DNA of 64,000 nucleotides, taken from positions 235,123-299,122 of the forward strand of contig JAALGZ010000044.1 in NCBI GenBank assembly GCA_015227615.1, in the 5' to 3' direction. A model generated the notes under the pieces. The model did not search any database and was not told where the DNA came from. It saw only the letters and a program-made list of their open reading frames with translations. The translations under genes and the position numbers were made by a program. This document shows, one piece after another, positions 1 to 64,000 of this stretch (position 1 is the stretch's first letter; every line of letters starts with the position of its first letter). Origin of the DNA: Labyrinthula sp. Ha (lineage: Eukaryota > Sar > Bigyra > Labyrinthulida > Labyrinthulaceae).

Positions 1-600
1 TACACTAGCTTAGTTAAAATATTCTTGATTTTTTTTAAAATTGGTACTAATGGCTAGAGCTGAAAGGTTCTTACAATGATACTACTCTAAACTTAACTCA
101 GTATAACTTTTCCTATGCAATTCTAACTGTTCAATATTTTTGATAAAGAGTCAAAACATATGGGGAGGCACTAGAGCCAATTCTTCGCTGAACTCTAATT
201 CAGTGGAGTGTTTTCAGAAATTTATGGTATAGAATCAAGAATTATTGAGAAATATTTTAGATATATCTTAAGTTTTAGAGCTCTTGTAGTCTTTGATAAG
301 GATATTCCACAAACCGTGTCATTTTGTGTGTGTTGGGTTTCTTAATATCAACATGAAAGCTACCGGTATGACCTTAGCACAAACTTTATAGTATAATACT
401 ACAGTAAATTCATATTACTGGTAGAAAACCGGTAGCATTTCTATGCTGCTAAGAAACTACGGTGAGTTCACAAAAACGGTATGGTTAAGTTTGCGTAAAT
501 TAATAAATATATTGACTACAGTACTTAAATATATTAAATACCACATACTACTAACACAACAAACTCAAAACAAAAACAAATACAAATACAAAAGAAAAAA
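1..600. other. Upstream intergenic region and leader
   Basis: No convincing gene is seen. Two copies of ACCGGTA lie near 361 and 427. The last ~55 bases before the start codon at 601 form a CA/A-rich leader (runs such as AACAAACTCAAAACAAAAAC), a composition that recurs before other starts in this window and is probably the 5' untranslated leader. Confidence 0.4.
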
Positions 601-1971
601 ATGCAAAAACCACTTCTTTCTTTAACAGCAATCTCCACACTTACCTATTTTACTACCTATTTACACGAAGCATCTCCGACTCACCTTGAATCCTCTGAAA
701 AGCCAAAACAACTTGAAAAAGTAGTCGCAATATTTAGACACGGAGCTCGAACTCCTGTTTTTTCTTCTCCAACTTTGGAAAAACATCCTCTTCCTCTCTG
801 CTACTTTCTTAATCGTCCTCCTGGTCTTGCTTTTGATCATCATCCATATTTTTTTCAACCAATAAACGTAACTGAACTTCATACAAATAAACCTCGTCCT
901 TTTTCCCCAGTTGATTATCACCAATCTAAATCTCGTTTATTAGGTGGTTGCAGAAAAGGACAATTAACAGATTTAGGTGCTGAACAAGCAAATGAATTAG
1001 GAAAAATATTAAAAGATAAATATTTAAATATACTTAATATAAATGAAGAAAATATTTTAGATAATTTATATTCTAGAAGTACAAATGTAGCTCGTTGTGT
1101 TGCTACTTTAAGTGGAGTACTTGGTGGTTTAATTGGAGATGAAAAAAAAACAGTTGAAGTAAAAACAATGAAAACAAAAGAAGAAATAATGTATCCAAAT
1201 CATAGAAGGTGTAAAAGATTAAGATATTTTATTGCAAAAGGTAAAAAACATTTTAGACAACTTGTAAGAAGAAATACAAAGAATGAGTTTTCTTCTTTAT
1301 TTGAAGAAGTTGAAAAAGGTATTGGAAAAGAATTAGCAAAAGAATTAGTTCTTACAAGTCCAAAATTTGATTTTATACCTTTAAGAGATTGGGCAAGTTC
1401 AATATCTGCACATAAAAAATGGCTGGATGGAGTTGAGTTTGGAAATTTAGAATATGCTATGAAAGAACAAGTATTAAATAAGTTAAATAAAGCTGGCGTT
1501 GAACAAATTAGTGTATATTATGGAAAAGAAGTAAGTTTAGAATATGAAGAAAAAGAAAAAGAAAATTTTAGAGCAAGTATTGGTGAATTTGTTTCTGAAC
1601 TTGTTGAACATGTGGATTATGTAATTGAAGAAAAGAAAGAAAAAAGTATTTATGGATATGATAAAAAGTTTGCTTTATATTGTGGACATGATACAACAAT
1701 AGTGCCTTTATTATATACATTTGATATCTTTGATGGCGATTGGCCAGAATATTGTGCAAACATAATTATTGAAGTATGGAAAGGTGAAGAAGTTGAAGTA
1801 CGTATATTATATAATGGACAAGTAAAAAAAGTATTTAGCGAGAAAGAGTGGGAAAAGTTTGCAGAAATATTTGAAAAAGAAGTCGTAAGTATGGCTTGTA
1901 CACCATCTGATCATGAAATTGAGTTTTTGGAAGAGAATAAAAAGATTATGGAAGGTTCTATATTTGGTTGA
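601..1971 (+). CDS. Histidine acid phosphatase, ACP6 (lysophosphatidic acid phosphatase)-like
   Basis: An intact 456-residue protein of the histidine phosphatase superfamily, branch 2. The catalytic RHGARTP motif is at about residues 46-52 (nucleophilic His after the first Arg), and the second catalytic motif CGHDTT is at about 360-365. GGCRKGQLTDLG and LYSRSTNVARC match the conserved blocks of this family. The spacing and the YPNHRRC and PLLYTFDIFDGDWP segments resemble mitochondrial lysophosphatidic acid phosphatase type 6, which converts lysophosphatidate to monoacylglycerol. The N-terminal ~20 residues are hydrophobic (LLSLTAISTLTYFTTYL), so a signal or membrane anchor is likely. The start at 601 follows a CA-rich leader. 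It stands 87 bases upstream of EMG1 on the same strand and ends in TGA. Family assignment is secure; the exact substrate is inference. Confidence 0.85.
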   Translation: MQKPLLSLTAISTLTYFTTYLHEASPTHLESSEKPKQLEKVVAIFRHGARTPVFSSPTLEKHPLPLCYFLNRPPGLAFDHHPYFFQPINVTELHTNKPRPFSPVDYHQSKSRLLGGCRKGQLTDLGAEQANELGKILKDKYLNILNINEENILDNLYSRSTNVARCVATLSGVLGGLIGDEKKTVEVKTMKTKEEIMYPNHRRCKRLRYFIAKGKKHFRQLVRRNTKNEFSSLFEEVEKGIGKELAKELVLTSPKFDFIPLRDWASSISAHKKWLDGVEFGNLEYAMKEQVLNKLNKAGVEQISVYYGKEVSLEYEEKEKENFRASIGEFVSELVEHVDYVIEEKKEKSIYGYDKKFALYCGHDTTIVPLLYTFDIFDGDWPEYCANIIIEVWKGEEVEVRILYNGQVKKVFSEKEWEKFAEIFEKEVVSMACTPSDHEIEFLEENKKIMEGSIFG

Positions 1972-2058
1972 TATTCTTATATATTAAAACAAAATGATCG
2001 TTTTTATTTCGTATTTAATATGATTGGTTGATTGATTTGATTGGTTGAATAAAAAAGA

Positions 2059-2797
2059 ATGACAAAAAGAAATAAAATAAATGGAGATCCAGATGAAAAA
2101 AATTCATCAAAGAAACAAAAATTAGAATATGGAAAGCATAGAGAAGTAATTGTAATCCTTGAAGAAGCAACATTAGAAACAGTTAAAACATCTAAAGTAT
2201 ATTTTCTTTGAATTCTTAAGTCTTTAGGGTAAGTTTGAGTTACTTAATTGTGATGACCACTTATATTTACATAAAAAATTGAATAAAAAACCAGAAAATT
2301 CAAGACCAGATATAACTCATCAAATACTTTTAACTTTATTAGATTCACCTTTAAATAAAAGTGGATATTTAAAAATATTTGTAAGAACAAATAATAATAT
2401 ATGTTTTACAGTAAGTAACAAAATACGTATTCCAAGAACTTTTAAACGTTTTTCTGGTTTAATAACACAACTTTTACATAAATTAAAAATACAACCAATA
2501 GAAGAAAATTCAGAACCACTTATGAAAATAATAAAATCACCTATTCATAAACATCTTCCACCTAATAGTATTGTATTTAGTACAACTATGAAAGGTGAAT
2601 TAGTTGAAATAGATACTTTTGTTAAAGAATTGAATGATAAGAAACCATATGTATTTATATTTGGTGCTTTTGCACATGGCTTTTTATCACCTAATTATTC
2701 ACATAAAGATATATCTTTAAGTGAATATCCTTTGTCAGCTGCATATGCTGTAAGTAGATTAACAAACGCATTTGAAAAAAAGTGGAATATTTTATAA
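2059..2797 (+). CDS. EMG1: rRNA small-subunit pseudouridine N1-methyltransferase EMG1/NEP1 (two exons)
   Basis: Two exons, 2059-2196 and 2228-2797, give a 235-residue protein when a 31-nt intron is removed. Exon 1 carries EVIVILEEATLETVK. Exon 2 resumes with GKFELLNCDDH and then RPDITHQ, LLDSPLNKSG, IRIPRTFKRFSGL, FGAFAHG and LSEYPLSAAYA, all diagnostic of the SPOUT-fold Nep1 family. In other eukaryotes the protein methylates the hypermodified pseudouridine of 18S rRNA and is needed for 40S assembly in the nucleolus. The intron is supported because it restores the frame and the conserved block spanning the junction. The stop codon TAA abuts, with no spacer, the stop codon of the convergent gene on the other strand. 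The start position is inferred from the first ATG in frame after a short spacer; it could be off by a base or two. Confidence 0.9.
2197..2227 (+). other. 31-nt spliceosomal intron in EMG1
   Basis: GTATAT donor, T-rich body and TTTAG acceptor, phase 0. Unspliced, the frame hits TGA at once; spliced, the conserved EMG1 block reads through. Length and sequence match the other tiny introns in this window. Confidence 0.8.
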
Positions 2798-4625
2798 TTA
2801 TTTTCTTAATAAAGCTTCTTTTCTCATTTTAAAATCTACACCAATAAACCTTTCAGGTATTTCAACATTTCCTCTTTCTCTTGTATCTCGAAGTACATCT
2901 GGTAAATATCTATTTATTGGATCTATATCCCATAATACATATTCATTTATTGAATAACTATTTCTCCATCCAGTTTGATTCATACAACTATATGAAAACC
3001 TTCTTTCTTTATCTCCTTCAATTAAACTTTTTCTTTGCATAACCATTAAACTAAATATTGCATCCATAGCTCCATGAAAACCTCTATTTGAACCTAATCC
3101 TTGTGGCCAAAAAGGTTCAAATAAAGTATCTCCAATAGGAAATACAGGTATACTATTATTAGAAGGTATACTTTCTACTTGTACTTTATTTTCTTTCATA
3201 GTTAAAAATATATGTGGATTAACTGCACGTGCACGAGCACTAAAATCAAATAATTGAACTGGATTTTTCTTAGTAAAAGAACAAGTTTCCGGAATTCCAA
3301 CAGCAGAAGATATTTTTCTAGCAAGTTTAAATAAGTTTTCAGTTTTTACATTAGACTTATCCAAAACAGGAGAATAATGTGCAGATGTAATAATATTATT
3401 CTTCACAAGTGAAGATAAAGATATTGTAATAACAATATAATGTGTTGAACCACGTAAATATTCCATATTTTCACAACTAATAAACTCATTTAAAGCCTAA
3501 AAAAATAATAAAAAATATATAAAAAATATATACTTTAAGTGGTGAACTTCTCCAATCTGCATTTATTTTAGATACATTAAACTCTCTTAGTTTTTTTTCT
3601 ATTTTATTTTTATCATTATATTCTAAATTTATAACTAAACCAATAGCTTGACTAAATTTATCAACAACTTTATCAAAACCAAGTTTTCTTGAAGTTGAGC
3701 TCCATTCACCTTCTGCTAAAATAAGTGCATCAAATTCAATACAACTTAAAGCTATCTTTCTTTTACCTAAAGAAGTTCTTTTTAATTCTAATAAACCAAA
3801 GTTTTCATCATAAAAACCAACTTGTTCATTATCTAAATCAACAATATTATGTGATATAAATAAACTTTCATCTACTTTTGGTGAAAAACGCATATTACAC
3901 TTAAAAGTAATATCATAATTTTCTTTATGATCTACTTTAAAAGAAAGTGGATCAACTTGTTCATCAAGCATTTGTTTTTGTATATCCTCATTCATACCAA
4001 TACAAACTACTGAATATTTTCCATTTTCTAAAGGTAAACGAATATTTGATAATTCATATCCATATTTTATTCTTCCACCTAGTAAAAGAAAAGTTTTTAA
4101 TAAACAAAGTTGTATTTCTCTTGTACCCATATGTAATTTTGAATTTTTATCTACATCTTTCGTTTTTAATCTAGGATAAAAATATTTTGCACCTAAATCA
4201 ACTAAACTATTCATAGTTTGTTCCCATAGAGTTAAAATATTTACTCTACTAAATTCCATTCTTTTTTCTATTATAGTAACTTTATTACCTAATAGTAAAC
4301 ATTCTACAGCAGCTTTAAAACCACATGGACCAGCACCAGAAACAATAATATGTTCATTACTATTTAATTGACTTCCTTCAAGAGAAGTATTTAAGTAATT
4401 TTCAACTGTTTTTTTTCTTTTTGATATTTCAGAATTTAGAACTTTAAAAATCTGTTTTTGACGAAAAGACAGGTATTGTGGAAGTTGTGTACTAAGAATA
4501 GTATAACGAGGTAGACCAAGTATATCTTGAGAATTTGTGAGTTCTACAAGAGTTTCAAATGTAGATACTACATCTTTTGCTGTATTTGCTGATAGAAATG
4601 CTTCATAACTTTGTCTCTGCGTCAT
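2798..4625 (-). CDS. MICAL-like FAD-dependent monooxygenase (two exons)
   Basis: Exons 4625-3534 and 3496-2798 join over a 37-nt phase-0 intron to a 596-residue protein. The dinucleotide-binding GAGPCGFKAA motif is near residue 97, followed by EKRMEFSRVNILTLW, the hallmark of the MICAL flavoprotein domain. The second FAD motif is GDTLFEPFWPQGLGSNRG, followed by the INRYLPDV element that matches the end of the MICAL monooxygenase domain. In animals this domain oxidises actin methionines with NADPH and depolymerises filaments. Here there is no calponin-homology, LIM or C-terminal helical domain, so it is a stand-alone enzyme and its substrate is unknown. The start ATG follows an ACAAACAAAATAAACACAAAA-type leader. 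The stop abuts the EMG1 stop. Downstream motifs upstream of the start are listed separately. Confidence 0.82.
3497..3533 (-). other. 37-nt intron in the MICAL-like gene
   Basis: On the minus strand it begins GTATATATT and ends TTTTTTAG, almost pure A/T, phase 0. Removal fuses two open frames (364 and 233 codons) that each match the same family. Confidence 0.85.
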
Positions 4626-4660
4626 TTTTGTGTTTATTTTGTTTGTAGAATTTCTAAATG

Positions 4661-4738
4661 TATATTTTGGGCAATTAAATATTTGGGATTAAACTGGTAT
4701 TTTTCATTATTTTCCGCAAAAAGTTATATTTTCCGCAA
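4661..4738 (-). promoter_or_regulatory. Candidate promoter elements of the MICAL-like gene
   Basis: Two exact copies of ATTTTCCGCAA lie at 4709-4719 and 4728-4738, 19 bp apart, in a region poor in CG. A TTTTGGGCAATTAAA motif lies at 4665-4679. All are within ~120 bp upstream of the start codon at 4625. The 19-bp spacing is close to two helical turns, as for paired binding sites. No factor is identified. Confidence 0.4.
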
Positions 4739-4739
4739 T

Positions 4740-7700
4740 ATAAAAAATACACATTTTTGACAAATAATTAAAATAGACATTCTTTATTTTATAATATTTT
4801 AAATGATATTATTTATTATAGAATTGTTTATTTTGATATTGTATAAATAATAATATAATATAATAAAAATACATATTTCCTTCAAAATTTGTTATTTCCC
4901 AATAAATACAAAAAGATAAAGATTCATATCTTTCAGTCCTTCATAATCCAGTTACCTAATACTCTGGTCTCTTTACTCGTACACAACATTGCTTGTGAAC
5001 CTCTGTAGATAGCTAGGTACTAAGTCTAATTATAAACTAAGCATAAAGAGGTTAAGACGTTCTTCAATGGCTTAGGTCGACTCCTAACTGCATATTTCTC
5101 TTTTTTTTACTTTGCATTTTGAACAACGTCACTTTTTAAAGCTTAGTTTCATATTCAAAAAGCTATTTCAACACTCTACAAAATTACAAGACTGTCTGTG
5201 TGTTCATTTTTGTACGGGGTATTAGTTAATAAGTATGTTGCATACCTCAGTATAACACTGGCGAACAAAGATATGAACTTGTAAACCTTGGTTTAGCTCT
5301 CATGCTCAGCGGCAAATATCGGGATAAAGTTTTGTATTGTTTCGCTAACCGTTATTACCATAAAGGAATCTTTGATGGATCGTGACATGAACGGTAGTAA
5401 TGGTAAGAAAAATAGCACGCTGATTCTTGGAGGTCCAAGAATCTTTTCCTGATTTAATATTTTTTTAAGAATCGTGGCTCGATAATGTATTGTATCCCCT
5501 TACTCGCTCCAACCACCATCACTTGAAAGTTTTTAGATGTGCAAATCTTGTGATTACTGTGGCTAACCAACAAACTGAACTGGCTTCAACACACCTTGAA
5601 AAAGATTAATAAAGAATAAATACCTACCCAGAGTACTTGTTGAAGACAATTTTAAAGAATGTTTTCCACTATTTGCGCAAAACAGAAAAGTGCCAAGATA
5701 CAGAGAACACTTAAGTGACAGCAAAATTTCGCATCATTATTCGTCAAGAAATGCCTCTTTCGCGACTTAAACTTAGTTTCACAGATCCTAAAACACAACT
5801 GCAGAGTGCTCTCTGTAAAACTTTTGAAATGCAATGAAGCACATTGTTTAAGCTGAACTTAAATTTTAGAACCAATCAATATTCATTTGCGGTAGCGGAA
5901 GCCCTGTAGAGCCATTATATAGAAATTCTTGTACCTCAGCTACAACTTATTTCATGGAAACTTAAATGGATCTTTGGAACACTAGCTGCAAGAGCTCCTA
6001 AAATGCAATTAACTGTGTAGTGTAAATTAGACTTAACTTTCTCAAATAAGCAGTGTCGGCTCTAAAAACTATTTTCAACTTTAGGTTCTCAATACAGAGG
6101 AAAGAAAATATGTCAGAACAAATCTCTATGTTCAGAATGAACGTGACGACATAGATGAGCCTATGAAACCTTTTAAAGTTACCTTTTGGGTTCTTTAACC
6201 TATTGACTCAGGTTTCCACCTTTTCTAATAATGAAAATATATTGTTTAATAATTCCCAACTCCGCTTTACCTACAACAAACAATCTGTATCCAGCTTAAT
6301 GGAGACTTGACACTGAAAATATTACAAGTATATCGAAAACCTCTACTTTGACATTAAAATAACTCAGTTAACCAATTTTTTGCACTTTGGAATCAAACTT
6401 GGCATTTATAGCAAGAGTCCAAAGTAATTGGCAAGCTCAGGTGGGCAAAAACTCCAAAAATATGAAATTAGCTCTAAATTTCCTACATTCATAGCTTGGT
6501 TTGTTGCTAAATGAAAAACCTCACTAATTATAATGATGTTTCTTTTTTCACTGAAAAAACTGCTGTTTAAATTTCATATGGTTTTAATTTCAAGTAGGAA
6601 GAGAAAGTTTCAAGTTTGGTGTATCACACAAAATATTAGAATATGCCGCTATTTATTCTACTTATCATATGTTCCAATAAGTTACCGTTAATTCATATTG
6701 CCAATAAATCCTGAGTTATGCTTAGCGGTAATATATGTAAACGTTTTTTAGAAAAATTTAGCATTACCTATCATTAATCAAAATTAGATAATTAGCCATA
6801 CGACGCCAATTTCATGCTTATCTGTTCACTATGCTAATTCTCACAAAACATCAGAAAAAAGCAAAAAGTTATTACAGATAAGCAAAGAGCTTTTAACAGA
6901 AGTAGACGCTCTTGTTCCACTTGACAAAGAGGTTTCTGATTTTTTCCTTATTACTTTCCCTGTTATTTCTATAGAAAATGAGCTTGAAAATCTTATCTTT
7001 GTGTTGAAGCTTCAGGGCACGCCCACAGCTCAGACTCTGTGGGGGAGATAAAGCAAAAGGAGTCATTTCCAAATTCATATATTCATAAATACAGACTCTG
7101 GAGACAAAGCCAATTCATTTTTTGGTTATCTGCTTTTGTATCAAGTCCTTATCTTAATTTCCCAAGCTACTTGTATCAAACTTGGAAATTTGGCTACGGG
7201 ACTGTGATAACTTCAACTAAACACGAGGGTATTGCACGTCATTTTAAAGTCCCAGGCCTAGCTTGCACATGACTCAGCGAAATCAAACTGATAGAGCACC
7301 AGCCTGGCAGAGCACATAACTTTTAGTTTTTCCTTTTTTGGTTTCAACATAGTTTTCTATGATCTAGAAATGGTCGCGCACATGAACATAAGACGCTTCA
7401 AGAAGGTAATCAAGTCCTTCCATTGCCTTTTCAACAGTGTCCATTGCCAGGTAAACAGAGACATGACACTAAATAATATGTCCCATATGGTGAACTGGAA
7501 CATAATGTAACCATCTAAGGCAACTCATATGTTCTATATTTGCTTAAACTAATAATCATTTCTTTTAGGAATTTTCATTTTAAGGTTATGCTCTGTTCAT
7601 ACTTTAAGTTGGAGATCAACGAAATGGCAGCGAGGGGGAAAAGAATGTATTCTCACGATGATAAAAGGAGGTTTATTAAAGTACTAAATCTTACCAGGCT

Positions 7701-8370
7701 TAAATACAACAGTTTATTTCTCATTGGAGATCTTGTGTTACTAACCGACTCTACTAAATCAGTCATACTCTTAGTAGAAGAAAATATTAAAATGCTCTTG
7801 TGCAGGTGATGACCTTTTTCTATAAAAGATCACCTTGTAGCAAGCTTAAGCACTGGTACTCAAGCACTTAACCATCACGGATGTATGTTACAGATCAAGA
7901 AGCTAACTTACTTTTAGCTAGAATCAATTATATACTGGGATCTATTTCTTGCTTTAATATGACCGGTGTATCCTAGGTACTTGAGTTTACTGTTTTCTTG
8001 GACTAGAGTGTTGTTTTCAAAATATGGCAATACCCAGCGATTCTGGCTTCATAATTTTGCTAGAATTTTACTTTACTTTCCTCATCAATTTTATTCAAAA
8101 CTGTTTTTTGATAATAAAGCTTAGATTCACGACTTCATTGTAACTCCGTTAAAATGAACAAGCACCTACTTAAGCAAAGCATTGAGGGGGATCTTTTGAA
8201 AAAGAAATTTGTAGTAACCTCACTCTTAATAGAGAGGTTCCTCTACAGGAAATGAGATGTTCGATGATCAAAGCTTCTGATTGTAACTGACATTCTCGGT
8301 TTTGCTCTAACATAGTCATTATTTAGAAAATTATATACACAATTTTGTACTGGAAATTAATTCCCAGATT
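4740..8370. other. Gene desert
   Basis: About 3.6 kb with no open frame showing a recognisable domain on either strand. Short open frames here have random-looking composition and no leader. I see no RNA gene. Confidence 0.5.
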
Positions 8371-8375
8371 CTTGG

Positions 8376-8440
8376 ACATGATCCAACTATCATAGTTCCA
8401 TTATTACTATATGTGACGATTTATAACATTCAATACAAAT
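8376..8440 (+). pseudogene. Possible relic of a histidine acid phosphatase
   Basis: One frame reads GHDPTIIVPLLLY, close to the CGHDTTIVPLLYTF catalytic block of the intact phosphatase at 601-1971, but shows one extra residue and no supporting flanks. No RHG motif is seen upstream. It may be the last trace of a decayed paralogue, or chance. Confidence 0.25.
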
Positions 8441-8449
8441 TAAAACCAA

Positions 8450-10780
8450 AGCACAGGTGAATTGAAGATTAAGGTAAGGCCTTTCCTAAAATTCAAGATT
8501 ATCAGCAGTATGCAATTTGATTGTGTTGGTCCAGATCTAGGGTGAATACTAGACATAGTGCTGACTTTGAACATCAGTACGTATTACATGACATCTCCTT
8601 TCAAACAACCAAGGGCAGCTCTCTATATTATGCGAGCAAAATGAAACATGAATTTTCTTTGTTACGATATATTTTTAGTGCCAAAGAGGTTTAATTATGG
8701 ATTGTGTTGGGAATGCCCCAAATATGGTTGTTGTAGTATTAACCGCCTTGATTAACGTCAAACTATTCAATGTATCATCAACTTTTACGTACTCTGTTTT
8801 GTTCATGTGAAAATCAATCACGACTCCTGTTCAAAAAGTGTCAATTTTCTAGACGTTAATTCTAATTTCAACCCTATATGTTGATAAGATCTCTCGAAAT
8901 TAACTTTTCTTACACCTACTACTTTATTACTTTTTCCCAAAATGTCTTCACTGCAAATGGTTGGGCCAAATTTAAATGAATGAATAAAAGTTTTGCTAAA
9001 TATGTTATAGCTGGGAGTAGAGAAACAAAATGGAATTTGTTTATTAAAAAAAAGTTCGTACTTTTTTGCCCCTGATTTCTCATTGTGTACATAAAAAACA
9101 TCTTCTAGTATGCTTATAGATTCAATGGATAACCCGAACCAACCCTCCCAAAAATGGTCTACCTAGCAATTTCCGGCCACAGTTTTACACATATCGTAAC
9201 ACCAAAGAAACGAATAGATGCAGAACCTCGTTCACACCAAAGGTCCTGGATCCCGAGAGCAAATATTTTACATTTAAAAAAAGTTATTTGGAAGAATTGG
9301 GCTGAGCACATATTAGGAACTCGTTTCTTTGTCTTATTTCTTGTTTCTTTATTTATATTTCATAACGCATAGAGATCCAAACTCTGCTTACAAAAGTCAT
9401 CAGGATACACTCTATGTTTTTCTATTTGCAACCGCATTATTAGTTCACAGTTGCCCAAATCTCATGGTTTTGTTTCCGTTTTTTCACAGCAGCTTTTCGG
9501 TTCTTGGTTATTAGCTAGTTTTTGTGCGATTGTCTAGCTCTTTTCAAGTTTATCCCAGTGACCAATTTCTTGGTATCCGAGATACATTCTTAAATCTGGT
9601 TAGAAATAGAAAAGGCTTATCAAAAAAGTACAGGTATAAAAAAAATGTTTGCTCATAGAAATACAAAAAGGAATTAAGCTAAGCACAGACATTATTTCAA
9701 TAGTAGTACGTGTTGGACATATAAAAAATGCAGACGAGTGAACATTTTGTAACTATTTTGTGACTTCCTTGATATAATCTTGATGGCGCTGAATATATGA
9801 AAAAATTAATGATATAGTAAAAGTAAGATAAAAGAATGTGCTCTAATTTCATAGACCAAATCCCTGTCAGCAACTGATTCTTTGGCACAATATTCTAGAA
9901 AGATAATTCTTACCCGACAGGGGCTCTTTACTAAGGGTTCTGTAGGATATGTAGTTCAAGAATTCTCTTGCACTAAGAATAAAGATTTGTTGCAGTGGAA
10001 GCTGTATATTCCAATATCAATTAAAATGAGAGCTGACACCATATAGATTCTGGATTAAAGTTTAGCTTTTCTTAGTTGGGCAACATTTTTATCTGCAATA
10101 TGTTTGCAATAGAACTAATTTTAGCTTGTCCTAATTTAAGTTTCTTTCTTCCGCCGTTGGACCGATGATACCTATCCCTGCATGCTTTATAACAAGTTAC
10201 CCGTATCTAGCTATTTTATATTAATTGTATTTTCTATGAGAAATACTACTTAATAAATTTTAGTAAAAAATCCGGTCGATTTTTGTGGCCGCTTCATAGT
10301 TAGTATGCATAAATGCGGATTCCCGGTTTCTAGTAGACGTGGGAGGTGTTTTCTAACCATGTTTAGCTTTCGTTACATTCCCTTCAGACACAAAATTCCG
10401 TAAGTTCTCATAGTTGCTAGAGGGTCGTGTTCTTGTAAAATTTGCACTTCTTGAAATACTTGTTATAATTGCCCAAAAACTTTATTGCAGCGAGAAAGAA
10501 AGGTGTTTTGCTCGTGATGTATATATTTGATGGAATATAGTAAGCCTCGCCAGTTGTGGCCAGAATTGCCTTTGGATAACTTCTATCAGTTAACTTTAGA
10601 GTTAACAGAAGAAATGACAAAGGTTCTTTCTGAGACTAGCTTGTATCAAATCGGTACTTCAAGGGGCTTCCAGACTTCACGATTTGATGAAAAGCAAGTG
10701 TTAAAGTATTCACACTTAGCGTCGGCAGCCCTCTCTAGTAAAAACTCTCTACAAAATAAGAATCACACATGAACATCCGT
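8450..10780. other. Gene desert
   Basis: No domain is recognised. One open frame at 10527-10772 (plus) has a coding-like composition (LWPELPLDNFYQLTLELTEE) but no homology I can name. It lies just before the decayed non-LTR element and may be a fragment of it or of the insertion target. Confidence 0.35.
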
Positions 10781-10859
10781 TCTTATTGATATACTTCAAG
10801 AAATTAGAAAAAAAAGGTGTTAAAAGTTTGAAAAAACAAACGAAAATACTAGCCAGAGC

Positions 10860-13800
10860 CGAAAAGGAAGATGGGTCTTCTCACAAACCTATCCCAGCTC
10901 CACTGGCATAGTGATTTTTGTGTACCAGGAACTCCTCTAGGGCATAACTGACACGTGCAAAGTGACAGGAAGGATCCTAGTGGTTAAGATCAGGTCAATC
11001 TAGACACCTCATAGTGGACTATTAGCCCAGGAATAGGAAAAATACTTAGAAATATTGCAGAAAAAGGTAACGAAGAGAACAAAAAAGAAGAGATTAATAG
11101 TTATTGGAGGCGATTCGAATGCTCAGATCAAGAGATCATGGGTAGATACTTGCAACAAGCATGGATTGTCCTCAAAAAGCAATAGTAACGGCAAGATGTT
11201 GGAAAGATTTCTGCTCCAGAACACAATTAACATAGTACATCGCAAGTACAAGACATAAAAGAAAGGATCCAGAAGACATGTAACCTTCAAAACATAGAAT
11301 AAACAGAAAAGGTCATCAGAAATAGATTTCGTTGTCACCAACAAGCCCACAGCAATCACATCCTTCAAAGTAAACAGAAAGATCCGCAAAGAGATCTTTT
11401 AGCACGAACCAAAAGACCGCATAGGAATACAAACATCCATCAACCTCACACCCCATAACAACAACCATAAATACAACAGAGGAAATGATGTATCGACATA
11501 TTTAAAAATGTACAGCAATCAGTTTGATTAAGCTCTCCAACAGAAGTTGCAAAATAATGAACTCGAAACTGAGGAGATGGATTACATCCAACACACGAAG
11601 GCAAAACGGGAAGTAGTAGAAGAACTGATTCTATATAAGAAACGTAAAGGTTTTCAGCGAAAGAATTTCCCAGCCAGTCTTGAACTCATCAAGCTAAGAC
11701 GACAAAGTTGGAAAACAGCTTCGGAGGAAGAAAGGAGAAAGATGTCCAGAGAAGTAAAGAACGCTACAGTTGCGGACAAGCGTACGTACTTGGAGGAAAT
11801 CTGCACAGCAGTTGAAACAAAATTCAACAACAACAACTCTCATCAAGCCTATAGAACAATGAACATGTTCCAGAGGAATGAAATTAACTTCGGAAGAATA
11901 ACTAAAGATGGACAGGTTAATACCGTATCAATGGAAAATAAACTGAAATATTGCGGGAACATATCTGTAAAACCCAAAAGTATCTAACTGAACAACCAGA
12001 GAACATAGCTGCAGAGGAAATACAGTGTTGCAACAAGCAAATCAACTTAAATTCTCAGACCGGCTCCACAGCTTCATGCAACACTCCGAAGAAAGAAGAT
12101 ATCATCAGCATCCTAAAAACAATAAAAAACCAACAAAGCCAGAGGAGATGATGGTGTCGCAAACGAAGCTCTAAAATATTCTAGCCAATGTCAAAAACAT
12201 CTCATGAAAATAATCCACAGGTTTTTTAGAGAAGGAAAACTTAAAGAAAATTAAGAAGCAGCATTCTGTCAAGGAAAAGTAATATTCCTGTAGAAAGGCA
12301 AGGGTGAGAAGTAAAACCCTTTATCATGCAGGCCAATAGCACTGGTACAAACATCTTTTAAGTTATTTACAGAAATCATCAATTGCTTGCTAGAAAATAT
12401 AGCTGAAAAATACATTCATACCAAGGAGGTTTTTGTAAACATCGTGTCACAATCCGCAACATCGATACATTGAAACGAATAATTATGAAGAGTGAACAGA
12501 GAACTTAGAACTCAAGATGATTTTCATTGACTTAATGAAAGCAATTGACTCAGTTTCACACAACTTTATCTGTATTTCACTGAGAGAACATGGTGTATCC
12601 AAATCGTTAATAAGAAAGATCATGTACCTCTGTAGCCTAGCAAAAGTAAAAATGATTGAAAGAAAAAAAATAATCCAAGTCAGCAAAGGTACTAAAAGGA
12701 GTAACGCAAGGAAACAGCTTATCACCAAAACTTTTTATCCTGGCATTGGACAACATTATACATCGACTCAAGGATAACACGTGTGAAAAGTAAACCTAGG
12801 AACCGAACAAGTACAAGTTATGGCTTTTGCAGACGAGGTGGTTGTGTTTGTTAAAGACAATTCTTAAGTAATAGATCTTGTTCAACAACTTGCAAAATTT
12901 GATCACATCACTGGTCTGGGAATAAATATTAACAAAATAAAAATCATGTGCATGGAGAAAGTACCTAAAGCACAAGAAAGAATACCTGACGCTTTGATCA
13001 ATAGATTTCTGTGGAAGTGTTACTGTGCAGGATGTGAGTGTTTTTCCAAACTGGAAAGCCTTTAAGTTACCACCAGGCTTCTAAATACTGCGATGGGGCA
13101 AAGAACCGCCCAAGAATGAAAACCCTCGCAGTTTCACACGCAGGGGTATTTTGACTAGTTTGCTGAGGAAGAAGGTCCCAAATCTCTAAGTAGATGACCA
13201 AGCAATACGGGGAACAACCAGGTTTAGATACCTGTGAGCAGTTTTTAATACTTTGGAACTGAAAGAAAAACCAGTCTTGAAAAAGATAACAAGGGCAAAA
13301 TGCGAGTTAAACCAGTTCAAGTATCTTCTCACATTGGCCATCTTGAACAGGAAAACCGTCAAAAGGATCCTCTCGTCACTAGCACTTTCACCGCTACTAC
13401 ATAACTATCAAAACTGAAAGAGCACTGTTACCATCAGGAAGAGATTCAACGAACTTTCTAAAAATATCAAAAAGAAAATACAAAACCTGGAAAACATGGA
13501 CTTCAACCTGCATGATGGAGATATAAATGACTGTCAACTTGCCAAATAAAGGATCCAAGCTCTGAGGGAACAGAAAACCTGTGATGCTCCACTAAGTGCA
13601 ACGTGGGAAGGAATGGTTCTGGGAATCGGAAAACCACAATATCTCAGCAAAAAAATACCCCTGGAACAAGCAACTTAGCAAAACGCGGTCATGTAACATC
13701 TTGACCATCACGAAGAACTGGTACCACCTGACCATGAACCTCCAACTTCATAAAATCCTGAGCACAATCTGTAGAACAGTACCAGGAAATTCCGATCTAC

Positions 13801-14230
13801 TCACAACGCCACAGAACAATGATATCTCCTTCTTCAAACCTCACTACCACACCCGTAACAAGAGGTGGATGCTTTCTCCTAACTTCGGATACACCTGACT
13901 TGCTCAGAACCTTCTGCACCCTAAGAAAGGTCGCCAGGCAGTTGGAAACGGGGGACCAAGCAGGAAAAGCAACAGGAGAAATCATCTAAGCCTCAAAACT
14001 TAACCCAGAGTTACTTCAACAGAACAAAAACTGCCTCCTGGACTTTGGATGAAGAAATGAATAAGCCGAGAACCTTGTGCATCGCCTGGAACATAAAATA
14101 TTGGTCAAATCCTGCTCAAATCTGTCTAAGAACCCACCACTGAATAAAGGTCGGCCACCTAAACATCAAAATGTAACGCAAACTCACCCCAACTGTAGAA
14201 TGATCACCTTTCTGTAACTTGGATATAGAT
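10860..14230 (+). mobile_element. Decayed non-LTR (LINE-type) retrotransposon
   Basis: Fragments of one polyprotein occur in order on the plus strand with many stops and frameshifts. The endonuclease domain is near 10970-11390, with RLIVIGGDSNAQI (the GDxNA motif) near 11090 and SEIDFVVTNKP later. A basic linker (11547-11980) has LELIKLRRQSW. Reverse transcriptase motifs follow: CRPIALVQTSFKLF near 12330, FIDLMKAIDSV (motif A) near 12520, and AFADEVVVFVKD (motif C, with the catalytic FADD changed to FADE) near 12830. Order endonuclease then RT is typical of AP-endonuclease LINE clades. The local base composition is less AT-rich than the flanks. Ends are not defined; no poly-A tail or target duplication is clear. 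The copy is inactive. Confidence 0.75.
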
Positions 14231-14506
14231 ATAAATAAACTTGAAATCTATTATTCTGTTCAGAAAATAATTTTAATATTTTATTTAATCTTTTAATATT
14301 TTATTTATATTTAAAATGAAATAATTTTTATAATTACAAAATTTTTATTATGCTTTTTCTCGGACACTATATATCGACCAAAAAGCCGATATACTCTATA
14401 AGTATATCTAATACATAAATAAACAATGAAATAGTCATATACACTATTACAGATCACAATCCGTTAAAACAAAAACAAAACCAAACATAAAATTAAAGTT
14501 TAAGAA
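14231..14506 (+). promoter_or_regulatory. Upstream region of the PEPCK gene
   Basis: A/T-rich. It contains an inverted pair TATATCG (14370-14376) and CGATATA (14387-14393), 10 nt apart, which resembles TATCGA-containing motifs before other metabolic genes here. A CA/A-rich leader (AAAACAAAAACAAAACCAAAC) precedes the start codon. Confidence 0.35.
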
Positions 14507-16210
14507 ATGTTTTCAACAAAATTTCATTCATTTCGTAGAATAGTACCTAGAAATTTCTTAACAAAGAATTTTTCAACATCAGAATTAACAACAAGTTCAG
14601 CCTTAGGTTTAGATAAAGTGGGAATTAGTTCAAGTTCTCCAGTATATCGAAATTTAAGTTATGAAGATGTAGCAAAACATGAAAAAGAAAATAAAGAAGG
14701 AGAAATAACAAATAATGGAACATATTCAGTAGATACTGGAAAATTTACAGGAAGATCACCAAAAGATAAGTTTATTGTAAGTAGAGAAGGAAGTGAAATA
14801 GAAAAGAATATTTGGTGGGGTGAAATTAACCAAAAAACAAGTGAAGAAACTTTTCAAGTATTACATGAAAAAGTGAAAAATTTTTATAATGGAAAAGATT
14901 GTGATAAAATTTATGTATTTGATGGATATTGTGGAGCAAATAAAAATACACAAAAAAAAGTACGTATTATAACAAATTTAGCTTGGCAACATCATTTTGT
15001 TAAAAATATGTTTATACGTCCAGAAACAAAAGAAGAAGTTGAAAATTTTAAACCAGATTTTACAATAATAAATGGTTGTAAAGTAGTTGCAGAAGAATAT
15101 GAAAAGTTAGGTTTAAATTCAGAAGTATTTATAACTTTTGATATTGAAAAAGAACTTGCTTTAATAGGTGGAACTTGGTATGGTGGTGAAATGAAAAAAG
15201 GTATATTTAGTATGATGAATTATTGGTTACCTAATCAAGATATTATGCCTATGCATTGTTCAGCAAATATAGGAAAAAATAAAAAAACAGGTGTTGAAAA
15301 TACTGCTTTATTTTTTGGTCTTTCAGGTACAGGAAAAACAACTATTTCAGCAGATCCACATAGAAATCTTATTGGAGATGATGAACATGGTTGGGATAGT
15401 GAAGGTGTATTTAATTTTGAAGGTGGTTGTTATGCAAAAACTATTGATTTATCAAGAGAATCTGAACCAGAAATTTATGATGCTATTAAAACAAATGCAC
15501 TCTTAGAAAATGTTGTTTTAAAAAATGGTGAACCAGATTATACAGATGGAAGTAAAACACAAAATACAAGAGTAAGTTATCCACTTGAACATATTCCTAA
15601 TCATCAAATTGGAGGAAAAGGTGGTCATCCAGAAAACATTATTTTCTTAACTTGTGATGCATATGGAGTTCTTCCACCTGTTTCTAAATTATCTTCTGGA
15701 CAGGCTATGTATCATTTTTTGAGTGGATATACTGCTAAAGTTGCTGGAACTGAAAGAGGAGTAACTGAACCACAAGCTACTTTTTCACCTTGTTTTGGTG
15801 CTGCTTTTTTACCTTTACATCCAACAAGATATGCTGATTTATTAGAAAGAAAAGTACAAGATCATAAAAGTAATGTATATTTAGTAAACACTGGTTGGAC
15901 AGGTGGTGTATATGGTGTTGGTAATAGAATGAGTATTCATGATACAAGAGAATGTGTGGATAATATTTTAGATGGTAGTCTTGCAGAATTTGGACAAGAA
16001 GAGTTTGAAGTTGATCCAATATTTGGTTTTCAAGTACCAAAAAAGCTAGGAAATATTGCACCAAGTGTTTTAATACCAAGAGAAAGTTGGGAAGATAAAG
16101 AAGCATATGATAAACAAAGAATTAAACTAGCAAAAATGTTTCAAGATAATTTTAGTCAATATGTTACACCTGGACATACTGATTATACTGAGTATGGACC
16201 CAAATTATAA
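14507..16210 (+). CDS. Phosphoenolpyruvate carboxykinase (ATP), probably mitochondrial
   Basis: An intact, intron-free 567-residue enzyme of the ATP-dependent PEPCK family, which interconverts oxaloacetate + ATP and phosphoenolpyruvate + CO2 + ADP. Visible motifs are [11 protein letters not shown], the substrate-binding and metal-binding region with [13 protein letters not shown], the P-loop [11 protein letters not shown] (about 269-279), the kinase-2 element [19 protein letters not shown] and LVNTGWTGG. The core length is that of bacterial and plant ATP-type enzymes. The first ~30 residues ([21 protein letters not shown]) are rich in Arg, Lys, Ser and Phe without acids, as in a mitochondrial presequence. 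This suggests a role at the PEP/oxaloacetate node inside the mitochondrion. It heads a cluster with two complex I genes. Identity is secure; location is inference. Confidence 0.95.
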
Positions 16211-16244
16211 TTTAATCGTTTCGGTTCTACTGTTTTTTTACTAT

Positions 16245-16302
16245 ATTTGTCGATATCGAAGATTGATCGAATCGATTGTTGAATGTAATTATTTTGGGTA
16301 AT
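16245..16302 (+). promoter_or_regulatory. Candidate promoter elements before NDUFA13
   Basis: The 130-base gap contains a perfect TCGATATCGA palindrome near 16250, followed by GATCGAATCGATTG, and an ATTTTGGGTAAT motif at about 16291-16302. Both motif types recur before other genes in this window. The match is by eye only. Confidence 0.35.
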
Positions 16303-16340
16303 AGATTACAAATTCAAGAACAAAGAGAAAACAAAAAGAG

Positions 16341-16616
16341 ATGTCATCACCACCTAATTTACGGCCTATTCAAGACATGCCACCACCAGGAGGATATCCA
16401 GCATTGGATGTAAGCAAGAAACTAGGAAAACAAAAGTTTGGAAACGCTGCTATTATTGGAATTGTATCCTCTATGGTAATTTTGGGCTACTGGAAAGTTG
16501 GGAAAGATAATCAGTGGAGAAGACAATTAAAACAAGAAAAAAGAGAAAGAAGAGCATTTATAGTTCCATTTTTACAAGCTGAATCTGATATACAATATAC
16601 AAAACATAATCTATAA
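16341..16616 (+). CDS. NDUFA13: NADH dehydrogenase (complex I) subunit NDUFA13/GRIM-19
   Basis: A 91-residue protein. The N-terminal PIQDMPPPGGYPALDV matches the invariant DMPPPGGY block of GRIM-19. A single membrane helix follows (AAIIGIVSSMVILGYW, about 36-51), then the basic RRQLKQEKRERRAFIVPFLQAESD segment, matching the family's conserved lLPlLQAE motif. Human and plant proteins are ~140 residues, so the C-terminal ~50 residues are missing here; no intron signal that would add them was found. It is an accessory subunit of the membrane arm of complex I in the inner mitochondrial membrane. It lies 75 bases upstream of another complex I gene. Confidence 0.88.
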   Translation: MSSPPNLRPIQDMPPPGGYPALDVSKKLGKQKFGNAAIIGIVSSMVILGYWKVGKDNQWRRQLKQEKRERRAFIVPFLQAESDIQYTKHNL

Positions 16617-16659
16617 GCTTAACTTTTCTCTTTGGTCTTATTATTGAGTTATACGGTAT

Positions 16660-16680
16660 ATAATTTTGGGCAATTAAAAA
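16660..16680 (+). promoter_or_regulatory. TTTTGGGCAATTAAA motif before NDUFS5
   Basis: TAATTTTGGGCAATTAAAAA lies only ~15-30 bases before the start codon at 16692, within a 75-base gap between two genes. The same 15-mer occurs before the MICAL-like gene. Candidate core promoter or initiator element. Confidence 0.4.
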
Positions 16681-16691
16681 TAGAAAATCAA

Positions 16692-16925
16692 ATGACATCA
16701 GGGTTTGGAGTAAAGAGTGCAACAGGAAGATGTTATCCATTCTGGGTTGATTTTAAAGAATGTTTAAATGCAGCAGAAGAACCATCAGATTGTAATGGAA
16801 TAAGAAAATATTATTTTAATTGTATTAGAAATAAAGAAGTTCCATGGCAAAAGAAAGATATGAAAGAAGTCTATGCGATGGCTGAATCGGCCACAGTACA
16901 AGAACCACAAACAACTAACGGATAG
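16692..16925 (+). CDS. NDUFS5: Complex I subunit NDUFS5 (15 kDa, CHCH type)
   Basis: A 77-residue protein. GRCYPFWVDFKECLNAAEEPSDC followed by FNCIRNKEVPWQ reproduces the NDUFS5 pattern of paired cysteines (twin Cx9C-like CHCH hairpin), and the opening SGFG resembles plant and fungal homologues. It is an accessory subunit on the intermembrane-space side of complex I, oxidised during import. An in-frame ATG exists 60 bases upstream (16632), but the added residues would lie over the presumed promoter motif, and family proteins begin close to the SGFG block, so 16692 is chosen. Ends in TAG. Only 30 bases separate it from the next start. Confidence 0.85.
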   Translation: MTSGFGVKSATGRCYPFWVDFKECLNAAEEPSDCNGIRKYYFNCIRNKEVPWQKKDMKEVYAMAESATVQEPQTTNG

Positions 16926-16955
16926 TTAAGAATTAAGTGCACTAAGCTCAAAATT

Positions 16956-17237
16956 ATGCTTCGAAAAATCTTTGAAGAAAGTTTGGAAATCAAAAATCCA
17001 GATTTTTCATTATTTCAAGAGAAAGATGTTATTGAAAAGAGTGTAAATAGTATAGAAAAAGTAAAAGTTGTTGAAGGAGTTGTTGATCAATTGTTTAAAG
17101 AAGTTGAAGAAACAATGAATAACTATTATTCTCAAAAAAAGAATGAAGTTCAGGAAATTGAGCAATGGTTTGAAAAGAACAAAGAGCTGGTTCAGGATAA
17201 TTGTAAAAAACTTGTAAGAGACGCAAAGAGAAACTAG
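16956..17237 (+). CDS. Small charged helical protein, unidentified
   Basis: A 93-residue open frame rich in Glu, Lys and Val with a heptad-like pattern (VEGVVDQLFKEVEETMNNYYSQKKNEVQEIEQWFEK is predicted helix by eye). There is no membrane segment or recognised motif. Codon use and A-richness match the neighbouring complex I genes. It begins 30 bases after the NDUFS5 stop, too close for a full promoter of the usual kind, so it may be co-transcribed. A mitochondrial role is guessed from the neighbours only. Confidence 0.6.
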   Translation: MLRKIFEESLEIKNPDFSLFQEKDVIEKSVNSIEKVKVVEGVVDQLFKEVEETMNNYYSQKKNEVQEIEQWFEKNKELVQDNCKKLVRDAKRN

Positions 17238-18239
17238 GAGACTTGGATATGTACCGTTTTTTTCAGCCTCTTTCTATGCACACTTTCTTCTTCTGAAATG
17301 ATACTAACATTTCCAAGTATGATAAAATAATAAAAGGAAGTAAAGTTAACTTTATATTGAGTGAATTCATAAATCTTGTCTAAATTATATGAATGGTTTA
17401 TCATAAATAACTTTTCAATATACAATGTGAACTCATACTTTATATCCTTTTGAATATTTTTTATATAAATCAAGATTAGTTTTCGTTTACTCCTTTTTTT
17501 GTTAATTTATTTATATGATATATTAAATGTCTTTTCTTCCTTACAAGATTAAACCAACTGCAATACAATAATAATATTTGGTGTAGATATTTATTCTGAA
17601 ACTGCTTAAATAGATCTTTCACAATATTTCTTCTATTTGGAACAGTTTTTTCAAGATGTATTTGAGTTATATTTACTACTTTGAAATTGATAGTAAGCGA
17701 GTTTTTTTCAATAAGAGGTTTAAGAGATATATTTTATCTTGACTAAAGTAGAAAAAATAAGTATATCTTGCTAAATGATACATCATTAGCACGTCAAAAT
17801 TTTTTTAATAAATAAAATATATTATCATTGCGGTATTTCTATTACCTTTCAAGTATCATTTTTCCTGTATCAGAGAAAATTTTAGGAGAACTGTCATAAA
17901 ATCACACATTTTCACTAACTTCTTGAAAAATGTTCAGTTCTTTATATAACCCTTGAAAAATTTAATCTTTTTATCCCTTCAACAAATACTCAAATCTTAG
18001 TTTCAATAGATATGAACACTATAAAATTGTTTGCAAGTGTTATAATTATCGTTTGAACTATCTTTATTTGGTCACCAGGAAAAAGTCCTTTGATCTTTCC
18101 TTTACGGGTATGTCCTCGTTTCTTATTTTTAAACTTTTCTCTCACTTTTTTTTAGTATATTCTGTAATATCTCAGGAAATAATAACTTTAGATAAACACC
18201 TTTTATAACCTAAGCTTAGTCATATACAAACTAAAAACA
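17238..18239. other. Intergenic, nothing recognised
   Basis: Strongly AT-rich sequence with only short random-looking open frames on either strand. Confidence 0.5.
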
Positions 18240-18482
18240 TCAACTTTGTTTAAATACTTCTGTATCAAAACCTGAATGTTCTGGAGCTAAAAAATCAAGG
18301 GCTCTTTCAACTAATTTATTCTTTGTGTTTTTTTTTAGATTTAATATCTTTCTTGATACTCTAAAATCAGATAACTTTGGAATATAATTATTAAACAATG
18401 AAATAAGATCTGGTTTAATATTTCCATGAATATTCTTTAAAGCTTTTAGACAAGTTATAACTCTAAACAAGGACCAACGCAT
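18240..18482 (-). pseudogene. Protein kinase-like fragment
   Basis: An 80-residue frame on the minus strand reads CLKALKNIHGNIKPDLI, then LSDFRVSRKI, then LDFLAPEHSG. These correspond in order and spacing to the catalytic loop (HxDxKPxN), the DFG motif and the APE motif of eukaryotic protein kinases. The catalytic Asp of HRD is Asn (HGNIKP), the metal-binding Asn is lost, and DFG is DFR, so the domain would be inactive. The N-lobe and the rest of the C-lobe are absent. It is either a decayed kinase gene or part of a pseudokinase with unseen exons; the first seems more likely. Confidence 0.6.
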
Positions 18483-19700
18483 ATTATAGACAACACATTT
18501 TGAAACACATCTTCTAGAAGTATTATATTAAGACTCAGATTCCTTGATCAACATAGACAAAAAAATATTTACTTTGAAACAAGAATTATTGGTTCAACGC
18601 AAGGTCCTATTCTTACTTTCTAACATTCTTTAATGGTTTTTTGTATTATCAGTGAATACAGATGCCTAAATAGTTCCTTCCCTCTGGTGTAACTTGTAGC
18701 ATAGAGTGGATTCAAAATACGAAGCTTAAGAATACCAGAGGAAAATATATTGCAAGTATATTATATTTTCCAGTGTTCTCATACCAGGTGTAATAAGTTT
18801 TAAGATCCAAAGGATCATTTGGTTACTTATCAATGTGAAACTTTAGTATGTGTCTCATTCTGGCCTTACTCTTTCAATTTTACTGGATCTCTCTTCCTAG
18901 TGTCCTACCAAGTAAGCGAGGTTATACTTAACAGGGAACTTATTCCTCTCTCAATTTTTGTGTTCCTCTCCTTTTTGTTTCTAGACGTTCACAATTTTTT
19001 AGCTGCTTCAAAGTCTGGAAGCTTTCTTCAGTTTTGACCTGTTGCTAAATAACTCTTTTGGTCATTTGCATACCAGTGGGTATTTTGTTAATCAACTATT
19101 TGAATAAGTCAACTAGTATATTCTTATCAAGGGGTGTTACCCCATTGTGTTTGAAATACATGTTAAATTCAACAAAGAAACCCCTTAAACCGTTCTGACT
19201 TTGAACTCCCATTCTATAAATAAGAGATCAAACTGTTTCTAATTTATCTTCATACCCCTCTTCTTTTTCATTTCATGGTCTTCTTAAAATAATTCAACCA
19301 AGAAACTCCTCAATAAGTCAACTGGGGTATATTCTTATAATGGTCCTCGATTTGCATGCGAATTTCTTGTCATTTTGTGCAAGTTAAGTGTTAATGGTCT
19401 AATTTGAAGTTTCGAGATTAGAAGTTTACAAACTCTTTTCTCACTATGTCTAGTGACCTGTTATAATAAATAGTTTCTATGAAATGGTAAATCAATATCA
19501 AAGAGTACTACAGAATTAAAGTTTTGGTCTAAACCTAATTTACCTCAAACAGTATGTATCCTGCTACCTATTTTGGATTTTTCTGAGGGACCATGTGTAA
19601 TGAATATATATTGTTAGAACACTTGGAACACATAAATAGACTGTAACGTACCAGACAGAATATACGAACAGGAAGTTAAAAATATAGAATAGGATAGTGA
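18483..19700. other. Intergenic with a diverged duplication
   Basis: No gene is seen. AATAAGTCAACT followed by a GTATATTCTTAT element occurs near 19104 and again near 19312, with nearby copies of AAGAAACCCCTT/AAGAAACTCCTC, suggesting an old ~205-bp tandem duplication. TGTTAGAAC near 19612 resembles the start of a copia LTR, but no second copy was found to confirm it. Confidence 0.35.
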
Positions 19701-19882
19701 AATAAATAGAAAACAAACAAAACCTTGAATACTTGCAATATAAGGAATAAGCGAATACAACAGCAAAGAAACGAATTCACATTTAATAACCAAAACTTGG
19801 TTCCTAAATACTTTTTGACATCTTTCAAACAGGTTAAGAGCCTAAAAGCTACACTACTGATAAGACAAACAAGGTTGTCAAT

Positions 19883-20743
19883 ATGCTTTCTGAAAGCGAG
19901 CCCACTAATAAGCTATTCCTCCTCGAAGATCCGAAAGACTTCCCTCGATGGGACTATTTAGTCCAACGAACACTTATGAGCCTAGATAAAAAGAATAAAG
20001 AAGTTATCCTAGGAGAGTCAACCATCGACCAAGAGGAACTTACTGAAACTCAAAAGAAGCAAGTAGAGAAGATAAACGAAGAACAAATGCTCTTCATATT
20101 AAGACATATCTCCTCCCAACATTTTCCACTAGTAAAAGACCTCAATACTTCGTATGATATGTTAACAGCTCTGAGACAGCAGTTTAAAGGCGATAAAGCA
20201 GTGGATCTACAAGTAGCAAGGATTCAACTGGAAAGCTTCAAACTATCGAGCAACGTCGAAGCATCTATACTCAAGTTCAAGGAACTTCACTCAAAATATT
20301 TGAACTTTGGCGGAGAGATAAAAGACCATGAACTGTCTGAGTTGCTGATACGAAAGCTTCCTCCTTCATACAACACAATGGTATTCAACATAAGATCTAA
20401 CGTAGTCATACAATCCTCTGGAAAAATCCAATTCAACAACTTAGTAAGTTCAATAAAACTGACTTCAAGTACGTTGTATTCATCAGGAAACAGTAAGAAG
20501 AAGAAATTCAAACAACGAAATATCAGCAGCAAGACCAAGAAGTGGTGTAAATACCACAAGACGTTATCGCATTCCACGAAGAAATGTATCAAGCTGAAGA
20601 ATATGAGGAAGAACGAAATTGATAGCAATAACGCAAACGTAGCAAGTTCTAAAAATAAAGAAAGAGAAAGCGAGTTAAGACTAAAAGGAGCTGACGCGAT
20701 CTGTAACGTTGCGCGAGATGAAGAAAAATATCATTCTTTTTAA
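19883..20743 (+). CDS. Copia Gag polyprotein
   Basis: A 286-residue frame with the copia-type Gag core (DPKDFPRWDYLVQR near the N-terminus; LQVARIQLESFKL and LIRKLPPSYNTMV further on), followed by a Lys-rich tail with a zinc-knuckle-like WCKYHKTLSHSTKKC element near residue 212. Gag ends at a TAA that is directly followed, in the same frame, by the protease, so Gag and Pol were probably one frame originally or are separated by a leaky stop. Confidence 0.75.
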   Translation: MLSESEPTNKLFLLEDPKDFPRWDYLVQRTLMSLDKKNKEVILGESTIDQEELTETQKKQVEKINEEQMLFILRHISSQHFPLVKDLNTSYDMLTALRQQFKGDKAVDLQVARIQLESFKLSSNVEASILKFKELHSKYLNFGGEIKDHELSELLIRKLPPSYNTMVFNIRSNVVIQSSGKIQFNNLVSSIKLTSSTLYSSGNSKKKKFKQRNISSKTKKWCKYHKTLSHSTKKCIKLKNMRKNEIDSNNANVASSKNKERESELRLKGADAICNVARDEEKYHSF

Positions 20744-23682
20744 TCTTTCATTTTGGATACTGGAGCAACGTTGCATATTGTATCAAGTTATAAGGATATT
20801 CTCATTTTCAAACCTCATGTTATCAAAGTCGGTACTCTCAAATCAGGCAAAGGAGTATATAGTAAAGCCTATGGTTCGTTACTACTACGTCTGTATAAGG
20901 GAAAAACACTACTAGTAAACAATGTTTATGTTTGCCATGATGCAAAGTTGAGTATACTCTTGTAAAAGAGACTAACTAAATCATGGTTCACCCTGGCATT
21001 TAGTAAGAAGTATCTCGATATTCGATACAAAGGAGTCCCATGCTATAGTTGTACGAAACAAGATAACTTATGATATATTTGGGCAAATTTTCTGAATAGA
21101 AACGATGCATTACGACTAAAAAATAATGTAAACTCAATAGCCTCTGTTGCTATTGACTCAGAACTTCTATATATGAGAATGGGATACTTGAACTATAAGA
21201 GACTAAAAAATCTACAAAATGTAATACAAAATAAACTAGAGGTAAAGAATCACACAGAAAATCACTTCTGCGAAGGATGTATTTTTCAGAAGTGTGATTT
21301 TTCTGCAATACCTACTAGATCTAGAAATTTGTTTGTAGCAGAAGTAGCTGGAAAAAATACATGCAGGTACGGCTGGACCAATAAAACATATGACCTTACA
21401 CAAGTTTACTTATGCAGTTATATTAACAGACAGTTTCTCAAAATTTAGATGGGAAATTCTAGTTAAAAAGAAAAGTGAAATACCAAAAAAACTCGAACTA
21501 AAATTTAGACAAATACAACAACGTTGGAAATTCAACACTACTATTTTCCAGAGTGACGAAGGAACCGAATTTACCAATAACATACTAAAGCAATACCTTA
21601 AGCAAAGCGGAATATCCCATCATACAAATAATGTTGGAACACCACAATAATACGGTCTGGCTGAAGTTACAAATAAAATAGTTTTCAACGGCGTTAGAGC
21701 CATACTTCATACAGCAATACTGTCATATAACTTCTGGGACTATGCTATCACATATCATGTAAAACAGGTCAACTCTTATCCAATAAAACATCCTTTAGAA
21801 CCTGATACTATGACAACACCATACGAGTTATTGACTGGGTTCAAACCAGACATTGCTATGTTCCGAACATTTAAAACAAAAGGTTTCGGCAAGCGACCAC
21901 TTTCAAAAAGATCCAAGTTAGATAGCAAAGCCGAACCTTGTCAGTTTCTTGGTATAACAAAGAAATCATCCTTCATTACCAGGTGGCTGAAGGATAATGT
22001 TCTAGGTGAAACTAAAACTTCCAAGTTCAATGAACAAACTATAATACCAAAGGAAAACAACCGCACTGCAAATACAGACCAACAAGTTATTCATCACGAA
22101 CCGAAGTCGTATTTTCAAGCAATAAATCATCCAGAAAAATTTAAGTGGATGGAAGCATATCAAGCAGAAATAGATAGCCTTGAAATAATAGGTAAGTTTC
22201 AAGTAGTTTAACGACCTGCAGATAAGTCCATTTAAATACTACCTCTAAGAGAGCTCTTCAAGTATAAATACGACAATATCTCTGAAACAATAAAAGCAAA
22301 AGTGAGAATAGTTGCGAGAGGTGATAAAGAAATGAAGATCCACACGCAGATAACTATGCTACAGTCGCAGCTTCATACAGCATAAAAATTTTCCTGCTTA
22401 CAATGCTTACAACATATCCTCATTTCGTTAATATACAATTAGATGTCAAAACAGCATTCTTATATGCATCAAGAAGTAAACCAACGTATCTAGAGCTGCC
22501 TAAAGGTCATAAAGATAGGGTTGATACATCATTTGTCTGAGAAGGAAGCCACAGTAAATATGGATTAAGAGAGAGCCCGAAATTGTGGAACTCCCTTATT
22601 TCTTCGTTATTTTTGAATTATGGGTTTGTGCAATTCGCTGCAGATCCTTGCATTTACAAATGCGGGGAAAAATACCCAAAATAAATCATCATCTGAAAAT
22701 CACGAATCTCAATCCAATTGCCCAAAATTGTATCTTATTCCGTACGTTGATGATATTATTATACCTGGCGAAAGAAAAGAAGTAGATAATCTAATCAAAC
22801 ATATAAGGCAATCATTTAACATAAAAACAGCAAACGAAATAGCAAAATATGCAGGGTATCAGGTAAAGGAGGATGAGGATAGCATATTATTGACCCAAGA
22901 GAACTATATCAAGGCTTCGGCGAAGAGATTCAGGAAAACGGAAATTAAACAAGTTAATTACCCGATGTCCAATCCAAAAATTCATGGGAAGATAAGGATA
23001 TCTTTCAAGACAAGCGTTTATACCAGAGTATCGTAGGAACCTTAAGCTATGCTGCCCTGAACACAAGGCCTGATGTAAATTATGATACAAACTTACTTGC
23101 CAGAACAGTGAACTTTGCAAATCCAGTTCTACTATCCGTAGCAAAGGAAGCAATCAAGTATTTATATGACACAAGCAAATATGGAGTAAGGTTCAAGAAA
23201 AGCAAGAGTAATAAGATACAACTCAGAGTACAAACAGACAGTGACTGGGCAAGTGAACATGATAATCGCAGAAGCATATCAGGTAACCTTAATCTTTTCA
23301 AAAATGGACCACTATTATTTAGTTCAAAGAAACAGTCTATGATAACACTTTGAACAGCAGAAGTTGAATTCGTATCCTTAAGCCAGTGCATGAAAAAGCT
23401 AGGAATGTTATTACAATATCTAGAATTCTATGAAGTCGAAGTAGAACTTCCCATCCAAGTTGAAATAGACAACCAGCCAGCTATTCATATGCTAAGAGGA
23501 GCATGATCAATACAAAGAACAAAATATATAGACATTCACCTACTGCACTGCCAAGAACTATTATAAAGGAAAATCATTCAAGTGAAATATATTCAAGGCG
23601 AAAAGAATATTTCAGACATGCTAACAAAATGTTGTGCACCCGAAGTATATAAGAATCTCTTTCGAAACCAGATAAGCGTATA
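20744..23682 (+). pseudogene. Copia Pol remnant (protease, integrase, RT, RNase H)
   Basis: Protease: LDTGATLHIV at ~20753. Integrase: zinc-binding CEGCIFQKC near 21265, first catalytic Asp in ILTDSFSKF, second in QSDEGTEF, and catalytic Glu after a stop in a TPQ-stop-YGLAE context (~21650). Reverse transcriptase: QLDVKTAFLYA near 22440 and the YVDD box in PYVDDIII near 22745. RNase H: TDSDWASEHDNRRSISG near 23240. In-frame stops are seen at least at 20741, 20963, 21648, ~22209 and ~23351, and frames change near 20970, 22570 and 23030. Two of the stops replace expected glutamine codons, consistent with C-to-T decay. The reader should treat the element as non-autonomous. Confidence 0.8.
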
Positions 23683-23690
23683 GTTGACGC

Positions 23691-24797
23691 AAGCAAAGGT
23701 TTATCACCTCTGAGGTTTTTTTCCTTCACAAGAGTCATATCGCGGTCATTTTTCTGGCGTATTTACGGAAGACAAGTGATATTTTTATTTTGCAAAATTA
23801 AACACCTTCCTCTTCTTTTACTAAACGCATTTGGCATCATTTCCAGAGAGAGGAAGACTTACTTACAGTGTCAGTATTTATATATTCTAACTCTAAGTTT
23901 GACTTAATTAAAAACTTTCCTACTTTTTGATATTTTCTTATTTCTCATATACTGAAATAAACTCAATATTACATTACCCTAAACGTAATAAAACCAATTG
24001 ATATCAAGAAACGACCAAGATATCTCCATATTTGCAGATAACTCAGCGAAGAGTGAGCGAGTGAATGCCCAAAGTGATGGAAATATTGAAGATATGCATA
24101 GACTCAAAATTTATGAATGATGCTTCACTGTTGTATAACCTTCGTCAACGATATTCTCATGCACATAGAAAGATGCAGATTGCACAAGCATTGGAAGTAT
24201 TTAAGGGAGCATAAATCCAAAGAGCGATCTAGTTTTTCAGACCACTGAAAAGGAAGAAACATATATAAACGTGGGGGAGAATCATCTAGACAACTACTTC
24301 ATGTTTTGAAGATTGCAGAAACTGTTTTCAAGATGCTGGATCAGGAAGATTAAGATCAATCAAGTGTTATTAATTAAGTATCATGTTTAGGAAAAACTGA
24401 AGCAACCAAGCAGCTCTTACAATATACCAGTGAAAGATATAGAATACAAACTAGATAGTACAAGCTGTTCTTGGAACTAGATCTGAAGAACTGATTAAGC
24501 ATTAGAAAAACGTACATACTAGGAGGGGTTCTTTTACCGCAGGGTTTCTCACCTCCTAAATCTAGTTTTAGGTTTAGTTTAAATACTTAAACTAATTTGT
24601 GTTTAGTATTTTTGTATTCATATATATATATATATTTTGGGGTCTCGCTTGAAGTAACAATTTTATTGGATTTCGTAGTGAAGAATCACAGTACATCTAC
24701 TTTGCCTAAACAATGAGCTTGAATTTCTGGCTTTAAAGTTTAATTTTCATAAAATTGCTGGTCAAAGTAAAAAAAAATACAAACTAAAGCTTAAAAC
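23691..24797. other. Post-element intergenic sequence
   Basis: It contains CAATATTACATTACC near 23968 (compare solo-LTR-like sequences at ~36.3 and ~53.1 kb), a polypurine-like GTGGGGGAGA near 24270, and a short (TA)n run near 24626. No gene seen. Confidence 0.4.
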
Positions 24798-24908
24798 TTA
24801 AACTTGGTCCAACAGTGCTTCTTCTTGGTCCAGTTTAGCCTTGCACATCTTCTTTTTTAGGTACTCAATCCATAAGGGTGAAAAGACTGCGGCCATAATA
24901 ATGAACAT
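24798..24908 (-). CDS. 36-residue single-pass membrane micropeptide, unidentified
   Basis: On the minus strand ATG at 24908 opens a 36-codon frame: a hydrophobic helix (MFIIMAAVFSPLWIEYL) followed by a charged tail (KKKMCKAKLDQEEALLDQV) and TAA. The topology resembles small subunits of inner-membrane complexes. Thirty bases upstream, in the same frame, another ATG sits in an ideal CA-rich leader (ACAAACAAATTGAACAAAACC), but the third codon after it is TAG (ATG GAT TAG), after which the frame is open. So either the upstream ATG is a two-codon uORF, or one base has changed and the true protein is 46 residues. It is divergent from the Tim44 gene. Confidence 0.4.
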   Translation of the reverse strand: MFIIMAAVFSPLWIEYLKKKMCKAKLDQEEALLDQV

Positions 24909-25255
24909 TCCGGCTAGACAAATTGATTCCTAATCCATTGGTTTTGTTCAATTTGTTTGTTTCTTTCTTTAAATACGGAAATTCTATAACTCAAACAACT
25001 CAAAACTTGAAAACTCGAACAGGGTTTCGTAAATGGGTTCTGGACCATATGGCTCAAACTCAAATGATACTCATGAGTTCCTCAAAAAAACTCAAATATT
25101 ATTTAAAGAAAGTCAAAACTCTAAAAAAAGGTATAAAAACTAAAAATTTTTGATGAACTCATTTGAGTATCGAGTTTTTTTCCTCAAACGGCAGGCCTAA
25201 TTAGAAGTTTGAATTATATTAATGGTGCATTACCATAAGAAACATACAAAGGAAA

Positions 25256-26386
25256 ATGATTAATCAGTGGATACGTTCATCAAGAATAACGGGTTCTTTA
25301 CTTAGAAATCATCGATCGCTTGCGCCAACTAATCTGATAAGAATGCAATATTTTTCCACATCAAATAATGAGAAAGAAGAAAAATCAGAGGAAATACGGA
25401 ATGAGGGTGTGAATGCTTCCGATAAGTTCAAGTCCTTTTTACAAGGTTTTCAGTCTTCTGCTAAATCTTCATTTGATAATGATCCAACAACATGGAAAGA
25501 TGCATTAAGAAATATATTTAATTTGAAACCAGTCGATAAAATAACTAAAATGGAGACTGAACGTTTAGAAAGAGTTAAAATTCACCAAGAAAATAAAGCA
25601 AATCCAGATTACAAACCACCAACAACTTCAGAGTTAGTTGTACAAAAAGTAGAAGAGGTAAATACTTCAGATCCAATATGGAAACGGTTTTCTTCATCTC
25701 TTTCTTTTCAAAGCTCAGAATTATTTACAAAATTATTAGGTGAAGAAAATATGGAAAAAATAAGTGAACAAAAAGAAAAAGTAAAAGATAAAGTTGAAGA
25801 AGCAAGACAAACTTTTGAAACTTCACAAAATCCAGTAGTCTATAAAGTATATTCAGCATATGAAACAGTTTTAAAAGATTCACCTGCTGGTGAAACAATA
25901 AAAGAATGGAGAAAAAATGAACCACATTTATCTTTTGATGAAAACGAGATAGTTAAAACAATAGAAGATCCTTATGAAGATGATGGTTTAATACCAAAAG
26001 TATTAGATTTATATTTTACAGCTGAAGAACATTTAGATGAAGTAGATTTAGAATTGGAGAAATATTGTGGAGAAAAAGCAAGAATGGGAATAAGGGCAAG
26101 TGGACAACAAAGAGTTGCTATTGGACAAAGAATGTCTGGAGACATTTTAAGTATAGGAGATACAAATGTATTAAAAGTTGAAGATGGAAAAGTTTTGATA
26201 AGAACTATGGTACAACAAATAGATTGTTTATACGATTTAACAGGAGAAATAGTTGAAGGAGGAGAAGATAAAGTTGTTGCAGTTTGGTATGTATTTGGTT
26301 TGAGTAGAAAATATTTTGAAGAAGAATTTCGATACAGATGGTTTTGTGAAGAGTTTGCTGTTATTGGACAGCAAACATATATTTAA
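25256..26386 (+). CDS. TIM44: Mitochondrial import motor subunit Tim44
   Basis: An intact 376-residue protein. The N-terminus (WIRSSRITGSLLRNHRSLAPTN) is an Arg/Ser-rich presequence with a likely cleavage region before YFSTS. A long charged, helical middle segment (residues ~90-200, with the conserved NPxVYKVYSAYETV stretch that matches the Tim44 linker) leads to the C-terminal Tim44 domain, recognised by RTMVQQIDCLYDLTGEIVEGG, then KVVAVWYVFGLSR and a final YRWFCEEFAVIGQQTYI. Tim44 tethers mtHsp70 to the TIM23 channel on the matrix side. The protein is somewhat shorter than yeast and human forms (~430-450). No intron is needed. A GAGTATCGAG motif lies ~90 bp upstream. Confidence 0.88.
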   Translation: MINQWIRSSRITGSLLRNHRSLAPTNLIRMQYFSTSNNEKEEKSEEIRNEGVNASDKFKSFLQGFQSSAKSSFDNDPTTWKDALRNIFNLKPVDKITKMETERLERVKIHQENKANPDYKPPTTSELVVQKVEEVNTSDPIWKRFSSSLSFQSSELFTKLLGEENMEKISEQKEKVKDKVEEARQTFETSQNPVVYKVYSAYETVLKDSPAGETIKEWRKNEPHLSFDENEIVKTIEDPYEDDGLIPKVLDLYFTAEEHLDEVDLELEKYCGEKARMGIRASGQQRVAIGQRMSGDILSIGDTNVLKVEDGKVLIRTMVQQIDCLYDLTGEIVEGGEDKVVAVWYVFGLSRKYFEEEFRYRWFCEEFAVIGQQTYI

Positions 26387-26639
26387 GAATAAAAACATAC
26401 TTTTTATCTTTATCTTACTTTCTTTAATAATGTCTACAAATAGAAATATTATAAGCTTAATTCTAAAAGATGACATTATCTGCATATTTTCAAATAAGAT
26501 AGTTTTCAACTGGTTTAGAATATAAGGTATTATAATAAAATATCTTAATTAAGAAGTTTAGAGATTTAATATTCTTCATTCAAAATAATGTTATTTTGAC
26601 TTTTCAACCTGTAAGTTATAACAAAACAAAAATCAAATT
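26387..26639. other. Intergenic
   Basis: AT-rich, nothing recognised; probably holds the Tim44 3' end. Confidence 0.4.
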
Positions 26640-27010
26640 AGAGTTCCTGTTTCTTGCTGGTTACGAAATAGAGCGGGGAAGACAATTTTATATTCTCGTT
26701 CATTAAAATAAGAATAACCAAATTTTTGAACATCTGGGAACTCATTTTGTACGAGTGTTGGCCTGTGTCGATTAACTAATGTAAATGTATCTGGAACAAC
26801 TTCATGAGCTACTTAAGCAACATCACTGATTATACCCAATAGATAACTTTTATCCTTTGTTTGAGTTACGGAAAAACTTATTACTCGATCTAAAGTTAGA
26901 AAAATATCTACGACGTGTTTGATTCCAATAATCATACATTCAAAACCATTGCTGCAGAAAAATGATTATTTTATTACCAAGATCTGTTTGCAGGGTATAA
27001 AATAAATCCT
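26640..27010 (-). pseudogene. Decayed fragment, possibly a second Roco C-terminus
   Basis: A coherent minus-strand frame with one TAA reads IKHVVDIFLTLDRVISFSV, then SYLLGIISDVA, a stop, and VNRHRPTLVQNEFPDVQKFGYSYFNEREYKIVFPALF. The first part aligns by eye with the end of the neighbouring Roco protein (IVDIFVESEKSIGFSLVQGG ... WLKEIVGRI). It lies just downstream of that gene on the same strand, as expected for a tandem duplicate in decay. No start and no upstream exons were found. An unrelated gene relic is the alternative. Confidence 0.4.
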
Positions 27011-27326
27011 CTAAACTAGGTGCATTATGTATTTTTGTGAAGATTAATAAACTTTGTAAACGAATGGTGAATGACCAAAACTTAATTTATATCAATATTC
27101 AAACGAGTCAAGAAACTAAGTTAGGTACAAATGTTAGAATGAAGTGTCTTAATTAATCATATTCCTAAGCGAAAACTATTGCAATAAGAAATAAAAACAT
27201 TGATATCTTTTTATTTACACTGCGCTATTATTTCGAAATAAGATGTAGTATAGAATATTATAGATGTAACTATTATATCTAGAATTTATTCGTGGCTATA
27301 TTGGTTTACAAGAAATAAAACAAATA

Positions 27327-29920
27327 TCAAACATTATTCATTTGAACAAAAATAAAACTATTATCCAACAGTGTCAAATCCATAGAAATACGTCCAACTA
27401 TTTCTTTTAGCCAATCAAAACTTCCACCTTGAACTAAACTGAAACCAATGCTTTTCTCACTTTCAACAAAAATATCAACTATTCTATTATTATTGAAAAT
27501 AAAACGACTGAAATATTTATAAATAATACATTCAGATATATTATCTTCTTTTTGAAGAAAAGTGATTACTTTAACAAATACAGATAACCTCAACAAAGAG
27601 TTAAAACTAAACTCTATATCATTTGTGAAAGTAGGTTTTATTTTATTATTAATAGGTGGAAGTAATTCAGGAAGAATAAATCTATCAACTTCATTCTCAA
27701 CTCTTACTAAAATAAGATAATTTATAGATAGTTCAAATATATATTTCTTTTCTTTTTCTGTATATTCTTTCAAAAGAACATTAAAGATTTCAATACTAAT
27801 TATTCCTGAATCAACATAACTTCTATAAAGAGGAAATAAATCGCTCGGAATCCGAAATGAGAGCTGATGAAAAGTTGGATCACGGATAAAACTCCCTAAA
27901 GCTTGCGCAAGGTAAGAAGGGGCAAAAAATACAAAATTTTCATCTGCTTCCAAATCTAAATCAGGAAAATAATATATTAGACCAACTCTTGAATATATTT
28001 CCAGCATGTTTTCAATTTCCGAAAGATCAAATCCACAAGATATAGCTTTCTCTTCAAACTTGCTTAAAGTCATAATATTAGTTTGTTCTCTACAGTTGTC
28101 AAGAAATAAGACTGAAGCGGTATTTATTTCTAAACTAAGAAACCCTATTTTCGAAAGACCAGAAGCTCCAGATATAATATCTATTATTTTATCTTTTAGT
28201 TCTTTAAATTCTTTATTTTCAGTTTCTACGGAATTCTCCACAGGAAAAAACAAACTATCCTCATTTCCTAATAAAGATACTCTATTTGATAAACTCTGAA
28301 AAACTGTTGATATCTTGTTATTTATATCTTTCAAATTTATATCATTGTTATTTTTTCTCTTGTATCTTTTCAAATATGTTCCTACCAGAATAGTTGGTGC
28401 TTCTGGTGCATTTTTTAAAATACTTTCAAGCCAAAACTTTAATCTGCGTAAATCATGCTTAGAAACTTTTGTCATATTAAAAACTACAAAATAAAGTGAA
28501 TTTGAGTTCATGAAAATATGATGAACAGAGGAAAATATTTCTTGTCCCCCAAAGTCACAAACACGAAAGTAAATTTCAATTGACTTGAACCCATAAGCAC
28601 TAGTTTTCATACCTTCAACAAAATCTTTATCTTGAACTGTTCTATATAATAACTCTTTTTCAAAATCAAGTTTGTATTTAGATTGAATATTTTTTGAAGC
28701 ATCAAAATCAAAATAAACAATTGAAGGAATAGTGTTTTTAACTCGTTGTACACTAAGGTCATATTTAGAAACAGTACTCCAAGAATAGGATTCAGGACTT
28801 ATTCCAAATATATCAATATCATTTAAAACCAAAGTAGAAACAGTATCCAATAGAAACTTTTTTCCACATAAGTTTCTCATCAAAGAGGTTTTTCCAACTC
28901 GACTATCTCCCATAAATAAAGCTTGACACTCATTTAATACAGTTTCTTTTGAAAGTTGATCTTTAAATTTATTTCCCAAATACTTTTGTAATCTTCTTCT
29001 TGATCTTCTTGAACCTATATTATTTTGGTTAAGAATTTCAAAAAAAATAAGTGAAGGGTGATTGTTAACTAAGTTTTGAACTTCAGATACATTCTTCTCA
29101 GGAAAATTTACTTTTCTAAATCTTAGACTAAAAACTTATAAAATAAAATAAATTACATAAGTTTAACAAGATAACGTATATTCAGCAAGCAGGATTTTGA
29201 TATAGAAATAATATTTATACTGTGGAATTCTAGATTTTTTTCTTCAACACTAAAAGTAAACATAATACAAGAAATACAAAATATCACGTAAACTTTTCAT
29301 GTTTGCTATTTCTTGTAGTATTTTCAACATAAATCTATCTGTAAAATTATTATTTTGTAGCCTAAAATCAAAAACCAAAAATAAACTACCTTATTTTTAG
29401 TAAATCTTGAGTTCTCAGCAGAAAGAGCAAAGATTCGTTTTCCTGAAGACTACAATTGTTTAACCTAAGGATAAAATAAACAAAAGGCAAACTTTAAAGA
29501 GAGAAGTTTGATTTTTGATTTAATTTTGTTCAGAGAAACAAAGTTTGAGTTACTTAACTGACAAAAGTGAAAACTAAAATACTAGAAAATACAAGAAAAA
29601 TACTTGAGCAATTCAACTTTTTCAAACTTTTCAAACCATCTGTTAAAAAAATTTCCAATGATATCAAGTGGGCAAAAATAGAAAGCAAGATTTGATACTT
29701 GAAAAGGTTTACTTCATATAAACAACAGTTTGGTTTTTCTTCAGCTGTTCGAGGAAAGTTCTAGTTTCCTCGATAAACAGGTTTCTTTTTGTTGGATGGA
29801 AAACTTCGTCATGTGACCTGAGAATAAAATATTAATATAAAATAACCATCGAAGATTAAACTCACTTTTCATAATTCTAGTCTCAAACTGTTGTTTGATA
29901 GATACCTTTTGTAAAACCAT
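27327..29920 (-). CDS. LRR-Roc-COR (Roco family) GTPase, nine exons with tiny introns
   Basis: Exons on the minus strand: 29920-29906, 29876-29866, 29817-29713, 29639-29604, 29573-29493, 29464-29390, 29361-29278, 29249-29157 and 29127-27327; the total of 2301 nt gives 766 residues with no internal stop. The eight introns are 29, 48, 73, 30, 28, 28, 28 and 29 nt. The N-terminal third carries about six leucine-rich repeats, for example LLSLKLNNCSLQENES, LLKIRLQNNNFTDRFM and VSEVQNLVNNHPSL. The Roc GTPase follows with the P-loop GDSRVGKTSL, switch II DFGGQE and LVGTYLKR in place of the usual NKxD-type G4. A COR domain (FVFFAPSYLAQALGSFI onward) ends the protein; there is no kinase domain. Roco proteins are dimeric GTPases in signalling. 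The last exon alone is certain; the upstream exon chain is inferred from splice signals, phase and LRR pattern. Confidence 0.8.
29128..29905 (-). other. Cluster of eight tiny introns in the Roco gene
   Basis: Introns 29905-29877, 29865-29818, 29712-29640, 29603-29574, 29492-29465, 29389-29362, 29277-29250 and 29156-29128. All begin GT and end AG; most are T-rich and end TTTTAG or CTTAG. All but the first are phase 2, as in genes built from repeated modules. One internal exon is only 11 nt. The frame closes exactly over all nine exons, which supports the model. Confidence 0.7.
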
Positions 29921-30169
29921 TTCTTCCTCTTTACGTAATCACTTTTTTCACTTTGGAGTTTATTGATTTAACTTTATTTGATTGGTCAAATTAATTTGAA
30001 ATTTATACTTTATGAAAATTTAGAATAAGCGGAAGTCGAATTAATCTAGAAATTTGAAAAAAAAGTCACTAATTATAAATTTGAAACAAAAGTACTTAAA
30101 AAAATATAAATTCACAAAATTTGCTAATGAAAAAACTTACGAGTACAAATAAAAACTTCGTGCAAAAAA

Positions 30170-30492
30170 ATGAGTTTACGTGGAAGTTTGATGTTAAAGA
30201 GTTTTTGTTCTGAAGAAGAAATGTTTGAACCACTTCATGAAATTATGTCAAGATTTTTACTAGCTCTAGGGTATCCTCCAGCATAGTTTTGAAGTCAGGA
30301 GCAAAAAAAAAGTTTAGATTTAAAGCAGTCAAGTTACGAAGATATGAAAGTATTTGTAGTAGTTTTAAGAATTGCGCTTTTGAAGTTAATCTTAAGTTTG
30401 ACCTAGACAAGAAAGCTTACATCTTTAGAGTAATTGACCCAGAGCACTTTGAACATGAATTTAGAAAGAACTCAACAGTGAAAAGTACTTAA
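30170..30492 (+). pseudogene. MULE/FAR1-type zinc-binding domain fragment
   Basis: The frame opening at 30170 (SEEEMFEPLHEIMSRFLL) stops at 30284-30286; a second frame to 30492 reads KLRRYESICSSFKNCAFEV, then YIFRVIDPEHFEHEF. The pattern of Arg-x-x-Tyr, two cysteines, and a final H-x-x-H resembles the WRKY/GCM1-like DNA-binding domain at the N-terminus of Mutator-like transposases. No catalytic DDE part follows. The A-rich leader before 30170 could also mark a small host gene with an unrecognised intron between the frames. Confidence 0.35.
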
Positions 30493-30727
30493 ATGACTTA
30501 ACAGAAGATTAATTAGAAACTCTACATACATTAGGTAGGGCTGAAACTTCTATTGCTCTAGCAGAATTAGCTCTTCACAGGACATTTTCAGGAATTTTCT
30601 ATGGAATCAGCATTGAACATCAAATCACCGGCTAACGGAAAACGAATCTATGAAGCTGGGATTGAAAAAACAAATCGCGTCTAATCTTAGGATCCTCAAC
30701 TGATGAGAACTTAACAAATTATCTTTT
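30493..30727. other. Intergenic, nothing recognised
   Basis: No open frame of note. Composition is slightly richer in G and C than the desert that follows. Confidence 0.3.
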
Positions 30728-30985
30728 TCCTTGAATCTTACTCTTGAACCCTTGCTGTTGACCTTATTCTTGAACTCTTGCCTTGAACCTTATTCAAAAA
30801 TATGTATAATCCAAAAGTTCACCCTAAGCCCCTTTCCTTTCCCCACATGTTTAGTAATTGATGAATAAAATATTTTTTTTCAAGCGCTTACCCTCAGCCC
30901 CAAATCTTTCCAAACGTGTTAGTTAATTGATGAATAAAATATTCTTTTTCCAAGCACTCACCCTAAGTCCATCCCTTTTTAAAGT
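30728..30985. repeat. Two short tandem repeat blocks
   Basis: The first block (30728-30795) repeats a ~29-nt unit around CTTGAACYCTTGC and TTGACCTTATT. The second (30816-30985) repeats a ~70-nt unit about 2.5 times; each copy has CACCCTAAGYCC and GTTNAGT-AATTGATGAATAAAATATT. Copies differ at several positions. No coding potential. Confidence 0.6.
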
Positions 30986-32352
30986 TCATTTTAATTGAGT
31001 AAACCTTTTGAAACTGAGACATCTTTTTCTTTGTTGAAATTTCTTTGGTCACCTCTGAAAACTTCACTTGAAACATTTTTTTCTTTATTTAAACGTCTTC
31101 ATATTTTCATTTTCTCTAAGTTCAAATAATGACTCCTGTTTAACTTGGTGCAAAAGACATAAAACCTAAAAATCTTTGAAAGTACTAAAAACCAATATAA
31201 TTCTTGCTCAAACATATAGAACAGTGAAGATACATTAAGTTGATAAGGTTTTTAATGTTCTTTAAGTTTTTCCAGTAGCTTATCATCGATCTTCAATAAT
31301 CCTTAGGCAGTTTTTGATTTTTGTTGATTAGATTGCATTTGTTTTAAACTTTAACTCTTGGGCATTTCCAGTTCAACCAATGAGAAAAGTAGGACTAATA
31401 ACATTGAGGTTAATAAAACCAATCCCGTTCTCTACAAAAATTTAGTGAGTGTGGGGCAATGCAATATGATACAAGATCTCTCCATGAAATTCCAGTAGCA
31501 TCGAAAGGAAGTAATTAGATTCCAATGTAATCATTACTCAATTTCATTCCACTTTTTCTTAACCTTGATAGTTTCAAAGAAAGTTTATTAAAAAAAATTG
31601 ATTGTCACGATATCGGGAGTGCTCATCGTCTTAAGATTTTATTTACGATTCTACACACGAGTCATTATATAATATGGAAGCCCATCTCAAAAGATTGAAG
31701 AGCAACATACAAGCCTCTTTGTAAACAATATATGGAAATGGGTTGGTTCTGGCTTCATGGTAAAGGAATGCAGCTACTTATTTCAAACCTTTTTGATAAC
31801 AGAAATTTGAAGTGATGAAGTGGGATGATGTCTAGTTTGAAACGATGTTGCTTTGTTGCTTTGTTGCTTTGTAGACAATTTACAATATCATTAAAAAGTA
31901 ACTGGGGAAGTGATTCTTAGCTGAAGAAAGAAGGAATCAATTAAAAGTTTTTTTAATAAATTTTGAGCTGTAGAAAAATAGTTAGTAAAGAATTTGAAGA
32001 CAGCTAGAGGTAGTTAAGAACAAACACTAACTTAATAGTTGAAGTAATAGAAAGATAAATTCGTGTCACTTTTCCCTAGAGAAATTGCAGAGTAGAAAAG
32101 TTTGCATGGTAGTTTAACCAGCGGTAGAACAATAAAAATAAACTATTACAAGCACTCTGTATATATTCACTGTCTAATATTTTGCGCGATGAAAACAGAC
32201 TTCTAAATTATCGTACTTCTACTTTTTGAAAAATAAGCTCGAAGACATGTGCTATATTTTTCCTGCTATTGTTTTCTAGTACATGTTAACCATCAGAAGA
32301 ATAGACCTCATGCAGGAGTCCTTGCCTAAACCAGTTTTCATTATTTTTGGTG

Positions 32353-32353
<1 letters not shown>
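30986..32353. other. Gene desert
   Basis: AT-rich sequence without recognised frames. A short GCTTTGTT triplication occurs near 31850. Confidence 0.4.

Positions 32354-32354
<1 letters not shown>

Positions 32355-32406
<52 letters not shown>
32355..32406. repeat. (AT)n microsatellite
   Basis: Uninterrupted (AT)26, 52 nt. Confidence 0.95.
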
Positions 32407-32408
<2 letters not shown>

Positions 32409-35400
32409 CCTAAGAGTATTAAGGTTTTACCCTTAGGGATCATTTTAAGACATATCTCTAGAGTGAATATAAACTTATTCTAGTCCAAAAGACTCATAAA
32501 AGCATATATGAACAGCTGATATCAACTCAATGCTTCTAGATTGAGTTGGTTCATCTTCAACAACATTATATTTTGAGCTCCAGATTTCTTAAGATGCATT
32601 ACTGGGAATTTGTACAAAGTAAGTAAAGCCTAGCCAAGTTTTAGTAGAGGTCACTCCTGTTTGATTCAATACTCTGGGTGAATTAGAATATTTTAACAAC
32701 CTTCTCAAAACTAAACACCACAATTACTATAAAGTATGATACAGAAAATCCAGACTTTCTTGTATTATATTTCTCTGTCCTGTGTTACAGACGAAGAAGT
32801 TTACTGACTACAACCAAGAACAGTTCAAAAAACTTCATCTGGATATGACCAGAGCCTAGTAGATATCTTAGTCTCAAGCCAAATTGGTTATTTATTCTTT
32901 TATTTTGTGTCAAACCCAAAATTCTTCAAAATAATCAAGGGTAACCATATTTTTAACTAAAGTTAAGGAATATTTATTCATACAGCGCATTTCTTAGGGA
33001 CTAACTATTCTGAAGCCTTGGGCAATTATTATATATAACTTACAGCAGTGCTTCATTTAAATACTAAGGACTTCGTTGCAAGGCCTTACAATTCTTTCTA
33101 CATTTTCTTCTTCTCAGCATTCTTCTTTTTTACCGAGAATTCACTTTTCATAAGCAAGATGCCTGGTTAGAAAATAATTAATAAGAAGTACTACCTATTT
33201 TACCAATCACCCATGCTAAACGTAGCATTATATTAAAAAATATAGGAAAGTAGATGAAAATTCCCAAAGCCATAAACTATAACTTCTCTAAAAATTAAAT
33301 TTAAATTTGCTGATTTTACAAGTCTTACCATCTGAGGTTTTCTAGATTTTTATACTTGTTAATTTTCCTCAAGAATATATCCAAAACCCATTGAAATAAT
33401 AAAATGCAATTATTAAGTAAATTCAGAAAACAATAAGAAGTTCACTGTTATTGGCATAGTATTGCATATTATACCTTTCCCTGATCAACAGAAGTGCTCA
33501 TATCAATGAAAAAACATACAGCAGTTCCAAGATAAACCAAGGTACCACATATCCTGAAACAAGTGATATTACCTACAGCTCTGATAGATAAACACTAAAT
33601 GGATACATCTAACTTAAGAATTAGCGAGAAACAATAGAAAATATATCAATTTAGTTTTAGGAGATATATATGAACATAACACTGTAAGTGCATATTAAAT
33701 TTAAAGTAAATTAGAAGAGATCCTTATGGTGATTTAGTTCTATTAAAAAACTAGATCATGTTTGTTGCTCAAGATCCCTGCTGTTATTCTCTTGGAGGGT
33801 TATGTGTGACAGAACCTATAAATAATAGTACAATTATACCTGTAACAAATATAATGATACAGCAGAAGTAGCTTAGAGCAAATTTTAATAAGATTTGGGG
33901 ATTTATTGTGAATCACTAATACTTTAAAGATTGCTGAAATATTCAAATTTCTTTATAGTTCTCTTTGGGTTTGTAGTTAGAATAAGTGACAGATCCTGGT
34001 GAGGCTGCAGTATCCTAATTAAAGGCAACTCAAATTGATAGCTCAAATCTCGGAATATTAATAAAGAAAACGTCTCTACCTAGGAGCTTTATAATAATGC
34101 CTCAGGTACTATAGGCCTATATGATATAAAATCAAGTCCGATTGACGGCATTAAAGAGTTGTACAAAATCATACACATAAGTTGAAAAGAAATGTTCATG
34201 ATTTAATGAAGAAGATAAATTCACGAAACAGAAATACTACCCCGGTTCATAATATTGTTAGTATAAGATTTTTTTAATCCAATGAAAATTCCTCAATATT
34301 CAAGCTTAATGTTTCGAATTATACTTAAGATTAAGTTAGAGCATGAGTTTATACCAAGTTCATTGAGACATTCTGGTACATCAGATGTAATTATTTGTTA
34401 ATAAATTATTGACTTTAGCCTCCCAAAATCTTAAGTCTTAATTCAAAAGAAACTGACCGTTTTCTTATATCCAAGAAAATAAAAAAAATATTATTGGAAG
34501 AACTATCACCGTTTATTTCTTTAGACACAACTCAGCAGTTACTTGGCATAATTTCTTATTCATATGATCCATATTCATATGTAATAAATGCCTTAAATTA
34601 TTTATTTTCTGCATGTGCATTTATTACTATATCCGAAATGTTATCTCCAATAAGCGGCGAATTAATCCCAAATATTGACTAATCATTAATCGATAATAAA
34701 TATTTATTTTGAACGCTTATTAACGTGTTACATTTTGATTTTGGTATTTTGAAGTCTCAGCTAGGAAATAACTATGTTAACCAAAAATAAAACCATGGTC
34801 AACTAAGCATATGGATTTGTTTGCTTCCTCTGATAATTGCATAAGTACCGAGACTTATGGTTGAAATGTATTTCTTATATTATTGGCTGTATTTTCTCCT
34901 CTTTCTCTAGTAGTAAAAACAATCATATAGCTCTTTATTTTATTTTTAAGTTGAGACACTTCACATAATGTATCGGTGTTTCTAACTTATTAAAATCATC
35001 TTTAATTTTCTTTAGTAATAATATATATAAAGGAACATAATAGAAAATTTGACAACAGTGACAAATAGAACTTATTTCATATCCATTGAACAATATGCAA
35101 CTTTGATTATGGTTTATTTCAGTATTGAACAAAACTATTTGCTACGAAAAACTTTTTTATCAACCACAATTACTATTTCCTTGTATTTTCTATTATATTT
35201 AGAAAATATACACATTAGTAGATGATGTTACTGTTATTATTTTCTAGCATTAGATATTTTCAATACTATACTATTTTTAGATTTCAAATATGGTGAAAGA
35301 AAATGTTCGTCAATAAAATGGTTTTGGAATCAATATATATTTTAGTGTTGATTTTATAGAACTTTCGTACCCCACTTACCCTCACAGAGAAGAACTTAAT

Positions 35401-36290
35401 CACGAGTTTAATATATGCTATCAGCCACTTAAATAGTTGCAAAGAACTTGTTACTAAATTTCATGCCAAATTTAATATCTCTAATTAACTTATCATTCCA
35501 GAACCTAGTTCTCAAAGAATAGGTATCAATAATCATATGTCATGTCCTATATTGTATTTACACAAATCCATAGTAAGTTCTACTTACAATACTTGGCACT
35601 AAATATTACTGAATCAAGATCGTTGCCTTATGTTGAGAACTGATTCCTAATTCTATATATCCTTTCTACAGCATGATTTTAGTTCATTAGATTCGTCATT
35701 ACATTTTTCTGATCTTTCCTAGTTTTGGGAGTATAAAAGAGGTGTTTTTATTATCGAGAGGGAAAAATTGTTTTAGAGTTTTTTTCATATCTAACTGATA
35801 TTTTGGTCTTTCTTAGACTGTAATCATTTTTCTATTTGTACAAATCAGTATACGAATAAAATAGTACATTTTCATCCATTCGTTTCTTGAATTGAATATC
35901 TCACATATAAAGATATCAATGGCCAAGGGATTTATTCTTGAAAGTGTGTGTTTTTCAATAGTAGTTTTATGAAATGATGACATCATGATCAAAAAGCACT
36001 TATTCACGATGAATTGTGCAGCTTAATAATATAAATAATATAAACTCAGCTTTCCTCTTATTTAATGATGTCATTAATACACAGCTAAATATTAGCTAAG
36101 AAATTTTGATTAACTAAGAAAACAGCTTTGCATACAATAAATTTCTGGATATGCAAAGAAGATTTAAGAGAGAACTGCTTCTGCATATATATATAAGCTT
36201 CATACATGATATGAACACAGTGATATAATAGTAGTCAGACACTAAGCAGTCGAGTGTACGATTCTCTCCTTACTGACTGTTTACACTTTA
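32407..36290. other. Gene desert
   Basis: Nearly 4 kb of AT-rich sequence. Open frames are short and without motifs on both strands. TTGGGCAATTATT near 33020 matches the promoter-like motif but no gene follows. Confidence 0.45.
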
Positions 36291-36425
36291 CATAGTTATA
36301 ATACAATATTACATTACCGCACAATTGGTGCACCTTTACATAATACATCTTGACTAATACATAAGCACCGGAAACAACAGATTGTAAAGCCACATTATCT
36401 CAACAAATACTAGGAGTTAGAAGAG
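36291..36425. repeat. Solo-LTR-like dispersed repeat, copy 1
   Basis: CAATATTACATTACCG at 36304-36319 is followed ~80 bases later by TATCTCAACAAATACT and GAGTTAGAAGA (36396-36424). The same two blocks with the same spacing occur at 53.1-53.2 kb (27 of 29 bases identical in the second block). The block ending resembles an LTR end plus leader of a copia element. No coding sequence is attached. Confidence 0.45.
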
Positions 36426-39377
36426 GTGACATATGTAATTTTAAAGATATTTTCAAGCTCTTTCAGTTCATTTATCTTAATTTACATATACTAATACACA
36501 TAAAGACAATATAGGCAATTACTTTTCCAACTAGAAATAGATAGAGAGTCAAAATAAAGCCTATCTAGCTTACTATTGGAACCATCGAATTGCAAAAGAT
36601 TAATTACTTTGGAATATTTCTGTATATTTTAAAATATATATCCCAATAAATTAGCTTTATAGAGTATTATTCAAGCTAAGAACATCTTCAAAAATCTAAG
36701 AGTCAACTAATAGATGAGACTGAACTTGTTTTACCACGAAGAGATAAAATTTTATTTAAAGGATTAAAGAATATAATTACAATTGGAAATATAAAACAAA
36801 ATTAGAAGTATACATTCTAGAGAAAAAGATTTTAACATTATTTTTGCATTGTTTAAGCGTCATATTAGAAGAAACAATGGGCATACCCTGATTAATTATC
36901 ATAGAAAGGGAACTTATTACTGACTGGGCAGTCTTGCATTTTATAAATACTTCTAGCCGGTATCAGCAGGTTCAAGAAATGTTGTTTAAGGTTCTCAAGA
37001 CTTACTTTCTAGCCTATTCTGCGGCCTTTTTGTGAGTTCTGAGACAGTCTAAAGTTTTTCTGGTTATATCGGGGGTAGTGTTAAAATAGATTACTCGAAC
37101 CTTCCTGTTTCTTGTTTATTCTAGATATACTCTGCAATCTTGAAGTGTTATTAGTTTTTCTATCAGTGCTTCCACAATGCCCCAAACCCCATCTCGTCTT
37201 TTCCTAGTTCTGTTAGGTTCAGCTAATACTATTCGAAAACTATTCTAAATTCTTATCTTGTTTTGTCGCTTCGAATTATGGAGCATAAAAATAGCATTTA
37301 CCTATTATTTTGAGAATAATTACGACGATCTGTACACTTCTTTGAATGATACTCTGAATTGTAGTATCAAAGAAAATTTCTGGTGCTCTAGAGAAACCCT
37401 TGATGAAATTTAACAATTCCCCCCCCCCCCCCCTCCAATTAAATCAAACTTAGAAACTTTTTTCCAATTATGATATTCACAGTGGTAATGTTGAATTGAC
37501 TCATATGTAGTTTTTGTTTTGTCAAAACTTACTTTGTAATGTGTTCTCCTCAATAAAATTTATGTATGAATTGGAATTCATTAAGTATGCGATCAACAAG
37601 GAAAATGTTATTTACTAAGGCAGAAACTAAGCTAGAACCTAAAAGCCTTTTATTTATTAAATGCTACACCCAAAGTTAATATTTGCATCATAGAATTTGG
37701 GTACTCGCTGCAAAACTGGGAGTACAATAGTTCCAAGAAGGCATATTATATTTCATTGATAGTATTCTCAACAGCAGTCCCGGAACTATTATTTAGGTAC
37801 TTTTGTGTGTATTATATTGAAATTTTCAGTTTCATCTCCTTTTCTACATGTAGAGCAATATGTAGAGATTTCTCAAATCCATTATTTTTCATTTTTGAGC
37901 ACAAGAAAGCCATTAGAGAGATTTCTGTAATTCAAGTAATAGTTTGGGCTTGATTTATTGATTATTTCTCAACAATTTTATTGCTCATACAATCTTACTT
38001 TATTGATTCTGATGGTTCCCCAACTATTTTGATTGAATAATTATAATCAAATGATTGTCAATGCAGGACTATGCCATACGGTTGTGGGCCAAAGATCAGA
38101 AACAAGGTTTACTCCTTTTGGCAGAGTATGAAAATCTTCATGAATTGTACCAGGTAGCCTACCTGTATCCAATTAGCGGATTATTCTCGGGTCATATGTT
38201 CTTTTTGTCTAGTTTTTGCTAAGGTGCAAAAATAAAGAAAAAATACTTCCTCATTTAACCTAAGGCCCCATTGCTCATTTTATATTGATAATCCTTTAAT
38301 AATCAAAATAAAACCAGAATCATTAGAAACAAGTAAGAATCCAAATTTTCTTGTTTATAAGTACATTCAAAACAGGAATATTTTAATTTTTGATAAGTTT
38401 TGTCAAATCCGATGCCTAAGCGAAATGCATAAATGAATCTTGTTTTCCAAGAATGTGCTCACTGATGCTTCTCAACCTCGCACTGGACTTCCACCACTCC
38501 TAAGAGGTGGAACATCATTGACTCATATTCCATTATGTATTGTTAGAATGCTCAAGAGGTCAACTTCTGGAATATTCTTGACAAAGTCTGTAGTAATATG
38601 AAGGTAGAGCTAAGGATACTGGACCCTGCCGTTACGCTTAAGAAATTGAAAGGAATACTTTTTAACACTTTTCCTAGACTATAGCAAAGGATCCATTTCT
38701 CTTAGATTGTCTTCCTAATCAACTTCTTTCGAGGTCAATCTAAACGTAAGATTCTCTTGTCGTATGCTTTAATTTGTTCAGCACACTTTCAGTAGCTCTA
38801 TTAAGTGAATCTTTGCTCTTCACAAGGTATGACTGTTAATTTTTGTTACGAAATACATGCATAACTATTTTTACAATGTTAGGTATATATACTACTTCAC
38901 AACAGTTATCGGCAGGTTACCCCGACCTAAAAAACTAGGTAAAGAAGAAGCAAAATTTAATGTAATGCTTAATTGCTCTGGCTAACTATTTTTTAATTTT
39001 TAGTTATCTAGTTGCTTTTTGATTTTATCTAGGAGGATAAAAGAATTGATCTTGTTCCAAGGTAGATTCTGCAGCAATCACAGCAAGAAAATAATAACTT
39101 ATTTGATTTATCCTATCTTTAGCCTCTTGCAGTCAACTCAATTCTTACTTAACCTTAAACATCCAAGAAAAACATTTCCATTGTTTTCAGCAACAACATT
39201 TCTCTCCACATTATAAAAACACGTATATCTCAATTTGGAAGAAGATGTTTGTTGAAACCTTTCAGGTTTATGTCGATATAAATGACAATGGGAAACTTTA
39301 ACATATGCAATACGGTAAATAAAAATAATTCAATTCATGTCTTAAACCATTCAACATATATTTAAAATAAATATGTC
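36426..39377. other. Gene desert with a poly-C tract
   Basis: No gene is recognised. A run of 15 C occurs at 37419-37433, the only long GC homopolymer in the window. TGTTAGAATGCTCAAGAGG near 38540 resembles an LTR start but is isolated. Confidence 0.45.
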
Positions 39378-41366
39378 TTACATAGAACCAAAACCAGAGG
39401 CAAGTCTAGGGATTCTGAAATGAGTTTCCCTACGAAACATAGTTTGTCCTTTCATGAACTCATTTCTTCTTTGGTTTCTTCTTTCTTTCATATTTGACAT
39501 ACTCTTATTATATGTAATATGCCACATATGACTTGGATCCTCAGTCTGAGGAATATCTTCTTCCAATACTAATCCAGTTCCCAACCACTCATCTTTATAC
39601 AAATTATACAACCTAGGAATATGTTCCATAATTGGTGTATTTGAGTTTATTTGCTCCTTAATCTTCAACTCCCTGAATGTATTAATCTGAAAATAACTTT
39701 GCAAATGCTCTTTGCCTCCTTTTCCTTTATACGCAAATGCACCTGCAAACGTATCTTGTCCTTTATTTTTTGTATTAGCAATTATATCTTTATGCTCTCT
39801 GGAAATATAAGTACAGGAATAATCTTCTAATCCTGGCATTGAAGTTGCTACAAGTGGCATACCTTCTTTTTCCAATGTTTCAAAAGTATCATCTTTAGGT
39901 ATAGCATATGGTCCATCAAAATACATATCGTCTCCAAGAATTATCCCTTTTAGCTCAACTAAACGATCATTTTCATCAAAATATCCAAAAGCACCATAAA
40001 ATACAAGTGCATGGAGTGGGCTATACTGATGTGCATTCACTTGAATGTTTTCAACTTGTTCTCTGCTCAATGTGGAAAGATCTAAAGGAAAAAACCAAGC
40101 ATAACTCTGTGCGTTAGGATGCAATTTTAAACTTTGTCTTGTTCTTTTGTCTCTTGAAGTTTCTCCAGCCTGGATATAATTTCCTTCTACTTCCTCAAGA
40201 CAAGTTAAACCGTCTATTTGAATACCAACATTACTTAGAGTCCATTTATTCCCAATGTTTATGTCTACAAACGTATCAGCATTTGAAAGAATAATCAATT
40301 CAAAAGGACCAATACTTTTTAAACCTTGTTCATGAGGATGTAATTGCTTATCGGCTTCTAAGATTTCTTTGGCAACAAGCTTTTCTGCTAAATCTTGTGC
40401 TTCAGCAATTAAAATTTTATATTTCTTATTTTTTTCTTTTTTCTTTAACTTAAGTTGTTGAATATCATCTCCTAAAAGTGCACCAATTTCTTCTTTATTA
40501 TTCCAATCATAGTTAAATATTTCATTATCTCTTGGAGCAAGTGCATCCTTTGAAGCAGTCAATAATACTCTCAATCCTTGATAATTTTCTTTAGTCATTT
40601 TTTCTGCAAGTCTTTTATTTCTTTCAGCAAGTTTTGGGCCTTTTAATACGTCAACTGCTTGTTTTAATTTTTGAAATAGCTTTTCTGTTCCCTTACCTTT
40701 GATACTTAAAGGCTCAACATCATGAAGAGCTTTTCTTGCCTTTAACTTTTGTCTTTCTAAGTGCTTAACATATGCTTCAGCTACACTTTCTTTCATACCA
40801 TATGATTTTTTTAAGAAGTCTCTATATTCTTCTACATGATCTTGTACCTTTTCATATAATTCTTCTCTTAACTCTTCTAAAAACTTTGCTCTTTTGAATC
40901 TCCATGTTTCATTATGTTTTTGAAAGATTACTACATATTGTACTAGCTCAGCAACACAATTCTTCAAAGTAATTATGTGATGATTAAGTTCGTCCATACG
41001 TAACGCTTTGTACTCGTATGATAAATTTCTATGATGTTCAACTAAATGAGTAACTGCATTGATCAATATAAATCTTACTTCCATTGCACCAACCCAAAGT
41101 TTTGCACAATTAAGACTACTTCTTTCCAACTTTCCATAACTTACAAAGAAGACATTCAAAATATTATCTAGCTCTTTGAAACCGTTCAAATAACTGTGTA
41201 GTTTATTGTTGTAAATATATTTTCGTTGATATACAGCAATTTCTTCTTCTTCTGCTGTAAGTGGGGGAAGTGAGAGAGCTATTCTGAGATCATAATCTGA
41301 GTTCCCATGGTATGAAGTTATACCAGACAAAGCTTTTTTTAAACTAAACCTTTTTAATGTGTCCAT
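39378..41366 (-). CDS. Orphan 662-residue protein, helical N-half and beta-rich C-half
   Basis: An intact, intron-free frame of 662 residues; the start is taken as the ATG at 41366 (MDTLKRFSLKKALSG), after a CA-rich leader AAAACACAAACAAATC. I do not recognise the family. Residues ~25-330 are strongly helical and charged, with long amphipathic stretches (EELREELYEKVQDHVEEYRDFLKK; KLFQKLKQAVDVLKG) that could form a coiled-coil or BAR-like bundle. Residues ~350-560 look like a globular beta domain with LSNADTFVDINIGNKWTLSN, AWFFPLDL and GILGDDMYFDGPYAI-like segments. The C-terminus is basic (MKERRNQRRNEFMKG). No signal peptide, membrane helix or catalytic motif is evident. It stands alone in a desert, but the codon use and leader are those of host genes, so it is likely expressed. 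Confidence 0.75.
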   Translation of the reverse strand: MDTLKRFSLKKALSGITSYHGNSDYDLRIALSLPPLTAEEEEIAVYQRKYIYNNKLHSYLNGFKELDNILNVFFVSYGKLERSSLNCAKLWVGAMEVRFILINAVTHLVEHHRNLSYEYKALRMDELNHHIITLKNCVAELVQYVVIFQKHNETWRFKRAKFLEELREELYEKVQDHVEEYRDFLKKSYGMKESVAEAYVKHLERQKLKARKALHDVEPLSIKGKGTEKLFQKLKQAVDVLKGPKLAERNKRLAEKMTKENYQGLRVLLTASKDALAPRDNEIFNYDWNNKEEIGALLGDDIQQLKLKKKEKNKKYKILIAEAQDLAEKLVAKEILEADKQLHPHEQGLKSIGPFELIILSNADTFVDINIGNKWTLSNVGIQIDGLTCLEEVEGNYIQAGETSRDKRTRQSLKLHPNAQSYAWFFPLDLSTLSREQVENIQVNAHQYSPLHALVFYGAFGYFDENDRLVELKGIILGDDMYFDGPYAIPKDDTFETLEKEGMPLVATSMPGLEDYSCTYISREHKDIIANTKNKGQDTFAGAFAYKGKGGKEHLQSYFQINTFRELKIKEQINSNTPIMEHIPRLYNLYKDEWLGTGLVLEEDIPQTEDPSHMWHITYNKSMSNMKERRNQRRNEFMKGQTMFRRETHFRIPRLASGFGSM

Positions 41367-41369
41367 CAA

Positions 41370-42007
41370 TTTTTTTTATTAGATTTGTTTGTGTTTTGAT
41401 AATGGCTCGATGAGACTTGACCCAAAGAAGACACCTTCAGTTTAGATATTTATAACACCTTTCTTAAGTGGACTTATTTACTTAACTGGTTGAAATAAAT
41501 ACTGGTTATAGCCAGAAGAAATTTCAACAGGTTATTATTATTTTTTTTTTCCATAATAGACATGTATCAGTGTGACATCTAAAGAGTACTTTGTGTTTAA
41601 TTGCTTTGTTATTTAATAATGAAATACTAATATTAGTTTGTATAAATACGATTTATCAGTACAAAATTAGCAATAAATATAAAGTCAATACTGAATTACC
41701 ACTGTTTTATTACGATTTGAATTTGTATTTTTTAATACTCTAAATTAAATGATCAGATTGACTGTTTAATCTAGACATAAATTAAATATTACAATCGTTG
41801 GAACGTTAGTACTAACGGTAGCAATAAAACGCATTTTCTAGGTTTATGTTTTTTTACTCCGGAGTCAAATACTCCTAAATCTCATTAGCCGAATTATTGA
41901 TTGCCAAATTTTTTTTGAAAAAATCAAACCAACAAATTCAAGATAAAAAATTTCAAATCATGACAGTTGCATGATTAAACACAAAACAGGACAAAGCTAG
42001 CACCCTG
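41370..42007. other. Upstream region of the orphan gene
   Basis: AT-rich; GGCTCGATGAG lies ~40 bp upstream of the start codon. Nothing else recognised. Confidence 0.35.
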
Positions 42008-42125
42008 AAAACACAATAATTTACAAGATTTAACAAGATATTACAGGAATTAACAAGAGTTTACAAGATTTAAGAAGATTTAAAACATTTTACAAAGTTG
42101 AAAAACATTTAACAAAATTGAGTGC
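42008..42125. repeat. Degenerate short tandem repeat
   Basis: About six imperfect copies of a motif around TTTAACAAGATTTACAAG, reading ATTTACAAGATTTAACAAGA and variants. Confidence 0.5.
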
Positions 42126-42514
42126 AAGAAGCGAGTCAGTTAAACCAAAAGATAAATATTGAATAAGACATAGTCCTGCTCAGAGTGTTGAAAAAGCAGG
42201 ATTTATTCAAGGAAAAAGTCAAGGTTGTGGATTATTCAAAACAAACGGGATGGTGTTCAATATATATATTTCAAGAAAAAAAGAAAGTGAGTTTGGATAA
42301 AAAACTTGCACCTAGATTAGATTACGAATCCACTTAATTTTTAAAACTTAATTTTAACAAAAGTTTAAATCTTCTGAAATTCAGTTTTCAAAATTATTTA
42401 TCTTAAACTTTTAATTATGTCACTTCAGATATTTACATATTAACATCTACACAAATTTTCAAGTTTCTGTATTCAAGATATGGAAAAAGATTTAAATCCA
42501 TCCTCATCTTCATC

Positions 42515-42600
42515 GACGGCCGAGTCATGGGGCCATTTTTAAAGACGCAGGGAGCATGAAATGCTCCCCGCTACGCTAGGGTCACGTAACTTCACATTCT
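42515..42600. other. GC-rich island with a perfect hairpin
   Basis: A ~75-bp stretch of unusually high GC inside AT-rich sequence. GGGAGCA (42550-42556), TGAAA loop and TGCTCCC (42562-42568) form a perfect 7-bp stem. Origin unknown; it may be a fragment of an inserted element. Confidence 0.45.
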
Positions 42601-45600
42601 AATGATTTTTAAATTTTAATATTTACTTGGTACCTTGTAGTGCACTTCACTTTGTTCCAAGTCCCCTCTATATTTTCTCAATGGGAATGTAGTATTCTTT
42701 GCATTAATTTTTCAGGCGAAGTAAGATGAAATCACTATTCTGTCTGCTGCAAATTTCATCCAAGTATGTGAATCTGGCCTACACTCATCGAAAGTTGAGG
42801 CAAAGTATGAAAAATTCAACTTCCTAACATATACTCCATCCAATTAAATTCTTTGAAGTTGGAAACTTCGGAGTGTAAAATGGGGTCCCTCAGAATGGTT
42901 TTGTTCATATCGACGATATTATTGCATCACTTTATTTTTGATTAAATATTCTTCTTTCAAATTTATCCAAGTTTTTATTAAGATACGTTGCTGCATTGTT
43001 TTCTCCTTGTATATAAATTTACTATATGATAATAATTAACACATTTGTTAATTTTCTGATTTATCAAACTCTGATTTCGGTGTAGTTTGGGCATGTTTTC
43101 AACTGGCTCAGTTGTACACTTTATTCTTGTGAAGAACTTCGGATAGATGTTGTTGTTGTTTGGTTTCCGTTTCCTCTTGCCCGGTCGCCAGCTCGGCACA
43201 CGTTTTCGGTAGAACTTCTTACCTATCTTAAGTTGCAAGTCATGTTGTTCTGGAAACTCCAAGTTGGTACATGTAGTAGAATAACTTCTGCGGTTACCTG
43301 TGGTTACAGTTAGGATTTGTGAGATAGGTTACTCTTTTTCAAAGGTTTCTAGCTGTGAGTACATCTAGCAGAGATGTCTATGTAGTCGTCAATGGCTAGA
43401 TTTGATATTTTTTCTAGTTTATTACATTGAAAAAAAGTTTTGTGAAAAACATAATATACTTTTTGGAGTTAGCAGAGTTATATATAATTGTTATAATTTT
43501 AGGTTGTCAATGGGAACCCAAGAAAAGGTTCAAATAAATGTCCATGCAATCATTAAGAGAATGTGTATAACAACAACCTTAAATAAAGGCAAAAGTACTT
43601 GTACACCAGGAACTCTTGTTTATAAGCTAATTTTGAAGAAAAATCATGAAAATCTTAACTGGTAAAAGCATGGGGATCGAATAATACTACCATATTTTTC
43701 GAACAGGTAGGATTGTTTTTTCAAGGTTACTTATTAACTTTGACTCATAAATTGATGCATATGAGATATGCTTTTTTTTCATATTTGAGTATATCATCGG
43801 AGCAATATGACTGAAGATTAAGTTCACTCGTGATGAGAAATAAGATTCCAAACCGTACCAATAAATGTAAGAATAATATAAAGAGCCCGGGTAGGTACCC
43901 CATTTGTTGTGTTATATGAAAGATTAAGAAAAACAATACTAACGTAACAAAATCATGAGGCTGATAGTAATGATCATAAACTACTGACAATGAGTTTTCT
44001 AAGGGATTTATTATGTTTTTCTTGTATAATAAGCACTGAATGACTAATATATATCAGAATAAGCACATGTTTTCCTAAGAAAAATTCAAAGAGGAAGAAG
44101 ATGAGATATGTTTTAGTACTCTTATGGATTTCTATTTATACTTGTAATAGAAATTGAATTGCTGGGTTAGATAAAAATAAATAATTCACTCGTTTTCTAG
44201 AAACATCTTTGACTTTTCCCAGTGAAAAGTATTTTAGCTTCACACATACTATTACTAGGGTATAAGTAGTTTCATAAGGCGTAATTTGGTAATGCAAAAG
44301 GCATGTTTGAACTGGTTAGAAACTGATTTAATCGATGAACTTCTGAAATTTATATTAGTATTGTGGACAAAAATACTGCTAACATATATTACAAGACACA
44401 TGTATACGATAGCAATAAAATGGGCCTAACTTGAATAGCATTGTACTAAGGCGGAAATAGAAAAAAACAAGTAGTAGGTGGAATATGTTTTCTCCATAAA
44501 ACCTTAATAAAAAAATACGAGTGCTGTAGTAATTTTACGACCAACGGACTATATATATATATGCTGACAGAACTTACGGAATTTGTTGTACCTAAAGAAA
44601 CAATCAGAACTACATAAATAACATGTTGAATCATTGGGGAATAGATGATATTTATGATAATGTTGGCACCAAGAGGTGTCTTTTAACAGTGGTGCAAATA
44701 ATAATGGACCACTAATAACACAATCAAACACCTGATTGAGCATAAAAAGACGTTTTAAAAGGCCTTCGAATGATTGATTGATTTAAAATCGCTGCAGATT
44801 TGAAGGCCCAAAACCAATTGTTTCAATAGTGTACTACCTAGAATCCAGTTAAAAGAAGTAAATAGAAACTCATCAGAGCAAGAAACAGTTAATCAAAAGA
44901 AAGGTACTTCCAGGAAATCCGGAACACGTAGAATAGGTTAATACTTCTGGAGTGATTTATTTTTTTATTCAGGCTTAGATTAAATTGTGTCTATCTAAAG
45001 GTCAAGCTATAGCCCAACGATGGCTGTAACAGGTCATCCAGTTAATCTCAAGGCAGAAAAGGGTTCTTAAGAAGAGATCCTGATTTTTTCTGAACACAGA
45101 ACAAGAGTATCTTTTATGGTGTGCGATTTCTAAACCAAGTTCCGCTCTTGAACTTGTCTACTAAAATAATTTCTTTTTGATTACTTATATGAATTCTAAT
45201 TTGCCATATTTGTTAAATTAAATGCTTATTAAGTCAACTAGATGGATTGTTACTCATACTACCACAAAATTTTTAATCAGCTCTGCTAGTTCCAGTATTG
45301 CAGTAACATACCCAGAAAAATCACTTTACTGGATGATGACTCCACATTTAAGGCACACGTATTCATTGAATTTTGTTGTTAAAAAATAACTCAATGAAAT
45401 GCGAACAAATTTATATAAAAAGAATGTTTTCTGGCAATAGTTTTTGTCGAATTGCAGATTTTTCTTTATCTTAGTATTTTCGTTTGGGTATATATGATAC
45501 GAGTATTGTACCAGTGAAGTAACGCTCCCCTGGCTCTTGAATCCGTTATGTCTCTTAACCAACCCATTTAAGACAAGGTGTCATTTTGATTAGTATTAAT

Positions 45601-47359
45601 TAAAGGTTTAGTGTCCAAATATAGCTAAATAATGTACCTAACCTTGCACTTTTTTTCGGACAAAATTCCTGCACTGGTTGCAGAATACCTAGTCCGAATT
45701 AAAGGTTTACTTAATTTTAACAATCATCGATCTACAAAGGGATGGCAGACCATGTTGATTTTGTCATACACAACTTAAGAAGATGGTAAGGCCAAAAACG
45801 TACTAATCCGTGTGAGCCAGTATAAAGTTTTTTCCTGGGAAATTGTAGCTTTTGACCTTTTTTATTAACAAGGGAAATCAGTGGAACCAGATGACTGTCT
45901 GTCATTCTAGTCTTAGACTCTGACAGATGCTAACCAGAAACTCAAATATTTCAATGGTCTAGTTTTAAACAAGAATAACACTCTTAGTATCTGTGGTTGG
46001 TTAATAATGATCATATGCTAATTGATTTAACCCTCATTAGCAACACAATTACAGCAAAAGATAAATAAGTAAGAAAAGAACACGACATGTTTCTTACCAC
46101 CTGATACTACTTCATGGTATTTGATATTCTCTAAAGCTGTTTATGATATTAGATATATATCTCGCTTTTCCTCGGTTGATATAAGAAAGATCAGTTCAAA
46201 ATATGACTGGAGTTGTAGTAAGTAAGACTACTATTCTAGTATTATTCTTATGAACATCAACCATAAGAAATTCATGACAACTTGGTAATAACCTTAACAG
46301 AAGAGAGTAACTAACTGCAAGCAATAGTAACCTCAAGAAACGATTCCAGTGGCGTCCAATTAAAGAAGAAGGTTACTTAAAATTAATGTTTACTCTTAAT
46401 AACACTCGATATGAATCATCAACATTCCATTAATTTTTGCTGTTTCACTGAGTTGAGCTTGTGCAACGTAAGGAGGATAAGCTTCTTCAAGAATAATATT
46501 GATTATGTTATATGTCTTTTTCGTGAATATGTATTCAATTCTTCACCTGTTATCTGGTAACAACAATTATATCTATGTTTGTCACTACTTTGTATTTAAA
46601 GCATGTTTTTTAAGTTCCTTTTATTCATTTGGGTAAATGAGGATATTTAATAGCTATTGAATTAGTTTAATTTTTCATATATAATTGTATATATGAGTAA
46701 AGCGAGAATAAATATAATCTATGAATTTTGGTTATATTATTAAAGATTATTGATATTCAATTATAGTTTTATATAGAAATAACGTAAAAAACTGGTAATA
46801 GAAATATATTTTGAGATAATAAATATAAATTCTAACATATATAATATCCCGTATCGATGTTTCTAATACTTTTTCCAACATGTATTAGGTAATCTAAAGT
46901 ATCGAGTTATCATTAACTATAATTCTCGTCTCATTATATTTCTATTATTGGTATGCTTGCTAAGTTTTCGAAATTTAAAACAACACAACACTTATTAGAA
47001 TAATATCTAAGGAACAATTGGGAATAGAAATAGAATCTCTTAAAGTTTGGAGTTATATTCGACACTTAAGACAAACTGCAAACTTTTAGTTTCTTCCTTT
47101 GTGCATTCCTGGTTTAATTCCCAGTTCCAACAGATGAAAGTATGTTTTCTTGACTCAATTAATGTGACAACACAAATAACCTATGTATTTGAAATTGACT
47201 AAAAGATATATGTTTCAGAAAAATATTAATGAACAGGTTGAAAATACATACCTAGTAAAGTAAAACTTCACAAAATATTGGTTCTGTGAAATTAACTACG
47301 ATGTAAATATATATCACAAACCAATTTAGAAAACAAATACAACAAATAAAAAGAAAAGA
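42601..47359. other. Gene desert
   Basis: One minus-strand frame at 42978-43262 has a coding-like, basic composition (IGKKFYRKRVPSWRPGKRKRKP) and relatively high GC; it may be an element relic but carries no motif I can name. The rest is AT-rich without recognisable genes. Confidence 0.4.
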
Positions 47360-47956
47360 ATGAAGTTTCAATATTTTCTTGGACTAGCACCTATGTTTGT
47401 TCAAGACTTAAAAAATAGAGCTCTTCATGTTGAGAAACTTGCAAGTGCACTTAATAATATGGTAAGAAGCAACACCAAAGTAGCTTCAATTCGTCAAAAA
47501 TGATGAGTTCTTGAATATGAAAAAATCGGTGATTGTCCTGATGTTATTAAAAAAGTTTTAGAAGAGATAACTAACGATTTATCCGATGCTGAACTTTTAC
47601 AGTTGAATTTAATTATAATCAATGATGCGTTATCTCGTGAACAAAAAGCTGCGCGAATTGCTGCTATATTGGGTGAACCCGGATTTTGTATTCCAGAGTT
47701 TCTTGAAGCTATACTTCAAATAGCTTTTTGTGGAGTAAAATGTGTAGATGGCTTTTGTGAAGCAGATGAAGCTAATGAAGCTATAATAGAGGAAGTATTG
47801 ACTGATCTTGTAGCAGATTATGGATGTGAGTTGGTATTGGATGATGTATGTAAAGTATTCAATGGTATCACTGGTGACGCAGCTTCCTTTTCAGCAGTAG
47901 GGTTTGGTGGAGTAATTGCTCTTATTAATATTATGGTAAATGGAGTTACAAACTAA
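47360..47956 (+). CDS. Orphan Cys-containing acidic protein; two stops or a 45-nt intron
   Basis: The ATG at 47360 follows the CA/A-rich leader typical here (ACAAATACAACAAATAAAAAG). The frame reads to TGATGA at 47501-47506, then continues in the same frame from 47507 to the TAA at 47954. A GT-AG segment, 47462-47506 (45 nt, phase 0), would remove both stops exactly, giving ~183 residues. But that segment is not T-rich like the other introns and itself reads like coding sequence, so the tandem stop may instead mark a pseudogene. The downstream part is acidic with spaced cysteines (EPGFCIPEFLEAILQIAFCG, VKCVDGFCEADEANEA, YGCELVLDDVCKVF) and ends in a hydrophobic Gly/Ala stretch. The family is unknown to me. 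Confidence 0.5.
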
Positions 47957-49211
47957 AATAAAAAGCACAAGTTTATGTATTTAAGATTTAAAAAAGAGTT
48001 ATGATATATATTTCGCAAAAGAAAACACTTCTTTTACACAACAAAAGCTAAAAAAATAGATTATTAGTGCTTTTATGAAGATTCTGTAAATATGTTTTAT
48101 TCTAGAAGTATATTACGTATTTGAAATAGAATCAGTTTACAAATATATTACTCCTGTAAAAGGGATATACACAAAACCTCTTATTTAAAGCTTGATTAAA
48201 TATTCTAAACAAGAGGTCAAAAATTTAAACACGTTGTGTTAACTGAAGTTTCATAGGCACTTTCTAAAAAAATATCTATTTTTTTGGACCATATATTTAA
48301 TAATTATTTACAAGTAAATAGAAGGATTAATTTCACTACAGAGCGTTAATAAGAAAAAATAACATCTGAATTGCAGCTTAATCAAGACATTTTTCTTGGC
48401 CATAGCTAAATTATTAAAAGCAAAGAGAATTAAGTATGAAAAAATATATTGTTTTGTCCTTGTTAAGTTTCATATTCAGAGAAAATTTGAACAGAGACAA
48501 CAGTACTCAAGCTTTATTCATTCATGTATTTAACAACTAGTGCTTCAACACAAGATTCTAAACTTATTGAGATTTACAAAACCATAGTAAGTTATTTTTA
48601 ACAATATTATATAGTTTTATTTTACATGATATATTTATATTCACGGAGAAACTAATACAACAATTTATACTTATAAGAGTTTGAATAAATTCTAAAGAAG
48701 AATATTTATGGAAACACAATGATGCAATACCACACTCAATATAAAGTCAGCCATCTCGAAAACAAGTAGATTTATATTAATTTGATATACGTAGAACTCA
48801 TCCATAATGTTATATTTGTCACCGTTGCTGATAAAAATATTTGCACTTTAGTTTTTTCGTTTGATTTTTTTGCTGTGAAATATTATTTTAGAGAGTTTCA
48901 ACCTCAAATTAGATCGTTTTTATTCCTATTTCTAAGTTACATTCTATTGAGTGTTCTTGTCCGATAAATAAACTCTTCTTTAGATGCGGCCGAGTAGCAG
49001 TCGTGCAAAGGTAATACCTAAAAAAGTATATGTTGTTCTCTTTTTCCTAAGATTTAATAATTAATTGTATACTCAGATTATTTATGACGTGACATCGTGT
49101 AAAACTCATAACAAAATATAAATATAAATACAACTATATAAGAGATATTCACTCAAAAGGCGTTATGCCGTAGCAATTATCAATAATAATTTAAAATAAT
49201 TTACTTGTGGT
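47957..49211. other. Intergenic, nothing recognised
   Basis: Very AT-rich, no frame with motifs. Confidence 0.4.
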
Positions 49212-49238
49212 CGGAATTTGCATGACAGGCTGTCATGC
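49212..49238. repeat. Left end repeat of the Crypton-like element
   Basis: CGGAATTTGCATGACAGG then CTGTCATGC. Its core GCATGACAG-G-CTGTCATGC (49220-49238) is a perfect 9-bp inverted repeat about one base, the layout of a tyrosine-recombinase core site. Confidence 0.6.
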
Positions 49239-49457
49239 GATTTCCAATAGCGAATAGCGCAATTTCATTAGTTGAACTCTGGAAACAGGAATTCAACCGA
49301 AAGTAAAAAAAGTAACACTCAAAATGAAATGAGCACTTTGGAGGTTGCAGTTTAATCTAATAACTATCATATTCTGCGACATGACAAGTAGAACCCAGAA
49401 CTGGATATAGATGCTTCGTTCGAGGCAAGATATGAACTCACATAATTGATGTACTGA

Positions 49458-50266
49458 CTGGACTTGAGTTGGATCTAGAGGATCAAGTTGCCATTGATGT
49501 TCTCTATACATTTTAGAAGAATATGGAGAATGAAGAAGACCAAAAGTCCTTCGTAAACCTTTTTCACTTCCTAATGGATAAAACATTTCAATTCTTTAAC
49601 CATGCAGGAAATCATGGTCTGCTGAATAAGAGTGGCTCCTTGAAAACATCAATCGAACTTGGGCAAGTGTTTATCTTTAACTGATTTCTAGCTATTGGTT
49701 TTAATCTTGATAAAGTTATCAACTTTTATACATGCTTCTTGAATCGCAATCTATTTTCTGAAGTGTATGTGGATGAAAATATCAGCTGTCATGTTTACTT
49801 AAAGCCACTTGAAACAGAATCTGTTCTTATAAGTTCAACTTGTGAAGTACACAGGTGCAAAGAGTGTTACTTTTTGGACAATGATAGAATTGTTACTAGA
49901 GTTGAAAACTATTTGCTAAACACAAAACTCCAGGGTGATCAATTAATCTGTTTATCTTCTGATGTATTTAACTTTGTTCAAAAGCCTTTGGGAAGAGATT
50001 TGTCTAACTGTATAGATAGAGATAACTCAATGATAAGAAGGAAAAGAGCACACCTTATTATTCAAAATGCAAGAATGTTATTACATTCTGGTTTAGCTGA
50101 TAAAAGGCTAGTTGACTTGGAAAGAAATAAAGGTGAATTTGTACAAAAACAGTTTGGTTCATTGTTAGCTAAACTTGAACTAGTTATTTCTGAAGCCATG
50201 AAATCAGCTGAGGTTTATTCTATTCCCAAAAGTGTTCAGTTTAGAGTCTGTGATTTCCCGTTCTAG
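49458..50266 (+). pseudogene. Second ORF of the Crypton-like element, decayed
   Basis: One plus-strand frame stays coding-like for ~270 codons with two stops only (TAG at 49514-49516, TGA at 49682-49684). It includes QVAIDVLYTF, NLFHFLMDKTFQFFNHAGNH, a cysteine pair CEVHRCKECYF and a long helical C-terminus. No family is recognised. Its position inside the element and its composition suggest a cargo or accessory protein. Confidence 0.45.
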
Positions 50267-50289
50267 TTAATTGCAACCCTTTTCATTTT

Positions 50290-50512
50290 AATTTTACAGC
50301 CGTTTGCCAGCTTAATTCCTTTGTCCTTATAGATCTCTTCATTGGGGTAACTTTTTCCCCTGCAATAACCCTTTTTCATCCATCAAACCAAAGCTGAGCA
50401 TCCTGAAGACTTTTAATTGATGGAGACAGGTTTTTCCTGCTTGCTTCATTCTTAAGTAAGTTAATCAAGAATTTTAAATCACTGAGTTTTTTTTCGGCAA
50501 TTACGAATAAAC
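50290..50512 (-). pseudogene. Coding-like remnant downstream of the recombinase
   Basis: A minus-strand frame reads KLSDLKFLINLLKNEASRKN, then SIKSLQDAQLWFDG, a stop, and more helical sequence. It may be the original C-terminal part of the recombinase after a frameshift, or another element ORF. Confidence 0.35.
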
Positions 50513-50580
50513 ATGTCAATTGGCATGCAAGTTTTCAATAGTGGTAGGCTTTTCCCAGCATTACCACAATTCCAAATCAA

Positions 50581-52402
50581 TCAGAGAGAACGCGCAGTTC
50601 CTTTTGGAAATGAGAACCCTACAGGAACACGTCTTAGAACATTATCTGGCCAAAGGTTTAAGGTAAATGGAGGAGTAGAGCTTATCATATTTTCAACCCC
50701 TTCCTCTTCATTTTCATCATTGCCTGTAAGGGTTCTCATTCTTTCTAAGAGAAATTCTGTTTCATGCTTTACAAACGCCTCACCTAACATCTTTTTTAGT
50801 ACAGCATGTGTGATTACTCCAGATCCAACATCACGTTCCTCTAAAACATCTTTAATATGAGTAAGAATGATTGATCTGTCCTCAATTCTAGATCTTTTAT
50901 TTCGTTGAACCAATTCACCTACAACTCTACCCACATGATGAAGTTTTGTTAAGATGTCTACGTGTGCGGGAATTCCTGTCGCCTGGAGACCATTTCCATC
51001 AGAGTTAGAAACACCGCAAATCACTTTTTCTCTAAGAGTTTGAATTAGGCTTTTCTCCTGAAAAATTGGGGTGTTAAAAAGAAGATGATTTTCTGGTAGC
51101 TCTTTTCTTAAAAAATTCTCATGGTACACCATTGATGCTAAACAAAACTCCAGAATCAAAGAGATTTGTTTTGGAGCGCTTGGAAACATCAACTGCTTAG
51201 CTCTTTCTACCTGGTCATCAGCAAACTCAAATCTTGGTGGTAGTGTAGAAAACTTGTAGCTGCTAATTGGTAGACCGCTTAGAGTACGTCCCACGTACTG
51301 ATCTCCAGCAGCCTCAAAGCGAAGGTAGACGTTTAAAACAGTGCCCATTGACCATCCAGCACGTAACTGAACTGCAGCAATTGGAGGTGCATTACTGTGA
51401 CCTGGAGCACAGAAAGTTGCTGCACCTTTTCTTAGGGAATGAGTTCCAAACTCCTCAGGAGTCAAACCTCTTCTCCTAAGCTCACTCTCAACTTCATCGA
51501 GACTAAAAATTCTTTTCTGACCTTTTCTAAACCTGTCGTACTGATTGTTTCCACCAAAAAGAGAGGTGCCATCTCCAAATCCAAAGATTGACCAGTACAT
51601 ACCAAGGGACAAAACTGGACAAATTTCAGGTTGTAGCGGATTAGCGTAAACGTGTCTAGGATCTCTAGCTTTTTCACCTGTTTGATCATTCTTCTGATGG
51701 CAGAAAATGATGCAAGGGACATCTTCTTTCCAAGTTAAGTGCCTGTAATGAATGCTGAAAGTGTTAACAGCTCTACACATTAAGTTCCAAGTGATTGTTA
51801 AAAATGTCTTGAAGAAAACAAAATCCTTTTTCTCAGTGTGCGACATTGCTAAATTAAGGATCTTGAACAAAGGCATTGCAAGAGGATCTTTCCCACATTT
51901 AATCACATCTTGACCTGCTTGTTCTTCCGAAGCAATTTTTCTTTTTAAACCTCTAAAATGATTTTTTAACTCGTTCTCAAACTCAGAACTAAAACGAACT
52001 TTGTGTTGACGGCAAAGACTGTAAAGAGCAGAACGGTGAGTTGAGTAACTAGAAAAACTGAAAAAGCTCCCATCACTTCTTTTCTTAGTTACAATCCACG
52101 ACATGAAGGTTTCTACATCGAGATCATCAAATTTCAAGGGTGGTAGATTCGGAAAAATTTTACCTGTTTTCCTAATGAGTTTTAAACTCATTGGCGCTTC
52201 AGCATCACTTCCTTCCTTCAACTTCTTAAGAAAATCTTCAGCCAAAAAAAACATTGGGTTTGTTTCTTACGCACCAAGCTAGAAATTGGGTGTAGGAACC
52301 CTCGTACGAGCTCTGAGAGTTTTTGGCAATCGTGTTTGCTCTGATTTCCGAAACATGTTGTGAAATCTCTGCCCAATCCTCTTCATTCAATCGATCGTCC
52401 AT
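50581..52402 (-). CDS. Crypton-type tyrosine recombinase, one frameshift
   Basis: From ATG at 52402 the frame reads MDDRLNEEDWAEISQ, with the N-terminal core-binding pattern SSYEGSYTQFLAWC, to ~52255. It then shifts by one base at a run of eight A (52244-52251), after which a 550-residue frame continues to the stop at 50581. The catalytic domain shows the first Arg region CRAVNTFSIHYRHLTW, then HSLRKGAATF (box II H-x-x-R), RAGWSMG and the presumed nucleophile Tyr in VLNVYLRFEAAGDQYVGRT. These features match the YR proteins of Crypton transposons described from fungi and oomycetes. The frameshift inactivates this copy unless it is a sequence error in the homopolymer. Confidence 0.8.
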
Positions 52403-52846
52403 TTTTCTTCGAACTAAAAAATTAAGTAGGAAACAGGTTCTAGCAACAATTTATATCTTAGGTGAAATATAAAATTGCTTTTCCCTAACAGAAACAAGGA
52501 AAGCAACAAAGTTTATCCCATTGTTTTCTCTTCTTTTGCTCGCATTTTAGGCAAATAGTAAAATCGCGTATCGTCAAAAACTACAGAAGATATCATAAAG
52601 TTAAATACAAAAAAACAGCTTTAAAAGAGCTTTCCAACTAGCCGAAAACCGGTAGAAAAGAAGAAATATTCGTCGAGTTTTACCTATCTCTTTTTTTTTA
52701 GCTATCTTTGTTTGATTTGTGTTTGTTTTCAGCAAATTAGAATTGTATGGTAATCCCCCACTATCATTTTATCCTGTGTTCTCTTCTACAAAGCTTGGCA
52801 AGACCAGAAGGCCTTTTCATTGGCTCTTTAAAAAAAGTATTACAGC

Positions 52847-52947
52847 GGTCATACGAATTCCGGTTAAAACTGGCTTAATTCTTACCTAGGGAAATCCTAG
52901 CACTAAATTTTGAAAAAAAATTATGACTTACCGGAATTCGTATGACC
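52847..52947. repeat. Perfect 18-bp inverted repeat at the right end
   Basis: GGTCATACGAATTCCGGT (52847-52864) and its exact reverse complement (52930-52947), separated by 65 bases. The right arm overlaps the right end repeat of the element. In an AT-rich genome an 18-bp perfect match is not expected by chance. Confidence 0.8.
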
Positions 52948-52958
52948 TTCTGTCATGC
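52932..52958. repeat. Right end repeat of the Crypton-like element
   Basis: CGGAATTCGTATGACCTT then CTGTCATGC; 22 of 27 bases match the left end repeat in the same orientation, differences clustered in the centre. Confidence 0.6.
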
Positions 52959-53084
52959 AAAACATCAATTTTGGGTAATTTGCCCTACTTTTTCCAGTTA
53001 ATTATTAATTATTGGATTAAATTAATATTAAAAATATTTTTGAAATCTTTTATAAATATACTCAAAGACTTCCTTTGATAGTTA

Positions 53085-53210
53085 CATACTATTATATCAC
53101 AGTATTACATTACTGTAAATACCGCCTAACAATTAACCTATCAATCAAAGACACAAACTTACAAAATATTCATTGACTCGTATCTCAACAAATACTGCGA
53201 GTTAGAAGAC
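53085..53210. repeat. Solo-LTR-like dispersed repeat, copy 2
   Basis: AGTATTACATTACTG (from 53101) is followed by TATCTCAACAAATACT and GAGTTAGAAGA (53181-53209), as in the copy at 36.3-36.4 kb with nearly equal spacing. Confidence 0.45.
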
Positions 53211-53373
53211 ATTATTTACATCAATTTAAAGCTCTAAACTTGAACTTTAAGCTTCTGCACTTTTCTCGCTACTTATCTACATCTCTACTTAGTATACGCC
53301 TTTTCTTTTCTCTCACTAATATATTATTAATAAATCAAATTTAAAACTTATTCACATCATATCTTTTCAAATA

Positions 53374-53419
53374 TCGATACGAACAAACCCGAGCTCGATA
53401 AACTACGTTTTCGTATCGA
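53374..53419 (+). promoter_or_regulatory. Inverted repeat before the thiolase gene
   Basis: TCGATACGAA (53374-53383) and TTCGTATCGA (53410-53419) are perfect reverse complements with a 26-nt spacer, ending 46 bp upstream of the start codon. CG dinucleotides are rare here, so this may be a paired binding site. Confidence 0.4.
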
Positions 53420-53465
53420 GTATGTCTTTTTCCGATCATAATATTCATCGCACTCTTACAGTAAA

Positions 53466-54770
53466 ATGAGAAATAATCAAAATAAGAATATGAACAAAGT
53501 AAAAATTCTTGCATTTAAAAGAACTCCAATGGCATCATTTGGATCTGTTTATTCTCATTTATCAGCTATTCAACTTGGAATTCATTCAACAAACTCTCTT
53601 TTTTCTTCTCTTACAAATGTTTTTCCAAGAGATGTGGATGATGTTTATTTAGGAAACGTACTTTCAAGTAATTTAGGTCAAGCACCTGCTAAACAAGTTT
53701 CTTTAGGAGCTGGAATTCCTCCATCTGTTCCATGTACAACAATAAATAAAGTTTGCTCTTCTTCTCTAAAAGCTCTTGAAATATCTTCTATGCAAATTCA
53801 ACTTGGTTTATCAGATTTAATACTAACAGGTGGTTTTGAATCTATGTCATCAGTTCCAAGATATTTAACAAATAGTAGATTTTCAAAAGGAAATAAAAAA
53901 TATGGAGATATAAAAATTAATCAAATTAATAATTTAGATAAAAAAAGTGTTGAAATTATTGATGGATTAGCAAAAGATGGACTTGGAGATCCTTTTACAA
54001 GAGAGCAAATGGGTCAATTTGGAGTTCTTGCAGCAGTTGAGAATAAAATAACAAGAGAAGAACAAGATGAATGGGCACTTAATAGTTATAAAAGAGCTTT
54101 TAAAGCTCATAAAGAAGGAAAATTTTCTAATGAAATAGTTAGTATTCCTGGAATCGATTTACAAATTGATGAAGAAACACTTTTAAGAGGAGAAAATATG
54201 ACAAAAGAAAAAATATCTTCATTACCATTTGCTTTTAAAATACCAAAAGAAAAACAAAATTTAATTAAAACAAAAGAAGATGAAAAATTTTCTCAAAGTG
54301 TAACTGCAGGAAATAGTTCAACTATGTCAGATGGAGCAATTTCTATGTTAGTTGCAAGTGATAACTTTTGTAAACAAAAACAACTTACACCTTTAGCTAA
54401 TATTATTATTCATACTCAATCTGCTCAAATTCCTGAAAGATTTACAACATCACCTATTCTTGCAGTTGAAAAAGCTTTGAATCAAAGTGGTTTAACTATT
54501 AAAGATATTGATTTTTGGGAAGTAAATGAAGCTTTTGCTATAGTTCCTATTTTACTTTGTAAGAAATTAGGTATAAGAAAAGAAAAAGTAAATATTTATG
54601 GAGGAGCTTGTGCTTTAGGACATCCACTTGGAATGAGTGGAGTTAGAATAGTAGGAAGTTTAATTAGTGTTTTAAAACAAGAAGGTGGAAGACTAGGTTG
54701 TGCAGTTATTTGCAATGGAGGAGGAGGTTCAAGTTGTGTAATTATAGAAAACGTAATAAGTAAATTATAA
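53466..54770 (+). CDS. Acetyl-CoA C-acetyltransferase (thiolase)
   Basis: An intact 434-residue thiolase. The acylated cysteine lies in NKVCSSSLKALE (about residue 96). GGFESMSSVPRYL, EQMGQFG, SVTAGNSSTMSDGA and NEAFAIVP are family blocks, and the catalytic base regions GGACALGHPLGMSGVR and CNGGGGSSC carry the second His and Cys. The sequence is closest in pattern to acetoacetyl-CoA thiolase (two acetyl-CoA to acetoacetyl-CoA and the reverse), used in the mevalonate pathway, ketone or branched amino acid metabolism. No clear presequence or PTS1 is seen (ends SKL-like only in reverse reading: ...VISKL; the last three residues are Ser-Lys-Leu, which is in fact a canonical peroxisomal targeting signal). 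Thus peroxisomal location is likely. Its stop abuts that of the convergent gene. Confidence 0.92.
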   Translation: MRNNQNKNMNKVKILAFKRTPMASFGSVYSHLSAIQLGIHSTNSLFSSLTNVFPRDVDDVYLGNVLSSNLGQAPAKQVSLGAGIPPSVPCTTINKVCSSSLKALEISSMQIQLGLSDLILTGGFESMSSVPRYLTNSRFSKGNKKYGDIKINQINNLDKKSVEIIDGLAKDGLGDPFTREQMGQFGVLAAVENKITREEQDEWALNSYKRAFKAHKEGKFSNEIVSIPGIDLQIDEETLLRGENMTKEKISSLPFAFKIPKEKQNLIKTKEDEKFSQSVTAGNSSTMSDGAISMLVASDNFCKQKQLTPLANIIIHTQSAQIPERFTTSPILAVEKALNQSGLTIKDIDFWEVNEAFAIVPILLCKKLGIRKEKVNIYGGACALGHPLGMSGVRIVGSLISVLKQEGGRLGCAVICNGGGGSSCVIIENVISKL

Positions 54771-55415
54771 TTATTCAACACTTTTTCTTTTTTTTATTAT
54801 TGGAATATTTAATTCTTTTGATAATTCATTTAATATTGGAATAAATATTCTATTTAAAATATTCATAGTTTTATAAATATCACTTTCTGAATTTACATAA
54901 GTTGACCAAATAAAGTTAAAGAAGATTAAGTTTGTATGTTTTATACCTGGTGAACTTGGGTCTCCTAAACCAAGACTTAATGCTAGTTTTTTTATTTGAT
55001 TTTGTTCCTTTTGTACAGTTAAAAATATATGTAAACTTTCAGTTGTTTTTTTATTTTCGGGAACTGTTTGATTAAACAATAGACTTAAGAGTGTTGAATA
55101 AATTGTTGATCCTAAGTGTGCGTAATATTTTAAATTTGTATCATTAGAAAAAGAAATATTATTTGTGTTTATATTTGTTAATTTTTCCAACATTAATTTA
55201 CATGCATGATCTTCAGCTTGTTTCTTTTTTGGAAAAGGATCTGAAAAAACAGTATCTGTTGTAAGAGTATGAACTAGTTTTGTTTGAAAAAGAAGAGTAT
55301 TTTGAGATAATTGAGTTTCTTCTGCAAAGGCATTTGTTGTTTCAAATGTAAAAATATCTGGTAAGTTTTTCTTATATGTTTTTTGAGTATATTCTGCAAG
55401 TTTTGTCTTATTCAT
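54771..55415 (-). CDS. Protein with N-terminal double-stranded RNA-binding-like domain
   Basis: A 214-residue protein. Residues ~1-80 fit the dsRBD pattern: KLAEYTQKTYKKNLPDIF at the first helix, central beta strands, and FPKKKQAEDHACKLMLEKL, where the KK-x-AE-x-x-A-x-x-ML consensus of the second RNA-binding helix is clear. The remaining ~130 residues are helical with no recognised motif and end in a basic IIKKRKSVE tail. The partner could be rRNA, mRNA or small RNA machinery; the sequence does not say. The start follows GAAGAAAAAAATG on the minus strand. It is convergent with the thiolase gene, stop codon to stop codon. Confidence 0.65.
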   Translation of the reverse strand: MNKTKLAEYTQKTYKKNLPDIFTFETTNAFAEETQLSQNTLLFQTKLVHTLTTDTVFSDPFPKKKQAEDHACKLMLEKLTNINTNNISFSNDTNLKYYAHLGSTIYSTLLSLLFNQTVPENKKTTESLHIFLTVQKEQNQIKKLALSLGLGDPSSPGIKHTNLIFFNFIWSTYVNSESDIYKTMNILNRIFIPILNELSKELNIPIIKKRKSVE

Positions 55416-58096
55416 TTTTTTCTTCGTCAGATTGTGATAAATATGTATTCTAGATTTCGAACATATTTATTGATAAACTTATTGGAAATTTTGAATTGAA
55501 AACTGCTGATATTGATTCAGAATTTTGAAGTGTAACAAACCCTTGTTTATGCTGTATTGGGAATTCTAGGAATTCTAACAAGTAATGGAGATGACCAACA
55601 TAAAGCTTACTAAGAAATTGATACTTTTCTGCTGAACTATTAGTTACAAAGTCTCAAAATTTCCAATGTTATTCCATTCTTTTGTGCTTAATGAATAAAA
55701 TAAATCTAACCATGGTGGACCATATAGTGTTTCTTCTTGAAGAGTTGACGAACTTCCCACTCGTGTATATGTAATTAGTTATCAGGTTACTACCAGTTGA
55801 TAGAGTAGAATTACAAAGGAAATATGTTGAGAAACCAAGGCAGAAGAAATCTGGCAACAGAACTTTAATCAAAACAATAACAAACAGAGCAAAGCTAACA
55901 ATAAGCGATAAAGCATATAAGAATAAAGACTCATACGAGTATAACGACTTAGTATTAATAACCTAAGTATACAGAGGCTTTTTTCTAAGTAAGAGGAGCT
56001 TCTTCTTGGTTCAGCATGGAATCCAATTACGAGCATAGACCCTATGGTGATGTAATCACCTATAAAAGAAGTCTGATTTAACTCAGTTCATAAGAGTAAG
56101 TTTCTTGTTAGTATCTGCCTCATTTTCGAGTATCAGACTGTTCGATAGTCATCTGGGGCACTTAAATAAACTGAGTTTGATACATGTCGATGCAAGAACA
56201 GATATTCATAGTTACGTCAAGTTTATTCGATTTATATCTTTTCTGTCTTTTCTTTTCCAAAGTTTCTATGTATTTCTGCTCGTAACAAGTTTTCAACCTG
56301 TTCACAACCTTTAAGGTTGTCTATATACTTTGAAATATTTTAAATTAGTTCCTGTTTAAATGAAGTTTTCCCTGTATAAGGATTTTTCTTTAGTTTCTAC
56401 TGCTCTGGTCGTTAAAAACTTGAACATATGGCATAGAACTAGTTGCGTTACTCATATCTACAAAACAATGCCATTGCACCCTAAGGAAATAGTATGTAGG
56501 TGGAAGAAATTTAGTACTATTGGTTCTTTATTAATAATACTGTATCATGCAAAATAGGAAAAAATAGACGTTATTTTTGCCTAGTTTAGTAACCCCAGGA
56601 ACAGTTCATCAGATACTGAGCTTTAAAATTTGTTTTTGTCTTTAGACTTTGTAGTGGAATCTAACACAAGTGTTTATAATACTAGACTAATATTGAGTGT
56701 TAAACGCTAACTCTAATCAAGAAAAAAAGGAACTATTTGCACGTATAACTATTGATGACACATGATAACTAATTAATGACCAAGAAGAAATTATCATGTG
56801 CCTCGGAATAACTAATAACTTGCATCCAAATTTCAAAGCATGTGAATAATCAGTCATAGTTAAAAAGTGATACCTCTTAGGACCATAATAGTAGAAGCTA
56901 CTAAAAAAAATGCTCTTGAAGAAAATTAAAATCTTTCAAAGTAAATACGTTGACAAAATTCAATCCACCAATTAATACGGAATTATCTCAGGTTAAAGAA
57001 TATGTTACTAAGCTTTGAAAGCTTACCTTAGAGGAACAAAGTACTGTATTAACAAACCTCCAAACTTGCGGACAGTGATTCCCGAAGCGACATTCAATGA
57101 TGTAAGAAATAACGTCCATTGGGTAGATAGCCCGTGAAAAAAAATCATTTTATCCAAGTTTGATATGTACTTAATTTGTATATTGTTTGTAGGATGAGGC
57201 TTCTTGACCAATATTGCCATTTCTACCCTCTCATAAAGTTGCAAACAAATACAGATATTTTTTATTGCAATTCATAGACCTAAATCCTGATTGAAGCCTC
57301 TCAACTTCTTTTTTATTTTAACAGAATAAACCATTGAAAACACCTAAAGTATCTTTAAGAAACAACACTTAATAAAATTTTCTAGTGGAATACAAACAGT
57401 AGACTTAATTTACTGCTCTTGATGAAACATTCAATATAAAGTGATATGGTTTTTAAGCCCCTGCTTTTATCCTTTTGCGAATAGCTCTTATTCCTTATCC
57501 TCACTGTTGGAAATTATGAAATGAGTGTTACAAGATGTATGGCCTCACCAACAGAACCGGTAACTCTCAAACCCATATTGGAAGTTTCCAGGGTTAAAAG
57601 ATGTTATGCCTTCTAAATTAACACTTATTTCTGCTCGCACTCACTTGTCATGTCGAGCTCAATATTCGCCTAGGTAATGAAAGTTTCAAGGAGACGTAAT
57701 TTCCACTTAACGTTAATTCCAGCTATATATATTCGACCCTTTGACTTGAAATTATAACTAATTTATTTAGATCAGAGATCTCTTGGAGGTTGAACAGCAT
57801 TTGTCAAGGCATACAAAATATTCCAGACCCTGATTTTGACAAACTTTTATTGTTTTCTATAATTAGAAATAATTTTATCATTTATTAAAAAGTATGTCTA
57901 CACTTTATATGATTTCTATAAGAATCCCAAGATAAACAATTTTTGTTTTCTTCTTCAATCCGACCTGAATAATATGTTCTAAAAATTTGTCCGTCGAATA
58001 TATAAATGAATGGCCAAATCGAACATCCATAAGGAAGAATTCCATTTTTTGAGTTGCTAACTTATCCCTTTAACTAAATCCAAAAGAAGAAAAAAA
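55416..58096. other. Gene-poor region
   Basis: A few coding-like scraps occur (for example near 56900-57100) but no domain is recognised. The last ~60 bases before 58097 are an A-rich leader. Confidence 0.4.
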
Positions 58097-58770
58097 ATGA
58101 TATCTCCGGAAAATTGTTTATGTTCTTTATGTTTAAAACTCTTATGCAAACCTACAACAACATCATGTGGTCATAGTTTCTGTAAACCCTGTCTAACTGC
58201 TTCTCTTCGACATAAGCCAAAATGTCCCGTGTGCAGATCTGTCTTATTTAGCGATCCTGCAGGACTTCTAGTTTCAACAGATTTTGATAAACTTTTACAA
58301 GATGTATTTCCAAAAGAATAAGAAGTTCGAAGAAATGAAATTGCTCCAATTTATGATACTCGTGGATCTATTGAGGATGCTGATCAACTTCCAATTATGG
58401 TAATTTGTCATATACTCCCTGGGCAAGTACTTGATCTTCATATCTATGAACCAAGATATAGAATGGTAGTTCAAAGAGCACTTCAAGGATCTCATAAATT
58501 TGGGCTATGTCCTGCTGGTGGACTTCTTCGATGTCAGCCGTTGTACGGAACAAAAGTAGAGATTGTAGAGTGTGAATCTCTTCCAGGAGGAAGATATTAT
58601 TTAGAAGTTGTTGGTGTTCAAATATTCAGAATTAATGATTATTTTCTTCAACAAGTATATTTAATATGATCTGTTTCTTTTGTAGATCCAAATCGGGATT
58701 ATATATTTAATGAAGAAGAAAACAGGTTCTGTTTGCGCAGTTTAAATAGTTTTTGAGTGTAGGCTTGGTA
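58097..58770 (+). pseudogene. RING-LON domain protein (LONRF-like), interrupted
   Basis: The first frame has a C3HC4 RING finger (LCSLCLKLL, then SCGHSFCKPC, then CPVCR). An in-frame TAA at 58319-58321 is followed in the same frame by a LON substrate-binding domain start: QLPIMVICHILPGQVLDLHIYEPRYRMVVQRAL, FGLCPAGG and GGRYYLEVVGVQIFRI. The order RING then LON N-domain is that of LONRF ubiquitin ligases. After FLQQ the frame ends; a GTATAT...TTTTGTAG segment (31 nt) looks like an intron, but the frame beyond it (DPNRDYIFNEEENR) is off by one. A copia element follows within 100 bp. Most likely a gene broken by mutation and insertion. Confidence 0.7.
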
Positions 58771-58926
58771 TTCTATATTATAGGATACTAAGCCAGACTA
58801 AAATAAGGGTTAAATATTTTATTTAAAAAACATAAACTTCTTTTCTCTCAATAGGTTAACAGCCGAAAGCAACTATACAATAAAGAAAAATATTTACTTA
58901 CATTAGGAACTCAGCAAGTTATCAAG

Positions 58927-59690
58927 ATGCAAGAAAATCCAGGAATTATATTATGCAACAAGAAGAATTACCTTGAATGGAAAGAATATGTTACCATCCT
59001 TCTAGAGTCCAAAGGGCTTGAATCTACTATAAATAACCAAGAAAATTTTACTGATACTCCTGATACTTTTGGATTTATTCAATCCAACGAAAAGGAGAAA
59101 AAGGCGAAAGCAATTACCATTCTGAGACGTCATATTGATATTTCACTTCACTACTTAGTTCATGGAGTTAAATCTCCAGCTACAGCTTTGCAAATCGTGG
59201 AAGAATACTGCATTGGCAACAAGGATCAATATCTCTTAACTCTTGAGGATAAACTGAACAATTCTTCTGGGCGTTTTTTCCTAGAAAAATTAAAAAGCTT
59301 TAACAAAATTACCGCGATTTTGTTATGTTAGATGGAGTTATGCAAGAAGCAAAGATCATTCATAAACTGTTTCTATTTGCTTTAACATCGATGGCTGTTT
59401 CTTTACTTTAACAGGAAATACTTTTTAACGATCGTCTATCACCTGAAAATAAAACTGGATACAATGAGATTTACGGGAAATTTCTAGTTATTACCGAGAA
59501 ACAGCAAGAGGATTACGTTAAGAGATCAAGCGTACAGAGCAGATCTGTGCTTGTTTATTTTCGTTGTAATCAACCAGGACATTTTAAGTCAGAATGTAAC
59601 AATCCGTGGTATTGCATCATTTGCAAACGCCAAGGACATAGTGCATATAAGTGCAGGCTCAATAATAAGATGAAAAACGACTATAAAAAC
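58927..59690 (+). pseudogene. Gag of the truncated copia element
   Basis: The frame opening at 58927 has the Gag core (KKNYLEWKEYVTILLESKGL, HIDISLHYLVHG) and ends at 59331 after a one-base shift near 59310; the other frame continues to two zinc knuckles. The first (FRCNQPGHFKSEC) has lost its first Cys to Tyr; the second (CIICKRQGHSAYKC) is complete. A further stop lies near 59418. Confidence 0.7.
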
Positions 59691-61590
59691 GACAATGAAA
59701 ATAATAATAACAGCTTTGCAAATGCATTGATTGGTATTTTTCATGGAGATTTTAGAATTTTAAAAATTGAAGAAGAAAATTCAAATGATGTTTTAGTCTT
59801 AGATTCAGGTGCAAGCTATCGTGTTTGTGGTAGCAAGCATGATCATTTACTTTGTGATTTTAAAAATTTAAACACTCCAAAGTTAGTAGGAGCAGCTGGA
59901 GGCATGATTTACAAAAGCACTTGCAAAGGAACGTTTAAAGGGAAGTTAGACAATGGATTACCTATTGTCTTAAAGGATGTTTACATTTTTGAAAAACTCA
60001 ATGCGTTTTTAGTTTCAATGGCAGTTTTATTATCAAAATGACTTTCTATGACAGCAAAAAGGATACTACTTCTATTTTCAAAAATGATAATTTACTATAT
60101 ATCTCGAAAAGAAACAAGGTGAACTTATTCTTACTAAAATATGTGAAACAAACGGACAATAATGAAAAACTTTTTCCGGGCCATTAATTGCAAATAGAAT
60201 TTCCAAAGAGGATAAACTTAGCTATTTGCATAGCTTGTTTGGGCACCAAGGTATTGAAAATTTCAAGATTACGTTACAATATTACGAGTATCAATTTACA
60301 CCAGGTCAAATTTCTAACTTTAGATGTAAAACATGTGAACTGAACAATATTAAACATGCGATTATAAAAAGGAAAAAGGCAGTAGGGTTTTCCTAGAATG
60401 ACGAAGAATTTTCTGTTATGGATTCTGTTGAAGTACTTACTACCAGTAGAGCTGGTAATTTGGGATTTGTTTTAGTAACTGACATTAATTCTAGATACAG
60501 ATTCATTTACTGTTACCGTAAAAAAAGTGATATTGTTTACGAAATTATTAATTTTTTCAAATGGTTTCAGCTAAAAACTGGTATTAGAATTAAAAGAGTA
60601 CATTCAGATCAAGGTACGGAATTATATAATCAACAATCAATCAATTTTTGTAACAATCAAGGTATTGAATTTACAGTTTCTGCTCCAGGAGTACCTGAGC
60701 ACAATGGTATAGCAGAAAGAAGTAATCAGTTCATTTTACAAAAAATCAGAAAGTTCATAAATGCTACAGATTTAAATGTTTCTCTATATTGGGATTTTGC
60801 AGCATATTTCGCTGTATATGTTACAAACCGTATCACTGAAGGCACAAGATTAATTTCTGCTTACAAAAAAATCTTCAAAATAAATCCGGAATTTAAAAAA
60901 CTAGTAATATTCGGTGCAAATGTTGTTGTCCTTAAAAATTTCAGTCACAAAGTTGAACAAAGAGGTGAATTTGGACTATTCCTAGGTTACAACCATAAGA
61001 CAGGAGAAGCCTTAATTCTCATTAAGGATATACGGGAATAAATAGAATCTAGAAGATTTATGGTATCATAATTCAGCGACGAATCTTTAAAAGAATCAAT
61101 TGTACCGAACAATAATTTTATGCCACTAAATTTAACCAATGAAAACTCATCATGCACTGATTCACATCTAACTGAGAACCAGTCGGAACACTCGTTTGAA
61201 AATTCAGTACAGAATCCACCTGAGGTTGAAAATGCAGTTTCTAAAGGAGATAATAATAAAGAACATAACAACAAGAATATTTTATATTCTTTGTTACCAG
61301 GAAAACAATATTTAAGAAGGTGATCTAGGGTAACTAAACCACCTGGGCGTTTAGCATACGCTGACGTGGTCAATGGTGACACAATGTTTTTAATTAAAGA
61401 TGCAAACTTCCTATTTAAGCAGCTAAACTTAGTTGACTTTGCTGCTGCGGTAGTTAAAAAAGACAACTCAATTTCAAGAAATTATTTTCAAATTAACTCT
61501 AAACCATCTTCAGAAGATTAGTTTAGAGCTTACGAAAAGGAATTAACTAAATTAATTGACATTGGGGTTAGTAAGGAGGCTCACGAAATT
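59691..61590 (+). pseudogene. Protease and integrase of the truncated copia element
   Basis: Protease VLVLDSGASYRVCG is near 59800. The integrase zinc-binding region is near 60320 (FRCKTCELNN). The core has VTDINSRYRF, HSDQGTELYN and PEHNGIAERSNQ with the D-D-E triad (60470-60730), and the GKRGLF-like GLFLGYNHKTGEAL block follows. The integrase frame 60418-61041 is intact; stops at 60041, 60396, 61039, 61321 and 61519 interrupt the rest. The RT start (FRAYEKELTKLIDIGV) is lost a few codons later. Confidence 0.75.
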
Positions 61591-61599
61591 AATCAGTTT

Positions 61600-62300
61600 G
61601 GGAAGCATCGTGAAGTATATAAATGGGGGTTTTGGACCATGGGGACTTCATGGCAACTCTCAGAATTTTTTGAAACGTCCGGGAACATGCTGAAACACCC
61701 CGATTTTGCAGGTTTAAGCTATTCATTGAGTTTGGTAGAAGCTCTCACTAGTATATTCGAAATCTACGCCCTTTTTTACGTACCCTATAAAAAATTCAGC
61801 TTCTGAAATTTCGGGATTACCGAGATACGATCCATTTTGTATTCCTTATTGGCATAACGTTATGACGATTGCCCAAAATTTTTCTTGGTGGATTTATGCT
61901 TGTTGAGAAAGGCCACATGGCCCAAATTTTTTGAATGACCAAAAAAGACATTCTATTAACGGAAGACTAATGTCATATCGGTATGCCATATATATTCTGG
62001 TACTGTAATTGCCCAAAATTTTTTTGAAAATATTCAAGTATAAATAATGGCCATATGGCCTAATGTACCGGTAAGCTTATTGGTATACCGTTATTCCAAA
62101 TGTTTACCGGTATTTTTAATTGCCCAAATTTTTTTTTCAAATTATGAAATCATCTAAGATGGTCATATGGCCCAAATCTTCAAAAATTTTTTTTTTGCCA
62201 TATGACCTAATTTTTTTATATTTGTGAATAACTTCATAATTTGTGAATAGTTTTGTTAAAAGCAAACCAAATCTAAACAAAACATAATACAAATATAAAC
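61600..62300. repeat. Subtelomeric repeats with TTGCCCAAAATTTTT motif
   Basis: Three copies of (A)ATTGCCCAAA(A)TTTTT at ~61868, ~62006 and ~62118 alternate with GGCCATATGGCC-like and GGTCATATGGCC-like palindromes and CCGGTA elements. This gives a diverged ~110-140-bp tandem array. A GC-richer ~200-bp segment (61600-61800) precedes it. A CA-rich leader runs into the start codon at 62301. Confidence 0.6.
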
Positions 62301-62561
62301 ATGCCAAGACCCAACGTTAGAAGAAGAGCATTCAGACGAGAAAGTGCTAGTCAGATAAATAGTCTCTTATTCTTGAGAGACTTAATGAGGTATGAAGTGC
62401 ACCACATGAATTATGCTGAGAGAAATAAGCTAAGGGCAATTATTAGAAAGTTGAGAAAACGTGCTAATGATCTAGAAGAGGTACTAGAGTACATTGAACT
62501 AAGACATGCATTTGGAATTCCTGAAACATCAGAAAGTGAGGATGGGAATGAAGAGGACTAA
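62301..62561 (+). CDS. Subtelomeric small protein, basic N-terminus and acidic C-terminus
   Basis: An 86-residue protein with the leader seen before host genes (AAACAAAACATAATACAAATATAAAC). The N-terminus is Arg-rich (PRPNVRRRAFRRESASQ); a helical middle has heptad-like leucines (RNKLRAIIRKLRKRANDLEEVLEYIEL); the end is acidic (SESEDGNEED). This charge layout suits a nucleic-acid-binding or dimerising protein. The family is not recognised. It is the last gene before the telomere, 120 bases from the satellite. Confidence 0.55.
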   Translation: MPRPNVRRRAFRRESASQINSLLFLRDLMRYEVHHMNYAERNKLRAIIRKLRKRANDLEEVLEYIELRHAFGIPETSESEDGNEED

Positions 62562-62683
62562 GTTTCTAGCAAACATTAAAGTTTAAACAACTTGACTTGG
62601 GAATTTTTAAAGGACTTCAGATATTTCTATTGTAAATACTTGTGAATGAAGATTATTCTTCTTATTAATGTACTAAGTTTAAT

Positions 62684-63340
62684 GTAGTATGATGAATGAA
62701 GTAGGTTTAAGTAGTATGATGAATGTAATAGGTATAGGTTTAAGTAGTATGATGAATGTAGTAGGTATAGGTTTAAGTAGTATGATTTATGGAGTAGGTA
62801 TAGGTTTAAGTAGTATGATGAATGTTGTAGGTTTAAGTAGTATGATGAATGTAGTAAGTTTAAGTAGTATGAGTAGTGTAGTAGGTATAGGTTTAAGTAG
62901 TATGATGAATGGAGTAGGTTTAAGTAGTATGATGAATGAAGTAGGTATAGGTTTAAGTAGTATGATTTATGTAGTAGGTATAGGTTTAAGTAGTATGATT
63001 TATGGACTAGGTATAGGTTTAAGTAGTATGATGAATGGAGTAGGTATAGGTTTAAGTAGTATGATTTATGGAGTAGGTATAGGTTTAAGTAGTATGATGA
63101 ATGTTGTAGGTTTAAGTAGTATGATGAATGTAGTAAGTTTAAGTAGTATGAGTAGTGTAGTAGGTATAGGTTTAAGTAGTATGATGAATGGAGTAGGTTT
63201 AAGTAGTATGATGAATGAAGTAGGTATAGGTTTAAGTAGTATGATTTATGTAGTAGGTATAGGTTTAAGTAGTATGATTTATGGACTAGGTATAGGTTTA
63301 AGTAGTATGATGAATGGAGTAGGTTTAAGTAGTATGATGA
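62684..63340. repeat. Telomere-adjacent satellite with a 279-bp higher-order repeat
   Basis: Built of 30-nt units (around GTAGGTATAGGTTTAAGTAG then TATGATGAAT) and 24-nt units lacking GTATAG. A block of them from 62782 to 63060 is repeated from 63061 to ~63330 with the same order of variants (279-bp period). All unit lengths are multiples of three, so an open frame of ~230 codons of repeated LSSMMNVVGIG-type peptide results; it is probably not a gene. The array runs directly into the telomere. Confidence 0.9.
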
Positions 63341-64000
63341 GGGTTAGGGTTAGGGTTTGGGTTAGGGTTAGGGTTAGAGGTTAGGGTTAGGGTTAGGGTT
63401 AGGGTTAGGGTTAGGGTTAGGGTTAGGGTTAGGGTTAGGGTTAGGGTTAGGGTTAGGGTTAGGGTTAGGGTTAGGGTTAGGGTTAGGGTTAGGGTTAGGG
63501 TTAGGGTTAGGGTTAGGGTTAGGGTTAGGGTTAGGGTTCGGGTTAGGGTTAGGGTTAGGGTTAGGGTTAGGGTTAGGGTTAGGGTTAGGGTTAGGGTTAG
63601 GGTTAGGGTTAGGGTTAGGGTTAGGGTTAGGGTTAGGTTAGGGTTAGGGTTAGGGTTAGGGTTAGGGTTAGGGTTAGGGTTAGGGTTAGGGTTAGGGTTA
63701 GGGTTAGGGTTAGGGTTAGGGTTAGGGTTAGGGTTAGGGGTTAGGGTTAGGGTTAGGGTTAGGGTTAGGGTTAGGGTTAGGGTTAGGGTTAGGGTTAGGG
63801 TTAGGGTTAGGGTTAGGGTTAGGGTTAGGGGTTAGGGTTAGGGTTAGGGTTAGGGTTAGGGTTAGGGTTAGGGTTAGGGTTAGGGTTAGGGTTAGGGTTA
63901 GGGTTAGGGTTAGGGTTAGGGTTAGGGTTAAGGTTAGGGTTAGGGTTAGGGTTAGGGTTAGGGTTAGGGTTAGGGTTAGGGTTAGGGTTAGGGTTAGGGT
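63341..64000 (+). repeat. Telomere, (TTAGGG)n
   Basis: About 110 repeats with the G-rich strand 5'-3' toward the window end, identifying a right chromosome end. Occasional variants: GGGTTTGGG (~63353), GGTTAGAGG (~63376), GGGTTCGGG (~63538), a lost G (~63635), GGGG units (~63738, ~63828) and GGGTTAAGG (~63929). Variants are most frequent near the satellite junction. Confidence 0.98.

Follow-up and report, generated by a model that had tools for sequence, protein, structure and literature searches.

The element at positions 49203-53003 of the window (the whole 64-kb stretch analysed, C93:235123-299122, in an assembly of 50.8 Mb and 153 contigs) is probably a Crypton-type DNA transposon that relies on a tyrosine recombinase (YR) only, a reading of the sequence by which it would be excised as a circle, be inserted at A-N-T-T targets, and carry accessory arrays of recombinase sites in two 27-mers and a third palindrome, R2. 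As judged from the aligned copies, its ends are reproducible and recognisable, and lie slightly outside the 27-mers. A sequence-only reading had called it a Crypton-like element delimited by the 27-mers; it is a YR element with such ends, but its boundaries are not at the 27-mers. Its extent and the short repeats at its ends are as follows.

49203-53003, minus strand (that of the YR gene): the whole Crypton-like element, 3801 bp; the flanks of copies diverge here, and where other copies have paralogous empty sites, these break at matching points
49199-49202, no strand: left ANTT (ATTT), assigned to the target and forming a direct repeat with 53000-53003
53000-53003, no strand: right AATT, the element's own

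The two 27-bp direct repeats are present as that reading had them: 49212-49238 (CGGAATTTGCATGACAGGCTGTCATGC) and 52932-52958 (CGGAATTCGTATGACCTTCTGTCATGC) are identical at 22 of 27 positions, with mismatches at repeat positions 8, 10 and 16-18, and the GCATGACAG/CTGTCATGC inverted pair of the left one is perfect, 1 bp separating its arms. Comparison of the left 27-mer with the 64-kb window, on both strands, gives scores of 23 for its own overlapping reverse complement, 22 for the right repeat, 18 for the reverse complement of that repeat, and 18 for the best unrelated place (47680); since nothing unrelated exceeds 18/27, the repeats are not due to chance. Across the whole genome, GCATGACAGNCTGTCATGC with at most 2 mismatches occurs at 25 sites per strand, as compared with 1 for the reversed control, and 22 of these 25 lie, by position, at the ends of element copies, the window's included. 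The three sites elsewhere (C72:601020, C73:255578 and C80:409818) are identical to each other (GAATGGCAGGCTGTCATGC), lie outside the family, and perhaps belong to another repeat.

Twenty stretches holding 20 other element copies of the same genome were compared with window positions 48000-54000. The match starts at 49184-49201 in 17 of the 20 loci, the remaining three beginning inside the element, and ends at 53003-53013 in 19, L033 being cut by the contig end. Read base by base, the element starts with ACTTGTGG where the unrelated left flank ends, and stops with GGTTAATT before the unrelated right flank, so that the sequence common to the copies is ACTTGTGG...GGTTAATT; the copies read hardly vary in the bases beside the crossover, and the outermost bases form no terminal inverted repeat. 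The right end has 27 matches in the genome, window included. Copies C138:59284-63632 (~4.3 kb) and C131:60052-67819 (~7.8 kb) appear to be split by insertions. Breaks in the copies and the empty sites fall at 49203 and 53003, rather than at 49212 and 52958 as had been proposed, which is the outcome named beforehand as refuting the 27-mers as boundaries; we therefore take 49203-53003 as the element, whose true ends lie beyond the 27-mers by 9 bp on the left and 45 bp on the right.

The left flank of the element (48943-49175) matches paired repeats ~6.8 kb apart, LTR-like in arrangement (C78, C148, C118, C2, C1), and the right flank (53060-53318) a repeat found at least at 39 other places (39 of 112 candidates scored), several pairs of which lie ~4.84 kb apart (C13, C86, C117, C116, C68), as in a second LTR-like family. 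An intronless thiolase ORF (53466-54770) starts ~460 bp beyond the element's right end, and the end of contig C93 (62690-64000) consists of subtelomeric GTAGGTTTAAGTAGTATGATGAAT-type repeats that pass into telomere-type TTAGGG repeats.

Fourteen insertions were counted as independent. L034 and L037 were merged as C103, and six copies were left out: L033 (right end beyond the contig, left flank the same as that of C103), L035, L036 and L038 (left end outside the fetched piece), and L044 and L045 (flanks the same as those of L039 and L040). Paralogous empty sites exist for six of the 14: the L050 site is empty within the flanks of L041 and L048, and L039, L041, L043, L047 and L048 have empty relatives at other genome places. 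None was found for the other eight, window copy included, among the candidates scored (40 of 233 and 40 of 211). L055 was tried as an empty site of L040, and was not counted owing to large indels.

In these comparisons an insertion reads as the element, ...GGTTAATT|ACTTGTGG..., joined to a target A-N-T-T. The target has A at -4 in 14/14, T at -2 in 13/14 and T at -1 in 14/14 insertions; an A at -4 in all of them has a chance probability of 4e-7, given flank composition and uncorrected for the choice of position. The targets showed no recombinase-unit arms. The following departures were noted: the L040 target reads ATCT, not A-N-T-T, the right end of L043 is GATT, L048 reads AATTACT with ATT in its two empty sites (the C is possibly the element's), and L049, for which no empty site was found, reads AATTAGT. 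One of the two L043 empty sites (L053) lacks the last T, and one of the two for L050 reads AAAGTT. The terminal direct repeats of the 14 insertions are thus ANTT/AATT, with one position free and no long terminal repeats. The TT at the junction can be assigned to target or element alike, but the two repeats differ at -3 in 7 of the 14 insertions, with T or G on the left as compared with A in the element's right repeat, and we therefore read the left 4-bp copy as the target's and the right as the element's. Three of the four L048 and L050 empty sites have the -3 base of the left repeat. A target-site duplication was considered and rejected, as repeats differing at -3 in half of the insertions would be impossible without later mutation.

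Two elements (L034 and L037) lie head to tail in C103, with the junction GGTTAATTACTTGTGG. The predicted 22-bp circle junction has exactly one match in the genome, at this tandem, and its reversed control has none; a circular intermediate would fit such a tandem carrying the exact circle junction. Three further places match it with 3 mismatches: the left ends of L043 and L049, and a place next to the right end of L042 that resembles a second junction in decay. By the mechanism that we propose, the YR would excise the element as a circle with the junction ...GTCATACTTTTTCCGG-TTAATT|ACTTGTGG-TCGGAATTTGCATGAC..., this junction would be the core site, made of two inverted 15-bp units around the crossover, and the circle would then recombine with genomic sites that need little beyond A-N-T-T. 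It is hardly credible, in comparison, that the 27-mers are themselves both boundaries and recombination sites with differing spacers. Each of them has inverted arms, as a YR site would, but copies and empty sites break further out on both sides and the tandem is joined at the outer ends. Their differing centres had been taken for the spacer heterogeneity of one site, a view at odds with the aligned copies, across which two distinct sites can be made out, a palindrome on the left and an asymmetric site on the right.

The proposed core site and the 27-mers are built from the same 15-bp unit, CGGAATTCGTATGAC, which flanks the crossover in inverted orientation, and whose opposite orientation builds the 27-mers. 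Its occurrences are listed here with their matches to the unit.

49212-49226, plus strand: unit L-a (CGGAATTTGCATGAC), 13/15; first half of the left 27-mer; also serves as right arm in the putative core site
49232-49246, minus strand: unit L-b, 12/15; second half of the left palindrome
52837-52862, minus strand: third palindromic site R2, with the half GTATTACAG at 52837-52845 (plus, 9/15) and a unit at 52848-52862 (minus, 15/15)
52932-52966, plus strand: right subterminal site R1, that is, the right 27-mer plus 8 bp, with a unit at 52932-52946 (plus, 15/15) and a weaker A-rich half at 52950-52966 (minus, 9/15)
52982-52996, minus strand: terminal unit R0, left arm of the putative core site; the family majority GTCATACTTTTTCCG has 12/15 there

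Across a joined sequence made of the element's final 260 and initial 118 bases, CGGAATTCGTATGAC reaches 15 at -157 (-), 15 at -73 (+), 12 at -22 (-), 13 at +9 (+) and 12 at +29 (-); the two 15/15 matches define the unit and the remaining three (12, 12 and 13) serve as its test, the unit being derived from these same sequences. Partners with 9/15 at -176 (+) and -53 (-) complete two palindromes, and three other 9/15 places have no such role. The -22/+9 pair is inverted with CGGAA toward the crossover, and the 27-mer pairs are inverted with ATGAC toward the centre. Four places of the window reach at least 12/15 (L-a, L-b, R1 and R2), R0 being degraded in this copy. In a 3800-bp majority sequence built from 17 of 21 rows, duplicated insertions among them, five places reach at least 11/15, all of them within 46 bp of the left or 157 bp of the right end. 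Random 400-bp sequences contain a place of at least 12/15 in 11 of 2000 cases and of at least 11/15 in 111 of 2000. In the aligned ends, the sequence of the right terminus, GTCATACTTTTTCCGGTTAATT, recurs internally as GTCATACGAATTCCGGTTAAAA, 17 of 22 positions being identical. Two features of this array go beyond the sequence-only reading, namely an inverted third half-site (52847-52864) and the terminal unit (52982-52996). The spacing in the core, 16 bp between its 15-bp units, exceeds the 6-8 bp usual at YR sites, unless the arms extend inwards, and speaks against this reading.

The 27-mers are best read as subterminal arrays of putative recombinase-type sites, accessory to the terminal core. 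The recombinase-like cores earlier ascribed to them are borne out in so far as the 27-mers are built from the unit that flanks the true crossover, but their role as exchange sites is not supported, and the unit points the opposite way in them. CGGAATTYGYATGAC is the sequence that the YR would be expected to recognise, and the 27-mers together with R2 would probably hold extra recombinase molecules, for synapsis, direction or regulation. A somewhat unlikely alternative is that the palindromes are operators for a regulator, be it the YR regulating itself or a host factor, with no role in recombination. The YR start codon (52402) has R1 and R2 ~435-565 bp upstream, and GCATGACAGnCTGTCATGC is a perfect dyad that would suit a dimer. 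The left palindrome, however, neighbours the second ORF at the other end of the element, the CGGAATTCGTATGAC unit also flanks the crossover itself, and the sites, which cluster at both ends, have been retained in the five deletion derivatives that were read. Mean pairwise identity is 0.897 for the left site, 0.922 for the right, 0.867 for the third and 0.915 for the element overall; the sites do not exceed the remainder of the element in conservation, and so give no sign of selection. Most divergence among copies is probably decay after insertion.

Returning to the crossover at the proposed core site, target sequence extends to -3 in each of the 14 left junctions and is followed by TT (CT in L040) and by element sequence that begins at ACTTG; at the right junctions the element's AATT (GATT in L043) precedes bases that vary between insertions, with L048 as a possible exception. 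The left junctions, and the right ones save possibly that of L048, are compatible with a switch at TT. Since the dyad axis of the core lies within ACTTG, a 6-bp overlap would be TTACTT. Exchange of both strands with a 6-8 bp stagger would leave a heteroduplex overlap, so that about half of the lineages should show reciprocal junctions after replication; the arrangement is the same in all 14, with no reciprocal left junction. This pattern would be explained by an overlap of only ~2 bp, by strand-biased inheritance or by biased repair. A more specific and tentative proposal, which we hold to be possible rather than probable, is that exchange of the top strand only integrates the element, that replication resolves the resulting Holliday junction and that the subterminal palindromes enforce the bias. 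With a TTACTT overlap on the dyad axis, top-strand exchange by itself would yield the junctions seen, the target matching just the first two swapped bases (TT), and the TT requirement would be what the first strand swap tests. If true, this would be a eukaryotic YR transposon that integrates through the exchange of only one strand.

The coding content of the element comprises the following.

50241-52402, minus strand: YR gene, start codon at 52402, broken in the window copy; longest open part 50581-52266
49523-50266, plus strand: second ORF, 247 codons, with one in-frame TGA in the window and intact in L043
49321-50194, plus strand: stretch shared with C77:396368-397290, including most of the second ORF; DNA identity 82% and 72% in two queries

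In the window the YR frame is lost near the N-terminus and meets a stop near the C-terminus (3 stops and 5 inserted bases as compared with L031), while it is open over 718 codons in L031 and in L034, one of the two C103 copies; L033 is also open. Profile searches report PHROG_1 integrase (E 3.1e-4) and Phage_int_SAM_4 (E 1.2e-4, below the Pfam cut-off), and R209, K236, H320xxR323, W349 and Y358, 9 residues after the W, were picked by eye as candidate catalytic residues. The R-K-HxxR-W-Y signature of a tyrosine recombinase, as asked of a Crypton, is thus found through weak but consistent profile matches and residues chosen by eye. Pfam analysis of the YR up to E 10 returned no match to DUF3504 or GCR1_C, which we take to be the Crypton YR models, or to DUF3435, presumably that of the Starship captain. 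A PDB sequence search returned no match, AlphaFold run on the window YR ORF alone without an alignment gave a pLDDT of 35, and relatives were sought by pattern in viral contigs (no match) and in bacterial and archaeal genomes (26 matches, none confirmed). Within the genome, the YR-type ORF has 65 matching pieces, the window's own included. L030 holds a ~30%-identical relative that keeps R, K and HxxR and loses the frame at W/Y, with 13 stops in the matched stretch; over its 4188 bp, no end repeats comparable to those of the element were found. Further pieces at ~26-57% identity, most with stops, lie in C63, C1, C78, C13, C91 and C121, and may be older separate families or decayed copies. Variation at codon positions 1/2/3 of the YR (0.082/0.076/0.082) gives no overall sign of selection, with more variation at third positions in the first 100 codons (0.056/0.060/0.092).

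The YR is the sole mobility gene in the ORF lists of the window, L031, L033, L034, L037 and L043; Pfam scans of the YR and the second ORF returned neither a reverse transcriptase nor a transposase, and the remaining ORFs of the element do not exceed 140 aa. 2-bp target-site duplications are common, and the TT common to both junctions could be read as one, left by a DDE-type or other transposase that moved the element, with the YR as a passenger or resolvase, as in the ciliate Tec elements. We consider this very improbable: the ORF lists offer only the YR, the short ORFs and a second ORF without a Pfam match, the outermost bases lack a terminal inverted repeat, and A stands at -4 in all 14 targets.

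The second ORF itself looks like a captured gene fragment, as far as sequence comparison tells. Protein and DNA searches of the genome with its stretch report a sole match outside the element family, the C77 locus (C77:396206-397300, in part L064), which may be a host gene or another element: the ORF is 74% identical over 228 residues to C77:396356-397039, inside a 735-codon open frame whose 3' part it shares. Its variation by codon position (0.093/0.091/0.099) gives no overall sign of selection, but in the first 100 codons, taken per 50, third positions vary more (0.075/0.054/0.088 and 0.054/0.073/0.092), so that it may have been under some constraint. Some copies are, from their alignment, deletion derivatives: 7 of the 27 matches to 49260-49700 stop at 49478-49483, and the five read (L046-L050) resume at 51881-51885 and keep both ends. 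They lie at different genome places, some within copies of one repeat family, and were probably moved in trans.

Crypton ends and target rules are described as hard to define in the available part of Kojima & Jurka 2011 (PMC3212892). Here the ends are known exactly from a single genome, which also supplies empty sites, deletion derivatives, the junction of a tandem and, in the repeated unit, a likely recombinase footprint. With ends, junctions and unit known from one genome, the questions of core versus accessory sites and of one- or two-strand exchange become testable with one protein and short DNAs.

Among known systems, the element resembles the TnpI site of Tn4430 and the FRT site of Flp in having a core unit pair with extra unit copies nearby. 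Those two sites combine a core pair of recombinase units with additional copies, and function in resolution or plasmid inversion rather than in insertion at targets without arms. Integron cassettes are bacterial and rely on folded single-stranded attC sites. They are likened to the element by an asymmetric YR reaction with replicative resolution, as far as the available part of PMC4792948 describes it, a similar one-strand product being only inferred for the element. In the strand-biased circularising elements of Vibrio (SE; Nonaka et al. 2022, PMC9345347, available part), one-strand exchange was inferred from junction sequences; like them, the element has a YR, imperfect inverted core-type motifs at its ends and a target without inverted repeat, but SE are bacterial, have two YR genes and take a 6-bp spacer from the donor flank, whereas the crossover-adjacent bases of the element are nearly fixed. 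DIRS, Ngaro and VIPER elements, characterised by reverse transcriptase, RNase H and split or inverted repeats in the portion of PMC4157794 at hand, were considered and set aside, as the two main ORFs have no reverse transcriptase or RNase H domain and the element has no other long ORF. Starships, as presented in part of PMC12506042, share eukaryotic YR mobility, direct repeats and empty sites; they are much larger, with cargo and a DUF3435 captain, and this assignment was rejected for an element of 3.8 kb whose YR has no DUF3435 match. Cryptons (CryptonF/CryptonS), by the consulted part of PMC3212892, have terminal direct repeats as presumed recombination substrate, a proposed circle, non-autonomous deletion derivatives and, in some, extra ORFs. 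Unlike them, the element has a repeat, ANTT/AATT, with one base free instead of a shared 5-6 bp word, a 15-bp unit array at both ends and a second ORF that looks captured and is not a C48 peptidase, differences that hold against Cryptons as described there; its YR also lacks a DUF3504 or GCR1_C match. Among the matches listed, no title or opening of an abstract describes unit arrays at Crypton ends. What the element has in common with the Cryptons of that same source (PMC3212892, in part) is a YR as mobility gene without reverse transcriptase, short terminal direct repeats and deletion derivatives.
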